In this document: positions 1 through 64,000 of the stretch, in pieces
Numbering within the stretch: position 1 is the stretch's first letter
Layout of the letters: each line of letters begins with the position of its first letter
From: Prorocentrum cordatum
Taxonomy: Eukaryota; Sar; Dinophyceae; Prorocentrales; Prorocentraceae
Direction of reading: 5' to 3'
Length of the DNA stretch: 64,000 nt
Assembly (NCBI GenBank): GCA_963575745.1
Contig: CAUYUJ010007258.1
Span: 62,001-126,000 of the forward strand
Translations under genes and position numbers: made by a program
The notes under the pieces: model-generated
Told to the model about the DNA's origin: nothing
Databases searched by the model: none
Seen by the model: the letters and a program-made list of their open reading frames with translations, nothing else

Positions 1-1
1 A

Positions 2-739
2 CAGGAGCCCGCTCTTGCAGGCGCAGTCTTGCTGTGCCTTTGGGCGCGCCACAAGTCCGCAGCTGTGGAAGCGAAAGTGGACGTGCTCCAGGGCGCCGAC
101 GCGGGCAGGCGCACCGCGCAGGCAACCGCCGCACACGAGGCGCACTCCATCGAGTTGTGGCCATGCGCCCCAAAGGCGTCCAAGCTGCTGTCCACGAGCG
201 CGCGCCCCGAGAGGGGGCCAGTGCAGGTCTGGGTCGAAGGAGGACCAGATGCGCCTTCAATCAAGACCTTCTACCTGCTGCCAGAGTTCAAGCCCCCTGC
301 GGACGCGACGCCCGCCGAGGTGGCAGACCACGATGCGCGGTCGAGAACGCGGAACTGGGATGCTCGAGAGACAATGCACCTCTTCCGGACCGTCAACAGA
401 GTCACGCAGCAAGAGCTCCACCAGAGGAACGAGCGTATTGGATGCGCAGTTGCGCGTATCAACATGGAGCTCCAGGATAAAGAGCTGGCCGTGTGTGTTC
501 CAGGACCAAGCGGGCCAGTGGTCGCCGTGAAGCTGCCCGTGCTGGTGAATGCGACGGACATCAGGCCAGGAGAAGAACTCCTGTGGGAGGCGAGGCCCAA
601 AGCCGCACAGAAGAAGAAGGCGGTCGAGGAGACGTGGAGGACGGACGCGAACAAAAGGGCAAAGGGCAAGGCTTCGGGGCAACCGCCGTCGAAGAAGACG
701 AGGAGTGGCTTCGGCGAGAAAGGCGAGATGTCGCTCTAA
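2..739 (+). CDS. Protein with SET-like C-terminal motif, 5' partial
   Basis: The frame is open from the left edge of the window; the first ATG is at 29, so the true start may lie outside. About 236 residues are visible from that ATG. Near the C-terminus (about residues 175-195) is LVNATDIRPGEELLWEA, which resembles the last strand and GEEL motif that closes many SET domains; the catalytic NHxC-type motif is not visible, so methyltransferase activity cannot be claimed. The tail is lysine/arginine rich and could be a nuclear localisation region. It is the first of four plus-strand blocks in the hairpin-bearing cassette and contains AGNN-loop hairpins at about 57 and 443. The family assignment rests on motif resemblance only. 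Confidence 0.45.
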   Translation, partial: QEPALAGAVLLCLWARHKSAAVEAKVDVLQGADAGRRTAQATAAHEAHSIELWPCAPKASKLLSTSARPERGPVQVWVEGGPDAPSIKTFYLLPEFKPPADATPAEVADHDARSRTRNWDARETMHLFRTVNRVTQQELHQRNERIGCAVARINMELQDKELAVCVPGPSGPVVAVKLPVLVNATDIRPGEELLWEARPKAAQKKKAVEETWRTDANKRAKGKASGQPPSKKTRSGFGEKGEMSL

Positions 740-1148
740 GAAACCGCAGTGGCGGTTGCTCTACGAATTCGTTCCTTGATTCGGTGGTTTTCCGAAACCG
801 CAGTGGCGGGCGTTCAGGCGCCACTCGCTGCTGAATCAGATCGCTTGCGACCGCAGTGGCGGAGTGCCGTAGTAGTTCCTTGTTCGGTTTCGGAGGCCGT
901 TAAGTGTTGCCGCAGTCGCGGATTGCTGACGTCCACGCACTGAGGTACAGGCGAAGCTCTGAGTCCCATGCAGAAGAAGCTTTTGCCCTCACTGCTGTCG
1001 CGCCTCTTCCGGGGAGCGCGTGAGCGCCCTCCTCGCGCCATCTGGGCGCCCCCCTCCGCCCCGTTCCGCCCCCCGCCCCCTTTGCGCGGGAACAGCCAGC
1101 AGCTCCTCGGACCACGCGGCCGCCCGAAGCCCCCCCCCCTGAGTGCAA
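740..1148. other. Spacer without a gene
   Basis: No convincing coding sequence. It holds four AGNN hairpins (744, 798, 851, 910), three of them with an AGTG loop, then a C-rich stretch leading into the palindrome cluster at 1149. Confidence 0.5.
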
Positions 1149-1270
1149 ACGTTCAAAGCAGTCCCCGGGGACTGCTTTGAACGTCCGCCAGCGTTCAAAG
1201 CAGTCCCAGGGGACTGCTTTGAACGTCGGGGAACGTTCAAAGCAGTCCCCCGGGACTGCTTTGAACGTTC
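1149..1270. repeat. Three near-perfect long palindromes (left cluster)
   Basis: Three inverted repeats follow each other: 1149-1184 (perfect, 36 bp), 1192-1226 (arms of about 16 bp) and 1231-1270 (40 bp, 19-bp arms around CC). The shared arm reads ACGTTCAAAGCAGTCCCC. They can fold as hairpins or cruciforms. Two further copies of the same palindrome are at 9660-9738, at the other end of the cassette; I saw none elsewhere. Confidence 0.85.
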
Positions 1271-1478
1271 TCGCAAAGGCGGGCCTCGGGGGGGCGCGCG
1301 CAGACGGAAGGGCGGCGCATGCGCGGATGGGGGCGTGACAATCGATGCAGGGTCTCCCCGCAGATTCAGTCGAGGCGCCGTCTGGCTCAAAGCGCACCCC
1401 TCTCGGACGCGACCTCGCTGCCCGCGCGGCCCTGGTTTCCCGCAGTTGCGGTGGGGTCATCCGCAGTAATTTGCGGAC

Positions 1479-2459
1479 ATGGGTTCTTCGAGCGAATGGA
1501 GCCCTGCGAAGGTGCAGATGGCCTTGTGCATCCACGGGGGGCGGCTTCCGCAGACAACCCCCAACCCCGAGAAGGGCGTCAGAGTGCTTGACGCAGGGCC
1601 CCTTGGGCCAATCACGTTCGCGCACGTGAACATGCAGAAGACATGGTTGCTGAAGGTGTGCGCGAGGGGTAAACCAACGGCAGGAGCGTTGAAGGCTTCC
1701 AAGGTCTGGCAGGACCTCAAGGACACACTGGCGAAACAGGAAGGCGCCGCAGTTGCGGGCGAGGAGAGCGACGATGAGAGAGATGGCGAAGATGACCCAA
1801 TGATGGCCTTGGTCAGTGCTTCGGGCGCCGCGACGAGGCAGGCCGCGACTGTGACGCCCACCAAGAAGCAGGGGACGGGAGAGCGTAGCTCCCACCATGC
1901 CACGAAGACTGGCCTGCCACGAGGCGAGGCTGTGGACAGACACGCGCCCGCTGTGCACTGCGTGCAGATGCCCGCCAGGAGCCGGTTGACGTTTCCAGAC
2001 GACAAGGACGTTCGCCACGTGCGGGCGGCCAGCTTCATGCGGCGGACGCTGTGGCTCGACGCTAAAGACCTCGAGTGGTTGATTTTGACGGTCATGGACG
2101 ACGCGAGCCTCGGCGGGGTGCCTGACATCACGGACGGCGATGAGGACGAAGCCGCAGTCGCGGACGGCGATAAGGGCGAAGCCGCAGTCGCGGACGAGCC
2201 CCCCGTGGCGCAGGGAAGCGGGGTTGGTTACACCGTCGCACGGAATTTCAAAGGCGCTTGGGCGGCCACCACCACGCGCGAGTGCGCCAACCGCGGCAAG
2301 ACGATCGAGATGGAAGCGAAAAAACTGACCAAGAAGAAATGGGAGACAGCGAGGGATGCAAAGGCGTACGACTACGACTGGGTCAGAATCACGGACGAGC
2401 AAAGGAAGCAGGCGGCCCTGGACTACCTCGACGTCGTCGCCCCGTCTCTCCTGCTCTGA
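1479..2459 (+). CDS. Unassigned cassette protein
   Basis: A 326-residue ORF with a clean start (MGSSSEWSPAKVQMAL) and stop. The N-terminal third is a compact, protein-like region. The middle is acidic (EESDDERDGEDD), followed by a basic T/K-rich stretch. A second folded-looking region contains FMRRTLWLDAKDLEWLILTV, and the C-terminal third (GYTVARNFKGAWAA onward) has alternating aromatic and charged residues and ends ALDYLDVVAPSLLL. Three AGNN hairpins lie inside and read as AAVA in frame (1747, 2152, 2182). I do not recognise a family and assign no function. Its place between the SET-like and DDE-like blocks, on the same strand, suggests it belongs to the same multigene unit. Confidence 0.6.
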   Translation: MGSSSEWSPAKVQMALCIHGGRLPQTTPNPEKGVRVLDAGPLGPITFAHVNMQKTWLLKVCARGKPTAGALKASKVWQDLKDTLAKQEGAAVAGEESDDERDGEDDPMMALVSASGAATRQAATVTPTKKQGTGERSSHHATKTGLPRGEAVDRHAPAVHCVQMPARSRLTFPDDKDVRHVRAASFMRRTLWLDAKDLEWLILTVMDDASLGGVPDITDGDEDEAAVADGDKGEAAVADEPPVAQGSGVGYTVARNFKGAWAATTTRECANRGKTIEMEAKKLTKKKWETARDAKAYDYDWVRITDEQRKQAALDYLDVVAPSLLL

Positions 2460-2899
2460 GCTCGAAACCGAACTGGCCGCAGTTGCGGCGACGCCGCAGT
2501 TGCGACGCCGCAGTTGCGGGGCTGAGTGGGGGCGCGGGCGCTGAGGCTCGAGAGGCCCGCGGCGGTTTGAGGGGGCTTTCCGAGGGCCAGAAGTCGCTTG
2601 TCTTTTTGAGGGGTTGGGGCGTTTCACGAGCACACACCCCCGTATGTTTATTGGATGCACGCAGACGCAGAGCTTCGTAGAGATGCATAGAAACCTTGTG
2701 CGCGAGATGAGTGGGGCTTCCGCGCGAGCGGTGTTCAACAAATGTATGTGTCTTCTCTCTGCACCTTTCGTTTGTCCCCTTCCTTCCTTCCCCCTCCTCC
2801 TACCCTTGCCATTGCTTCTCCTTTCCCACCCGCTCCCGCCCTTCACTGTCATGCCCGCAGCCGCGTGCCAGGCCCGAGCCGCTCGGCACGCGGGCGCCC
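2460..2899 (+). promoter_or_regulatory. Spacer with triple hairpin and polypyrimidine tract
   Basis: Starts with three AGNN-type hairpins within 43 nt (2477-2488, 2494-2505 with an imperfect stem, 2508-2519). About 2750-2850 is strongly pyrimidine rich (runs of CTTCC and CTCC) and is followed by AG dinucleotides near 2860. In dinoflagellates mRNAs are trans-spliced to a leader at an AG preceded by pyrimidines, so this is a plausible leader acceptor for the following gene; the exact AG is not determined here. Confidence 0.4.
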
Positions 2900-5890
2900 A
2901 TGGACGCCCCGGTGGGCCAAACATGGCACGGCCGCGAGGACGGCGATCACTTCGAGGTGGAGTGGCTCTGTTACGACAGCGGGGCGCCACCGAGGAAGAC
3001 TAAGCGCGGCACCACGGGGGTCGCGAACATGCTGAGCCGCAGTTGCGGCGCTCATTGCCCAAAAAGATAAAGGTGCACGCGTGTGCGGATTTTCCGTGCA
3101 AGGCGAAGTGGCCGTTGTCGCAGTACGGCGACGTAGAGCCGCCGAGTTTTCACTCGCGGCCATCTACGCGGCGGCCAGACGCAGCTGGACCGCCCGCAGT
3201 TGCGGCCCCCGCAGCAGCAGCAGCAATTCCAGCACCAGCACTTTCTCCAGGAGCACCCGCTGCAGCAGCATGCTCCCGCAGCGGCAGCAGCAGCTCAAGA
3301 CCCTGCGACAGCGCCCGCAGTACCACCACGTCCCCCTCCAGCAACAGCGCTCCCTCCAGCAGCTTCTGCACCCGCCGCAGTTGCGGCTCCCGCAGCACCA
3401 GCGGCAGCTGCATCGGACACCGGCGCCCCCGCAGGGCCATCAGCTCCTGGCGATCCTGCGCCGAAGTCAACCGCGCCCGCAGCAGAAGCACCTCCTCCAC
3501 TGGCAGAGCCCGCCCGCAGTTGCGGGTGGAGCTCCTGGAGGGGTGGCAGCTGGCACGCAGGCGCCACTTGCAGCGCGCATGCCACCAGCGCGACCGCTGG
3601 AGGAGAGCTGGTCCAAGACGCACGTCGCTTTCTTCCCCTGCCCAGACCCGCGGGCAGCAGCCGTAGTGGGGTCGCCCACTGCCGCGGCCTTGTGCCCGCG
3701 GGTCGCGGCGCCACCCCTGGCACCAGAGACAGTAGTACCTCTGGAAGACGGTCCAGGGATGGAGGCCGCAGTGGCGACGAGGGTCCCTGACAGAATTATG
3801 GCGCTCATGAGGGAAATCCTCTCGGAGGGTTCCTACATGGGACACGCGGCATTCGCGCTGTTTGCCTTGCGGTTCGAGCGTCGACCGTGCATGTGGGAAG
3901 GCGAAAACCGCAAGGACATCCTTGATTTCTATGCGCCCTGGGCTTTGGCGACGTGCGCTGAGCCATGCGCCGTCGACGGCGTGGCGTGCGTACTTCGCAG
4001 GGGATCCCGCAAGACCGCGGAGGCTTGGGCGTGGGGGGCGCAGGACCTGTGGCCAGTAACTCCTGAGCACCCTCTCCACGAGATGCGCCACTGGGTGGCC
4101 GCAGTTGCGGTGGGTGCGCCGTGCACGGAGGGGATGGGCCCGTTGAATGAGCTTTACGAGCCTCTAGGCCAGTGGATCGTTGGTACCATTTGCGATGGAA
4201 GCTGCGGCGTGGACCTGATGGCGATGATGTTGCAGAAGCCGCTCAATGCCGAGGCGCGCAGGTGGCTGCGGGAAGAACTCTACGAGTTCGGAGTAGCCCG
4301 CTGGGACGTGCCATGGTTGCGCGACGTGCTCGTCGTCACGCAGGAACTCGACCTCGAGGCTGTGCGCGCGCGCCGCAGTTGCGGGGGCAGCGGCCCTCCC
4401 AGGCCCATCGCCCTGGACGGCGCCGAGGGCGAGGGCAAGCCAACAGAAGCGCCCGGGGGGCCAGGCGCGCCAAGCCCCCTCCTCATGGAAGCGTTGAAAT
4501 GGCCGACGGGTGTGACGGAAGACGGGGCGCTGTTGGCCATGGCTGCGTCCATGACAGAGGCGTTGCAGGAGGAACAGATCAGGGCGCGCGCGCTGGCCCG
4601 CGCGCGCCCGAAGCCCGCAGCTGAGCCTGAGAAGCGCAAGGTATGCCCGCGCACGCTCCGAGACAGGCAGTTGGTGTGCCAGGAGTTGGAGAAGCACGCC
4701 CGCAGTTGCGGTTGGTTGGGCGTTGGCCCTCTGCCACGTAGTTCGCTTGTGTCGTTTTGCGGGCGGTTCGCGCGGCCGAAGGGCTGGGGGTTGGCCCGCG
4801 AGAGGAAGACGGCTGCGCAGTGGTTCTACAGGGGGCGCCAAAAAGATGCAAGGACCGCAGTGGGCGCAACTGGCCAGCGCCGCGGCCGCGGCACGCAAGG
4901 CGCGCCGACGAAGGCTCCATGGTTGGAGGCCGCTCTATACGAATGGTGGTCCCACATGAGGTATTCGGTGGAATGGAAGGCGGCGGCGAAGCGAACCGCA
5001 GTCGCGGAAGAGAAGCCCAACATGCTCGCTAGGTTCTCCCAATCTTTGCTGCTCTCCAAGGCGAAGCAACTCGTCGCGGAGTACTGCGTGGAGGCCATGA
5101 AGCGGGGGATCAAACCGAAAGTGCCGCAGTTGCGTGCCCGGTGGTGGACCAAGTGGCGGCGCTCTTACGGACTGAGCACGAGGAAGCCGAATCGCAAATA
5201 CAAGATCCCCAAGTGGTTGCTCCAATCGCGCTTCGAGACAATGATCCTGAACGTAGCGCGGGTCCGCGCAGCCGCGGAGGAGCTTTTGGGGTGCGACCCG
5301 CACATCCTGAACTGGGGCCAGTCGCCTTTTCACCACAACGAGTCCTCCTCAGCCTCGAAGCCGACCTTGGCTGTGAAGGGGGGCATTGTTTCGCTCGTGG
5401 AGGCGCGCGACGACAGCAAGAGTCGGTGGACCGCCAACCTGACGGTGTCCATCGACGTGGAGGACATCCGCAGTTGCGGACCTCCGCCCGCGGAGCTGAT
5501 GTTCAAGGGGGGGACTGTCGTCGCTGAGGACTTGGCCGCTCATGCCCGCAGTAGCGGCTTCCCGCAATTGGTGAGCACGGCGACGTCTGAGAAGGGGTCC
5601 TACCGCACAGACGACGTCATATCGTTCCTGCGGCGGCACTTGCGGGCATGGCCCGACGACCCGCAGTTGCGGGGGAAGTGGGCAATCCTCATGGCCGATG
5701 ACCGCGGCCCGCGCAAATCTGACGCCGTGCGGAGACTCGGCTGGCAGCACGGCAACGTGTTGATCATTCATGGCGGAGGGGCGACCGCAGTTGCGCCGCC
5801 TGTGGACACGGACTTGAACCAGCGCGTGAAACGCTTGTACATTGCCCTCGAAACCAAAGCGCTGGTGCAGCAGATGGCGTTAGGGGGAAC
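2900..5890 (+). CDS. OTU-like / DDE-transposase-like protein, N-terminal and core part (frameshifted)
   Basis: Reading starts best at ATG 2900 (MDAPVGQTWHGRED) and includes a C/H-rich segment (HACADFPCKAKW) that may be a zinc-binding DNA-contact region. An Ala/Pro-rich linker (about 3150-3530) needs two or three frame changes. From about 3530 the frame is continuous. At about 4190-4210, VGTICDGSCGVDLMAM matches the D-G-x-C motif of OTU-type cysteine peptidases. From about 4640 there is a helix-turn-helix-like region and then a DDE_1/CENP-B-like core: LTVSIDVEDI (first Asp, about 5454), WAILMADDRGPRKSD (second, about 5700) and PPVDTDLNQRVKRLY (third, about 5810). The DDD set looks complete. 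OTU peptidase plus transposase is my inference from motifs. The frame breaks mean a decaying copy or sequencing indels. Confidence 0.55.
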
Positions 5891-5892
5891 AC

Positions 5893-7122
5893 GTGCCGCA
5901 GTTGCGGCGTGCCGAGTGCGCGGATTTGATGGTGTCTGCGCTCAGCAATCTGCAGTTGCACGTGAACGCTGCGCAGGGTTTTCGGAAAGTCGGCATACGG
6001 GTACCTTTTGAGAAGTCTGGCGACCTGGAGATTTGCCGGGAGGCGGCGCAGCTCTGGGAAGCAGGGGGCCTCCGAGCGAAAGTGGATGCCGCAGTCGCGG
6101 AGGCCAGGGAGGAATGCCGGAAGGGGCGCCTCAAGTGGTCGCGCAATGACGTGCAGCGGCTCATATACCAGTACGAGACGCATAAAGCTTCAGATGCCGT
6201 GTTGAACGTGCTCGGAGAGGATGTGCTTGGCCTGGAGCCAGGCAACGAGGAGAGCGACGAGGAGGGCGAGGAGGCCGAGGGAGAGGAGGAGGGCGACGCG
6301 GAGGGCGAGGAGGCCGACTGGGAGGAGGCTATGGCGGAGCATGGCTGGGAGGATGATGGGTCTCGGGAAGAGCAGGCGCCTATGGACTGCGTGGTGGTGG
6401 GCGCCCATGCGGCCGAGCAGGTGGAAGTGGCGACGTCTCTGCAGACACGCTTTGCGAGGTGGAAGGACGGTATGCTGCGCAATGTGGGCATGGGGAAAAT
6501 GGCACAACAATGCCGTGCAGAACAACACAAGCAGAAGAAGCGGCTGCGAGAGCTGGCGCGGGAGGACGACGACCTCCTACGAGCGTTGACTGCCCAGCGA
6601 GACCACGATGCCGCAGTTGCGAAGAAACAGAGGCGCCTGGCAACAGGAGCGAACGACAGGACGAAGGCCCTCCACGACATCAAGAAACATATTCGGGAGG
6701 CCGAAGTTGTTCTGAGGGAGAAGAAGGAGGCCGCAGTTGCGGCGGAGGCGGCCCTGGCTAACAAGTACGCCCTGGCCCAGTGGAACCCAGAGGAGTTTAA
6801 GGTCAAGAAAAACAGGATGGCTGCTTTAGGCCGCATGGCTCGCGGAAAGGGCGTCCTCTCGGATGAACAGAGGGGGGAGTGGGGTTGGTTCAAAACGAAC
6901 TGGGGCGAACAGATGTGCAAGGAGCATAAAGAGCAATGGCCGTTGACGTTTGCTGGGTGGCTGCAGCGAGTCGCCAACGACGCGGCGTCTGGGAATCGCT
7001 CGGCGCTGTCGCAGTTCGTGCACTCGGAGACTGCGAGGACCCTGGGCGGGCAAATGGCTCTGGTGATTCCAGCCATGGCCCCTGCAAGCCGCAGTTGCGG
7101 ACCTGGGGGAAAACCACCATGA
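5893..7122 (+). CDS. C-terminal part of the DDE-like protein (after a frameshift)
   Basis: Overlaps the end of the preceding frame, which otherwise stops at 6011. It continues the same protein logically: right after the third catalytic Asp region the text resumes as PQLRRAECADLMVSAL, and ends in GGKPP at 7122. It contains a helical region (VPFEKSGDLEICREAAQLW), an acidic Glu/Asp/Gly tract (about residues 110-140), a long charged coiled-coil-like stretch (about residues 190-290) and a Trp-containing C-terminal region. The switch happens beside an AGNN hairpin at 5895. With the upstream part the protein would be about 1,350-1,400 residues. An independent gene starting at 5893 is possible but less likely. 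Confidence 0.5.
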   Translation: MPQLRRAECADLMVSALSNLQLHVNAAQGFRKVGIRVPFEKSGDLEICREAAQLWEAGGLRAKVDAAVAEAREECRKGRLKWSRNDVQRLIYQYETHKASDAVLNVLGEDVLGLEPGNEESDEEGEEAEGEEEGDAEGEEADWEEAMAEHGWEDDGSREEQAPMDCVVVGAHAAEQVEVATSLQTRFARWKDGMLRNVGMGKMAQQCRAEQHKQKKRLRELAREDDDLLRALTAQRDHDAAVAKKQRRLATGANDRTKALHDIKKHIREAEVVLREKKEAAVAAEAALANKYALAQWNPEEFKVKKNRMAALGRMARGKGVLSDEQRGEWGWFKTNWGEQMCKEHKEQWPLTFAGWLQRVANDAASGNRSALSQFVHSETARTLGGQMALVIPAMAPASRSCGPGGKPP

Positions 7123-7452
7123 GTCAAAAAGAATGCAAAAACCCGCAGTTGCGGACTCTCGACAGGTCTTGTCGCTGCGCGCCCTGCGGGCGGGTGGCCC
7201 CAAGTGCGTTCCAATGTGTGTGGTGATGCGACAAAATTGTTTCCTCGCCCTCCTCCTGCCACTTCCCCGCTCCCCTTGTCTCCTCGTGCCATCCGACTCC
7301 GACGTGTCCTTCTCTCCTCCCATCTCCCGCCATCTACTCCCATTCTCCTTTTGGGCGCGTCGGTAGCCACCAAGGCTCGACGCGGCGCCCGCGCATCCCC
7401 GCCCGCGGCGACCACGCGGCCGCCTGCGCGTCCGGGATTGGCGTCGCAGGCG
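7123..7452 (+). promoter_or_regulatory. Spacer with polypyrimidine tract before the EEP gene
   Basis: Contains one AGNN hairpin (about 7141) and a long pyrimidine-rich run (about 7229-7350), followed by TCGGTAG at about 7360-7366. The organisation copies that of the spacer at 2460-2899 and fits a spliced-leader acceptor region ahead of a new transcription unit or cistron. No ORF of its own is convincing. Confidence 0.4.
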
Positions 7453-9485
7453 ATGCCGCGCGGAGCTCGCTTCGCTAACACTGTGCTCATCCACGTGGAG
7501 GAAAGCGAAGCCGCAGTTGCGGCAGACGACGAGGAAGCCGCAGTTGCGGAAGATGGCGACGACCAAAGGACGCAAGATGGCGACAGCACCGTCGCGTCCT
7601 CGGCTGCCTCCGCTGACGAGGCGGAGCCACAGGGAGATTCGGAAGCCGCAGATGCGGCAACCAACGAGCCCTACATGCCGAAAGTGCTGTCGAAGACGCG
7701 GACCTGGAGGCGGGCGCATGTCATCGAGACGAGTCGCGTGTCTGAGAAGGAGAGATCTGTTTACGAGGCCGGGCAGAAGAACACGCAAGGCGAAGCGGGG
7801 CGCATCGGCTTCTACGTGGCCAATTTCGGACAGAGCGCACGGAAGCCCGCACAACGCAGAGACGAGTTCGCGCAGATCCACGCCAATCACGCCCAAATCA
7901 TCGCCCTTTGCGAGTGCGGCGACGAGTGCTGCAGGGCAACCTCTGGGGAGGGCGACGCACGCGAGAGCACGGCCGCAGTTGCGGACGAGAAGTTCATGAA
8001 TCGACCCCGATACAACTACTTGTGCGTCAAGGGCGGAGAGCCTTCGGGGACCGTCCTCACTGGCCTCAGAGACCGCAGTGGCGGCCAAATTGATCACGTG
8101 GACTTTACGAGGCTTTTCCACAAGAAGGAGAAGTCGAAGCCGAAGAAGAGGAAGAAGAAAAAATCCGCAGTTGCGGAGGTGGCTGCGCCAAAATGGCACA
8201 ACAAGTACTCGAGGGCGACGGTTGCGCGCATCACCCTGGACGAAACGTTGCCCCATTTGGGGGAATCCTTCAATGCCGTGGCGGTGCACGTCAACCACAA
8301 TTTGGCCAACCAAGACTGGGGCCCGAAGAAACTCCATGAATTCTACGAGTGGCTCGCCGAGTACGTCGCGAAGTGGGACGTCAAAGTCTGCATGGGGGAC
8401 TTCAACATGTGCATGTCCCAGCTCGTGTCCTGGTGCCGCAGTCGCGGAGTTGCGGTGGACGTCGCTGCGTGGACCCCCTGGAAGACAGCCGGCGGCCTGC
8501 CCAGGGCAGACAGTATGGCAATTCTGTTCATCAGTTGCCCTGGGAGATACGAGCTTCGGCATGGCCTGGGCGCCCTGCACGACGGCCCTGGCGGGTTCTT
8601 AACAAACTCCCCTGGCGCCTTGTCCACGCATTCGATTACGCGAATGCGCCTGGGAAGATGCTGCAGACTTACTTGCCGAAGGCTGGTGCCGTCGCAGACA
8701 AGCTTCGCGACTTCGCGATGCCACCTAACGCCTCCGAGGCCGCAGTTGCGGATTTCGAACAAAAGATGGCGCGCCGTGCACGGGGCGAGCGGGCGCCCGA
8801 CCCCTTCCGAGTCAGGCAGGGCAAGCTGGGCGACGCGATCTGGAAGGGCTCCGTCGGCAAGGCGCGAAACGGAGCGCACTTCCCCCCAGTGGCTTTCGCC
8901 CGCAACACGGGTCGCAGATCACCGGAGAAGCTTGCTGAGAGGAATCATAGGGAAAAGAAGCGGAAGCAAGAGAAAGGCGCTTGCAAGGGCGGCCAGAAGG
9001 GCAGCAAAAACGGCGGCGACAAGGACACCGCAGTTGCGGGAACGGGCGCCCAGAGTAACATTGCCCAGAGGGGAGCCGCAGTTGCGGGGAGAGCCGCTGA
9101 GGCTGAGCGACCTTCGACACCGCAGTGGCCGCAGGCTGCCGACGCACACGAGGCGACCACCTCTTATGCCGCAGTTGCGGCTGGGTCCTCTGGCGCCAGC
9201 GGAAGCGGCGCGCGGGGGGCGGAGGATCCCGCGAAGGGGTGGCGCGAGAAAGGGCGGGAGTGGAGGGCGGGATGGCGCGCTGATGAGTGGTCGAGCTGGG
9301 CGGGATGGCGCGCTGATGAGCAGAAGTGGTGGGATGATAATCGCGCCGCAGTTGCGGACAATGCCACGGAGGGTTCGCCTCCTAATCGCATGTGGGCGGG
9401 CATGCCCGACCAGACGCAAAACGCGGGCCACGCGGGGCCGTGGAACGACCGCGTTCCCTGGACCTACGAAACGACACGTTGGTAA
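7453..9485 (+). CDS. Endonuclease/exonuclease/phosphatase (EEP) domain protein, one frameshift
   Basis: ATG 7453 follows the pyrimidine tract; the N-terminus is acidic and carries AAVAAD/AAVAED hairpin translations. The EEP fold begins near RIGFYVANFGQSAR (about 7801), followed by HAQIIALCECGDEC and AVAVHVNHNLANQDW. The diagnostic metal-binding motif KVCMGDFNMCM is at about 8384-8413. The DSMAILFISCPG segment is at about 8509. Around 8600-8640 the frame must change; the second frame carries VHAFDYANAPGKM, a basic K/R-rich linker and a Trp/Gly/Arg-rich tail (GWRADEWSSWAGWRADEQKW), ending at 9485. EEP proteins cleave phosphodiester bonds; in this context a mobile-element nuclease is the likely type, but there is no reverse transcriptase next to it. 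The first frame alone would run to 9651. Confidence 0.6.
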
Positions 9486-9659
9486 TGGCCGCAGTTGCGG
9501 GCAAGTGCAGCAGAAGGTTTGTGGCCGCATTTGCGGACAGCGCTTCGTCGAGACAAGTTGGCAAATCATCATTAACGTCATCGCCGTCTTCCTCATCGAT
9601 CGCCATCACCATCATCATCCTGCAGCTGCTGCCCCCCATGTCGCCTTGTGAGGGTAGCG
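9486..9659. other. Cassette 3' spacer
   Basis: Holds the last two hairpins (about 9489 and 9520, the latter with the variant ATTT loop) and a short CATCATC stretch (about 9570-9625). No gene. Confidence 0.5.
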
Positions 9660-9738
9660 TTCAAAGCAGTCCCGGGGGACTGCTTTGAAGACTGCCTTGT
9701 AGCGTTCAATGCAGTCCCGGGGGACTGTTTTCAAAAGA
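9660..9738. repeat. Two long palindromes (right cluster)
   Basis: 9660-9689 is a near-perfect inverted repeat with the arm TTCAAAGCAGTCC; about 9704-9738 is a decayed copy (TTCAATGCAG / CTGTTTTCAA). Same family as 1149-1270. Together they bracket the ORFs from 1479 to 9485. Confidence 0.8.
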
Positions 9739-9739
9739 C

Positions 9740-10200
9740 CTCTCGTCCTCATTATAAGGGCTTCTGGATTAGGCACTTCCTGGGACAATCCCCTCTGCAG
9801 GATTTCTGACAACGAGCTGCCTCTGAGACGGCAGGCCCAATGCCGCGCCGCTCGGCGATCCCAGAACAAGAACCGGTGCACCCCACTCGACCTCCAGCAC
9901 CAGGTCCCCCCGACGACGACGACGACCTCTTGGAGCCGTCTTGGGGCCGTTTCCGGGCCCTCTTGGAATCGCCTGGGTGACCGATCTCGGGGCTTTATTG
10001 GGATCGTCTTGGAGCCCCCTTGGAACCGTCTTGGGGCCCACCTGGGCATTTCCCAGGGCCCTCCGGCGGAGCCCAAGACGGCCACGAGAGGGCTCCCAGA
10101 GGGGCCCAGTACTTAATGTACCAACCGAAGGCCCGCTGTTGGGCCACTCCTGAAGCCGTCTTGGGGCTCTCTGGCAGCTCGCTCGGGGGCTTCTCGGGGT
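9740..10200. repeat. TTGGAGCCGTCTTGGGGCC-type minisatellite
   Basis: Degenerate short repeats around GTCTTGGGGCC and CTTGGAACCG, densest from about 9925 to 10200. Related wording recurs at about 25060-25200 and 53750-54260. Long open frames here come from repeat composition, not coding selection. Confidence 0.6.
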
Positions 10201-10427
10201 CCAGAAGGAGGAAGAGGAGGAAAAAGAGGACGAGGGGAGGCAGGAGGAGCGGCAGGAGGAGGAGGAGGAGGAGGAGGAGGAGGCAGAGGATGAGGGGATG
10301 GAGGAGGAGGCGGACGAGGCGGAGGAAGAGGAGGAAGAGGAGGAAGAGGACGATGGCTTCAGTGCTATGCACAAGAGTTGCCACCATCCAGAGGTCCAGA
10401 GGAGGAAGAGGAGGAGGGAGGACCCCC
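10201..10427. repeat. GGA/GAG-rich purine tract
   Basis: AGGAGG and GAGGAA microsatellite, on the left flank of the large tandem duplication. No gene. Confidence 0.75.
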
Positions 10428-10552
10428 CAGACTTTGGGGGCGGCCCAGAGTCTGAACAGCACTTGTTTCAGATAGGATGGGGTTCTTGCTCCCCATATCC
10501 AAAAGATGGGGTTATTGATATTCTCCGACCGCGCCGGACCACCCACCCATAC

Positions 10553-10623
10553 CATGATGATGACAATGGTTTGGTGAGAACATGCTGTGAGTATGATGGT
10601 GATGGTGATGATGAATGAGCATG

Positions 10624-10688
<65 letters not shown>

Positions 10689-10707
10689 GTGGTGGTGGTG
10701 GTGGTGG

Positions 10708-10738
<31 letters not shown>

Positions 10739-10872
10739 GATAATGATAATGATGAGGATGATGAGGATGATTATGATGACGATGGTGATGCTGCTGATGA
10801 TGATAACTATGATGATGATGCTGATGATGTTGCTGCTTCTGCTGCTGCTGCTGCTGCTGATGATGATGATGC

Positions 10873-10914
<42 letters not shown>

Positions 10915-10935
10915 CGATGAGCAGACGATGAGGAT
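10553..10935. repeat. GAT/ATG trinucleotide array
   Basis: Nearly continuous (GAT)n with GCT and GGT interruptions. Antisense frames read poly-His, poly-Ile or poly-Ser and are not genes. The matching array in copy 2 (14876-15215) is about 33 bp shorter. Confidence 0.9.
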
Positions 10936-10959
10936 GTGTCGAGCGACTTGCTGGTTTTA

Positions 10960-11290
10960 GCAATCCTAAGGGGGGCCGCCAGGGGTATTGCACGGCCTCC
11001 GTTGGCGCCCAAATGGTGGGGACGTCTCAGGCGGTTTGCTTGTTTTGGTCCCTAACATCCTCCGTTCTCGGAGCAGATGTTGAGGATGTCTCGTGCGCCA
11101 GGGGTATTGCACGGCCTCCGTTCGCGCCCAAATGGCGGGGATGTCTCAGGCGGTTTGCCGGTTTTGATCCCCAACATCCTCCGCTTTCGGAGCAGATTTG
11201 GAGGATGTCTCGAGCGAGGCGCTCATGCTCGCCCCCCAGGGGGGCCAGAAGTTGAGGATGTCTCGATCGGTTTGCCTGTTTTGGTGGCCA
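10960..11290. repeat. Degenerate repeats with GGAGCAGATTTGGAGGATGTC core
   Basis: Two to three units of a roughly 120-bp sequence. It contains ATTGCACGGCCTCCGTT, CGCCCAAATGG, GATGTCTCAGGCGGTTTG and ATCCTCCGCTTTCGGAGCAG. The same unit recurs at 14440-14720, 15250-15570, 18730-19130 and 19640-19930, where it surrounds the duplicated block. Short inverted motifs (ATCCTCC / GGAGGAT) allow hairpins. Confidence 0.7.
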
Positions 11291-11315
11291 GACTCGTGGG
11301 CACATATTTTCCCCA

Positions 11316-11575
11316 GGATGCTACAGGAGGCTCCAGCAGGCTCCAGGAGGCCCCAGGAGGCCACATGAGGTCCCAGGAGGCATCAGGAGACCACTCGAAG
11401 ACCCAAGAGGCCACAGGATGTCCCAAGAGGCTCCAGGAGGCCCCAGGAAGCTCCAGGAGGCCATCAGGAAGCCGCAGGAGGCCCCAGGAGGCCACAGGAA
11501 GCGCCAGGAGGCCTCGGAAGGCAACAGGAGGCCCCGAGAGGCCCCAGGAGCAGGAGGCCTCAGAAGGCAACAGGA
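11316..11575. repeat. CCAGGAGGC minisatellite
   Basis: About 9-10-bp repeats (CCCAGGAGGC, CCACAGGAAG). A related short tract follows the 55-bp satellite at 13790-13880. It ends immediately before the 5' target duplication of the retrogene. Confidence 0.8.
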
Positions 11576-11583
11576 GTGGCTCG

Positions 11584-11604
11584 AATCCCATGTGTTGTAC
11601 GTAT
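11584..11604. repeat. Target site duplication, 5' copy
   Basis: Matches 13508-13528 with one mismatch over 21 bp (core ATCCCATGTGTT.TACGTAT). It directly abuts the relic spliced leader, as expected for a target duplication made on retrogene insertion. The sequence itself belongs to the 55-bp satellite seen downstream. Confidence 0.8.
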
Positions 11605-11626
11605 TCCGTAGCCATTTTGGCTCAAG
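11605..11626 (+). other. Relic dinoflagellate spliced leader
   Basis: Twenty-two bases that match the conserved dinoflagellate leader exactly, core CCGTAGCCATTTTGGCTC and ending AAG. A leader encoded directly in front of a gene is the known mark of a processed, trans-spliced mRNA that was copied back into the genome. It also identifies the organism group. Confidence 0.95.
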
Positions 11627-11677
11627 TTTGCCTCGAGTCAACGAATTCAAACATACTGAACACATCGGTACCGTATT

Positions 11678-12784
11678 GTGCCCCATAGCATGTTGCGGCG
11701 AACGCGCCTTGCGACATCTCGATATGGAGTGGTGGAACTTATCAAGCTATTGAGTTTTCTTCCATTTGCGGCGTCATTGGCGCTGCCCTCAGTCGCTTCT
11801 CATCGCGAGTGTAAGCCGGAAGCGACAACTAAGTATTCAATTCGTTGGGGCGCGAAGCCCTCAGGGATGGGAAACCTATGGGAATACTATCACTTCTTGA
11901 TCGATTTTGCACCAGCTATGTTGCACTTCATGCGCAACGACAGCGCGCCCTGCAAAAGTTTGCAGGTGCCAGACTGGCGCAATCACAAGTTCCTCTTGGC
12001 GTTGCCGGGCCAGCCGCAGAGGAGTATGGAAGCGCACTTTGAGTTCCTCTTGGGGCGGCCGTTGGGTCTGACCATCGAAGTCGCCAGCAGCTTTGAGGCC
12101 TTCGCGGCGAACGCCAGGACGTCGAGGCAGGTCGACTGGGACTGCCACGGCGCAGGCCAGTCGAATGCGTGGTCTGGATTCCCCAAAGAGTACTTCGTGG
12201 AGTTCCGGGACCACGCCTGGGGCCTGCCCGGCGTGCCGCCAGCCCGGCACCGGGACGTCATCGCTGTGAAGCGCGGATACCTCCAGAACTACACGGGCCC
12301 ACCCACGGGGTGTTCTCGTCGATGCCTGGACGAGCGCTTCTACTATCGCCTGCTTGAAGTTTCGCTATCGCACGACTGGGACACGTCTGTGGTGGCGCTG
12401 GAAAATCAAGCTATTGCCGACCAGATCGCCTTGTTTTCGCATGTGAATGTCATTATTGCGCAGCATGGCGCCGCGCTGTCGAACATCATCTTTGCACCTC
12501 CAGGAACGCTGGCCGTCGAGGTGGGAAAGGCCGACTTTCCATGCTTCCAGACGTTATCTGCAAAACTTGGGTTACCTTTTCTCCATTACGGTAAGTATGA
12601 GTTTTCAGACCACGTTGCACAAGGCATCTCGAAAGCGTTAGCAGATGACGTCGGCAGAGGCGACAAGCAGTTAAGGGAGCTTCGCGACGTCATCGGGCGG
12701 TTCGTGCTGCCTCCACAGCAGCGCGCCTCCCACGTGCGCTGCCCCGCTTTCGCAACGTGCGTGGGGCAGCAGTTCGGGCAGTAG
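11678..12784 (+). CDS. GT61-like (DUF563) glycosyltransferase retrogene, copy 1
   Basis: A single-exon ORF of 368 residues with no frame break. A hydrophobic N-terminal segment (about residues 19-37, LIKLLSFLPFAASLALPSVA) looks like a signal peptide or signal anchor for the ER/Golgi. The C-terminal third carries the GT61 signature: IADQIALFSHVNVIIAQHGA (about residues 246-265), then ALSNIIFAPPGTLAVEVG, like the HGAxLTN...F..PG..V.E pattern of this family (plant xylosyltransferases, EOGT). GT61 enzymes transfer sugars to glycans or glycoproteins in the secretory pathway; the donor and acceptor cannot be read here. ATG 11678 lies 51 nt after the leader; an in-frame ATG at 11690 is an alternative. 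The expected catalytic region is complete, so the gene may be functional. Confidence 0.8.
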   Translation: MPHSMLRRTRLATSRYGVVELIKLLSFLPFAASLALPSVASHRECKPEATTKYSIRWGAKPSGMGNLWEYYHFLIDFAPAMLHFMRNDSAPCKSLQVPDWRNHKFLLALPGQPQRSMEAHFEFLLGRPLGLTIEVASSFEAFAANARTSRQVDWDCHGAGQSNAWSGFPKEYFVEFRDHAWGLPGVPPARHRDVIAVKRGYLQNYTGPPTGCSRRCLDERFYYRLLEVSLSHDWDTSVVALENQAIADQIALFSHVNVIIAQHGAALSNIIFAPPGTLAVEVGKADFPCFQTLSAKLGLPFLHYGKYEFSDHVAQGISKALADDVGRGDKQLRELRDVIGRFVLPPQQRASHVRCPAFATCVGQQFGQ

Positions 12785-13466
12785 TAGAGGTAGAGACTTC
12801 CCCGCCCTGTCTGTTAGGGTTACATCAGCCACGCGCGCTCTTTGGGTGGGGCACTTCGTATCGCCAGCCTGCATTCTGACAGCCGGTGGGCGCCCCGGGC
12901 CAGCGGAATAATTTCGAGCGCTGGTCCCAGCAGCGGCCACTGTCATCGGCGGTTCCGTCGGTTGGGTAGGCCATCCCTACGGGGACTGCGGGGAGCGCTT
13001 TTGCTCGCATCTTTTTCCCCTCCTCCCCGTCCTCTCTTTGGGGCCGCGAGCGTTTCAGCCCGCTCGTGTGAGGTTGCCAAGGCCGGCTCGCGTGCTGCCT
13101 AGCGCGCCTCCCACGTGCGCCGCCCCGCTTTCGCAACGTGCGTAGGGCAGCAATTCGGGCAGTAGTAGAGGTAGAGACTTCCCCGCCCTGTCTGTTGGGG
13201 TTACATCAGCCACGCGCGCGCGGTGGGTGGGGCACTTCGTATCACCAGCCTGCATTCTGACAGCTGGTGGGCGCCCCGGGCCAGCGGAATAATTTCGAGC
13301 GCTGGTCCCAGCAGCGGCCACTGTCATCGGCGGTTCCGTCGGTTGGGTAGGCCATCCCTACGGGGACTGCGGGGAGCGCTTTTGCTCGCATCTTTTTCCC
13401 CTCCTCCCCGTCCTCTCTTTGGGGCCGCGAGCGTTTCAGCCCGCTCGTGTGAGGTTGCCAAGGCCC
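12721..13466. repeat. 381-bp tandem duplication covering the gene's 3' end
   Basis: 12721-13101 is repeated at 13102 to about 13466 with about 95% identity by eye. The unit includes the last 21 codons and stop of the glycosyltransferase (…AFATCVGQQFGQ) plus the presumed 3' UTR. The second unit is therefore a gene-end copy without its gene. Confidence 0.85.
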
Positions 13467-13498
13467 GTTCGAGCCCTCGCTTCTGTGCGCACGAATCT

Positions 13499-13507
13499 AA
13501 AAAAACA
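13499..13507 (+). other. A-tract at retrogene 3' end
   Basis: Seven A residues followed by CA, directly before the 3' target duplication. It is compatible with a shortened poly(A) tail of the inserted cDNA. Confidence 0.65.
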
Positions 13508-13790
13508 AATCCCATGTGTTTTACGTATGCTCCCATAGATTGGGCCTCACCTGGAGCACGACTCCTTGATGTTATACGTATGTTTCTATAGATTGTCCTT
13601 CTCCTGTGTACACAATCCTAACTGTTTTACTTATGTTCCTATATGTTGGGCCTCTCCTGGGGCACGAGTCCTTGGTGTTTTACGTGTGTTCCTACATATT
13701 GCCATTCTCCTGTGGATCCAATCGCAATGTTTTATGTACGTCTGTTGCTATATATTGGGCCTCTCCTGGGGCACGAATCCTCCCTAGGAG
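13508..13790. repeat. About 55-bp satellite; first unit is the 3' target duplication
   Basis: Five units of about 54-56 bp. The consensus includes TGTTTTACGTATGTTCCTAT, ATTGGGCCTCTCCTGGGGCA and CGAATCC. 13508-13528 is the 3' copy of the 11584-11604 target duplication. The retrogene therefore inserted into this satellite. Confidence 0.8.
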
Positions 13791-14349
13791 GTCCCAGGAG
13801 GCCCCAGGAGGCCCCAAGAGGCTCCTGGAGGCCCCAAGAGGCCCCAGTAGGTTTGAGGAGGCCCCAGGAGGCCCCAGGCTGATGCGCAGAGACGCGCTCG
13901 TACCACTGAGGCTCATTCACACTCCAATTCATCCGCAGTTAGTTTTATGACCAGACCGTCACAACTCAAGCCCGTTTATATTCGAAACTTCTTGCGCCTA
14001 GACGCTAACAGCGGACAGGTCCATGCGAATAGGTGCACATATGGGGAGCTCCACGCAGTGAATACTTATTCTCCGACCGCGCCGGACCAAGAGAACCCCT
14101 CCCCTCCTCCCTCTCTGCACCAGACAATGATGATGATTGTCGTGATGATGACCATGGTATGGTGAGAGTAGGAGGTGAGTAGGATGGTGATGGTGAATGA
14201 TGGATGAGTATGGTGATGGTGCTGATGATGATGATGGTGCTGAAGATGTTGATGATGATGAGGTTGTTGATTAGGATGATGATGAGGATGATGATGATGC
14301 TGATGGTGACGATGATGATGATGCTGCTGATGATGATGATGATGCTGCT

Positions 14350-14390
<41 letters not shown>

Positions 14391-14439
14391 GCAGATGATG
14401 AGGATGTCTCGAGCGGCTTGCTGGTTTGAGCACTCCTAG
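13791..14439. repeat. Short CCAGGAGGC tract, unique spacer and GAT array
   Basis: 13791-13880 is minisatellite. 13881-14110 is non-repetitive with no clear ORF. 14117-14400 is a (GAT)n array with GCT blocks. No gene supported. Confidence 0.6.
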
Positions 14440-14751
14440 GGGGGGCCGCCAGGGGTATTGCACGGCCTCCGTTCGCGCCCAAATGGTGGGGATGTCTCAG
14501 GCGGTTTGCCTGTGTTGGTCCTCAACATCCTCCGCTTTTGGAGCAGATTCTGAGGATGTCTCAGGCGGCTTGCTGGTTTTGCACTCCTAATGGGGGGCCG
14601 CCAGGGTCATTGCACGGCCTCCGTTCGCGCCCAAATGGTGGGGATGTCTCAGGCGGTTTGCCTGTTTTGGTCCTCAGCATCCTCTGCTTTCGGAGCAGAT
14701 TCTGAGGATGTCTCGGGCGAGGCGCTGGCTTTCGCACCCCAGGGGGGCCAG
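14440..14751. repeat. Degenerate GGAGCAGAT.TGAGGATGTC units, end of copy 1
   Basis: Two further units of the roughly 120-130-bp repeat described at 10960. The duplication breakpoint lies in GGGGGGCCAGACTTTG at its right edge, which gives short homology between the two junctions. Confidence 0.65.
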
Positions 14752-14943
14752 ACTTTGGGGGCGCCCAGAGTCTGAACAGCACTTGTTTCAGATAGGATGG
14801 GGTTCTTGCTCCCCATATCCAAAAGATGGGGTTATTGATATTCTCCGACCGCGCCGGACCACCCACCCATACCATGATGATGACAATGGTTTGGTGAGAA
14901 CATGCTGTGAGTATGATGGTGATGGTGATGATGAATGAGCATG

Positions 14944-14977
<34 letters not shown>

Positions 14978-14979
14978 GG

Positions 14980-15010
<31 letters not shown>

Positions 15011-15112
15011 GATAATGATAATGATGAGGATGATGAGGATGATTATGATGACGATGGTGATGCTGCTGATGATGATAACTATGATGATGATGCTGATGAT
15101 GCTGCTGCTTCT

Positions 15113-15143
<31 letters not shown>

Positions 15144-15153
15144 ATGATGATGC

Positions 15154-15201
<48 letters not shown>

Positions 15202-15891
15202 CGATGAGCAGACGATGAGGATGTGTCGAGCGATTTGCTGGTTTTAGCAATCCTAAGGGGGGCCGCCAGGGGTATTGCACGGCCTCCGTTGGCGCCCAAA
15301 TGGTGGGGACGTCTCAGGCGGTTTGCTTGTTTTGGTCCCTAACATCCTCCGTTCTCGGAGCAGATGTTGAGGATGTCTCGTGCGCCAGGGGTATTGCACG
15401 GCCTCCGTTCGCGCCCAAATGGCGGGGATGTCTCAGGCGGTTTGCCGGTTTTGATCCCCAACATCCTCCGCTTTCGGAGCAGATTTGGAGGATGTCTCGA
15501 GCGAGGCGCTCATGCTCGCCCCCCAGGGGGGCCAGAAGTTGAGGATGTCTCGATCGGTTTGCCTGTTTTGGTGGCCAGACTCGTGGGCACATATTTTCCC
15601 CAGGATGCTACAGGAGGCTCCAGCAGGCTCCAGGAGGCCCCAGGAGGCCACATGAGGTCCCAGGAGGCATCAGGAGACCACTCGAAGACCCAAGAGGCCA
15701 CAGGATGTCCCAAGAGGCTCCAGGAGGCCCCAGGAAGCTCCAGGAGGCCATCAGGAAGCCGCAGGAGGCCCCAGGAGGCCACAGGAAGCGCCAGGAGGCC
15801 TCGGAAGGCAACAGGAGGCCCCGAGAGGCCCCAGGAGCAGGAGGCCTCAGAAGGCAACAGGAGTGGCTCGAATCCCATGTGTTGTACGTAT

Positions 15892-15913
15892 TCCGTAGCC
15901 ATTTTGGCTCAAG
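15892..15913 (+). other. Relic spliced leader, copy 2
   Basis: Identical to 11605-11626 at an offset of 4287. Flanked by the same 5' target duplication (15871-15891). Confidence 0.95.
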
Positions 15914-15964
15914 TTTGCCTCGAGTCAACGAATTCAAACATACTGAACACATCGGTACCGTATT

Positions 15965-17071
15965 GTGCCCCATAGCATGTTGCGGCGAACGCGCCTTGCG
16001 ACATCTCGATATGGAGTGGTGGAACTTATCAAGCTATTGAGTTTTCTTCCATTTGCGGCGTCATTGGCGCTGCCCTCAGTCGCTTCTCATCGCGAGTGTA
16101 AGCCGGAAGCGACAACTAAGTATTCAATTCGTTGGGGCGCGAAGCCCTCAGGGATGGGAAACCTATGGGAATACTATCACTTCTTGATCGATTTTGCACC
16201 AGCTATGTTGCACTTCATGCGCAACGACAGCGCGCCCTGCAAAAGTTTGCAGGTGCCAGACTGGCGCAATCACAAGTTCCTCTTGGCGTTGCCGGGCCAG
16301 CCGCAGAGGAGTATGGAAGCGCACTTTGAGTTCCTCTTGGGGCGGCCGTTGGGTCTGACCATCGAAGTCGCCAGCAGCTTTGAGGCCTTCGCGGCGAACG
16401 CCAGGACGTCGAGGCAGGTCGACTGGGACTGCCACGGCGCAGGCCAGTCGAATGCGTGGTCTGGATTCCCCAAAGAGTACTTCGTGGAGTTCCGGGACCA
16501 CGCCTGGGGCCTGCCCGGCGTGCCGCCAGCCCGGCACCGGGACGTCATCGCTGTGAAGCGCGGATACCTCCAGAACTACACGGGCCCACCCACGGGGTGT
16601 TCTCGTCGATGCCTGGACGAGCGCTTCTACTATCGCCTGCTTGAAGTTTCGCTATCGCACGACTGGGACACGTCTGTGGTGGCGCTGGAAAATCAAGCTA
16701 TTGCCGACCAGATCGCCTTGTTTTCGCATGTGAATGTCATTATTGCGCAGCATGGCGCCGCGCTGTCGAACATCATCTTTGCACCTCCAGGAACGCTGGC
16801 CGTCGAGGTGGGAAAGGCCGACTTTCCATGCTTCCAGACGTTATCTGCAAAACTTGGGTTACCTTTTCTCCATTACGGTAAGTATGAGTTTTCAGACCAC
16901 GTTGCACAAGGCATCTCGAAAGCGTTAGCAGATGACGTCGGCAGAGGCGACAAGCAGTTAAGGGAGCTTCGCGACGTCATCGGGCGGTTCGTGCTGCCTC
17001 CACAGCAGCGCGCCTCCCACGTGCGCTGCCCCGCTTTCGCAACGTGCGTGGGGCAGCAGTTCGGGCAGTAG
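15965..17071 (+). CDS. GT61-like glycosyltransferase retrogene, copy 2
   Basis: The predicted protein is identical, residue for residue, to that at 11678-12784: N-terminal hydrophobic anchor and the HGAALSN / APPGTLAVEVG signature. The upstream 5' UTR and downstream 3' UTR duplications are also preserved. Because the insertion hallmarks are present in both copies, the duplication happened after the retroposition. Identical proteins could reflect youth, gene conversion or selection. Confidence 0.8.
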   Translation: MPHSMLRRTRLATSRYGVVELIKLLSFLPFAASLALPSVASHRECKPEATTKYSIRWGAKPSGMGNLWEYYHFLIDFAPAMLHFMRNDSAPCKSLQVPDWRNHKFLLALPGQPQRSMEAHFEFLLGRPLGLTIEVASSFEAFAANARTSRQVDWDCHGAGQSNAWSGFPKEYFVEFRDHAWGLPGVPPARHRDVIAVKRGYLQNYTGPPTGCSRRCLDERFYYRLLEVSLSHDWDTSVVALENQAIADQIALFSHVNVIIAQHGAALSNIIFAPPGTLAVEVGKADFPCFQTLSAKLGLPFLHYGKYEFSDHVAQGISKALADDVGRGDKQLRELRDVIGRFVLPPQQRASHVRCPAFATCVGQQFGQ

Positions 17072-18636
17072 TAGAGGTAGAGACTTCCCCGCCCTGTCTG
17101 TTAGGGTTACATCAGCCACGCGCGCTCTTTGGGTGGGGCACTTCGTATCGCCAGCCTGCATTCTGACAGCCGGTGGGCGCCCCGGGCCAGCGGAATAATT
17201 TCGAGCGCTGGTCCCAGCAGCGGCCACTGTCATCGGCGGTTCCGTCGGTTGGGTAGGCCATCCCTACGGGGACTGCGGGGAGCGCTTTTGCTCGCATCTT
17301 TTTCCCCTCCTCCCCGTCCTCTCTTTGGGGCCGCGAGCGTTTCAGCCCGCTCGTGTGAGGTTGCCAAGGCCGGCTCGCGTGCTGCCTAGCGCGCCTCCCA
17401 CGTGCGCCGCCCCGCTTTCGCAACGTGCGTAGGGCAGCAATTCGGGCAGTAGTAGAGGTAGAGACTTCCCCGCCCTGTCTGTTGGGGTTACATCAGCCAC
17501 GCGCGCGCGGTGGGTGGGGCACTTCGTATCACCAGCCTGCATTCTGACAGCTGGTGGGCGCCCCGGGCCAGCGGAATAATTTCGAGCGCTGGTCCCAGCA
17601 GCGGCCACTGTCATCGGCGGTTCCGTCGGTTGGGTAGGCCATCCCTACGGGGACTGCGGGGAGCGCTTTTGCTCGCATCTTTTTCCCCTCCTCCCCGTCC
17701 TCTCTTTGGGGCCGCGAGCGTTTCAGCCCGCTCGTGTGAGGTTGCCAAGGCCCGTTCGAGCCCTCGCTTCTGTGCGCACGAATCTAAAAAAACAAATCCC
17801 ATGTGTTTTACGTATGCTCCTATAGATTGGGCCTCACCTGGAGCACGACTCCTTGATGTTATACGTATGTTTCTATAGATTGTCCTTCTCCTGTGTACAC
17901 AATCCTAACTGTTTTACTTATGTTCCTATATGTTGGGCCTCTCCTGGGGCACGAGTCCTTGGTGTTTTACGTGTGTTCCTACATATTGCCATTCTCCTGT
18001 GGATCCAATCGCAATGTTTTATGTACGTCTGTTGCTATATATTGGGCCTCTCCTGGGGCACGAATCCTCCCTAGGAGGTCCCAGGAGGCCCCAGGAGGCC
18101 CCAAGAGGCTCCTGGAGGCCCCAAGAGGCCCCAGTAGGTTTGAGGAGGCCCCAGGAGGCCCCAGGCTGATGCGCAGAGACGCGCTCGTACCACTGAGGCT
18201 CATTCACACTCCAATTCATCCGCAGTTAGTTTTATGACCAGACCGTCACAACTCAAGCCCGTTTATATTCGAAACTTCTTGCGCCTAGACGCTAACAGCG
18301 GACAGGTCCATGCGAATAGGTGCACATATGGGGAGCTCCACGCAGTGAATACTTATTCTCCGACCGCGCCGGACCAAGAGAACCCCTCCCCTCCTCCCTC
18401 TCTGCACCAGACAATGATGATGATTGTCGTGATGATGACCATGGTATGGTGAGAGTAGGAGGTGAGTAGGATGGTGATGGTGAATGATGGATGAGTATGG
18501 TGATGGTGCTGATGATGATGATGGTGCTGAAGATGTTGATGATGATGAGGTTGTTGATTAGGATGATGATGAGGATGATGATGATGCTGATGGTGACGAT
18601 GATGATGATGCTGCTGATGATGATGATGATGATGAT

Positions 18637-18677
<41 letters not shown>

Positions 18678-19040
18678 GCAGATGATGAGGATGTCTCGAG
18701 CGGCTTGCTGGTTTGAGCACTCCTAGGGGGGGCCGCCAGGGGTATTGCACGGCCTCCGTTCGCGCCCAAATGGTGGGGATGTCTCAGGCGGTTTGCCTGT
18801 GTTGGTCCTCAACATCCTCCGCTTTCGGAGCAGATTCTGAGGATGTCTCAGGCGGCTTGCTGGTTTTGCACTCCTAATGGGGGGCCGCCAGGGTCATTGC
18901 ACGGCCTCCGTTCGCGCCCAAATGGTGGGGATGTCTCAGGCGGTTTGCCTGTTTTGGTCCTCAGCATCCTCTGCTTTCGGAGCAGATTCTGAGGATGTCT
19001 CGGGCGAGGCGCTGGCTTTCGCACCCCAGGGGGGCCAGAT

Positions 19041-19180
19041 TTCGTGGATGTCTCAAGCGGTTTGCGAATTTTGGTGGTCAGACTCGTCTGCTCTCAAAGC
19101 AGATTCTGGGGATGTCTATGGCGAGGCGCTGATTTCCACACTCCCCAAAGGCCCAGATTGCGAGGATGTCCTAGACTCAC
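19041..19180. repeat. Diverged GGAGCAGATTCTGGGGATGTC units
   Basis: One to two diverged units of the roughly 120-bp repeat, right of the segmental duplication. No gene. Confidence 0.5.
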
Positions 19181-19635
19181 TTATGCTCAAACTCACTCGT
19201 GCTCAGGCTCACTCATACTCAGACTCGCACTCATCATACTCATACTCAGACTCACTCACACCCAGACTTACGCACACTCAGACTCACTCACACTTAGACC
19301 CACCCACCCTCAGACTCATTCGTAGTCAGACTCACTCGTACTCAGACCCACCCAGGGCCAGCTTCATATCCATCATACTCATACTCAGACGCACTCACAT
19401 TCAGACTTACTCACGCTCAGAATCACCCACACTCAGACCCACCCACCCTCAGATTCACTCGTAGTCAAACTCACTCGTACTCAGACCCATTCAGACTTAG
19501 ACTCGTACTCACTATACTCATACTCAGTCTCACCGGCTTTCGCACCCCAGGGGGGCAGATTGCGAGGATGTCCCAGACTCACTTGTGCTCAGACTCGCAC
19601 TCATCATACTCATACTCAGACTCACTCACAGGCCT
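19181..19635. repeat. ACTCACTCAGACTC repeat tract
   Basis: Irregular CTCA/CAGA repeats (ACTCACACTCAGACTCAC). Open frames here are compositional. Confidence 0.8.
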
Positions 19636-20035
19636 CCGTTCGCGATGTTTCGCGCGGTTTGCCTGCTCGCATGCCCAAAATCCTCCGCTTTCGGAGCAGA
19701 TTTGGAGGATGTGTCGAGCGAGGCGCTCATTTTGGGGGGGCCGCCAAGGGCATTGCACGGCCTCCGTTCGCGCCAAAATGGCGGGGATGCCTCGAGCGGT
19801 TTGCCTGTTTGCATGCCCAACATCATCCGCTTTCGGAGCAGATTTGGAGGAGAGCGAGGCGTTCATTTTCGCCCCCTAGGGGGGAGGGCCAGAATTTGAG
19901 GATGTCTCGGTCGGTTTGCTTGTTCTGGTGGCCAGCCTCGTGGGCACATATTCTCCCCAGGAGGCTCCAGCAGGCTCCAGGAGGCCCCAGGAAGCCACAT
20001 GAGGTCCCAGGAGGCAGCAGGAGGCCACAAGAAGA
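19636..20035. repeat. More GGAGCAGATTTGGAGGATG units and CCAGGAGG tract
   Basis: 19640-19930 has two diverged units of the roughly 120-bp repeat. 19960-20035 is a short CCAGGAGGC minisatellite like that at 11316. The order (unit, minisatellite) matches the left flank of the retrogene and suggests an older, third relative of the duplicated block without the gene. Confidence 0.55.
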
Positions 20036-20995
20036 TTCTCGACACAGCGCTACCGCTTGCCCCATTCCCCAGCGTGACCAAGACCCCCTGCTACATGGCC
20101 CCCGGCGACACTCGCTTCAGCGCAGACCGGAAAACGGCCAGGTACAAGTCTGATTATTGCTACAGGCCCAGCCTCAAGCACAACGACGGCGGTTGGCTTG
20201 ACGACAATATCCGCTCGTATCTTGCACAGAACGACCTGCAGGCGCACGCCAACGGGTTTGACTGCACATGGCCGCGCGGTCAGTGCTGGACACACGTGGT
20301 CGAGAAGGAAGGACACCAGCTGTCCCCAGACCACTCTCCACGAGAAGGTACAGGATTTTGAAGTCGCCAGGAACCCCTCCAGGCCCCCCCCCCGTGGGCA
20401 CACTATCCCGTTCCGCTTCCCAGCACACGTTCTCGGCGCCCCCCCTCGCTGCGACCTCTGGCGCCCTCGGCGATTGCCTTCTGGAGCCCTCAGGCCTCCA
20501 TGCCCCAAAGAATACCAACACCACCTTGCCGCCCACGCGGCTAGAAGACGACATATTTGGGTATATGGCAGCTGAATCCAAGTGCTACACTGCCACGCGC
20601 GACGGGTGCCCACCCGGTGCCCCCCTTCTCTCCTGGCAGGCAGGTGCGCCTGCGCTCGGCTGTTTTGCACGCAAGGCTGACGCCGAGCCGCGGCGAACGA
20701 GCGCGGGGGGCCTCTCGGCGTGGGAGGACCGCGCCGTCGCCTGGAACAACCGCAGCTGGAACGCCGCGTGGATTTGCCGTCAATGCCTTGTTCGCGCATG
20801 GGGCGCCAAACCTAGCGCAGTTGACGGAGTGCTCGACCGGGACACCCGCCTGGTCCACCCTCGCTCCCCGACCTCCAAGCCGCGCTCAGCTCCGCCAGTG
20901 CCCGACGAGCCGCCGTTATCCTGCGAGCCCGTGCCCAATCGTGCCTCCGCTGCCAAGCTTGTCCCGCTCAGCAAGAACGGAAGTGCGTGATCGCC
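20036..20995 (+). CDS. Coding-like region, unknown family (frameshifted)
   Basis: Two plus-strand frames read as plausible protein. About 20050-20361 carries GDTRFSADRKTARYKSDYCY and GWLDDNIRSYLAQNDLQAHA. About 20530-20990 carries EDDIFGYMAAESKCYTATRD and WNAAWICRQCLVRAWG, the latter with a C-x2-C pair. They are out of frame with each other; a GAGAAGGTACAGG at about 20342 could be a splice donor or the break could be an indel. No domain is recognised. Composition is high in Pro, Arg and Ala, so part of the openness may be due to GC content. Confidence 0.3.
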
Positions 20996-21059
20996 CTGGG
21001 CCAGCGCGGGCGCCCCCCCGCAGCGCGCGGGGCCGAGGAAGTGCGCGGCCCCCTACCTA

Positions 21060-22974
21060 ATGTGGACCCCCCCCCAAACGCACCGCCGCCGCCTGGAGGC
21101 CGCCGAGGAGTCGGAACGGAACCGCCTGAACGCCAGGCCCATCGAGGGCAGACTGGTCGGTTCCCCGCGCGACTTCGATTCAGTTTTGGACGACCAGTGG
21201 ACAGCATATGCCGCTGAGCATGGCAGGGGCGCGGTGGGCTCCGAGGCACCAGAATGCTGGGACCCTTCCCTACTGCGCCCCTTGAGGGTCTACGGCGACT
21301 TGGTGGCGCCAACCTACCTCCCCGACGACTTCCACTGGCAAGGCGTGCGGCAAGCCGCCGACCGCGCGGTCGCGCGCCTCTGCGTTCACTCGACCAACCC
21401 CGCCATGCTGCCCAAATGGTTCCAGAACGCTGGTCAATGGCCCATGCGCGGTCCTTCCCCTCGCTGGAAGCCCCGCAGGAAGCCCTCGTTGGTTTCTTGA
21501 CGCAGGTCAGTTCAGATAAAGCCGCCGCCAGGTAATTCAAGGAACTGTCCAAGGACGCCCCCTTCATGATCACGCAGGACCTGCGCAGACAGATCGACAA
21601 CACCCTATCGGGGAACACAGTGACAACGAATGGTGGGCACGGTTCGGCGGCCAGCACATTGAGACGGCAGACCCGCCGACAGAATTCCACGTCTGCGCCG
21701 CCCGCACACCCGAAATCCCCGACTGAGGCAACGACGTGGTGCGTTCCCCCGCGACGCCAGTACGGAGCGGCACCGGCCCTCCCTTCACCCGCGGGGCCAG
21801 CTCTCGCCCCCCCGACGATAGCCACCCGCGGCTTGCGAGCCCAACCGCTGACACATCTGTCATCGACGCAGTAGCCCCGAGCCCCCCAGCGCACCCCCCG
21901 AGCAAGTGGCCAACTCGGCTAGCCTCCCTCTCGCCACGGGAGACGACGATACCGCCGGCCCCAAGGGCGCTGGCTCGGAAACCTCGGCGGCTGGCTCCCG
22001 CGACGGCAAACCCTCCTCGCAGCGGGGCCGCCATGGGGCGCCCGCGGCCCTGCCCCCGACCCCGAATCGGAGCCCCCGGTCGTGCAGATTGACTCGTCCG
22101 ACAGCCCCGAGGCTGCCGGCAAGTCCTGCAGCCCCACCTCGCCCGTCGTTGGCCCATGCGCCTCCCCAGTAATGGCTGGGCAGATGCCAGGAACATCACG
22201 CGCCTCCCAGAGCGAGGGGCCCCGCTTTCCCCAGGCGCACCCCGCAACCGCGAGCTGCCAATGCGACGCGGGGCGAGTTTGACTGGGGCGAAGGGTGGCG
22301 CGAGCGCCGCCCGCGTCGGCATCGCGAGACCAGCCGCAGCAGCCCCTACGGCGGCCACTGGACAGGCTGGGCAGGGTGGTCCAGCTGGGAGGCCGACGAC
22401 CGCTGGAGTCGGCCCGCGCGCACACAGGCACACCCCATCCTCGACGACCCCCCCGCGCCCCGGTCTGGCCCATGGCCGCCCTACACGGGTGCGCAAGCCG
22501 ATTTCTTGCAAGACCTGTTCGACCCGGACACAGGACCCTACATTTACAGCACACCGCTGGACCGAGTCGACATCCTGAACCCCGTTGGCGAGGCTCCTGC
22601 CGAGGCCGCGAAGCGACTTCAGAGAGACCTGGGCGAATACTTCAGCGGAGTACGGCACCAATGGACGACCAAGCATCCCCCGCCGTCGGACCTCATCTGC
22701 GCTGACCCCACGCGTCAGCACCCCGATTCCTGCGTGCGCTTCTTCAATGGAGTGGACCAGTCACAAGTGCGATGTCTTAAAGATGGACGAAGCGCTCCGT
22801 CTGGGGGTCATCTGGGGCGCAGTCCGCGCCCGGTTCAGCGACAGAGCTAGGGCCGCGGGCACCCCTGGCAAGGCCAAAAGCAAGGGGCCCCGCGAAGACA
22901 GCGACCCCCGTTGGTCAAGGACGGCGAAACCTCGAAGGACAGTGGGCTCGCGCCAACCTTGGGCGCACCCCTAA
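21060..22974 (+). CDS. Coding-like region, unknown family, several frames
   Basis: Protein-like segments are: 21060-21500 (NARPIEGRLVGSPRDFDSVL; HWQGVRQAADRAVARL; NPAMLPKWFQNAGQWP), about 21540-21870 (FMITQDLRRQIDNTLSGNTV) and 22506-22850 (DPDTGPYIYSTPLDRVDILN; EAAKRLQRDLGEYFSGVRHQ), continuing in another frame (DEALRLGVIWGAVRARF) to about 22974. A long Pro/Ala/Ser linker separates the second and third. The pieces could belong to one gag-like or structural protein of a mobile element together with 20036-20995; that is inference. No function assigned. Confidence 0.3.
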
Positions 22975-23535
22975 GTCCCACCCAGGCCGCGCAGACGGGC
23001 GCGCGCAACGACTCTCGCGGACGCCCCACACTGTGCATCAGCGTGCCTCGCGGAGCCCAACCCCGCCTGGCCAGCGAGGCGGGTCGGCTCCTCCTGCGCA
23101 CCCTCCCACGTGCGCCAACGCCGCCTTGGGCGTCCCCAGCTGTGCGCCGTCTCGTCATAGGCCTTAGAGCCTCCTTCCAGGGCGCCACTTTGCGGCTTCT
23201 CTCCCCGTGGATGATCGCCCCCCCCCCTGGCGCGCCGTAGGCGGCTCCGGGATCCGCCCCCTTTCGCGCGGGCCCCCGTCGCTGCTAGAGCCCCTGCGGC
23301 ACCCATTGCAGCTCCGCGCTGCCTTGCACGCTGTGCCTGGCCCTCACTGGCCATCCGGCTTGATGGCCCGCGCCCTTCAGATTCCCGCCTGGCGGCCTCT
23401 CGCTCTGTTCGCGCTGGCAGCCGCTCCCCCGTCGCCGCCCCCTCCCCCCCCCCCCCCCCCCGAGCACCCCGGCCGCCCCTCCTCCTGCAGACGTCCCCAT
23501 CGCAGGAGGCTTTGGTCCGCCACGTCTCGACTTGC
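22975..23535. other. GC-rich stretch without a supported gene
   Basis: High C content including a run of 19 C at about 23442-23460. Frames are open on both strands because stops are rare at this composition. Nothing else seen. Confidence 0.4.
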
Positions 23536-24205
23536 TCTGCGGCTGTTAGCTGCGAGTGCCACTCGCACTGCGCCCGTGCCTTCGGCGCCCCCCCCCGGGG
23601 CGCTAGGGCCTGCGCGCCGCGGACTCGTTGGGCCGGCTCGCGCGACTGCCCCCCCGCAGGTGGCGCTCGGGCCCGCGCGCCTCCTCGCTGCATCTGCGGC
23701 TGTTAGCCGCGGCCCCCCTCAACAGCAAGGCCCGCCCTCGTCGCGTCCTCCAGGGGCGCATGCGCCTCGGGTAAACTCGCTGGCCGATCTTTCTGGCCCG
23801 CCCACCCCCCCGCGGCTGCCCCCCCGCAGGCGGGGCGCGGGTTTAGTGGCTGCACCGCGCATTTTGCAATGATATACGACCGCCACGATGCACTGCGGCT
23901 TCGGCGCCCCGCCCCGGGGCGCCAGGGCAAGCCGACAATGGACATCCTGGATCGACAGTCCCGCCCGCCCCCCGCGGCCGCCCCCCAGCTGGAGGCGCGC
24001 GGGCCGCCCTTGACACAATATCTCCGCTAGCTGCGACCCAATTCGCAGCGTGGCGACAATATCTGCGGCCGTTAGCTGCGACCCCATTCGCAGCGCGGCC
24101 CTGACCCTCAGCGCCCCCTTCCGGGGCGCGCGCGCCAGGAGATATATCGATGCTTTCCGAGCTGCCTGGCCCGTCCACCGCCCTGTGGCTGCCCCCCCGC
24201 AGGAG
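23536..24205. repeat. Degenerate hairpin repeats (GGCGCCCC...GGGGCGC)
   Basis: About four irregular units of 150-190 bp. Each contains parts of CTGCGGCTGTTAGCTGCGA, the inverted repeat GGCGCCCCNCCCCGGGGCGC (clear at 23582-23605, 23900-23925 and 24110-24128) and GGCTGCCCCCCCGCAGG. A sub-duplication, ATCTGCGGCCGTTAGCTGCGA, is at 24016-24095. No gene. Confidence 0.55.
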
Positions 24206-25055
24206 CTGCATGAGCTCGTCACCTGGTGCTCTTCTGTGACATTGACTTCTGCGACGGAAGCACAAGGGCCTCTCGGTGGCAGATGCTCTTGCGAAGGCTC
24301 GCCTCGCCGTTCGGGGTTACTTGGACGCAGAGGTCTGGTGGCACTTATTTGGAGGGCGCCCGCCTACGCGGTGTGGTTTCGCAGTGTAGTTTTCGACGAC
24401 GGCGGCGTTGTTTTCCCACGCTGGCATGCGCAATGTCGCAGACGTGGTGAGGTTCGTCGAGGATGTCGATGTCACAGTCGGGCGAGGACTCGGTTGTCCC
24501 CGGCTTCTGAGCAGCGCTTGAGGCAGGCGCGTAGGTGCCATTTTCGTTGCCCGTTCGCTGCCCGCGCTCGGCCTCGGCTCTGGCCCTGTATGGTTTAGGT
24601 CGCCACTCTCGGCTACCTGCCCGCTGCCTCTCTTGCAATTTTCGGCCGCTCGCCCGCTGTCATGACCGACTTCGGTCCTGGCCTTACTTTAGGTCTTCGT
24701 GCGATTCTACGACGCCGCGCGGCTCTCCCGCTTGCGGTTGCGAGCAACAAGTATCCCCACCAGACGGCGCGTCCTACCTGTTCTTCAGCGTCGGCTTCGC
24801 CCTCTGAGCCGGAGCGTAGTTCGCCCCTGCGCACTTAGTGCCTAACTTAGCCCGCTGCTCGTGAGCTGCGCTTCGACTTGACGCCGAGCGATGTGTCGCT
24901 ACGGTCGCGATCAAGAAAAGTATCCCCACCAGCCCATTCAGACACGACTGGAGGTCGTCTTGAGGCTTCGTGGGGGCTATCTTGAGCTACGTTCGGCTAG
25001 AGGCTGTCGGAGGCGATCCTGAGCCTAGGGGTTCTCTGATGGCCCCCTGTGCAGC
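24206..25055. other. Spacer with possible protein remnants
   Basis: One frame near 24255-24350 reads ALAKARLAVRGYLDAEVWWH and another near 24425-24500 reads NVADVVRFVEDVDVTVGRGL, but with intervening stops; this may be a decayed gene. The motif AAGTATCCCCACCAG occurs twice (about 24749 and 24919). No intact gene. Confidence 0.3.
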
Positions 25056-25210
25056 CTCTTGGGCCACTCCTGCGGCCCTCTTGGGGTTATTTTTTGGGCT
25101 TTGGGGCGCTCTTGGGTGCTCTTGGGGCCCTCTAGGGGCCCCTGGTGGGGCCTTTTGGGCTATGTTTGGGGCCCTCGTGGGGCTCATGTTGGGGCATTGG
25201 CCGAAGGCCC
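25056..25210. repeat. CTCTTGGGG minisatellite
   Basis: Short degenerate repeats (CTCTTGGGGCNCT, GGGGCCCT) related to 9740-10200 and 53750-54260. Confidence 0.5.
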
Positions 25211-25884
25211 TTCCGAGGACACCGAGCCTGGAGCCCTCGATCCTCGAAGCCCGATTCCTCGGCCCTCGACATCTCGAGCTTCGAAGCCTCCGTCGACCGC
25301 CATCGGTCGTCCAGGGGCGGGGGGCGTGAGCGCCAGGGCCGCGCGCGCCTGGGGCCTCCGCCCCCAGGGCCGCGCTGCCCTTCAGCGCCCTAGGGCCCGC
25401 GCCCCCGGGCCGCGCCCAGGGCGCTCGCCCCTGCCAAGAAATTTGCGAGGACCGTCGAGAGTCGGTGCTTGTGCCCCCTCCTCCCCCCCTCGTTCCTGTT
25501 GTTCCCTGCCCTGGGCCGCGCTTCCCTCCACCGCCCAGGGTCCGCGCCCCGGGGCCTCGCGCGACGCGCTGTGCGCGCCGCGCCAAGGGGGGCGCGGCCG
25601 GCCGCGCCCGCAGGCCGCCGAGCCCGCCGGCTCCGACGAGCCGTGGTCGCAGGCTGGCCCGGACGAGCCCCGCGCACCCGCCGGCGCTGCCCTGCCGCCC
25701 GCGGCGGCGCCAGGTGCGGCGGACGCCGGGGCCGCGGGCGACGAGCCAGGCGAGGCTGTCCTCCCTCGCCCGCCACGGCGGAAACGGGTCCCGAGGCTTT
25801 TGTTGAGGTTCTCGGGCTCGTCGGGGCCCTCCACGGGCCCCGGGACTGTCCGAGAACGTTTCAGGGTGAAGATTTCGTTGATGT
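25211..25884. other. GC-rich stretch, no supported gene
   Basis: Frames are open on both strands with Ala/Pro/Arg/Gly-rich translations, typical of very GC-rich noncoding DNA. I see no domain motif. Confidence 0.4.
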
Positions 25885-26054
25885 CAGCCATGCGCAGAGG
25901 AGGGGGGTATAGGGTGAGGGGGTAGGGCTTTTTCGAAGCACCCTTGCTTTGGAAGGCGCGTGCCTTGTCTGTAGATGTAGGGCCGGCGCCTTTTTCAGAA
26001 GCAGCCTCCGAAGAAGCCTTCCCTCCTCCCCTTGCCCACTTGTGCGCGCCGCCA
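25885..26054. mobile_element. TIR element, GCGCAGAG family, copy 1
   Basis: About 165 bp similar along its length to 35192-35362. Shared blocks: GCGCAGAG...TAGGGNGAGGG at the left, TTGGAAGGCGCGNGCC, CTGTAGATGTA, GGCGCC, GAAGCAGCCT, and AAGAAGCCTTCCCNCCTCCC...GCGCGCCGCC at the right. The ends are inverted repeats, more diverged here than in copy 2. Noncoding, MITE-like. Confidence 0.65.
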
Positions 26055-26274
26055 CTACTGGGGGTCAGGCTTGTCGGGGTCAGGGAAAGATGAGCTCAAT
26101 TCCTTGGCTGGCCCTTGTTCGGGGGCCGCATAATTTTTTCCAAAAGGTATGTACTCCTGTGGTTTCTCTTGGTAATTCCTTTTTTAATTCTTCGCCCAGG
26201 CTATCTCTTCGGAACTATTGTTCCTTAGTGTGCCCTGTGCTGGCTCTGACCCCAAGAAGCCTGACCCCCACTAG
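26055..26274. mobile_element. TIR element with an intron-like GT-AG segment
   Basis: Ends are inverted repeats: CTACTGGGGGTCAGGCTTGT at 26055 and, on the complement from 26274, CTAGTGGGGGTCAGGCTTCT, about 26 of 29 matching. Inside, AAAAG-GTATGTACTCC (from 26137) and a pyrimidine tract ending CGCCCAG-GC (26198) look like a 62-nt intron. Joining the flanks gives a 43-codon ORF from ATG 26090 to the TAG at about 26271, but that could be chance. No clear target duplication. Confidence 0.55.
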
Positions 26275-26620
26275 CAGGCACGTAGGATCCGCCCCCCCCC
26301 ACCGATGATCATATTTGCTCTTTGGCCGAAGAAAACAGCACGGCATGCCACTCTATCGGCGGCGTCTCGGGTCCCAGCTGCGGTCAGGCTACGCTCGGAC
26401 ACGTGCCAAGCGAATTGCGGCACACGGGAAAGGGGGGAGACAGGGGGAACACGAGGAGACGACAGCGCCCGGCCGGGGGGCCTCAGAGCCTGAAGTTTTT
26501 CGGGATGTTCTGGAGCAGGATGGTCGTACAGCTGATGGTGCGTTCAGTGCAAGGCCCAGGTGCACGTGAGTCGTGCGAAGGGCAGTGGATTGCGAGAAAC
26601 ACGGCATGAACAAACATTTT
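26275..26620. other. Spacer, no gene seen
   Basis: Mixed sequence with several short overlapping frames; no motif recognised. Confidence 0.35.
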
Positions 26621-26766
26621 TCAGGAGGCCCGCGTTGATTTCTTGGATCGGCGTTGTTGGGCCCCCCCTTCTGGGGTCACCTCGGGCGCCGCACCTGCCG
26701 CGCTCCGCGCGCCAGGGAGGGGCGGGGTCCCGCACATCTCCAAAAGATCAGCACGCACCTCCGAAG
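26621..26766. mobile_element. TIR element, TTCGGAGG family, copy 1 (diverged)
   Basis: The left end, CAGGAGGCCCGCGTTGATTT followed by CTTGGATCGG, and the complement of the right end, TTCGGAGGTGCGTGCTGATC, are imperfect inverted repeats. Internal GCGCTCCGCGCGCCAGGG matches the central hairpin of copy 2 at 33299-33436. About 146 bp, noncoding. Confidence 0.55.
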
Positions 26767-26965
26767 GTTTGCGGCTATGCCGCTTTATGTTTCTCTATTT
26801 TGAACAGAAGTGCCCTGATCATCTGGACTTCGGCGGGCGCGTCTCGCGGCAAAAGGCGCAGTGCTGAGCCCGCCCGCGCGGGATGCCCGCCCACCCCGCG
26901 TGCGAAATCCTGCGGGCGCAACGCCCTCCCCCCCGGGAGTCGAGCTCCCCGACGGAGCCGTCCCT

Positions 26966-27030
26966 GAGGAGGAGGAGGAGGAGGAGGAGGAGGAGGAGGA
27001 GGAGGAGGAGGAGGAGGAGGAGGAGGAGGG
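26966..27030. repeat. (GAG)n microsatellite
   Basis: About 21 uninterrupted GAG triplets. Confidence 0.9.
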
Positions 27031-27079
27031 GGGGGAGCGGGGCCAAGGGGGCTGGGGCTTGGCTCCGCGAGTCTCCGTC

Positions 27080-27162
27080 GACCGAACGAGGGCAGGCCCA
27101 GGGCCGAGCTGCCAACTCTTATCCTGAAAACCTCACGGTCGGCGCCGCCGACCCGAACGGTG

Positions 27163-27194
<32 letters not shown>

Positions 27195-27195
27195 C

Positions 27196-27226
<31 letters not shown>

Positions 27227-27333
27227 CTCTGGAGCCCTTCTTGGGGCTCTCTTGGGAGCCTCCTGGGTTCGTCGAGCGGGCCAACTCTTATTCTGAAAAC
27301 CTTACGGTCGGCGCCGCCGACCCGAAAGGTGGA

Positions 27334-27364
<31 letters not shown>

Positions 27365-27700
27365 GGCAGCGGCGACGACAACGACGACGACGACGCTCTG
27401 GAGCCCTTCTTTCAGCGGCGAGCGAGGGGGGGAAGTGAGAAGGAGAAGGCCTTCTCAGAGGGCGGCGGGACTTCTCAGAGGCCCTCGCGCCTTCTGAGAA
27501 GTTTTTTTCTGTCTTCGGCGAAGGCTTAGAAAACTTCTCAGAAGTCCGGGGGATTTCCGAGCTTTCTGAGAAGGTACGCCCTTTCTCACTTCCCCCCCTG
27601 GCTCGCCGCCTATTCTTGGGGCTCTCTTGGGAGCCTCCTGGGTTCGTCGAGCGAACGAGGAAAGGCCCCGGGTCGGCCTGCCAAATCCTATGTCCGACGC
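27080..27700. repeat. About 169-bp tandem repeat with GAC microsatellite
   Basis: Two full units (about 27111-27279 and 27280-27411 continued at 27613) and a partial third. Each unit has CCAACTCTTATNCTGAAAAC, GGTCGGCGCCGCCGACCCGA (itself an inverted repeat), GGTGGAC, a (GAC)n tract and GGAGCCCTTCTTGGGGCTCT followed by GGGTTCGTCGAGCG. The second unit is interrupted by the element at 27412. Confidence 0.75.
27412..27612. mobile_element. 201-bp TIR element with TTCTT target duplication and preserved empty site
   Basis: Left end TCAGCGGCGAGCGAGGGGGG and complement of right end TAGGCGGCGAGCCAGGGGGG continue as AAGTGAGAA, giving TIRs of about 30 bp. TTCTT flanks both sides (27407-27411, 27613-27617). 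The neighbouring tandem unit carries the uninterrupted site GAGCCCTTCTTGGGGCTCTC with a single TTCTT (27238-27242). Internal inverted CTTCTCAGAG / CTTCTGAGAAG motifs allow extensive folding. Noncoding, so mobilised in trans if mobile. Confidence 0.85.
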
Positions 27701-27899
27701 CAGGAGCTTTGCGGCCGCTGCTCTCTCTCTCTCTCTCCATTTTGTGCGGCCTCGGGGGGCCGCCTTCGGGCCCCCAGGGGCTGCCAAAAGCGGGCCCACA
27801 GGACGCAATGCTATATGACCGGGGCACGGGCCCAGAGCTCCGAAGCCGAGGATGGAACAAACCACATCGTCGGTCACTGCTTACCAAACCACACCAACC

Positions 27900-28140
27900 C
27901 AGCCCGAATTCGGTAATCCCCAAACGTGGTGGTGACAGCACCTGGCGGTGAGTCTCGGGCGAGTTGGTGTCACCACCCGGTTTGGGGACTCGTGCCGGTT
28001 TTCCGAGGATGTCCCGAACACTGGTGGGTCCAGGAGTCACAAACCCGGTGGTGACCCCGTGTCCCCAAACCCAGCGGTGACCTTTTTGGGGATTCCAGGT
28101 CGCCACCTGGTATCTCACCACCCGGTTTGGGGGTTCCCAA
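27900..28140. repeat. Clustered CACCACCCGGTTTGGGG motifs in both orientations
   Basis: About six copies of ACCACCCGGTTTGGGG or its complement CCCCAAACNNGGTGGTG in 240 bp (for example near 27907, 27968, 28042, 28064 and 28114). The alternating orientations allow several alternative hairpins. No coding support. Confidence 0.6.
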
Positions 28141-29255
28141 CGAATGCTCCAGACCCCCTCTCCAATTTCGGATTTGGGGTGCACGGGCTTCACGGCATTC
28201 GCTCGATGTGTTTGGAACGTCCCCCCACTAGAACTTGGCAGGCCCAACGGCGGCTTCGGGTGTGGTCGGGGTGGCCTGGTGGGTGGTCGGCCGGTCGGAT
28301 GTCTGGGAACCGCGGCGCCGTCCCGGCGGCAGAGCCCCAGCTTGGGGCCGGGATGCTCTTGGCGGGGGTCTTCGCTGGGCCGGCCGAAGACCAGCTGAGG
28401 CAAGCTTGGGCCGGCGAAGGCGATCTCGCGCGTGCGGAGGGGAATTTTGGCTGGCCGAGGGCAAGCTGGGGCAGGAGTCGAAGCCAGGGCCTGCACGAAA
28501 TTGCTGGCGCAGGGCACTCTCTCACTTGTGCATATATCTCATTCCTTTCCCCCCCCCCCACACTAGGCCTCGCCCGGGCACCGCATTCCTTCTGCAAGCG
28601 CTGGTGGCGATACCTATCCCCCCCGTCTCGTCACCAGGGCTTACTCAGGAGCTCCGCAGGGTTGTTGGGTGGTTCACTGGATTGGCCCTGGAGGTTCCTG
28701 GCGGATGCCTTGGCCACAGGACGTTTCGCAATGCGTAGCATTGTTTCGGCATTGGGCAACGCATATCATGCACTGCAGAGTCCGTACATCGTATGGGGTT
28801 GCAACCCACAGCATTGCATGCGTTAGAAGCTGCATGACATCAAATCGCCTTGGAATTGCGTTCGCTTTGATGGCCAGCACAACTCAGCATCGAACAGCAC
28901 TGCACTGTATTATGTTGCAGTCTGCTCATACTGAGGGTCAAGCCCTTTCCTAGAGGGCCAGTGGCGATGGCCCATACTTCGGCCGGGTCACTAGATGGAA
29001 CAAGATACCCCCCCGGACCCCACAAATTATCCATAAGGGCTTCGCCCCCTGCCGCCGGCCCCTTCTCTCGGATAATGGGCAATGCAAGAAGAGCGAAATC
29101 ACGAGGCCTTGGCGCCGCCGTGAAACAGCGTCGGGACTTGACGCGAAGACGATGAGTAATCGGCAAGACAAATTGAGATTATGATGATATTGCTGGTGTT
29201 GCATGTCGAGCTTGCCCGCGTATGCTGTGCAACAAGTTTTTCTGCGAATATTGAA
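28141..29255. other. Spacer, no supported gene
   Basis: Contains a C-run plus CACTAG (about 28549-28566) that resembles an intron 3' end, but no coding partner. 28960-29100 has ATTATCC / GGATAAT inverted motifs around a GC-rich core. No domain seen on either strand. Confidence 0.35.
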
Positions 29256-29845
29256 ATGTTGCAGGTCCGATTGGTTTTTCGACCCTGACCCCAGCGATCT
29301 GCGTGAGGGGTGCCGCCGAATTTTCAGAAATGTGGCAAATCCCATTGGTTTTTCGACCCTGACACCGCCGATCTGCGCGAGGGGTGCCGCCGAGGTTCAG
29401 AAATGTGGCAAATCCCATCGGTTTTTCGACCCTGACCCCGCCGATCTGCGTGAGGGGTGCCGCAGGATTTCAGAAATGCTACAGATCGCACGGGTTTTTC
29501 GACCCTGACCCCGGCGATCTGTGCGAGGGGTGCCGCAGGATTTCAGAAATGCGGTAAATCCCAGTGGTTTTTCGACCCTGACACCGCCAATCTGCGCGGG
29601 GGTGCCGCCGAATACAAACAATGTGGCAAATCACATGTGTTTTTCTACCCTAACCCCGCCGATCTGCATGAGGGGTGCCGCAGAATTTCAAAAATGCGGC
29701 AAATCCCCCAGGTTTTTCGACCCTGACACCGCCGATCTGCGTGAGGGGTGCCGCCGAATTTTCAGAAATGTGGCAAATCCCATTGGTTTTTCGACCCTGA
29801 CCCCGCCGATCTGCGTGAGGGGTGTCAATTTCGACCCCCCAGACA
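29256..29845. repeat. 73-bp tandem satellite, about eight units
   Basis: TTTTTCGACCCTGAC starts at 29275, 29349, 29422, 29495, 29568, 29640 (variant), 29713 and 29787, spacing 72-74 bp. The unit also has CCGCCGATCTGCGTGAGGGG and TGCCGC...TTCAGAAATG. The period is not a multiple of three, so reading frames rotate; not coding. Confidence 0.9.
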
Positions 29846-31435
29846 TTCTGAGAACCCTCACAGGAGACGCTAGGTTTGCTGGTTTTCGGCTCCCCCCCCT
29901 CTCGCGCGGTCTACAACAAGGAAGAGAGAGCAGCATAAAGCAAGATTGTAACATTGGGAACTGGAAACTGGAGCTGGCGCAGGGAACAGCAAGCCCTGGT
30001 CCTGCAGCCTGGTGGCCCCACAAGGGGGCTGGCGGATTATCAAGGGTGCGGCAGAGGAAAGGGCCTGAGCGGACAGACAGGCTCGCCCTCCCAAACGGCC
30101 ACCCATATACTAAAATCAACGTTGACATCCGGGGCGGGGGAGTGATGAACATCCCCCTCGAGTGTGCGAGGGTTCGAGTCTTTCTCCAGGGAGGGAACAC
30201 CACCTGGACCCGACCACTGGCGTTTACCATGCGGCCCTGGGCGTTTACTGAGCAGCCCTGCCCTGTTTGATTTCTTTTTTGGGGCGCGTTTACTAAACGG
30301 CCTCGCGTGTCGGGGTGGTTCTCATCGGGCTGGATGTTCTGCCCTCTACGTTCGCCCATGTGCTGCCCCTCGCCCGCCACGCCGGCGGTCGCCCCGCTCG
30401 TGCCCCTCCGCGCGCTGCCGCGCTGCGCCTCCTTGCCGCGGGCCTCCCTGGGCGGGGCCTCTGCCGCTGCCTCCGCGCGCCGGTGCGCCCCGCAAGAGTC
30501 CGGGGGTCGGAGCAGGAGAAGCCAGCGCGAGCTTCACAGTAAGACTCTTCCCGTCGGCGGCCAGGCAGGGGGACTGCGCCGGCGAGTCGGGCAACACGGG
30601 GCACGCTGGGCGAATTCGGCCACCGTGCAGAGGGGGAGGGAGGAGGGCGAGAGGCGCTGGCCCAGGGGGGGGGCGAGGAGGGGCCGGGCCCGCTCAGAGC
30701 AGCGCAGGGGCGGTGGCGGGGCCGGCGCCGGGGGTCCGGCGGCGGCGGCGGCCGGGAGGCTGGCGGCAGCAGACTCTTCATAATAAAACAGGGGGACGGG
30801 TTGATTTTTGTTGGGGGGATACGGTCCCTCGATCGCCGCGAGCCTCGAGACCTCCGTCGGCCACCGCGCCGCCCCAAGGCGCGCGGGCCGACGAGGCGCT
30901 TGGCCCGCAGGCTGCGACGAGCGGGTCGCCAGAGCTCCTGCCGCCCACGCCGGCTGGCGCCGCGGCGCACTGCGGCGGCGAGGGCGGGGGGGCGGCCCAG
31001 ATGCGGCGTCTGTCGGAGGAGGAAAGGTGCCCATACCTCTACCCCCCGCCCGTTTTCACCTTTTTGGGCCTCCTGGGCGGCCCTCGTCGCCACTGCTGGA
31101 TTCGCCTCGAAATCCTGGTCAGAACGCGCCCAGGGAGAGGTCTGGGTGGTAGCAGTATCGGTACCTTTTGGTTTCCCCAGTCGTGCTCGGGGGCAGCGAG
31201 GCAAGCAGTGGCCAAAGGTCCTAGCTCGCCTATAGGTCCTCCTGGGACTGTTCTAAGGCATTTGTTCCGGCCTGCACGAAATGTTCCTAGAACATTTGTG
31301 GCTGAGGCTGTCTTGTTTGAACGCCTCGGGTTTACGTTCTGAGAGGATGGTTTTTGTTATCAGAAGAGTTTTGTAGGATCTCTCTGGGGACATGCCGTGG
31401 TAGGCTCATAAGACTGCCGGGACTGTCGGAGAGGG
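29846..31435. other. Long stretch without a convincing gene
   Basis: 29846-30300 is of mixed composition. 30300-31350 is very GC rich with long frames on both strands (plus 30164-31342; minus 30293-31204) but no recognisable motif, and translations are Arg/Pro/Gly/Ala heavy. I do not call a gene. Confidence 0.4.
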
Positions 31436-31439
31436 AGGC

Positions 31440-31615
31440 TGTCAGGAGGGGGAAAAGCACACACACAGACACAATTCATCGTCGACTCCCAGGAAAATAT
31501 GGGAAGATGTGGGAAGTGGGGGGGAAGACGAAAACCCAGCAAATACTGGAAGATGTAAGGGAATCTTGGGAATGGTGTGCATTTGTCTGTGTGTCCCTGG
31601 ACTCCTTCAGAGATG
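31440..31615. mobile_element. AC-rich dispersed element, copy 1
   Basis: Matches 32064-32230 and 54313-54475: TCAGGAGGGGGAAAA, CACACAGACACAATTCATCG, CCCAGGAAAATATGGGAAGA, TGGGAAGTGGGG, AAGACGAAAACCCAG, then TTTGTCTGTGTGTCCC. AC-rich start and GT-rich end form a weak inverted repeat. About 155 bp, noncoding. Confidence 0.7.
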
Positions 31616-31907
31616 CTAGGGGGGGATGGAGGGCAGCTTCGAGGGTCGAGGTTCTCGGAGGCCTTCGTGGGCTCCCGAAGGTTCCCCTGCCTTCGGGGTG
31701 CGCTCCAGCGGCCGCTCCGAGGCCCGAGCTCTGTCGCGAAAGCCCACGGCACGAGGGGAGAGGGGGGACAGGCTCTGGGGGGGAATGCAGGGCTGGACCT
31801 GAACGGTGTTTTTGGTGATTTCGCCCTGGGGGAATGCATCGACCCCGCATCGCCCATTCATCGCCGCTAGGGGCCCGATAGTCAGGCGATCGCAAACATG
31901 GATGCAG
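31616..31907. other. Spacer between repeats
   Basis: No coding evidence. CATCGACCCCGCATCGCCCA (about 31837) resembles a segment near 42580. Confidence 0.35.
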
Positions 31908-32063
31908 GGGGCGTGGATCAGCGACGGGTCTCGTTTCCACGGGAAATCGCGGGTATACGCCGCCGAGCGAGGCGGCACCGGCCGCATCTTGGGGAGGGCG
32001 CCTCCCCCGATCCAGGGGTTTGGCGACCGCGCGCCGCATCCAGGGATCGTTGATCCACGTCTG
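31908..32063. mobile_element. Possible TIR element, GTGGATCA ends
   Basis: The left end GGGCGTGGATCAGCGACG and the complement of the right end GACGTGGATCAACGATC are inverted. The right end directly abuts the AC-rich element. A related GCGTGGATCAGCTGCGGTCC is at about 32955. Evidence is one imperfect TIR pair only. Confidence 0.4.
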
Positions 32064-32230
32064 TCAGGAGGAGAAAAAACACACAGACACAATTCATCGG
32101 CGATCCCCAGGAAAATATGGGAAGATATGGGAAGTGGGGGGGGGAAGACGAAGACCCAGAAAACATGGGAAAATAGGGGGATATGTTTTTATTTGTGTGT
32201 ATTTCTTTGTGTGTTCCAGTTCCCCTTCAG
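32064..32230. mobile_element. AC-rich dispersed element, copy 2
   Basis: Same family as 31440-31615 and 54313-54475: TCAGGAGGAGAAAAAACACA, GACACAATTCATCG, CCCCAGGAAAATATGGGAAG, AAGACGAAGACCCAGAAAAC, then TTTATTTGTGTGTATTTCTT and GTGTGTTCCAG. Confidence 0.75.
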
Positions 32231-33298
32231 TCTGCGCGCCCCGATGGCGTCGCGCCGAGAGGGGCCCCCGGCAGCCCACCCCGCCCAGGGCCCCTTTGCG
32301 GAGCCGCCACGGGGAGGTGCCCCTTCTCGCCGAGATCCCTCGGGGCGGCGCGTCGCCGACGCCGCGAGCGGAGGCTTACCGGATCGCCCCCCCCCCCCGT
32401 CGCCGGTCCTCCTCCTCCTGCTCCTCCTCCTCCTCCTCCTCCTCCTCCTCCTCCCCCTCCTCCTCGCCCCCCCCGGAGCCGGTCGCCCCCCCCCCGGAGC
32501 CGGTCGCCCCCCCTCCCCCGTCGCTGCCCGCCGCGCGCGAGGAGGTGGAGGGAACTGGAACACTAAGACGACTCGAAGATCGGGACAAAATCGGATCGGG
32601 ATAACTCGAAATCTCTGAGAAGCGGCGGGTTTGGAGGATGTATTGGGCGCCGCGGCCGCTCCGGAGCGTTCCGGAACGCTCTGAGAGCGCTCCGGAACGC
32701 TCTGGAGCGATTTATCCCGATCCTAGCATTGTTTTAAACACTTGTTCCGTCGGCGGCGAGACAGGATGGCTGCACCAGCGATGGAGCGACGCGGGGGCGT
32801 CGAGGAGCGCACTGGCCGGCGTGCAGGAGAGGGGAGGAGGGGCGGGCAGGGCGGCCGCGGAGGAGGGAGGAGGAGGGGCCCCTCAGGGGCGGAAGAGTTC
32901 CGACCTGAGCGCGCTGGCGCGGCCGGCCCCGCCAGAGGGAGCGTACACAAGGATTCGGGCAGCGTGGATCAGCTGCGGTCCACGTTCCCGTGCGTAAAGA
33001 ATCGGCGCGTTCCCTCGCCGGATCGTGCGGCGTCGGCCTCGTGTTCCGGGAGGGGACATTTCCCGATGCGTGGATTTGGCGCCCACGCGCCAGATCCACC
33101 GGTCCTTGGTCCATGTGAGCGCGCCCGAGGAAGGGTCTGCACGCAAGGTCATTTGCAGCAAGGAGGGGCTCGATGACACCAGCCTGGGGTCGCCGTGGCG
33201 CGCGATTGCTGGCTCTAGATATAAGGCCCCGACGACAGCCCAAACCAAGGCCTCCGAGAATTCGAAGAAAAAACTTCCAACACATATACTTTGAGATG
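32231..33298. other. Microsatellite and GC-rich spacer
   Basis: (CTC)n at about 32405-32465 with neighbouring CCCCCCCGGAGCCGGTCG duplicates. 32660-32720 has repeated GGAGCGTTCCGGAACGCTC-type palindromes. 33070-33130 shares TGGCGCCCACGCGCCAGATC-like sequence with 43040-43100. No supported gene. Confidence 0.45.
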
Positions 33299-33436
33299 TT
33301 CGGAGGTCCGCGCGGAGTTCTTTGATCGGCCCTGGACCCCCCTCTCTGGCGCGCTTCGCGCGCCAGGGGGCGGCGCCGGAGGAGCCGTCAGGGGTGGCCC
33401 AACTTCGATCCAAAAAACTCCGCGCGGACCTCCGAA
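33299..33436. mobile_element. TIR element, TTCGGAGG family, copy 2
   Basis: 138 bp. Left end TTCGGAGGTCCGCGCGGAGT followed by TCTTTGATCG; the complement of the right end is TTCGGAGGTCCGCGCGGAGT followed by TTTTTGGATCG. TIRs of about 30 bp are nearly perfect. A central inverted repeat, CTGGCGCGCTTCGCGCGCCA, lies between. No clear target duplication. Confidence 0.8.
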
Positions 33437-33650
33437 ATTGAATGTTAGTGCTTTTTGTTTTTCTAGGGTATGACCCCAGTGTTTCGAGGATATTATGTGT
33501 CCCAGTCATCCTGTGATGTTGGATCCTCGTGTTGACGAGACAGCGCCCCGCGTCCCTCCTCTCCTCCTCCTCGCCCTCCTCCCCCATCCCTCTTCCCATC
33601 CCTTGCCTCTGCCCTCCGCACGTCTCTGTTTCTTCACACCCTCACACGCT
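33437..33650. other. Spacer with polypyrimidine tract
   Basis: 33540-33640 is strongly pyrimidine rich (CCTCCTCTCC, CCATCCCTCTTCCC). What follows is satellite, so no gene uses it here. Confidence 0.4.
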
Positions 33651-34495
33651 TCGTGGCCACATAGAAAGCTCTTGTAAAGGACCCAATGGCAGGGTTCGCA
33701 TGCGTCCCCCCGCCCCGTTTCGGCAAACCCCTCACACGCTTCGTGGCCCCATAGGGAGCTCCTCCGAAGGCCCCAGTGGCAGGGTTCGCATGGCCGCCCT
33801 GCACCATTTCTGCGCACCCCTCCCACGTTTCGCAGCCGCATGGGGAGCTCCTCCGAAGGCCCCAGTGGTAGGGTTCGCATGCGTACCCCGCACCATTCCA
33901 GCACACCCCTCCCACGCTTCGCGGCCTCATAAGGAGCTCCACCGACGGCCCCAGATGCAGGGTTCGCATGCGTCCCCCGCGCCATGTCGGCACACCCCTC
34001 ACATGCTTTGTGGCCCCATAGGGAGCTCCACCAAATGCCCCAGTGGCAGGGTTCGCATGCGTACCCCACACAATTCGGGCACACCCCTCACGCGATTCGT
34101 GGCCCCACAGGGAGCTCCTCCGAAGGCCCCAGATGCAGGGTTCGCATGCGCCCCCTCGCACAAATGTTTGGCACACCCCTCGCACGCTTCGTGGCTCCAT
34201 ATGGAGCTCCTCCGGAGGCCCCAGTAGCAGGATTCGCATGCGTCCTCCAGTACCATTTCGGCACCCATCCCACGCTCTGCAGCCCCCTATGGGGAGCTCC
34301 GAAGGCCCCAGTGACTGTGTTCGCGTGCGTTCTCCTCACACGTTTCACAGCCTCATAAGGAGCTCCACCGACGGCCCCAGCGGCAGGGTTCGCATGCGTA
34401 CCCCGCCCCATTTCGGCACACCCCTCTCATGCTTCGTGGCTACATGGGGAGCTTCACCTAGGGCCCCTCATTGGTTTCGTGGCCCCAAAGGGAGC
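33651..34495. repeat. 89-bp tandem satellite, nine to ten units
   Basis: AGGGTTCGCATG (or a variant) starts at 33691, 33781, 33870, 33959, 34048, 34137, 34229, about 34315 and 34385, mostly 89 bp apart. Each unit also has GGGAGCTCCTCCGAAGGCCC, CAGTGGC and CACACCCCTC.CACGCTTCG. Reading frames through it are not conserved. Confidence 0.9.
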
Positions 34496-35191
34496 TCCCC
34501 CGAAAGCGATACCCAGATCGCGGTACTGACAACTGCACATGGTTGGGTCTGTCGCCAAGATAAGTTGAATCCCGCCGGTTTTGCTTGATTTTGCTTTCTT
34601 TCTTGGGCTCTTTATCGGTCCCCGTGACAGACTGTCCTGGCGGAAGAGGTCGGGAGCTCTGAGGTTTCGGGGCCCGAAAACCATGCGGTGGCGGACCGCG
34701 TGGTGACCTCGGAATCCCCAACGATCGCACCACGCAGTCCGTCACCGCCCGATCTTGTGACCTCGGAGGCCCCGGTTGCTAGAGACGTCTTCGGATAACG
34801 ACCCAAGTGCCGAAACCGTGCGGTGCCCCCGAGTTCAAGGCGCTCGGAGCTTACCAGACCCACCACACGAAAGACCACGTGCCGGGCGTTCTGGCCCACA
34901 GGTGCGCACCAGACAGTCTTTGCGCACCATGTTGGCGCGACCACGGCACTCGCCCCCAGCTAATGCACCACCCGAGGCATTGGGGCACGCCATGCCTTGC
35001 GCAGCTGCCACAACTAAGGCCACCGATCGACGACGACGCGGTGGCCCGCCGCCGAGCTCAGGTCGCAAAGGACACCGCTGCCCTCAGGAAGCCGGGGCGC
35101 TCCGCCGCCAAGGCGGTGATCTCCGCCCGCCAGCTCTTCGCGCGCAGGCGGAGCTCGGCACCTGGAGACTGCCGGTCGGCTCCCCCATGAT
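34496..35191 (+). pseudogene. Possible retroelement protein remnant
   Basis: A frame near 34807-35190 ends with a protein-like helical segment (DDDAVARRRAQVAKDTAALR, then KPGRSAAKAVISARQLFARR). It may be an upstream part of the methyltransferase-like retroelement piece at 35363, separated from it by the inserted TIR element. Weak evidence. Confidence 0.25.
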
Positions 35192-35362
35192 TCGGCCACG
35201 CGCAGAGTGGATAGGGGGAGGGGGGAAGGCTATTCAGACGCACCCCTGCTTCTTGGAAGGCGCGGGCCCTCTCTGTAGATGTAAGGCAGGCGCCATCTAA
35301 GAAGCAGCCTGTTTCTAAGAAGCCTTCCCCCCTCCCCCTACCCCCTCTGCGCGCCGCCAAAT
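35192..35362. mobile_element. TIR element, GCGCAGAG family, copy 2
   Basis: The left end GCGCAGAGTGGATAGGGGGA and the complement of the right end GCGCAGAGGGGGTAGGGGGA continue as GGGGGGAAGGCT, so TIRs are about 35 bp with about 90% identity. The core shares CTGTAGATGTA and GAAGCAGCCT with 25885-26054. Noncoding. Confidence 0.8.
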
Positions 35363-36160
35363 GATCTAACCACCGCGACCTCCTCGAGCAGCACCGCGAC
35401 CGCCGCCCCAGCTCGCGCCGGGCGCAGGTGCGAGGTGATCCTGCGCCTCTTCCCTGGACGACGCCGTAGAGGCGACGTACACTGGGCCTTCGAGCACTAC
35501 TACACGCTGGTCGTTGAAAGAAGGTATTTGTTGGACTCCCAGACCCCAATCTACTTCAAGCGCCTTCCTTCTTCAAGACCGATATGCTTTTGCTGTGTCT
35601 TGGTATTCTCTGGGAGTGCTGCAACCCACGCTGCTTGATCCGCCTTCCTGCTTCGTGTATCTACCCACTTCTTCCGACCGGCGTGTACCCCAATGCCCCT
35701 ATGTGGGCGTTGTCTCTGGATGTCACCGACCCCACGGTTGTCGACCGGATGGGCCAGCGCATTGTCGAGCGCTGGGCGACCGCCATCCAGGACGGCCAGG
35801 TCTTGGCCAGCATCGCCGGCCCACCTGTTGCAACAGGGGGTCGGCGGCAAGAATGGGGGATCCTCGACGAAGGGCGCGAAGGCCCCAGGCCTATGCGAAC
35901 GTGGCCCCGTGCATGGGGCATCCCCGCGGACGCCCCCAAGGGGGTGCCCAGCTGACCCTGGCCAACGGCCTGTACCGCACCACGCTGCACTTGGCGCAGA
36001 TCGCCGCCTGCGCGTGCGCGCCCATGATCGCGGAGCGCCCATCCGACCCAGGCCCGCTGGAAGCGCACGCAGTCAGCTCCTGGGCACTTCCCGAGGTCCA
36101 GTGCATGCACGGGGCGAACGCAACCAAAAGGCGACCACACAACTCGACAGCGATGACGCA
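35363..36160 (+). pseudogene. Methyltransferase-like retroelement fragment
   Basis: Frame pieces read EVILRLFPGRRRRGDVHWAF (about 35430), WALSLDVTDPTVVDRMGQRI, then VERWATAIQDGQVLASIAGP (about 35705-35822) and QLTLANGLYRTTLHLAQIAA (about 35950), then VSSWALPEVQ. The AGPP context resembles the Pro-Pro motif region of C5-methyltransferase-like domains that I recall in dinoflagellate non-LTR elements; the usual Cys after it is not seen. Several frame changes, a stop-rich insert at about 35510-35690 and an abrupt change to an EEP tail at about 36160 make this a broken fragment. Confidence 0.35.
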
Positions 36161-39159
36161 TGACTCCGGTCAGGCAAGATCCCGTCTGGATCGGATCTAC
36201 ACGAGCATGGATGGCAGCGAGCTCCTGGACAGGCAAATCACAGCTGGAGTAAGGGAATGGGTTCCTCACCTTTCGCACCGTCGCGCCATGTTCTTCCACG
36301 CCGCTCTGCCCAGGAGATGGGCATTGGACTCCGTTCCATTCCGGCGGACATCGCGAGCCGGCCTGGCTGGCTCCAGCGCGTGAGCCTTCGGTACCACGAG
36401 CTGCTGGACGACGCCGTCCGGCACGCCCGACCCTCCGGCGTCGCCCAGCTCAGGCTCCTGAAGCAGACCATAAGGGAGGTATCGGATGAGCTCGCCTTCC
36501 ATGGCCAGAGTCCTGCCGCAGAGACCTTTGAAGACAATCTTGGGTACACGATGCGCTTTATTCGTGCTGTGGAGTCTTCCGCTTTCAGCGGCATTGGGAA
36601 ATGCATCTTCGCTTACCCTTACTTGACGGAGCTGGTGAACAACCCGTACTGCCCCTCTCTTCGGGAGGGCGTTGCGCTGGCAGGTGTTCGTCAGCATGCT
36701 GTTGCACTCGCTCGGGATCAAGCTGTTCGGGATCTTACCCGGCTTCGGGGCGACCTCCCAAACCTCTCTGACCAGGAGGCGGCGGCACGCTGGGACAAGA
36801 ATAGCAGATTGTTGAGCCGCTTGGTGCCCGGCAAGGGCAAGTTTCTGACTGCCACGCGAGGGGAAGGGGGCGATATCCCTACGCGTCCTGAAGATATGGC
36901 TTCGGACCTCTGGAACCACTGGTCCAAAAGTGTTCCGTTCGCGGCCTACGGACCCCGCTCTTCGAGCGCAGTGGCTCGCCGAAGACCTCCCTCGCAGGTC
37001 CAACTCGTTGCCGTCGTGCTCTTCTCGCTGGGCGCCCTCTCGCGGCGACGTCCGCAAGGCTCTGGAGCGCTCGGGTTCGTCCACGCCAGGCCCAGACGGC
37101 ATCCCCGCCGCAGCTTGGAGAGCCCTCGGCCCGTTGGCCGAGAAGGTATTGCACGAACCATTGTCGGCCATGTCGGGGCCAGAGTACAACTTGTTCAACG
37201 AGGCGCTCCTCTTCTTCATCCCCAAGAAAGTTTCGGGGCTCGACGACGCCATGGGCGAGTACTACGACCCGGAGCACACCAGGCCGACTGCAGTTACGAC
37301 CTTTGACAATCGGATCCTTGCGAGCGCGGTTCGCTTCAGGATCGAGCCGATCTTGGCAAAATGGGTGTCACCGAAGCAGCGCGGATTCATCGGGGGGCGT
37401 TCCATGTTGGCGAACATCACCGACATTGATGAGATCATGCAGCACACGGCATTGGGTTACGACGACGGTTTTGCATTTATGTTCGACTTCAAGGCGGCGT
37501 TCCCCAGCATCGACCACGCGTTCATGATGGACTGTTCGCGCACATCGGGCTTCCTGATGTCATTATTGGCTTCATCTGGGCGCTGTATTTCCAGAACCAC
37601 TGCAGCATCGTCGCGGGCGGCGCCCGCCATGAGGGATTCGCCATCACCGCGGGCATCCGCCAAGGGTGCCCGCTTTCCCCGCTGCTGTTTGCAGTCGCGG
37701 CAGAGTTGCTGCTTCGCCGTTTGGGCCGGCTTCTCCCGTCCGCGGACCTGAGGGCGTGCGCAGACGACCTCGCCTTGGTCTCCCGGGCAGGAATCTGTGA
37801 CTCGAGAGTCATGGAGCCCATCCTCGAAGAGTACGCCCTCCTGTCTGGTCTACACCTGCACTTGGGGAAGACGACGGTCGCCCCGTTGCACATGGAGCAG
37901 CCTGGGGACTTCAGGGCTCGGCTCGCGCGCGCTGCGCCATCCCAGGGAGGAGTGCGGGGTGCGACTTCGGCGGAGTACTTGGGCTTCGTCCTTGGGCCAG
38001 GCAGAGGCGCGCCTTCCTGGGATCGGCCTTTCCAGAAATTCGGGAGCCGGGCAACGGCCTGGGGAAAGGTGGGCTGCGGGCTACAGCTGACGCTGCTAGC
38101 ATACAGAACCTGAATATTCTCAACTGTGCTCTTCGTCGCTCAGCTGGACTCCCCGCCGCCCCAGTGAGTGGGCCGCCGCGGAGCGGTCAGCTGCAGCCAG
38201 ATTGCTTCCTGGACCGCGATGGTGGGCGTCGATTCCGGCGCAGCGGGAGTTGCACCACCCGGGATTCCAAGGCGGGCTCCTTGATTTGGACGTGTACTCA
38301 TTGGCAGCTAAGTACAGGGTTCGAACACAGGTTGCGTGGAGGCTTGGGCGCTCGTGCACGGGCTCGCGCCCTCCGCCGTGCGAAGAGCTCTTGCGATTCT
38401 CTGTGGCGAAGAGCGTCCATGGCGCCGCGGTTCGACTCTGCCTTCATTCTCCAGATGGATTCCGCCGCGGACCACTTCGAGCGCGCCGGCCTGTCGCATC
38501 AACGAGTCCAAGAGCGCATCTTGGGGCGCGCGGGCCGGCCATCCGCAGAACAGGAGATTTTTCTACGTCGCCAGTGGCAATGGTCAGGCAGATCGGAGCT
38601 GAGGCCTTCCACCCATGCTATTCTGCACCAGTTCATGCGGAGGCATCTGGCGCGGTGTGACATGCCCCTGTTTGAAAGGGTTCGCGCAGAGCGCGCGTTG
38701 CTGGCACTGCCGTCCCTTAGCTCGGTGCTCCCAGCCCGGGATCGAGCAGCAACCCCCCGGACCTGGTGGAATGGCTGGGTCACGAGACGACGCTTTCAAG
38801 ACAGGAGCCCAGGGTGCATATTTGGTTGTGTGTGCCAGGACAGCATCGAACGTTACGATTTCTGCCCAGTTGTGCGGGAATTCGGCTCCCGATTCTGCGG
38901 CCTGGTCGCGACGGTCGGCAACGGGGTCATGGAAGATTTCCTCAATCTGGAGCCGCGGTATTCGGCGGGCGCTCGTGATGTCCTGGCGCGGAAAGCGATC
39001 CGGCTGGCAGCTGTATCTATCACGCGTTGCCGGTGCAGGCACACTGTTTCGCCGGCGCCCGTCGCCTGGCAGGCGCTGGCCCACGCGGCCCGCGAGCTCT
39101 TGCGCGGGAGCGGCGCCGCCACGAGCTGCTTTGCTCGAGCGTGGGCTCCGCAGCAGTAG
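36161..39159 (+). mobile_element. Non-LTR retrotransposon 1, 5'-truncated and frameshifted
   Basis: Order of parts: end of an EEP nuclease (SRLDRIYTSMDGSELLDRQI, then PHLSHRR, about 36178-36285); linker; reverse transcriptase from about 37070 (SSTPGPDGIPAAAWRAL, TRPTAVTTFDNRILASAV, QRGFIGGRSMLANITDID, FMFDFKAAFPSID at about 37478, GIRQGCPLSPLLFAVAAE at about 37646, ACADDLALV at about 37754); thumb; and a zinc-knuckle-like CIFGCVCQDSIERYDFC (38815-38865), ending at 39159. The catalytic Asp in FDF and the ADD box are present. At least five frame changes (near 36300, 36950, 37530, 38113, 38300) mean this copy cannot make one protein as it stands. Confidence 0.8.
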
Positions 39160-39890
39160 TCTCCCTCGCCCTCCTCCTGCCGCCGCTGCCGCCGCCTCTC
39201 CCTCGCCTCGTCCGCGCGCGGCTCCTTCGGCCCTCGCCTAAGGCTGGCACAGGCGCCGCTCCGTGCGAGGCAGACTTCACGCAAAGTGATTGCGCGACCA
39301 CGTGCCCTGGACGGCACGTTCCGCGGTGCATGCCCGTGGACAGGCTGGAATGGTTCTGCATGTGATATCTCGTGTTGGTGTTCTTCTCCCCCTCCCCTCC
39401 TATGTTTCCTTCTCTTCCTCCCCCCTGCTCCCCCCGCTCCTGTCACGCGATAATGAGTTTTGAGCGCATGCATGGCGCCCTCCGCGCGAGAAACCTAGGG
39501 TGGGTGTTGCATCAGGGCTGCTCGTGTTGCCGCAGCCTGGCGGTTTTTCTGTGTTTCCCTTCCCCCTCCTCTTCGTCGTCCTCCTCCTCTTCTCTCCCCC
39601 TTTACTCCCCCCCCCCCCCCGGTTTCACCGATGCGACTTTGGGGAATTGTCGTATCGTCCCTAGGTTTGCTCCCACAGGACGGGGCAACCATAACACTTT
39701 AACATACCTGCTCCGCGTGTTGGCTCCGTTCGCGCAGTTCCCGTTTTTTCCCCCTTCCTCCTATTCCTCCCCCTCCTCCTCCTCCTCGTCCTCCTCCTCC
39801 TCCATGGTAGTGGTGACGTCTACCCGGCCGGTCGCTTTAACTCATGGTCGCTATCGAATTTTAGCCTGTATCCAGTGGGTGCGGTTATGC
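39160..39890. other. Pyrimidine-rich spacer
   Basis: Holds pyrimidine tracts at 39160-39230, 39385-39450, 39550-39620 and 39745-39805, including a run of 12 C at about 39608. No gene. It could contain the 3' UTR of retrotransposon 1. Confidence 0.4.
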
Positions 39891-40205
39891 CCCTCACGAG
39901 GGGGAGCGGGTCTGTCTGATGCTGGACGGGCATCGTGTGCTTTGGTTTGGTTCTGCTGTCGAGGTCAAAGAAAGGCGACCACACAACATACCTACAATCT
40001 ACCAGCGCTGGAGCACATTGTGTGCCAGACGCCGCGCCGCGGCAAATGTAACCACCGCGGCGGCCACCGAGCCGCCCTCGGCCGCATTGGGGGCACTACT
40101 GCGTAGCACGCGGCACACTTCAAAGAGCACCCCAGGAAAATCTGCCGGTTGATGGCGACAGCCGTCATGGAACATGCGGGTTCTCTCAGTGCAGCATCAG
40201 CAGCG
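39891..40205 (+). pseudogene. C-terminal fragment of a methyltransferase-like retroelement domain
   Basis: One frame reads GQRKATTQHTYNLPALEHIV, then a C/H-rich GKCNHRGGHRAAL, a TAG stop at 40104-40106, and FKEHPRKICRLMATAVMEHA in the same frame. It resembles the tail of the same retroelement domain as 35363-36160 (the two share KRRPHN/KATTQH context). The internal stop makes it a remnant. Assignment is from memory of the family pattern. Confidence 0.35.
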
Positions 40206-42110
40206 ACACGAATACCTTTCTCTGGAATGGGAAGCCCTCTGCTGCCTACCCGACCCCCCCTGGAGACTGAAGTTGGAGCGGGTTGCGTCACCAAGCGCGT
40301 CCGGATGGGGGACTGGTACCCTGCCCGGGCGAGGGCAGGGCGGAGGGCAGCTACCAGCTGGCCGCGGCATGCAGCGCCGCAGTCGGCTGGCCGGCCTGCC
40401 GCGAAGAGGTTCGGCTCTGGCACGCCACCGCAACCAGGCCGAGGATCACCGAACGAGTTATGCTACTCGCAGAGTGCCTATTCGCAAACGTTCGGTCAAA
40501 GACATGTATCCTTCCATATAATTGACGCTACCCGGCCATTTACGAGTAGCTAATCATTTTGCGAATAGTGGCGCGCTGGTCTAGCGGAAAAGGGGGCCGG
40601 TTGGTCGACGCGGTAGGTGCGTCGACATGAAGGCTGCCTCACCAGGTACACGCACCATATCGACGGACTGCCCTCCGAGCCCAGCGGCGCCGACCACAGG
40701 CGGATCATCGTGCTGCTGCTGCCTGGGCGCGCCGTTCGCCGCAGAGTCCCCCCGTCGGTCCAATTCCGCGGTAGTGGCGGGGATCCTCGGGTCTTTGCCG
40801 TGCCTTGCCCCTATCACGGGATCTCTCCAGCCTGTCGGGCCTCGCTGGACCACCTGTTGGGGGGTCCGCTGCGCGCTGCGGTGGGGGCGCTCAGGACCGC
40901 GCTCCATGGACACTGAGTAGTGCTGCGGGCCCTGGGGAGCGACCGTTGCGCGGGCGGGCAACCCGCGGCCCGCTGATGTCAGTTTGACGCATCGGCCGCA
41001 TCTTCGAGCACAGCGACGTCGCGCCACATCGGAGGTCAGGCTGGTGATGCATCTGGGCGTGCTGGGCCAGATGGGCTCGGGCCCTTCTGCACAGTGACGG
41101 CGTGCAGCGACCCCTACCAAGGCGAGCTCCCATTTAAGCCGGGCCGCACGGGTAGCTTCGGACAGCTTGCGCGCAAGGAGGCAAAGGTGAAGTTCGTTCT
41201 GATCAGCATGACGGCATATGCAGCGGCGACGATACCTGATTTACGCTGGACCATCGTGCACACGATGTGTTGGTAACCTCTCCATCAGATTGATCGGCGT
41301 GGTCATCCTGCTGGAATGCGCATTTCTCTCGGACCCTGAGGCAGTGACGGGTTCCTGCGAGGGTTGCGCGTGTCTGTCGACTGAAGTACCTATATTTTTG
41401 TTCGCTAGGCTTGCTAGGCCTGTCGGCATCATGATGACACTGCGTGACTGGGCAGCGGGAAGTGATGCTTCAGATCTCTATCAGAGTGAGCGATGGCTGT
41501 CATTAGACCTTCCGATGAGGGTGCCACGGCGCGCAGTGCGGCTGGTGTGCTGTGATCTTAGATACGGCCCGCCGCGCCCTCGCAACGGGCCATATCCTCC
41601 ACCCCTCTTGGCCTTCGCTTGGGGGCTGTCCACCCCACCAGGATCGGCTTCAGACAGCGGGCGGCACCCGCAGCGCCACGTGCTCCGATACGGCACCCAG
41701 AAAGAACAACACGGGCCCCAGGAGAACGAACGGCACCCAGAAAAACTGCATGGGCCCGATCGTACTCGGCACCCACGTGAGCCGCGCCATCGCCGACAGG
41801 GCGCCCGACCCAGCAACCTCGAGGCGGATTCCAGAGTGCGCGGCCGCGCCCGAGGCCGCGGGGAAGGAGGGATGCCCCCCCCCTCGCGAGCTCACGCCGC
41901 CATGGGGCAGGGGGTGGCCGTGCCGCCGGCACTCCCGAGGCGTCTGGACAGGCGGCCCCCCCGTGGCGTAGCCCTCTCTTTCGCTGCTTATGCTTAAGAG
42001 GAGGGGGGAGGTGGGGGATGGCGGGCGGGCGTCGCTTCCGCCACACCGCCAGCGGGCCGCGGGCGCGCGGCATCATGGACGCGATGGCGATTCCGCCAGC
42101 GCGTGCGCCA
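40206..42110. other. Stretch without a supported gene
   Basis: Short frames on both strands. 40200-41400 has near-average composition but many stops; 41500-42110 is GC rich. A tRNA-like start at about 40570 does not complete. Nothing else seen. Confidence 0.4.
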
Positions 42111-42495
42111 CAACAGGAGCAGGAGGAGGAGCAGGAGGAGAGAGGAGGAGGAGGAGGAGGAGGAGGAGGAGGAGGAGGAGGAGGAGGAGGAGGAGGAGGA
42201 GGAGGAGGAGGGAGGGGGAGGAGGAGGGAGGAGGAGGGGAGGAAGAGGGAGGAGGGAGGGGGGGGGGAGGAGGAAGGAGGAGGACGGAGGACGGAGGACG
42301 GAGGACGGAGGACGGAGGAGGGAGGACGGAGGAGGGAGGAGGGAGGAGGGAGTGGGAGGAGGAGGGAGGAGGGAGGGGGGAGGAGGAGGGAGGAGGAGGA
42401 GGAGTAGAAGGAGGAGGAGGAGGAGGAGGACGAGCAGGAGGAGCAGCAGAGGAGGAGGAGGAGGAGGAGGAGGAGGAACAGGAGGAGGAGGACTG
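42111..42495. repeat. (GGA)n microsatellite block
   Basis: About 380 bp of GGA/GAG with a GGAGGAC sub-repeat at about 42285-42330. All long frames through it are compositional. Confidence 0.9.
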
Positions 42496-43240
42496 GGGGC
42501 GGAGGGCAGAGCGGGTGAGTAGGAGAATCAGGGGCAACGTCAAGGGGTGATCGGCTCATGGGGGGACATATGTACCCCCCATCGCCCGTTGATCGCCGAT
42601 GGGTGGCCGACATCCCACCCCGCCCAGGACCAGGAGCGCTTGTACTCGCTGTCGTGGGGCGCATCGTCCATCTTTTGGCGCTGCATCGCCGATTCCAGGT
42701 CGACGCTTCCCCCCTGAGCCTACCCCCCCAAGGAGGAGGGAGAACGGGGGGCCCCTCCGCCGCAGCCGCCTTCAGCGCAGATTCGGCTCCAAGACGCCGA
42801 CGGCCCTCCCCAGCAAGCCGCAGGCCGCCAAGCGGCCACCCCCTGGTGCCATGGCAGGACGGCCTCCCGCGACCCCCTCCCGCTCGGGGGCCCCTGGATG
42901 GTGCGGTGACACCGTGCGGCGAGGAAGCGCAACCATGGATTGAGGCGCGTGGCTTGGCCGCGGGCCCCGCTTCCATACCAAATCGGCCCGCTTCGTCGCC
43001 AAATGGGCCGGCGATGGAGCCATGTTTCGAGGTTTATATTTCCTGATCCGTCGATCTGGCGCTCCCGCGCTAGATCTACTGATCCTTAATCCATATTGGC
43101 GCGCGCCCGAGCGTGGTGGGTCGGTGAGGATTTGTGGTGTTCGTGAGATTGTTGGACATTCCTAGGTCACCACACGGTTCGTCATCGCACCGTTTTGGGG
43201 TTTTCTATCGTCTCTCCGCTGCGCCACCAGCCTCCGAGGA
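42496..43240. other. Spacer with palindrome
   Basis: A perfect palindrome, ATGGGGGG-ACATATGTA-CCCCCCAT, is at about 42557-42581. 43040-43100 resembles 33070-33130. No gene. Confidence 0.4.
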
Positions 43241-43545
43241 CGACCAACGACGAGGAGGAGGAGGAGGAGGAGGAGGACGAGGACGAGGACGAGGACGAGG
43301 AGGACGGCACGAGGACGAGGACGGGGTCGGCGAGGGGACGACGAAGACGACGGACGGCAACGACAATGGCGGCGGCTGCGAATACGGCGGCGACGACTGC
43401 GACGACGGTGGCGATGGCGTCGGCGGTAGCAGAGGAGGGGGAGAGGAGGAGGAGGAGGAGGAGGAGGAGGAGGAGGAGGAGGAGGAGGAGGAGGAGGACG
43501 AGGAGGAGGAGGAGGAGGAGGAGGAGGAGGAGGAGGAAGGTGTGT
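43241..43545. repeat. (GAG)n / (GACGAG)n microsatellite
   Basis: Purine-rich block next to the 3' end of the minus-strand retrotransposon. Confidence 0.85.
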
Positions 43546-43631
43546 GCTGAGTGTGCTGACTACATGGGGCAGGGCCCCCTCTCCGCAGAGCATCAGGCCT
43601 ACCACTCGGCAGGCTCCTCAAAAAATTCTGG

Positions 43632-46600
43632 CTACCCCCTCCCCAGGGACCTGGAAAAGTCCACCACAGCCGAGGGGGAATCAAAACTGTGCAACAAAGC
43701 GACCTGCCTGTCGTCTAGCTGCGGCGCGCTAGTGCCATACTTGACTGCAAAGGCCGCTGGAGCACTCACCGACTGTTCGTCCCCACCTCCTGCCTCCTGC
43801 CCCCGCGCGCCTCCAGCGAGGGAGGGGAAGCGGGTGGCCCAGGCCTCGATGTCCACACCTGAGGGGGCGCGGACGTCCACGATCCGCGCCTTCAGGCGCC
43901 CTGGCATGAGCCTTCGGCGGAGGAGGGAGCGCTGAGTCCGCAGTCCTGGGGCCTCCCTCCCACGGCACACCCCGTCCAGCCCCTCACCCGACCGAACATT
44001 CTTATGCACCGAGGACCCGCAGACTTTACACAATAGAACATCTGGCTCGGGTTCCGCCCCTTCAGCAAGGGGCACGACCGACGCTTTGACGACCGAGTGA
44101 CGATTGAGAGCCCAAGGCGTCCCAGAACACTCCTGAAAATCAGGGTCCTCCTCACCTCCCGCAGCTGCAGCAGAAGGGGAGGAACGAGAGGGCGGCGGCG
44201 GAGGAGGCGGCAGGGAGGCCGAGGACGCAGATCCCCTGACAGGAACCACTCCTCGGACCTCCGCAAACGGCTCCACCCCCTTCTTACAAGCCGCACTGGC
44301 CAGGCGCTCCCACTCGAAAGGGCTGAGCTCGAATGTGACATCCGAGGTCCCAACAACCCTCTCAGAGTCGACGAAACCCCCATCAATCATTAACTGTTGG
44401 GCCCTCGCATGCCATCTCGAGACATCCTGGGCCATGGCCTCGACCCCCTGTACAAAGGCGATCTGCTGGGGGGGGCGACCACCTCAGAGCACCTTTTTTC
44501 GCCCAGCGGTCCGCCATCTGATTGCCGAGGGTCAGCCAATCATCTTCAAAGCTTGTGGCCGAGGAGCGCGCACGATGTGCCTTGACCTTTACAACAGGCG
44601 CCTGTTGGCCGATCCCCTCCCACCAGCGGGCCCAAAAGTGCCCTCTAGAATTCATGGGGTCGAGCGCCACGCCTGGATTCACCGCACTCTCGATCGAACC
44701 CGCACAGTCTGAGTAAATTGTGAGGGGATCTTCTGCGTTCCACTAAGAGTATTCAGCCAAGACCTGAAAAGGCTCGATCCTCTCCATCTCGCGCCACCTG
44801 GTTGGGCGCGTAGCTGAGAGGAACCACTCCAAAGGCGCCTGCCATCAGGCGACCGCTCTCATCAATCTGGACGATGGACCACCCAGCGCGGGAGAGCCCC
44901 GAAAACCGAGTGTTGAACGCGCTGCCGTCCACAACAACTTTTCCCGAAAACTTCCAGCCCTCGGGGACCCCAATCCAGATCAGCTGGCCTTCGAGATTGG
45001 CCTCCGGAATAGGAAAGCAACGGGCTGGAGACGGGAACAGCCATCGAGCGAACATGTCCACCACCTCTGGCGCCAGTGAGCTCACTTTTCTGGCAGCTTC
45101 CCGCACATGTGGCGGGCACTCATCACGTCTGTGTGCCTCGATGCACGGGCACTCGTAAAACCGATGAAACCGCGTGCCTGGTCCTCCACAGATCAGGCAT
45201 CGACCATGCTGGGCCTTGCCATGGCTAAAAAGTCGCGCTTGTGGCCAGTGGGAGCCACCCACCAAGCTCCGCAGCGCCGCCTTATGATGCTGCGTCCAGG
45301 TGTCCGTGACACTGCGAGAGAGGAGGTGATTGAGAGGCCCCCAGTGCAGAGCCCCCCGCCACCCCTTTTCAATTCTAGCCAGAGCAAGAACGTCAGAGGA
45401 AACCAGCGCAGCTTCCTTCGCACGCTCCGCGATAAATCCCGGCGTGAATTCCAGCATGGCAAACTCGAGGCCCTTGAAGACCAAAGAGAAGGCCGAGGGC
45501 ATTGCAATGCCAATGCGCGCCATGTAAAGCAGCACAACCTGCCCAGGATCGATACAGTAAGCCCAGGGCTTGGCTTTGCCGAGGAGATCCTCACCAGCCG
45601 CCCAGCAACCCTGCATAGGGCCACGCCCTGGCAGCTCAGAGAGGGCCGAAAGAGCCCATTGCTTCGCCACTTCTACAGCATGCACAACCCAAGGGTCCCT
45701 GGAGGAGCCCCTGGGAGACACACGCAATCGAAGGCCTACCGAGGTGCCTGCAGGGAGGCGGCCCTCAGCACGAATGGCCGACACTCTCAGCCCATGTAAC
45801 TTGTGGTCTGATAGACCAGTGACCGCACTCCCCCACACCGCCGTCGCAGTAGGAGACCCCCTCTGAATAGTGCTGACAGCAGCGCCAGCAGCTCTCTGAG
45901 CTGCTGAACTCTCGCCGAGACTCTCTTGGCCTTGGCGATTCGTTTATCTTGCTCCCCCACCCTCCGAGCCGACCCGTCATCAGCGTCGGTGCCCAAGCAC
46001 CTGGTCCCTATGAGCCGATCCTCATCGCCGAGAGACCACCTGGCGTTGAGCTGCACTGCCAGCTCTACAGAGGGTGTTAAATAGCCACTCTTATCCCAAT
46101 TGACCCGCAGCTGTTTCTCCTGGAGCCCACGGACCAAGGCCATCATGGCCTCACGAAATTGGGAAAGCACCTGCTCGGCAGTGCCGAGTGCCTGGAGCCA
46201 AAAATCGTCCACGAGGTCTTGAAGTCGAAGCGCAGGGAACCCGGCTTGCAACTTCACGAGCAGCGTGTGCACCGGCAGCGTCGTCAGCGCCAGCGCACAG
46301 CGGCATCCCGCAGCGACGGTCCCATGAGCCTCCACCGCAGGCGCAGCCGCTCCCTGCCGAACCGCACGCCGAGGAAGCCTATGCGCCGAGCAGGGGCTAC
46401 GAAGAAGCGCTAGCGGAAAGCCAGTGTTGGTGGCTTCCTTATTAAGTTCACCATGCGAGATAAACTCAACATATTTAGAGAGGTCCAGCAGCCCACTGGC
46501 AGCCGAACACCCCTTCAGGTGAGCGAACCGCTGGAGCACATTGTGCACCAGCCCTGACCTATCACAGGTGTGCCCCGAATCCCCGCAGAAGGCGGCATTC

Positions 46601-46960
46601 GCCACAGAGACTTCTCCCAACGACGAACAACGACTTGACGGTACCTCGACCACACCCGAGTCCAGAGGGAGAACAGGATCATGGGTCTCACACCTCTTGG
46701 GGGGTTGGGTTCGCTCAAAAAGACGACCAGAAGCGTCCAGAGGTCCTGGTTTTTGTTGTGCTCTCTCCCACGCATGCAGGATGTCCAGGAATGCCTGCCG
46801 ATACGAGCCTGGGAGATAAGTCATCTGCCTGGGGTGAAACTTATCCCAGACCAATCCTGAGTTGGCTGGGTAACTCTTGGAGCACTCGATCGAGCTGCTC
46901 AACAGGAGGAGGAGGAGGAGGAGGAGGAGGAGGAGGAGGAGGAGGAGGAGGGAGAGGATT
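43632..46960 (-). mobile_element. Non-LTR retrotransposon 2, minus strand, RT-zinc finger-RNase H
   Basis: Read on the minus strand from 46960 down. RT domain: SGLVWDKFHPRQMTYLPGSY; LLDLSKYVEFISHGELNKEA; ALRLQDLVDDFWLQAL at about 46200, the DD box; then LQEKQLRVNWDKSGYLTPS. Thumb/connection at 45.8-45.2 kb. Zinc motif CLICGGPGTRFHRFYECPC at about 45130-45195. RNase H: KVVVDGSAFNTRFSGLSRAG at about 44920; TIYSDCAGSIESAV at about 44710; DWLTLGNQMADRWAKKGA at about 44520. C-terminal zinc-like LLCKVCGSSVHKNV at about 44010. It needs frame changes near 45.8 and 44.76 kb, and there is an in-frame TAG at about 44741. The 5' end is cut off at a (GGA)n tract. Confidence 0.8.
46903..46953. repeat. (GGA)n microsatellite at retrotransposon 2's 5' edge
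   Basis: About 17 GGA triplets. On the minus strand it gives a poly-Leu/Ser lead-in to the RT frame, which is not real protein. Confidence 0.9.
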
Positions 46961-48830
46961 ATGCTGGGGTTATGCTGTTGAGGTCCCACGCGCAGAGGGA
47001 TGGCACTGCGCGGGACGGCTGGTACCCTTTGCGTTCAAATTAGCATATAGTATTTTGAATACTGACACTCCTGACATATGCCTCAGTCAAGCCATGGACG
47101 TCCGTACAAAGCCTCAAGAGACATGTACAACGGTGTATCCATTGCAGCTTAGCGAAGAGAAGGGGCCACTGCGAAATGGATGAATGACAACACAAGTCAA
47201 TGATTTGATAATCGAAGATCCCGCCAACAGTAATTCATGTGATTGTCGCGACAGCAAGAACACACATGCCACAACACATACTCGTCACGATTCCGACTGT
47301 ACACCAAAATGCAGAACATAGTACAGTAATGTACCCTCCACCATTTTAAGTTTGACACCATAGTGGAGCACGTAGGACAGCGGCGTGTGCCTTTCTTGCT
47401 ACGCAGGGCCTGGGCCAGGCTAGCCTTCCTCGCCGTGATGCTCTCCCCCCACATTCTAATGGATGCATCCACATGCTGAAAACAATGGCGACGCCATGAA
47501 TGCACTGCCCCTTGCCTCCGTCATGCTGGCCCTGATGTGACAGCATGTCTGATTATACGTTTCACGCTGGCCAGTTGGCGCTCGAGTGACTAGTCTTTGA
47601 ACACGCCTTGCCACGATCGTTACTCGATCCAGCGCTTCTGAAGCAAGACGCACGTGAGAGGGTAAAGGGGGGAAGGCGGTTTCGGGCGAAGACAGGGAAG
47701 ATGGGGGAGAGGCATTCATAGGCATACATGCGGTAACCGCCCTCGGTTGCTCGTTTTTTTCCCGAGAAGGGGGGCACGAAGAAAAGGAACAAGGACAACC
47801 ATCAGAGAGGTGTGGGTGAGCTCGGCATGGCCAGTTTCTCACGCCGTTCAGATAGCATTCACCTGCTAGCCCACTGCCTGCCTGCTAATGTCCTGCGGAG
47901 CCTGCGCATGACGACTGCTACCATGAGCAGGGCGGGCCCTGCCAGACCGAACTGTTCCAGCACCCTTGGGTCCGCAGCCAGGTGGCACGCGCTACGCCAC
48001 ACCGTAGACTGGACCACTGAGAACGCACTCTCCTGGAATGGCGGGGCGGAGAGGTGAGAAGAAGGGAACGGGTGAGGGCCCGGGGAACGGGTGGGAACAC
48101 TGGAGGAAGTGCTGGAAAGAGCTCGTCTCAGAAGCAGTCAGACTGGTCAAGGTGTTCCAAGTGGAGGTCTTCTCGATGGCAGTCTGGCTCTGGCTGTGAC
48201 CCCCATGCTGGCTAGCCGGGCCATCCCATACTGCAAAATCCATTGCTCGGAGAAGACCCACGCTGACGTTGCATCCACTTTCGACTCCGTACGGATGTAG
48301 ACTATGAAGACCTATGGTTGCAGTACGCACCATGTAATTGTGAGCAACACTCTAATCTTGCAAACGCCCGGCAAGAAAAAGCCAACGCCCCAGATTTCTC
48401 CCCGCCAGGGGCTGCAAGCACGCCCCCGGACGACTCAGGGGGATGGCTGCAGCAGCACCGGGTTGCATTCCCCGTGCGAGTCCACGTGGCGGAACACCGC
48501 CTGCCCGACCGACTCGATCGGCAAATCGTTCATTGAGTGGCTTCCTCCGCTGAGGGTTTCGTTCTTCCGCTGATGCCCTGGCAATTGCCCACTGCGGCCC
48601 ACCAGGCTTCGCAGGTGGTGTTGCCCTCGTCCATGGTGGCCTGGAGACCCACCATGCCCTTCCTCGTGGAGCCGATCCCGAGCACGGACAACATGTCATC
48701 GTGGATGTCCTGGCGTCAGGGCTGATGTGCTTCTGCAACATGGGCGCGCGGCCCCTAGCAGTCCCTGGCGTCGGCTGCAGCCCGAACAAGCCCAGCCCCG
48801 GCTGCCTTGGAGGAACCGCGAACAGGAGGA
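46961..48830. other. Stretch without a supported gene
   Basis: Less GC rich than its surroundings. Small frames on both strands (for example minus 47197-47505 with a C-x2-C pair, plus 48318-48536) look weakly protein-like but carry no recognised motif. No repeat of note. Confidence 0.35.
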
Positions 48831-49130
48831 AGGCGGAGAAACGAACAATGAGGGAGGGAGGGAGGGGGAGGGGGGAGCAGAAGGAACCAGACCTCGTGGA
48901 AGACGAGGGAAAAGAGAAAAGGAGGAGGAGGAGAAGGAGGAGGAGGATACGGACACTGAGAAGAAACATTGGGATGTGGACGAGAAGGGAGACATTTCTA
49001 TCCCCCCTCCCCCTCCTCTCTCCTCCTCCCTCCTCCTTTTCACTCCTTCTTCCCACTCCTTCTTCCTCTCCTTTTCCCTCCTGCTCCTGCTCGTTCCTTC
49101 CCTCCCCCCGTGGGTGGGGGCCTGGCACCT
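48831..49130. repeat. Purine block followed by pyrimidine block
   Basis: 48841-48980 is GGGAGG/GGAGGA rich; 48995-49115 is CTCCTCC/CTTCC rich on the same strand. The two could pair as a long imperfect inverted repeat. Confidence 0.6.
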
Positions 49131-49627
49131 GTTCTCAGAATGTCAGTGCCACACACTCCACGGGGCACACTGTCAGGAGCTTGGTCCGCCAGCTTGGTGA
49201 GGTGCAACTGGCCGCTTTACTTGGGAACCAGGCGGCTTGACGTCCTCGCCTTGCCGCTGGTGGCGTCAGCAGCGCCCGTAGCACTGGAGTTGGTTCCCAG
49301 GCGCAGGGATCGCGCATTTGGTGGAGAGGTGGGGCCATGGGGCCCGTAATTCCCTCGGGACCTTGTGTCCACTCCCCCAGGGGTGCAAACCCAGTTGCGC
49401 GTGCCAGGTGTTTCGGCAGGGGTGAGGGCGCTTGAACGTACCCCTACGCACAAGCCGTCACGCTTAGGCTGCGAGTCGCCGGCGACATGATCCTCCCCTG
49501 AACCCAGACTGGCCTGCGATTGAAACCACGTGTGTGGTTGGCGACGTGCTCCCACATGCTCGCCCCTACCCTCCTACCTCCTGCCCCCCTTTTCGGGGAG
49601 TGCGACCAGCCGCCTCCTCTGCCTCCC
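49131..49627. other. Spacer, no supported gene
   Basis: Minor open frames in several phases; nothing recognised. Confidence 0.35.
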
Positions 49628-49713
49628 TCCTCCTCCTCCTCCTCCTCCTCCTCCTCCTCCTCCTCCTCCTCCTCCTCCTCCTCCTCCTCCTCCTCCTCCT
49701 CCTCCTCCTCCCC
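49628..49713. repeat. (CTC)n microsatellite
   Basis: About 28 CTC triplets without interruption. Confidence 0.95.
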
Positions 49714-49938
49714 CAGGCCTTCCCCCGTTCCCCTTAGAGCGGACGATCAGCCAGCTGGCAGGCGGAGGGATTGGGAGCAGCGGCCGACGCCCGCCAGGAC
49801 AGCGCTCCGCCGGCAGAGCCGTTCCGGCGCCGACCCCCGCCGCCCGCCGCAGCCGCGTTTTGTTTTGGCCCCGGCCGACCCCCCGAGATGATTTTTCGGG
49901 GGCGGCAAAGAGGGGGGTGATGACTAGGGTTATGTCGA

Positions 49939-50104
49939 GCCTGTTCCTCTACAGGGGGATTTTCGACGAAACATCAAAAAAATACCCCAAAAAGATGTTA
50001 AAAAAAACATCAAAAATAGTCCCCAGATTATTTTTGGATCATTTTTTGATTATTTTGGGGTTATTTATTATCTTTCGTCGACAATCCCCCTGTAGGGGAC
50101 AGGC
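49939..50104. mobile_element. AT-rich MITE with about 50-bp TIRs
   Basis: 166 bp. The left end GCCTGTTCCTCTACAGGGGG and the complement of the right end GCCTGTCCCCTACAGGGGGA continue through TCGACGAAA and ACCCCAAAA, so arms are about 50 bp. The centre is A/T rich, unlike its GC-rich surroundings. No coding capacity and no certain target duplication. Confidence 0.8.
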
Positions 50105-50125
50105 CCGACTTAAGACTAGGGGCGG

Positions 50126-50161
50126 GGGGGGATATCATGGCGGGGGCCATGATATCCCCCC
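50126..50161. repeat. Perfect hairpin GGGGGGATATCATGGC
   Basis: GGGGGGATATCATGGC and its complement GCCATGATATCCCCCC are separated by a few G. A partial copy, GGGATATCATGGCCGGGTC, is at about 60047. Could fold as a cruciform. Confidence 0.7.
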
Positions 50162-50745
50162 GGATTTCATGGCGCCTCTTCTCATTTCATTACGTCCCTG
50201 GCCCCCCCGCTGGGCCGCGCACGTGCCGCCGGTCATGATTTGCACCCCCCCTTTTGGACACCCCCCTCTTGGCTGCTCCCGAATTCTGCCTCCCCCTCAT
50301 CGCTCTTCCCGGCGGCGATATCCGAGCACTGCCTTCGCCGATCAACGATTCGGCAGACCGATGGGCAACGGGGGCACGGTTCAGAATTGGTCGAGCGCGC
50401 GGCGAGGTCCGAACCTTACCCCGGCATCCCATCGATAAAAAGTCGACGGTTGGCGGGCTAATTCGGGTTCGGATGTCGCGACCATTTTTTATCCGCGGTC
50501 GACAGCATCTTTCGCTCTCTCAGAAGGGGAACGGTACCGATGCCGCTACGCATTTGTCGTCGCCAAGGTTCGATTCGCGCCGAGATCTTGGTCAGAGCGC
50601 GCCCCAGGAATTTGCAGCTGAGCACAGGTATGGGTATCGCTTATATCCCTCATGCTACTCATTTTCTGTTCCTCCTCCTACTTTTTTACAATGTTCCCTG
50701 CTCGTTCCTCTTCCCTTTGCTCCTCATCCTCTTCCCTATTGTTCT

Positions 50746-51578
50746 GAAGACGAGCGCAGATGCACACACGAAAACGAAGGCACGATGTTTACAAACACGT
50801 ACAACAACATGAAAACGTTCACGGCACACGTCACGCACGCCCACAAGATGAGGAACATGGATTCGCTAATCGTGACCACTAACGTATGCTCGTGGTGCCG
50901 TGCAGCTTTCGCCAGCCGTGAATCATGCCTACGCCATGCTCACCGCGGCGTCTGCAGCCACGAGGACACACAACTACAGCATCACCTGGACCACGCGCGG
51001 CGGCACGCGCCTGGTCCTGACAGGCCTGGCCAACAGCCGACCGAGGAGTTCGATGTGGAAGGCACCCAGCGCAGCAAGAGGCGGAAGACCGAGGACGGAG
51101 CCGATGGAGGTGGACGCACATGCCACACAGCGCCTGCCCACGTACGCAGGTGGCAAGGCGAAGAAAGGCACTGGCAAATCAGCTGGATGCGCCAACGACG
51201 GGAACGAAGACGACGGTATGGTGACCATCGAGAAGATGTGCCCCAACAGCGCGCGCATCCTACGGCAATTATCGGGCAGCCAGTGGGACTATTTCTATTT
51301 AAAAGATGGCGATCACACACCGTTTGAAGCAAGGGCGCAGGAAGGGCAAGGGTTCGCAGACGACGTGAATAACGGCACGACGACAATGGGGTCGCCCCAC
51401 GTGCACATCGGAATAACGTTCGTCGACGAGCTGGTAAACCTGACCACCACGCCGCAGCCGTACCAAGAGACCCTAGAGCATTTCAGACATCCTGCCCTAC
51501 GTCAAGGTGGAGAAAACGTTCAACGGACCAGGGAAACCAACCATATGGAAGGTGCACATCATGTTCAAATCGTTGGCG
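50746..51578 (+). CDS. Zinc-finger protein, 5' part up to the intron (frameshifted)
   Basis: A pyrimidine-rich tract (about 50665-50745) precedes coding-like sequence. First frame (to about 51090): THAHKMRNMDSLIVTTNVCS, with WCRAAFASRESCLRHAHRGVC giving C-x2-C-x12-H-x5-C. Second frame (about 51090-51480): GGKAKKGTGKSAGCANDGNE; MVTIEKMCPNSARILRQLSG; GSPHVHIGITFVDELVNL. Third frame (about 51473-51578): SDILPYVKVEKTFNGPGKPT, IWKVHIMFKSLA, ending exactly at a GTGAGT donor. One-base shifts join them. The pattern recalls zinc-finger C-terminal parts of dinoflagellate retroelement proteins, but it could be a host gene; I am unsure. Confidence 0.45.
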
Positions 51579-51768
51579 GTGAGTCCATGGACAAGGGCGC
51601 CCTCGAGGGCGCGAAGTTATTCGCGCTTCGCGCTTCGCGCTTCGGCTACGATTCCTCCTCGTCCTCCTCTTCTCCCCTGGGAGGCGGCGCGAGAGGGCGA
51701 AGTTATTCGCACTTCGCGCTTCGCGCAGCGCGAAGCGCGAAGTTGGGAGCCCTTAATGGACGGGCGAG
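51579..51768 (+). other. Predicted phase-0 intron
   Basis: Starts GTGAGTCCATGG after codon GCG and ends GGACGGGCGAG before TAC. Splicing joins two protein-like frames without a codon break, and the downstream frame then runs 67 codons to a stop. It contains the dispersed repeat 51604-51754, which has a relative at 63092-63230. Confidence 0.6.
51604..51754. mobile_element. GAGGGCGCGAAG dispersed element, copy 1 (inside an intron)
   Basis: Shared with 63092-63230: CGAGGGCGCGAAGTTAT at the left, TTCGGCT.CGA.TCCTCCTC, CTCTTC.CCCCTGG, GCGCGAGAG, and GCGCGA.GTTGGGAGCCCT at the right. It carries self-complementary CGCGCTTCGCG / GCGAAGCGCG runs. It fills about 150 of the 190 intron bases. Confidence 0.75.
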
Positions 51769-51972
51769 TACGAGGGCAACACCAACCAGAAACGCGAGGA
51801 TAAAGGCAAATACCGCATCGAGCTGCAGCGGATCCATATATGCCACCTCCGCGCGGCGACGCACGTGGCCATCACGAACAACGGGGGCCAGGCGATAATG
51901 GTGTTGCCGCCTCCGACGGTACTCGAGCGCAGGCTACTGAACTACCTGCGCGACCGCATCGCGAGCATGTGA
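51769..51972 (+). CDS. Zinc-finger protein, last exon
   Basis: Sixty-seven codons then TGA at 51970. It reads YEGNTNQKREDKGKYRIELQ, then HICHLRAATHVAITNNGGQA and a helical end LERRLLNYLRDRIASM. Codon phase matches the upstream exon across the predicted intron. No function assigned. Confidence 0.5.
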   Translation, partial: YEGNTNQKREDKGKYRIELQRIHICHLRAATHVAITNNGGQAIMVLPPPTVLERRLLNYLRDRIASM

Positions 51973-53720
51973 GCAGACAGCGGGCAGATCGGCAGCAAGC
52001 TAGACGCAAGCGGCCAACGAGGCAAACGAACAGCAAGTTATCTACCTCAGCTCCGCAGGCTCGCTGCGCCCGCCAGCGTGACAGCGGCGGAGCTTCCCCA
52101 GAGACTTGGCAAGCAATAGTCGTTGGGATCGGTGGATGGGGAGAGGGGGCGCGTGGGCTTCGCAGCGCTCAGCAGTGCCAACTCCCAGCAGTTGTTTCCT
52201 TTTTTCTTGACTTCGCAGGTGAAGATCCCCAGGCTAGGACGAGCGCCTTTCTTGTGAGTGGACTAGCTAGAGTAGTGTAGTGCCCGGCTGACTGGGCAGT
52301 GAAGGGGGCTGGGGGGAGCGCTGTAAGGTGGATAGTCAGCGAATGCATTTACGCGTAGGACCGATAGGCTCACGCCGAAGCGCGTATCGCACCCATCCCG
52401 AGTGCGGTGGGGATGGGCCCAGGCGCCATAAACCGCCGCCCTGGACTGAGAGCGTTTTGCTTGACGAGGGGATTCGGCCCCGTGCTGGCGTGGGCCCAAG
52501 GTCGCTTCAGCCAACAGGGCCCCACAGGCTCCGTCAAGTGTCAGCCTTTAATCCAACCAGCTGCCAAATTGTTCGTCAGCCAGGCGAGCCGCGAGCGATC
52601 GGTCACCGAGAGCACGCTGCCGAAGCATCCGACTCCGACTTTGGATTGGTCCCACTGCGCATATAATTGCATCGGTTTATGCAGGCGCGTATATGCAAAT
52701 GCCCGTTAATATAGACATGCATGCTTATTATATATACATAGCTATGTGTTTATTGTTTCGGCTCCACTCCAGCCTTTATTAGTGATTCGTATAGACTCCT
52801 ACTCTGCCACCTAGCCCACCGATAGCAAGCGTGTCTGAGGGTCCATCCTACCTGTCAAAGAGCAGTACACTGCCGTTGTGCGTGTTCTCGACATGGACGT
52901 TCTGTCACCCACGTCGCAAAATACGTGGCACGGGTGGGACGGGGGCGCGCATCCTTCGCCAGGGGGCGAAATGTCACTCTCGTGCTGGCGCGCATTTTTC
53001 CGGCGAGTTGAACTCCCGCTGTGGCACGGCGCATGCCTTTCGCAAGCCAGGCAGTCGACTCGCGAACGCGCAGTGTTGTCACTCTCCAGGTTTTGGGCCC
53101 CGCGCCAGAAGGCCATTTGCTGCATTCGCCCAAGCTGCATGCCCATTTCGTCTGGGAGTGTCGTTCCTGCGCGGGCGCGGCGAATTTCTTATTCATTCGC
53201 CGAATCGCATAACAGTGGCAGCGGCAGCAGAGCCACGCAAGGGCGGGCAACATGACATGACGTTGTCGCCGAAGCGCCGCGCAGCTTGTGCGCGAAAGTA
53301 GCAGTGTTGTGTCGACGCGGCGTATGCGTCGTTTTCGACGCGATCATTGGACAGTTTCCCGCTCCTGGCTTTGCCCGGCCCGCGTCGTTTTCATTGTGAT
53401 AAGCCCTTGCAAGCGGGAGCGCGCGCGAGCGCCTTCCGTTCACTAGTTGGGAACGCGTTCCATGTTCAATATCAAAGTGTGCCAGCGTTCTGGTTATGTT
53501 ATGGGGGGAAGACTAGGACTGGGCGGGGCCCGCTGGCCCGATCGATCTAGCTAGCTTGTTGTTTCTGCATGTGCTTAATACGTGTTGTTGTGCTCGTTCC
53601 ACACGTCATTTCATCGGAAGCCGTTGGGATAGACAGAATTTGAGTACATTATACTCGTATTCGGTTTCGCTCACAATATGGTTGACTCTACTGCAATCGA
53701 ATGGCCTTCGGCCCATCCAG
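51973..53720. other. Stretch without a supported gene
   Basis: A locally AT-rich tract with TATATA is at 52680-52765. One frame near 53085-53210 (APEGHLLHSPKLHAHFVWEC) is protein-like, but no start, partner or domain is evident. Confidence 0.35.
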
Positions 53721-54275
53721 CCACAGTGCTTGGGTTGTGGGCCTGAGGCCTCTTGCATGTTTTTGGGGATCTCGTCGGGGCCTCTCGGGGCCCCCCTGGA
53801 GGCAGTTGTGAGGCCCCTGGGGAGCTGGTAGGCCTCTTGGGGGCCTTTGGGGGGCCTCGTGGTGCGGAAGGCTGTGCTTTTCGGTTCGTGATCCCCTTGT
53901 TGGGGCCGTTTTGGGGTCGTCTTGGGCGCCCCTGGGGCCCTCTTGGGGGCCTCTGGGGCCGTCTTTGAGCGGTCGTGGGGGCTTCTTGAGGCGTCTTGGA
54001 GCGTCGGAATCTCGAAAAGTGGATGACCCAACCCACATTGGAACACCTACGGACAATCAATGATGTTGGCTTCTCGGGGCCCTCTTGGGAAGGCTCTTGG
54101 GGCTCTGTTGGGGCGTCTCGAAGGCTTCTTGGGCCGTCTTGGGACCATCTTGGGCAACTTGACGCGATCGCGCGACTTTTCGGGGCACCATCGGACCGTC
54201 TGGGCGGCCTCTTGGGGCCTCTCGGTTCGTCTTGGGGCGCTCGAAGGCCCGAACAAGTCAGGAGGCACGACGCGG
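53721..54275. repeat. CTCTTGGGGCC minisatellite
   Basis: Degenerate repeats with CTTGGGG.C and GGGCCTCTTGGGG throughout; related to 9740-10200 and 25056-25210. Confidence 0.65.
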
Positions 54276-54312
54276 CGCGGCTCAGGAGGCACGCGCTAAG
54301 CACGAAGGGATT

Positions 54313-54475
54313 TATCAGGAGGGGAAAAAACACACAGACACAATTAATCGTCAATCCCCAGGAAAATAGGGGAAAATATGGGAAGTGGTGGGGAAGACAA
54401 AAACCCAGAAAATATGGGGAATCCTTTTATTTGTGTGTATTTATTTGTGTGTCCCAGTTTCCCTTTAATTTAGCA
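54313..54475. mobile_element. AC-rich dispersed element, copy 3
   Basis: TCAGGAGGGGAAAAAACACA, GACACAATTAATCG, CCCCAGGAAAATAGGGG, AAGACAAAAACCCAGAAAAT, TTTATTTGTGTGTATTTATT and GTGTGTCCCAG, in the same order as at 31440 and 32064. This is the least GC-rich copy. Confidence 0.8.
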
Positions 54476-54578
54476 GTTGTGGGCCCAGGCCCTACAACAA
54501 TCCTCATGATTGAGGACTGAGGCTTGAGGGATTCGGCCAAGGATCAGAGGACACCCCAACTCGTGCCTCCATTGCTCG

Positions 54579-55058
54579 ATGGCGGACATACGCTTCTATA
54601 TTTGTTGCTCGATCGGTGGAAGCTCAGTAGCCAAGAGCCTCGGTAGCCAACATGGGGTAGTTCAGCTCGTGCATGAGCACATCCAGTCATCCATGGGAAA
54701 AGTCTGCAGTAACCTATTCAACATGCGCAACGACAGTCAACAGATAATGTATAGGACACCTGAGGGATATGCAAGACCGTTCCACTACAAACACAGGGGG
54801 ACGACAACGGTCCACTGTCGATCGCCATCACAGAAAGACTCCAGGGCAATGCCGCTTGGAAAATATATTAGCAGGACTGGGCTCGAGGAGTCCACAGGAA
54901 TAAAGAAAAGCGAAGGTATCATGGGGCGCAGACGGCTTGGAATCATTCACTGCAACCTGCAAAGAAAAAACAATAAGGAAATGCGTCGCGCGACTGTGGT
55001 CACGGCAGAGTCGCGTCGTGTCGACCAGTTGCAACCCCGCCGTGGCGTTCAACGTTGA
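54579..55058 (+). CDS. Small ORF of unknown family
   Basis: A 159-residue ORF, MADIRFYICCSIGGSSVAKS to RRGVQR, in a locally less GC-rich region, so its length is a little more meaningful than elsewhere. It contains Cys residues near the start and a basic C-terminal third. No domain is recognised and there is no upstream pyrimidine tract. It may be chance. Confidence 0.2.
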   Translation: MADIRFYICCSIGGSSVAKSLGSQHGVVQLVHEHIQSSMGKVCSNLFNMRNDSQQIMYRTPEGYARPFHYKHRGTTTVHCRSPSQKDSRAMPLGKYISRTGLEESTGIKKSEGIMGRRRLGIIHCNLQRKNNKEMRRATVVTAESRRVDQLQPRRGVQR

Positions 55059-55184
55059 ACGCCGCCGGCAACCCAGAATCAGTCGATGTTGAATGTTCAG
55101 ACGCTTCGGAAACGGTCGATCGTTCAAGTTTGAATGCTCCACGAGGAACCAACGCCGAAGTCGACACGACCCGAGCCTGCCGTA

Positions 55185-55640
55185 TCTCGCTTGGGGCAGA
55201 AGCCGCACTCGTATGACCCGTCGCTGTCCCCGCGCGCCGAGGGTGTGTGCGGGCAGGCCCAACGGGCATGACCTGGAGCCTCAGGGAAGCCGGGGAGTCG
55301 GGGCTCAAGGAACGGGGGTCACTGCCAACGGGGGTCAGTCAGAGCGCCAGATCTTGCAGGATCCTGCAGAGCCAGGGCTGCACTGACCCGGGCTTGGGTG
55401 CAGGATCCTGCAAGACCTTGCGGGATCCTGCAGGGCCTGACTGACCCGCGTCTGGATTGACCCGGGCCAACAGATCCCCGCCGAGGGGGACCGGGCGGGA
55501 CCCGCGCACGCCTCTCGCCTGGAGCAGGAGCCGCAGTCGTGCGGCGGTGGCCATCTCGCCTGGAGCAGGAGCCGCAGTCGTGCGGCGGCAGACCCACGGG
55601 CCCAGGCCCGGAGTCACAGGGAGGCTGGAGAGAGTTGGGC
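55185..55640. repeat. Local duplications around a TIR element
   Basis: CTCGCCTGGAGCAGGAGCCG plus CAGTCGTGCGGCGG occurs twice (about 55507-55541 and 55554-55588), with an older relative at about 55187. Each recent copy contains CCGC-AGTCGT-GCGG, a six-base-loop cousin of the hairpins of the first 9.5 kb. Confidence 0.6.
55332..55447. mobile_element. TIR element, GGGTCAGTCAG ends
   Basis: 116 bp. Left GGGTCAGTCAG and complement of right GGGTCAGTCAG are perfect for 11 bp; inside, GCAGGATCCTGCA occurs in both halves, so much of the element can fold back. Noncoding. Confidence 0.65.
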
Positions 55641-55672
55641 GCTGCGCGATGGGGGGCGACGAGCGGGGGGGG

Positions 55673-55878
55673 GGGAAGGAGGAGGAGGAGGAGGAGGCAG
55701 AGGAGGAGGAGGAGGAGGAGGAGGAGGAGGAAGAGGAGGAAAAGGAGGAAGAGGAGGAAGAGGAGGAAGAGGAGGAAGAGGAGGAAGAGGAGGAAGAGGA
55801 GGAAGAGGAGGAAGAGGAGGAAGAGGAGGAAGAGGAGGATGAGGATGAGGATGAGGATGAGGATGAGATGGATGAGGA

Positions 55879-55961
<83 letters not shown>

Positions 55962-56207
55962 CATGATGATGATGATGGATGGTGATGATGCTGATGCTGA
56001 TGATGATGATGATGATGGTGATGATCATGATGGTGATGGTGATGATGATGATGTGATGCTGATGATAATGATGACGATGCTGATGATGATGATGATGACC
56101 ATGATGATGATGATGACGATGACGATGAGATGATGATGATGATGATGATGATGATGGTGATGGTGATGGTGATGGTGATGGTGATGGTGATGATGATGAT
56201 CATGATC

Positions 56208-56271
<64 letters not shown>

Positions 56272-56485
56272 GGGAGGAGGGAGGAGGAGGAGGAGGAGGG
56301 AGGAGGAGGAGGAAGAGGAAGAGGAGGAGGAGGAGGAGGAGGAGGAGGAGGAGGAGGAGGAGTGAGAAGGACCAGGGAGTAGGAGGAGGAGGAAGAGGAG
56401 GAGGAGGAGGAGGAGGAGGAGGGGAGGAGGGGGAGGAGGAGGAGGAGGAGGAGGAGGAGGAGGAGGAGGAGGAGGAGGAGGAGCC
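55673..56485. repeat. GGA, GAGGAA and GAT microsatellite complex
   Basis: 55673-55740 GGA; 55740-55840 (GGAAGAGGA)n; 55840-56272 (GAT)n; 56273-56482 (GGA)n. Poly-Glu, poly-Asp, poly-His and poly-Ser frames are artefacts of this. Confidence 0.95.
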
Positions 56486-56815
56486 GAAAGGGGCCCTCTG
56501 GGACCCAAGAGAGGCACGGCCGGTGCACGTGACTCTTCCCCCTTCCCACGTATCGGCTCCCCCATGAAGCAACGCCCGAGAGAGAGAGAGAGAGAGAGAT
56601 TGGGCGGGACCTGCTTTTCCGTCTTTGGGCTCCAGCCTCTCTCTGATGTTTTAGTAGCGTGGGCCGCCTCGTGGCAGAGCGTTCCGGGGAAGTTCCGGGT
56701 GCTTTCCTGCTCTGGTCAATGTTGTTAGCCTTGTCCCTGGCGATGTTTCATGGAACTTCCCACCTGTTTTTTTCAGCGTACCTGCAGCTGTGACTTTTCA
56801 AATCGATCAGAGTGA
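56486..56815. other. Spacer with (GA)n
   Basis: A (GA)n run at about 56579-56599, then mixed sequence with no gene. Confidence 0.5.
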
Positions 56816-56849
56816 TGAGGCCGAACTGTCGTTCACTGTCCCTGGGCGA

Positions 56850-57510
56850 GGAGGGAGGAAGACGGAGGAGGAGCTGGAGGAGATAGATGAGTTGGAGGAG
56901 CTGGAGGAGCTGGAGGAGCTGGAGGAGGAGTAGAGGGAGAGGGGAGGGAGAGGGTGACAGGAGGAGGAGGACGAGGAGGAGGAGGAGGACGAAGTGGAGG
57001 AGGAGGAGGAGAGGAGGAGGACGAGGGAGGAGACGAAGAAGTGGAGGAGGAGGAGGAGGAGGAGGAGGGAGGAGGAGGAGGAGGAGGAGTCTCCCCTCCC
57101 GCGGCGCACGGCAGGCGGCCCTGGCGGTGCTCGCGGTATTCCTGGCAGCCGCCTCGACCTGGGAAGCGGCGTTCAGCGCCGGCGCCGCGACTTCGCAGGC
57201 TCGTCGCGCCCGTCGGCCTCGAAGGGGCGACCCGCCGCGCGGAGCGCGCCGGTGGCGCGTCTCGAGGGAGGGAGAGGGAGGGAGGGAGGGAGGGAGGGAG
57301 GGAGGGGGAGGAGGAGGAGGAGGAGGAGGAGGAGGAGGAGGAGGAGGAGGAGGAGGAGGAGGGAGGAGGAGGGAGGAGGAGGAGTGAGAAGGACCAGGGA
57401 GTAGGAGGAGGAGGGAGGAGGCGGAAGGAGGAGGAGGAGGAGGAGGAGGAGGAAGAGAAGAGAACGAGGAGGAGGAGGAGGAGGAGGAGGAGGAGGAGGA
57501 GGAGGAGAAT
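56850..57510. repeat. GGA/GAG microsatellite complex
   Basis: GGAG-rich blocks at 56850-57090 and 57260-57507, interrupted by about 160 bp of GC-rich unique DNA. GAGTGAGAAGGACCAGGGAG at about 57382 also occurs at about 56361, so the two GGA blocks share history. Confidence 0.9.
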
Positions 57511-57970
57511 CAAGTTAGATGTTTTTGTACGTATTCAGTGATTTTCTGTGATTTTACAGTCTCGGGACGCGCTTTAGCAGCTGCGCCTCGTCGAGAGCGT
57601 TCCAGGGGTGCCCGAATCGTCCTGAACGGCCGCTTGAGGCACGAGCTATGACAGATGACCCGAAGGCCACCTGGCGTGGAAGAGGAGCGCATGAATACCA
57701 TGGCCGGGGCCAGGATATCTGCCAGCACACCCTCGTGGTTGGAGCAAGTCGCGCTGGGAGCTTTCTGGCTCTCGGACTCCAGGGGCCCTTGCCAGGCCCC
57801 ACGGGGCTGAGGGCGCGGCTCGCGATGGAGGAGCTGGCCCCAGGACAGGGGTTGGGACTCCATTGGGCCCTGCGTTGAGCGGGTCTCGCGTCGGAGGTCC
57901 ACGTCTCGAGGCGAGTCCCGACCGGCGGCTGGGTCTAAAACGGAGGCCACTGCTAGGAGGACTCTGGGGG
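57511..57970. other. Spacer, no supported gene
   Basis: CCATGGCCGGGGCCAGGATATC at 57698-57719 is similar to the palindrome at 50126. No coding support. Confidence 0.4.
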
Positions 57971-58262
57971 ATTGTCATGCTGCTGACGCTCTGATGGTGA
58001 TAATGTTGGTGATGCTGATGGATGGTGGTGCGAATGGTGATGGTGATGCACATTGTGGTGGTGGTGGTGGTGACAGTGATGGTGGCGATGGCGATGATGG
58101 CGGTGATGGTAGTGATCGTGGTGGTGATGGGGATGGTGGTGGTGATGGTGATGGTGATGGGTGATGGGAGATGGGTGATGGATGATGGATGGTGGATGGT
58201 AAGTGAGTGTGCTGGTGATTATGATTTTGATGATGACGGTGACGATGATGATGCTGATGATA

Positions 58263-58313
<51 letters not shown>

Positions 58314-58599
58314 GTTGGTGGTGATGGTGATGGTGCTGGTTGTGGTGATGGTGATAGTGATCGGTGATGGTGACGGCGATGGTGATGGTGGTGATGATGA
58401 TGACGATGCTGATGGTGACGGTGTCGATGATGATGCTGATGATGATGATGATGATGGTGATGATGATGGATGGTGGATGATGGATGGTGGATGATGGATA
58501 TGATGATGATGATGATGATGGGTGATGGATGATGATGGGTGATGGATGATGGATGATGGATGATGGAGATGATGATGATGATGCTGATGATGATGATGG

Positions 58600-58651
<52 letters not shown>

Positions 58652-58655
58652 CCTG
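57971..58655. repeat. GAT/GGT trinucleotide block
   Basis: About 680 bp of GAT with GGT and GGAT interruptions. Confidence 0.95.
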
Positions 58656-60780
58656 GTGCAGGTGGCGATACGATGTGGGCATATGTCATGGAGGGCGGTC
58701 TCGCGTCCAGGCATCGCCGTGGGCCCGTCATCCGTGTGGGCGGGGCGGTGCGGGTGCGGTTCCGTTGGGTGGGCGGGCTAGAACGCCCGGGAGTGCAGGG
58801 CCCCCGCGGCGGCGCCGGTGGTGGGCGGACGGGGCTACGGCCAAGACGCGGAAATGAGGACCGTTTTGGGTTCGGCAGGGGCTCGTTGTTCCTCAGGTTA
58901 TTCCGTGGTTGTTGGTGTCGCCCTCTTCGTGCACCCAGGCTCTTCTGGTGCCGAACAGGGGCTTCGTTCCTGATCTGGCTCTCCTGGGGGGAGGATGAAG
59001 TCCGTCGCGGCGCCCGATCCATCTACCAGAGCCGCGGGATCTCAGAGATTCCTGATGTATCCTCACCCGAGGTTGCTCTCGTCCTGGCTTCGTCTTAGGC
59101 TGGCGGCGGTGGTGGTCGTGGCTCGCAAGGCTGGACCAGCATCGGCGCCGTCAGCGTTGAGAAAATCGGCGTTGTAACGGCGACGCGACGCCCCATCTAC
59201 TCGGTCCGCGTTTGGAAGGCCCGGATCTATCCCCTCCAGTGCTCCGACCCCTCTTGGGCGCCCTCGATTTTCTGACAGAACGTGGTGCAGACGGGCCCCC
59301 CGAGTGGTCGAGCGCCCTGGACCACTTGGGGGGCCTGTTGACGCCCTTTGGGACTTCTCTGGGGACCTGTTGAGGCCAGCCGAGACTACCTGGCAGAGCT
59401 GTCTGTGCGCAACCCGAAGCTTTCTCGGTCGTGCAACATGGTCTGCCAGAGGATAGGGGGCGTCCAAGAGGGGTCTTGAGGACTTGGGAGGGAATAGATC
59501 CCAGCCTTCCAAACCGGGTCTGAGTAGATGGGGTCCCAAGGTCGCGTCGCATCGCCCATGCGTTGGTGATGCGGCCGGATGTGGAGTTTGACTATCTCCA
59601 CGCTGACGACGCCGACGCATCGCCAACGTCGACGATCCATCGGCATCGGCAATGCATCGGGGATGCGGTGCGATCTTCTGACACCATCTGCTCCGACCCC
59701 ACGTGCGAAGCCTCCGGTAATCCTATGAAGCGATGAAGAACCCCCCCTTCGGCAAAACGATAACGTATCCAGCACCAGGAAGCCTTATTCTTCTTAGCTA
59801 TCCTTAATTCCCAGTTGTCCCCGAAGCACCCGGATTGTCTCTTGCGTTCTGCCGTCAGTTCTTATTCGGTATACAGATATATGCATGTCGGATGCTGGGG
59901 GCGGGGAATCGTTATTCATTGTTGCGGGTTGGTACGGTGCTAAAGATATCGCTCTGTTGAATACGCCCCGCGAATTATTGATTTTCGGTTTCGGCGCTGA
60001 CAGCAGCACAGGGGGGGTTCTTAATCGCTTCATAGGGATATCATGGCCGGGTCCTCGATGTTACCCAGATTTCATGACCCTTTCTTATTTCTCTTCTTCT
60101 CCTCTTCGTCTTCTTATTCCTCTTCTTCTTCCTCCTCGTCTCATTACTAGTGCTCGTAATCTTCTTCTTTGGGCACGTCCCCAGGCCCCCCCTCGGGCCC
60201 AGGTGCGCCAACGCCCCTTTTGCTGGCCGCCCCCCCTCCCCCAGCGTAGCGCCCGAGTGGCGACTGCGGCGCTGGGTCTGCCAGAGCAGAGGCAGCGCCA
60301 CCCCGACCCCCGCGGGAGCGCGACTGGCAACTCCTCGGAAGACGATGCGAGGGAAGCGCTGCGAAGGCGAAAGCTTGCCCGCGCGCGCTGCGCGGGCGGC
60401 TCCTCCGTCAGCGGGGGCCGTGGTCGTGAGCGCCAGGGAGGGCGAGGGTGTGCTCGTCTCGCTTCAGCCTGACGCACGCGGGACGGCTTTGGAAACAGTG
60501 GGAGCGCGAGTCCATCTCGGCCGAGCTGGAGGGCTTCTCGAGCTGCCGCTGCCTGATGCTCGGGGTGTGCCGTGATGGGCCCGTCGACGTCAGCGCCAGG
60601 CCTGGCGGAGGCCGCGGGCCGATAGCGCAGCAGGGCAGTAGGCAGCGAAGCAGAATGCCCGGCGAAGGCGCGGAGGACGCCGCGTTGGCGCGGGCAGTCC
60701 AGGCGTCCTGCTTATATTCTCACGTGTTGCCCGCTGTGTGCAAAGTTTGATGCTGTCGGGCGGGGAGCTCAGAGGAGCAA
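58656..60780. other. Unique stretch without a supported gene
   Basis: A short plus frame near 59215-59345 (LEGPDLSPPVLRPLLGALDF, then LTERGADGPPEWSSALDHLG) is protein-like but isolated. 59745-60010 is less GC rich. GGGATATCATGGCCGGG is at about 60047. 60300-60740 is GC rich with open frames. No domain found. Confidence 0.35.
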
Positions 60781-61476
60781 GGGGTCATGATGATGGTGAT
60801 GATGAGGAGGAGGATGAGGATGATGATGACGATGCTGATGGCGATGATGTGATGATGATGATGGTGATGATGATGGTGATGATGATGACGAGGATGAGGA
60901 TGACGAGGATGAGGATGATGATGATGATGCTAATTTTGCTGATGATGCTGATGACGATAACCATAGTAATAGTGATGATGATGGATAAGATGATTATGAT
61001 GATGATGATGATGCTGATGATGATGATGATGATAATGGTGATAGTGTTTATCATGATGACGATGAGGATGATGATACTGGTATGATGCTGATGATGCTGA
61101 TGCTGGTGACTCTGATGATAATAGTTTTCATGATGAGGATGATGAGGATGATGATGAGGATGAGGCTGAGGATGAGGATGATGATGACGATTGTGATGAT
61201 GAGGATGGTGATGATGATGATGGTGGTGATGATGCGCAGGATGATAAGATTGATTCTGATGCTGCTAATGATGCTGATGATGACGATGCTGATGATGATG
61301 ATGCTGATGATGATACGAATGGTGGTGATGATGATGATAGTGATGATAGTGATGATGATGACGATGTCGATGATGATGTTGATTATGCTGAGCATGTGGA
61401 TGAGGATGATGAGGAGGCGGATGAGGATCATGATGAGAAGGAGGATGATGATGATGGCGATGATGCTGATTTTTGA

Positions 61477-61558
<82 letters not shown>

Positions 61559-61768
61559 ACTCATGATGATGATGCTGATGATGATGACTGTGCTGATGCT
61601 GCTGCTGCTGATGATGATGATGATGATTGATGGCGATGATGGCGATGTTGATGATACTGATGATGGTGGTGGTGGTGATGATACTTATGATGATGTTGAC
61701 AATGCGGATTATTATTGATGAGGATGATGATAATGATGATGATGCTGATGATGATGACGATGCTGCTC

Positions 61769-61801
<33 letters not shown>

Positions 61802-61926
61802 CTGTTGTTGCTGATGCTGATGCTGATGCTGATGCTGATGTTGCTGCTGATGATGATGATGATGCTGTTGCTGATGATGATGATGATGATGGTAATGCTG
61901 ATGGTGATGATGATGAGGAGGATGAC

Positions 61927-61969
<43 letters not shown>

Positions 61970-61995
61970 CTGATGCTGATGCTGATGCTGATGCT

Positions 61996-62026
<31 letters not shown>

Positions 62027-62082
62027 CTGATGATGATGATGATGATGCTGATGCTGCTGCTGCTGCTGATGAGGAGGATGAC

Positions 62083-62125
<43 letters not shown>

Positions 62126-62145
62126 CTGATGCTGATGCTGATGAT

Positions 62146-62176
<31 letters not shown>

Positions 62177-62190
62177 ATGATGGTGGTGCG
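60781..62190. repeat. 1.4-kb GAT/GCT trinucleotide block
   Basis: The longest low-complexity block of the window: (GAT)n with GCT clusters such as GATGCTGATGCTGATGCTG at about 61810-61840 and 61968-62000, and a partial internal duplication around GAGGAGGATGACGATGATG (61916 and 62069). Confidence 0.95.
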
Positions 62191-62512
62191 TTCCAAGATC
62201 GCCAGTGTTTTTCAGATGTCCGAGTGCTTCACACGGGCTGCAGGCACGAGGGCCGATGGCTACTCTGGAAATGCTGAAACGCATCCAGAGCTCCTCTGAT
62301 TCTAACATCATTCTCGGCCTAGAAGGAGGCCCCCGTGGGCCGAGATTCCAACGCAGCGCGCGACGTGATTTTCGCCCTCGACTCCAGAGGTCTCGGATCC
62401 TTCCCTTCTGTGCGTTCCCGAGGGGGATGCACGGAGACCGCGCTCAGCCGACCCCGCCTGGGGGGAGGGTTCAAAACGGAGGGGCTCGACGTGCGTCATT
62501 CGGTTGTTGCTG
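62191..62512. other. Unique spacer
   Basis: Between the GAT block and the TIR element; no convincing coding sequence although several frames are open. Confidence 0.4.
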
Positions 62513-62645
62513 TGATGGGCCTGTTTTCTATCACCTCCTCCTCCTCCTCCTCCACCTCCTCCTCCTCCTCCTCCTCTTCCTCCTCCTCCTCCTCCACCTC
62601 CCCCCCTCCAACTTTCGGTTGTGGTGGTGGAAAACAGGCCCATCA
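62513..62645. mobile_element. TIR element around a (CTC)n core with TGCTG target duplication
   Basis: 133 bp. Left TGATGGGCCTGTTTTC and complement of right TGATGGGCCTGTTTTC are perfect for 16 bp. TGCTG flanks both ends (62508-62512 and 62646-62650). The interior is (CTC)n plus CACC/GGTGG arms. The 5-bp duplication matches the size seen for the element at 27412. Confidence 0.8.
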
Positions 62646-62734
62646 TGCTGGACGTCGGTCCGTGATTCCGCACCTGTGGAGTGCCCCAGCAGATTCCGCC
62701 AAAGGCTGCGTTGCCGAAGGGGGTCGTGGCAGTC

Positions 62735-62990
62735 CTCGAGGGAGGGGGAGAGAGAGGGGGCGAAGGGGAGCGAGGGGAGCGAGGGGAGGAAGGGGAGAGA
62801 GAGGAGCCGACAGGGAGGGGAGACAGGGAGAGGAGAAGGGGAGGGGGAGAGCCGACAGGCAGGGAGAAGGGGAGAAGGGGAGGGAAGGGGAGGGGAGGAG
62901 GAGAGGAGAGAAGAAGCGGAGGGGAGAGGAGAAGGGGAGGGGGCGAGGGCGCAGACGGGGAGGGGGAGCGAGGGGAGAGGGGGCAGAGGC
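62735..62990. repeat. GGGGAGA purine tract
   Basis: Irregular GGGGAG, GAGGGG and AGAGAGG repeats, all purine on the plus strand. Open frames are compositional. Confidence 0.85.
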
Positions 62991-63091
62991 AGCTCCGGCG
63001 GCGCGCGGGCGGGCTCGGGGCGAGGGCGGCCTCCCGAGGAGGCGCCCCGCCTCGCGGAGGGCCTCGCGCCACCACGGGAGGCTCCTCGGAT

Positions 63092-63230
63092 CGAGGGCGC
63101 GAAGTTATCCGCGCTTCGCGGTTCGGCTCCGACTCCTCCTCGTCTTCCTCTTCGCCCCTGGGGAGGCCGCGCGAGAGCGCGAAGCGACTCGCGCTCCGCG
63201 CCGCGCGACGCGCGAGGTTGGGAGCCCTCG
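63092..63230. mobile_element. GAGGGCGCGAAG dispersed element, copy 2
   Basis: Relative of the intron-borne element at 51604-51754, with the same left (CGAGGGCGCGAAGTTAT) and right (GTTGGGAGCCCTCG) ends and the CCTCCTCGTCTTCCTCTTCG centre. No coding context recognised here, so it is not known whether this copy is also intronic. Confidence 0.75.
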
Positions 63231-63486
63231 TGCCTTCTGACGGTCGTCCCTCGCAGCCGGCGAGGGGGGCCTCGCCGAAGGGCGCCAGCTCGGTATGCCC
63301 GAATCCCGTCCGAGAGGCCCTCCGCCGCCCCGCAGGGGCCGCCCCCTCGGCCGTGCTCCGCCGCGCCGCTGCGGGAGGTCGGGGCTTCTGGCATCGGGCC
63401 GTGCGGCAGGGTGACGGCACGGGCGCCGGCGTGCGAGCCGCAGCGAAGGCTTCGGTGATCGGCCACCGATGCCGTCACAGGCTGTC

Positions 63487-63812
63487 AGAGCCCCGAATCA
63501 TCAGGGGTAACTCGGGTCAGGGCTAACTCGGGTTCGCTTTTCGGGAATCCAAACCCGAGTTACCCCGGACCCGAGTTACCCCGGATAACTCGGGCGTCCA
63601 GAGCCCCGAATCATCAGGGGTAACTCGGGTCAGGGCTAACTCGGGTTCGCTTTTCGGGAATCCAAACCCGAGTTACCCCGGACCCGAGTTACCCCGGATA
63701 ACTCGGGCGTCCAGAGCCCCGAATCATCAGGGGTAACTCGGGTCAGGGCTAACTCGGGTTCCTTTTTCGGGAATCCAAACCCGAGTTACCCTGGATAACT
63801 CGGGCGCCCAAG
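63487..63812. repeat. 113-bp tandem repeat with internal inverted motifs
   Basis: Three units start at 63487, 63600 and 63713; the third lacks part of the end. Each contains AGAGCCCCGAATCATCAGGG, GTAACTCGGGTCAGGGCTAA, CTCGGGTTCGCTTTTCGGGA, then CCCGAGTTACCCCGG twice. CCCGAGTTACCC and GGGTAACTCGGG are inverted within each unit. Units 1 and 2 are almost identical. Confidence 0.9.
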
Positions 63813-64000
63813 GCTGTCGTCCGGGGATCGCCTCTCCCTCCCCCCACCCTTCCTTCCTGCTCCTCCCCCATCTGCCCGTCCCGCCTCCCTCTGCCTCCCT
63901 TCCCTCCCCCGTCCCTTCTCCTCCTCCTCCTCCTCCTTCTTCTCCTTCTCCTTCCCTAAAAGTTAGCTTGCTGGAGCAATTGTGGTTTTAGAGGGCAGAG
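63813..64000. other. Pyrimidine-rich end of window
   Basis: 63830-63955 is rich in CTCC/CTTCC, comparable with the tracts at 2750 and 7229, so a transcript start or acceptor may lie just beyond the window. No gene seen. Confidence 0.4.

Follow-up and report, generated by a model that had tools for sequence, protein, structure and literature searches.

The question raised by this locus is what kind of signal is carried by a hairpin-like 12-mer that recurs in genes and spacers alike. The window analyzed here is a 64,000-nucleotide stretch of the Prorocentrum cordatum genome, and the 12-mers are crowded into its first 9.5 kb.

Counts, loops and positions of the 12-mer

The 12-mer CCGCAGTNGCGG was found 38 times in the window, always on the forward strand and within 744–9500, against an expectation of 0.09 from 100 dinucleotide shuffles, in which the largest single count was 1. 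The general form CCGCNNNNGCGG was counted 47 times in the 64 kb, with 42 of the 47 copies at or before position 9525. The loops of these 42 were AGTT (27), AGTC (6), AGTG (4), AGTA (1), AGAT (1), ATTT (1), GCGA (1), and GGCC (1), so that 39 begin with AG; none of the five copies past 9.6 kb does. The opposite orientation, CCGCAACTGCGG, gave no match in the window at zero or one mismatch. These results bear out three claims of an earlier sequence-only reading, namely that more than 40 hairpins lie in 9.5 kb and almost none in the next 54 kb, that the loops start with AG, and that the complement orientation is absent. The extent of 57 to 9531 given there needs correction: position 57 holds a degenerate copy (CCGCAGCTGTGG), the array starts upstream, with 21 more CCGCAG..GCGG copies in the adjoining 4.9 kb (L037), and the element itself ends at 9769.

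All positions that follow are on the forward strand. Four hairpins occupy the spacer between two genes at 744–921 (744, 798, 851, AGTG; 910, AGTC). Further copies start at 1440 (spacer, AGTT) and 1747 (ORF D, AGTT), spanning 1440–1758; at 2152 and 2182 (AGTC; 2152–2193); at 2477 and 2508 (AGTT; 2477–2519), with a degenerate copy at 2494; and at 3037, 3194, 3375, and 3514 (AGTT; 3037–3525). The transposase-like gene holds those at 4099, 4373, 4700 (AGTT), and 4996 (AGTC; 4099–5007), and these are followed by 5468, 5661, 5896 (AGTT), and 5546 (AGTA; 5468–5907), by 6089 (AGTC) and 6731 (AGTT; 6089–6742), and by 7089 and 7143 (AGTT; 7089–7154). The pair at 7511 and 7538 (AGTT; 7511–7549) is identical in copy C226. 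The remaining hairpins start at 7973 (AGTT), 8073 (AGTG), and 8165 (AGTT; 7973–8176), at 8436 (AGTC) and 8740 (AGTT; 8436–8751), the former being identical in the diverged copy C15 too, and at 9028, 9076, 9169, and 9346 (AGTT; 9028–9357). Past the stop of the last gene, a hairpin at 9489 (AGTT) is accompanied by a decayed copy at 9525 (ATTT; 9489–9536); C303 likewise has two AGTT hairpins downstream of this gene (joined positions 19806 and 19842). Inside each element copy, the hairpins share the orientation of the genes and are found in spacers as well as in every codon phase, which agrees with the earlier view that protein function alone is insufficient as an explanation.

Extent, ends and genes of the carrier element

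The carrier of the hairpins, previously described as a gene cassette, is a multicopy transposable element and appears from its sequence to be a giant multi-gene transposon family with terminal inverted repeats (family A). Most genomic copies of CCGCAGTTGCGG sit inside copies of this one family. Positions 1–9769 (forward strand) form the right-hand part of a family A copy by homology to C226, C303, C15, and C7102; homology starts approximately 4.9 kb upstream of the window, giving at least 14.7 kb in total, and no left end was located for this copy. The right terminal inverted repeat, ATCCAGAAGCCCTTATAATGAGGAC read on the reverse strand, lies at 9745–9769 and matches the left ends of C226, C4, and C84. 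It is preceded at 9653–9739 by two subterminal palindromic repeats (TTCAAAGCAGTCCC...; repeat family D9), which the left ends carry too, and is flanked at 9770–9771 by TA, a presumed target duplication. The terminus ATCCAGAAGCC or a close variant was identified at three left and four right ends from families A and B, inverted relative to each other, with left and right termini each coming from different copies; weak terminus-like matches at L061:1065 and L056:1877 were left out. TA adjoins six of the seven, the exception being the left end of C226 with TC.

The genes all lie on the forward strand. The 3′ part of ORF C (29–739) encodes a conserved protein, the C226 counterpart of which has relatives P0004–P0010 at 34–58% identity; the C303 counterpart gave no Pfam match, nor did ORF D (1479–2459). 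ORF E (3081–6011) is transposase-like, with DDE-like and OTU-like motifs and the conserved blocks WDQSPFHHNE, MADDHxPH, and PVDTDLNQ recognized by eye only. Its relatives are P0001 (75%), P0002 (74%), and P0003 (38%), and searching proteins again with the ORF E alignment as query gave none besides these three. One ORF E motif occurs at 513 genomic places. A helical, coiled-coil-like continuation of ORF E (5893–7122) occupies a different frame in the damaged copy studied here; in P0001 there is a single frame. ORF G (7204–9485) is split into two frames (7204 to about 8560 and 8349–9485), shows by eye an endonuclease/phosphatase-like MGDFN motif, and is also present in family B (L058), described below. 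Among the element genes, no Pfam match reached the cut-off, and ORF E gave no Pfam match even at an E value of 10. The PDB search returned a best E value of only 0.13 for ORF E and nothing for ORF G, and the predicted structure of P0001 was unusable (pLDDT 43.6). Homology searches of the element genes yielded no candidate for a hairpin-binding protein, and no known RNA family reached its gathering threshold in the window.

A D..D..D arrangement with spacing near 35 is diagnostic of the Tc1/mariner-pogo (ITm) transposons. The element resembles them in its inverted ends with TA flanks and in a D..D..D gene whose spacing, read by eye, is near 35, but differs in its length of approximately 15 kb or more, its several genes, its hairpin array, and the missing Pfam DDE match.

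Viral contigs with 98 pattern matches contained no ORF E relative by tblastn. In 28 viral contigs, two neighboring CCGCAGTTGCGG copies were observed, with starts 21 bases apart in 27 of them, apparently in another gene.

Selection and covariation in two hairpin families

Orientation was compared across homologous elements. Sense and antisense counts of CGCAGTNGCG were 65/0 in W, 61/1 in C226, 53/0 in C15, and 30/0 in C84, or 209 sense versus 1 antisense across these four elements; equal frequency on both strands was thus not seen. Further copies agreed (C2736, 42/0; C7102, 31/0). The 12-mers were identical at 26/34 sites between W and C303, 25/33 between C226 and C303, and 11/12 between C226 and C84, and, against C15, at 7/13 (W), 9/15 (C226), and 10/15 (C303). 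Control 12-mers were identical in only 2–10% of windows, with a background divergence of 23–30% between subfamilies. Within the 12-mer, position 8 is variable and most other positions are nearly fixed, the asymmetric AGT centre being conserved about as well as the arms; position 1 was altered at 5 of the 13–15 sites in each C15 comparison. These results demonstrate sequence-level purifying selection, and the hairpins are a selected, oriented, structural tag array.

Two explanations offered by the sequence-only reading are contradicted by these comparisons. The first is a 12-bp frame-neutral mobile palindrome spreading by insertion. Rickettsia palindromic elements and mitochondrial GC clusters are short frame-neutral palindromes that insert inside genes, and the length of 12, the occurrence in all phases, the very many copies, and the isolated position, outside clusters, of 34 of the first 100 genomic matches listed would suit such an origin. 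The hairpins here, however, leave no insertion footprints: a gap of at least nine bases at the hairpin was seen in 0 of 500 cross-subfamily site comparisons, and the W–C226 pair (92.8% identical) shows no precise 12-bp indel, and the few gaps that touch a hairpin are parts of longer or shifted ones. With no clean presence or absence, a mobile 12-mer is ruled out for practical purposes. The second is selection, at the protein or codon level, for peptides such as Ala-Val-Ala. In several genes, phase 1 (AVA) is the commonest. However, the three phases give three different peptides, copies also stand in spacers, and, with phases pooled, positions 2, 5, and 11, which are third codon positions in phase 1, show almost as little change as the others, in contrast to the variable position 8. 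Codon-level expansion is therefore ruled out as well, with the least probability of all the explanations considered.

Genome-wide (4.13 Gb), 20,491 copies of CCGCAGTTGCGG were counted versus 919 of the reversed control, and both AG loops counted, AGTT and AGCA, were in excess, contrary to the refuting outcome named in the sequence-only reading. Stem covariation, for which that reading had suggested a test, was present at the outer pair. The excess over the reversed control was 19,572 for C-G, 1,393 and 91 for the double changes G-C and T-A, and 43 and 75 for the singles G-G and T-G; C-C had an excess of 506, of which at least 24 of 100 matches listed represent one inherited site. The states common to at least two copies were C-G at 81 sites, G-C at 7, and C-C at 2. 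When single-copy states were included, paired changes amounted to 13 G-C and 2 T-A, and single or unpaired changes to 16 site-states (CA 4, CC 4, TG 3, CT 2, GG 2, AG 1). Both kinds occur in the window: the previously reported AGTT copy with a GCGC stem is a hairpin with a compensated outer pair at 444–455 (forward strand), with GCGCAGTTGCGC also present at the corresponding site of C226 and C303, while the hairpin at 5785 (forward strand) has an unpaired C-C outer position shared by the same three copies. The outer base pair covaries. Since the inner pairs hardly vary, firm covariation is confined to the outer pair in family A and to the stem extensions in family B.

Family B is a second hairpin family in the same genome, in which CCGCAGCAGCGG takes the place of the A-type 12-mer, in sense orientation only and with site-specific longer stems. 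CCGCAGCAGCGG was counted 17 times in L058, 18 in L059, and 11 in L060, with no antisense copy; 43 of 43 were on the forward strand in C114 (694.6–717.7 kb), and 19 of 19 on the reverse strand in C146 (28–38 kb) among the matches listed. Loops are AGTN in A and AGCA (46) with few AGTA (7) in B, both AG-first. Stem extension in B averaged 2.49 bp over 55 places versus 0.89 with swapped flanks (200 swaps, maximum 1.31); many copies have stems of 7–9 bp, and one place reaches 21 bp. In A, extension past 4 bp was not above chance, and an earlier slight excess at the first additional pair did not hold.

RNA or DNA as the acting molecule, and its proposed reader

One alternative is a DNA motif, that is, a near-palindromic but polar site that recurs along the element and binds a protein, for example a transposase complex, a chromatin or anti-silencing factor, or a directional motor. 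In En/Spm-type transposons, short binding motifs occur several times in the subterminal regions. The CCGC and GCGG arms are dyad-symmetric, the outer pair varies symmetrically as for a dimer site, and the element ends in inverted repeats flanked by TA; covariation is ambiguous here because a dyad-symmetric DNA site would yield it too. RNA folding gained no support from prediction, the stem probability in context being only 0.34–0.46 in family A, in three copies below the value with shuffled flanks (slightly above it in C15) and in all four lower on the sense than on the antisense strand. Against a DNA site, nearly all copies have the same orientation throughout the element and not only near its ends, conservation of the asymmetric AGT centre is similar to that of the arms, and B flanks lengthen the helix with site-specific sequence, which would be needless for a fixed DNA site. 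This alternative is considered rather unlikely.

G.U over A.C asymmetry in the stems, which strand-biased mutation could also cause, is only suggestive of RNA: ratios were 11:3 at the inner pairs and 3:4 at the outer pair of A, 13:7 in B (p = 0.26), 8:1 in a CpG-matched subset, and a weak 27:14 in total. Selection on a structured motif in sense orientation, as the sequence-only reading had it, thus stands; that the motif acts as RNA and not DNA is an interpretation argued mainly from orientation.

If the hairpins act as RNA, they could be cleavage sites of a yeast-type RNase III cutting the transcript. Rnt1p is described as preferring stem-loops with NGNN loops, requiring the first 5 base pairs, and preferring pairing in the first 7 (PMC4334505). 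As sequence, the hairpins share the AG-first loop, GC-rich stem, and stem-loop form of these substrates, and a stem of at least 5 bp below the loop, up to the lengths given above, is found in many B copies. The A stem, however, ends at 4 bp, short of those 5 bp, and the array runs through genes; the earlier link to Rnt1 is not supported. Cleavage is disfavored, since cutting mid-gene, in all phases, would destroy the messages, and we regard it as highly improbable.

A host factor reading the RNA hairpins for nuclear export, RNA stability, escape from silencing, or translation would draw on the same orientation and selection evidence, and the AG-first loops of both families would suit it. The A and B loops are kept distinct in one genome, which fits a family-specific reader better than a single host factor, unless the reader sees only AG and the stem. 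A host reader seems rather improbable.

We favor, at a probability of roughly 0.45, a model in which the 12-mers are cis-acting RNA self-tags of a giant transposon superfamily with terminal inverted repeats, bound by a family-specific, most likely element-encoded protein. In line with this model, the peptides encoded by the hairpin are enriched among relatives in other data sets. On the sense transcript, each 12-mer would fold as a 4-bp stem with an AGNN tetraloop, AGTN in family A and AGCA, often with a longer stem, in family B. Some 40–60 such tags along the whole transcript, in genes and spacers, would bind the protein, and the element RNA, or its own locus through nascent RNA, would be recognized as self. 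Tagged RNA may then be gathered, protected, exported, or packaged, by analogy with the dispersed packaging signals of RNA phages. The choice of RNA as acting molecule, the element-encoded reader, and the effects of binding are inferences. More tentatively, each family's own protein, by reading its own loop on sense RNA marked with 40–60 near-identical mini-hairpins, might bring that RNA into a self-specific RNP or particle, or guide proteins back to the encoding locus (cis-preference via nascent RNA).

MS2 and other RNA viruses carry several short stem-loops across the genome that are read by a self-encoded protein (PMC8472981). The array would resemble these packaging signals in its predicted stem-loops spread through the RNA and, presumably, a self-encoded reader, but it is carried by a chromosomal DNA element that has inverted ends and no known capsid or coat protein, and its hairpins, known here from DNA copies alone, are nearly invariant.

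HIP1 of cyanobacteria and DNA uptake sequences are short palindrome-like words present in thousands of copies in genes and spacers; unlike them, the hairpins are concentrated in one transposon superfamily, keep one orientation, and have family-specific loops. In the open-access literature, the 12-mer occurs in one paper, on Bdellovibrio, and the few search words tried found no similar hairpin array, which is weak evidence of absence.

For DNA transposons, the ends and the transposase are thought to be sufficient, the transcript being just a message. In this 15-kb element family, which has some hundreds of copies in the genome, selection at the nucleotide level extends over the entire gene-sense strand, and two families of the same genome carry different tags. 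Should the motif instead act in DNA, we would still know of no precedent for an array of tags this dense, oriented, and covarying that runs through a mobile element's genes, and the array is directly testable. If the RNA reading is true, DNA transposons would gain a self-recognition device that is, to our knowledge, known only from RNA viruses and retroelements; the cis-preference of an autonomous DNA element would have a testable answer, and there would be a family-specific hairpin–protein pair to look for.

The hairpin array and its carrier

Analysis of the window firmly established that the array of 12-mers, each with the sequence of a 4-bp stem closed by an AGNN tetraloop, is real and far above chance. 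All 38 copies of the form CCGCAGTNGCGG lie on the + strand, within 744-9500; chance alone would give 0.09. The looser pattern CCGCNNNNGCGG gave 47 matches, 42 of them within the first 9.6 kb. Loops began with AG in 39 of these 42 early matches and in 0 of the 5 later ones, and the opposite-strand form was not found in the window with one mismatch allowed, so the AG preference and the missing complement orientation noticed in the sequence-only reading both held. Four hairpins lie in the spacer at 744-921, and those at 9489 and 9525 are 3' of the last gene's stop. Within the long frame that ORF E has in the C303 copy, the 14 hairpins were distributed over phases 0/1/2 as 4/6/4. The spacer copies, the post-stop copies and the use of three phases indicate that neither one peptide nor one reading frame accounts for the hairpins, a cause considered at the outset.

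Equal strand frequency in homologous cassettes, which had been named as counter-evidence, was not seen. Sense and antisense matches to the core CGCAGTNGCG numbered 65/0 in the window copy (W), 61/1 in C226, 53/0 in C15, 30/0 in C84, 42/0 in C2736 and 31/0 in C7102, i.e., one antisense match in six elements. Across the assembly (4.128 Gb, 21,875 contigs), the AGTT form occurred 9,622 + 10,869 times, compared with 457 + 462 for the reversed word. Among the first 100 AGTT places listed, 66 fell into six clusters (on C4, C15, C84, C165, C182 and C226) and 34 were isolated. These 34 CCGCAGTTGCGG singles could be chance matches, decayed elements or something else; eight such places (L001-L008) each had no second copy within 3 kb. 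Recurring CCGCAGTTGCGG pairs were also observed in viral contigs (L009-L036), with starts 21 bases apart in 27 of 28, and perhaps mark a conserved phage or bacterial gene.

Nine elements or parts of the family carrying AGTN loops (family A) were read: W with 10 kb upstream, C226, C15, C84, C4, C182, C303, C2736 and C7102. The aligned clusters proved to be copies of a single large transposable element, with identities from >90% (W and C226) down to approximately 68% (W and C15). The sequence ATCCAGAAGCC or a close variant (ATCCAAAAGTC in C15) lies at seven termini: at three left ends and, inverted, at four right ends. TA stands outside six of the seven, the exception being TC at the left end of C226; copies were read at one end at most. 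The right end of W is at 9769. No homology was found between W and the first 2.2 kb of C226, and the left end of W therefore seems to be missing. Palindromic repeats of approximately 42 bp, of the TTCAAAGCAGTCCCCGGGGACTGCTTTGAA type, were observed as an internal trio at 1145-1270, which may be a nested insertion, and as a pair at the element end (9653-9739).

The family A element has several genes. ORF E (3081-6011) has relatives in public protein data (P0001, 75%; P0002, 74%; P0003, 38%), and its DQSPFHHN-block pattern was found at 249 + 264 genomic places for families A and B combined, with 0 for the control. Inspection of ORF E by eye suggests a D..D..D arrangement and a DGNC block of OTU type; in ORF G, an MGDFN block presumably resembles those of endonuclease/phosphatases. 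Pfam scans, a PDB profile search and AlphaFold (pLDDT 43.6) gave nothing usable for these labels, and the ORF E product is thus called transposase-like at most. The 5'-most family A gene in C303 (L061:4279-5421) encodes a domain common to C226 and C84, preceded by a stretch rich in Gly, Trp and Arg; by eye, its product is a candidate RNA-binding protein. Elsewhere in the window, tandem open frames at 11678-12784 and 15965-17071 encode the same 368-aa protein, the first matching glycosyltransferase 61 (PF04577; E value, 4.2e-12), and frames at 36257-37751 resemble, by eye, pieces of a non-LTR reverse transcriptase.

Conservation and stem covariation in family A

Site identity was scored over the 12-mer without position 8, and all or GC-matched windows served as controls. 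Between subfamilies, identical hairpins numbered 26/34 (W and C303), 25/33 (C226 and C303) and 11/12 (C226 and C84), and against C15 7/13 (W), 9/15 (C226) and 10/15 (C303), compared with 2-10% of control windows at 23-30% background divergence for these six pairs, which points to selection at the nucleotide level. Position 1 was changed often in the C15 comparisons (5 of the 13-15 sites). The closer pair C303 and C84 had 22/23 identical hairpins against 36-37% of controls. The young pair W and C226 gave a weaker contrast (35/47 against 48%), the outcome that neutral decay of recent copies would produce. The pairs share part of their sites and are thus non-independent.

Hairpins were also compared with the sequence aligned to them in other subfamilies. 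Of 500 such comparisons, 358 were identical at the 11 fixed positions, 30 had a gap of 1-8 bases, and 22 had an alignment insertion. Gaps of at least 9 bases occurred in 0 of the 500 inside aligned blocks. Within these blocks, sites thus showed neither gain nor loss of a 12-bp unit, and a mobile 12-bp unit was rejected where such events are visible.

Stem states were tallied over 166 distinct sites in the nine copies. The covariation check proposed in the sequence-only reading came out positive: outer-pair states common to at least two copies were C-G (81), G-C (7) and C-C (2), with no others. Including single-copy states, the paired combinations were C-G 128, G-C 13 and T-A 2, and the others CA 4, CC 4, TG 3, CT 2, GG 2 and AG 1. 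One site, C-G in five copies, is T-A in C15. Genome-wide counts against the reversed control were 20,491 and 919 for C-G, 2,742 and 1,349 for G-C, 402 and 311 for T-A, 1,217 and 711 for C-C, 1,006 and 963 for G-G, and 748 and 673 for T-G. For 24 of the 100 C-C places listed, a listed place of the ORF E motif stood 455-469 bases away, which puts them at one inherited site. The double change to G-C is thus commoner than the single changes leading to it. Inner stem pairs hardly varied; in the loop, positions 5 and 6 (A, G) were nearly fixed, position 7 was T with some C, and position 8 was variable with T preferred.

If the motif acts as DNA, its dyad symmetry instead of RNA pairing would mimic the outer-pair covariation. 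The orientation fixed relative to the genes, the asymmetric loop conserved about as well as the stem, and the pairing-preserving changes together suggest that the hairpins would form in the sense transcript of the element.

A related family with an AGCA loop

Three further stretches (L058, L059 and L060) encode ORF E relatives with 35-49% identity to family A proteins in the longer alignments, and no nucleotide match to family A exceeding 250 bases was found in them. In the parts that were read, this second family (family B) also has an ORF G related to that of family A (L058), and its terminus is TA|ATCCAGAAGCC (L064). Its hairpin carries an AGCA loop: CCGCAGCAGCGG occurred 17, 18 and 11 times in L058, L059 and L060, respectively, with 0 antisense, and AGTA hairpins only 2-3 times. 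On C114, all 43 matches at 694.6-717.7 kb were on the + strand, and on C146, all 19 at 28.2-37.9 kb, among the matches listed, were on the - strand. The 23-kb span on C114 is likely one element (sequence read, 707-720 kb). The genome-wide excess of CCGCAGCAGCGG was modest (15,283 against 12,336), since words rich in CAG are frequent. Repeats of the CCCCTCTGTGACAGAGGGG type were observed in L060 and L064, in the latter adjoining the right end; the subterminal palindromes that family A has at this place are different.

Family B stems extend beyond the core by a mean of 2.49 bp (55 places, three copies), compared with 0.89 after flank swapping (maximum 1.31 in 200 swaps). At 25 distinct sites, pairs 1-4 beyond the core gave 100 cells, of which 74 held a Watson-Crick pair (51.8 expected). 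The same flank-swap test detected no extension in family A. The Rnt1-type substrate suggested by the AGNN loop fails for family A as tested, the stem being too short. Between two closely related copies the loop has changed on one 21-bp stem (L058:3657 and L059:3298), which is capped by AGTA in one of them and by AGCA in the other.

Among relatives in other data sets, of both ORF E (P0001-P0003) and ORF C (P0004-P0010), the three hairpin-encoded peptides were enriched. AVA exceeded shuffled expectation in 10/10 proteins, weakly in P0004 and P0010 (29 and 31 of 300 shuffles reached the count), and RS[CRSG]G and PQ[LSW]R occurred in 7/10 and 6/10 (expectations at most 0.12), in a search whose requirement for shared five-residue words may favor such peptides and with some sites inherited. 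Judged from these peptides, the array probably characterizes the superfamily as a whole.

Reading of the hairpins

Folding predictions bear on the choice between RNA and DNA. In family A, predicted stem formation in context was 0.34-0.46; shuffled flanks scored higher in 3/4 copies and the antisense strand in 4/4, which speaks against an RNA reading. Family B gave 0.81 and 0.86; the corresponding values were approximately 0.5 for shuffled flanks, and 0.81 and 0.72 for the antisense strand. The ratio of G.U to A.C, an RNA-specific sign, was 11:3 for inner pairs and 3:4 for the outer pair in family A, and 13:7 in family B (p 0.26). We put at about 0.7 the probability that the motif is a functional hairpin in sense RNA, whatever its kind and whether read by the element or by the host.

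Such an array is not known to us from any DNA transposon, and a limited set of open-access literature searches showed none. The closest working likeness is with the packaging signals dispersed along the RNA of phages (PMC8472981). Unlike these, the array sits in a DNA element.

The maintenance of different loops by two families in one genome suggests that each family has a reader of its own, which would therefore probably be encoded by the element. The full self-tag mechanism with such a reader is tentative, at slightly under even odds. Binding of the hairpins would then allow each element to recognize its own RNA, and might serve RNP assembly, protection, export, or the return of proteins to their locus of origin.
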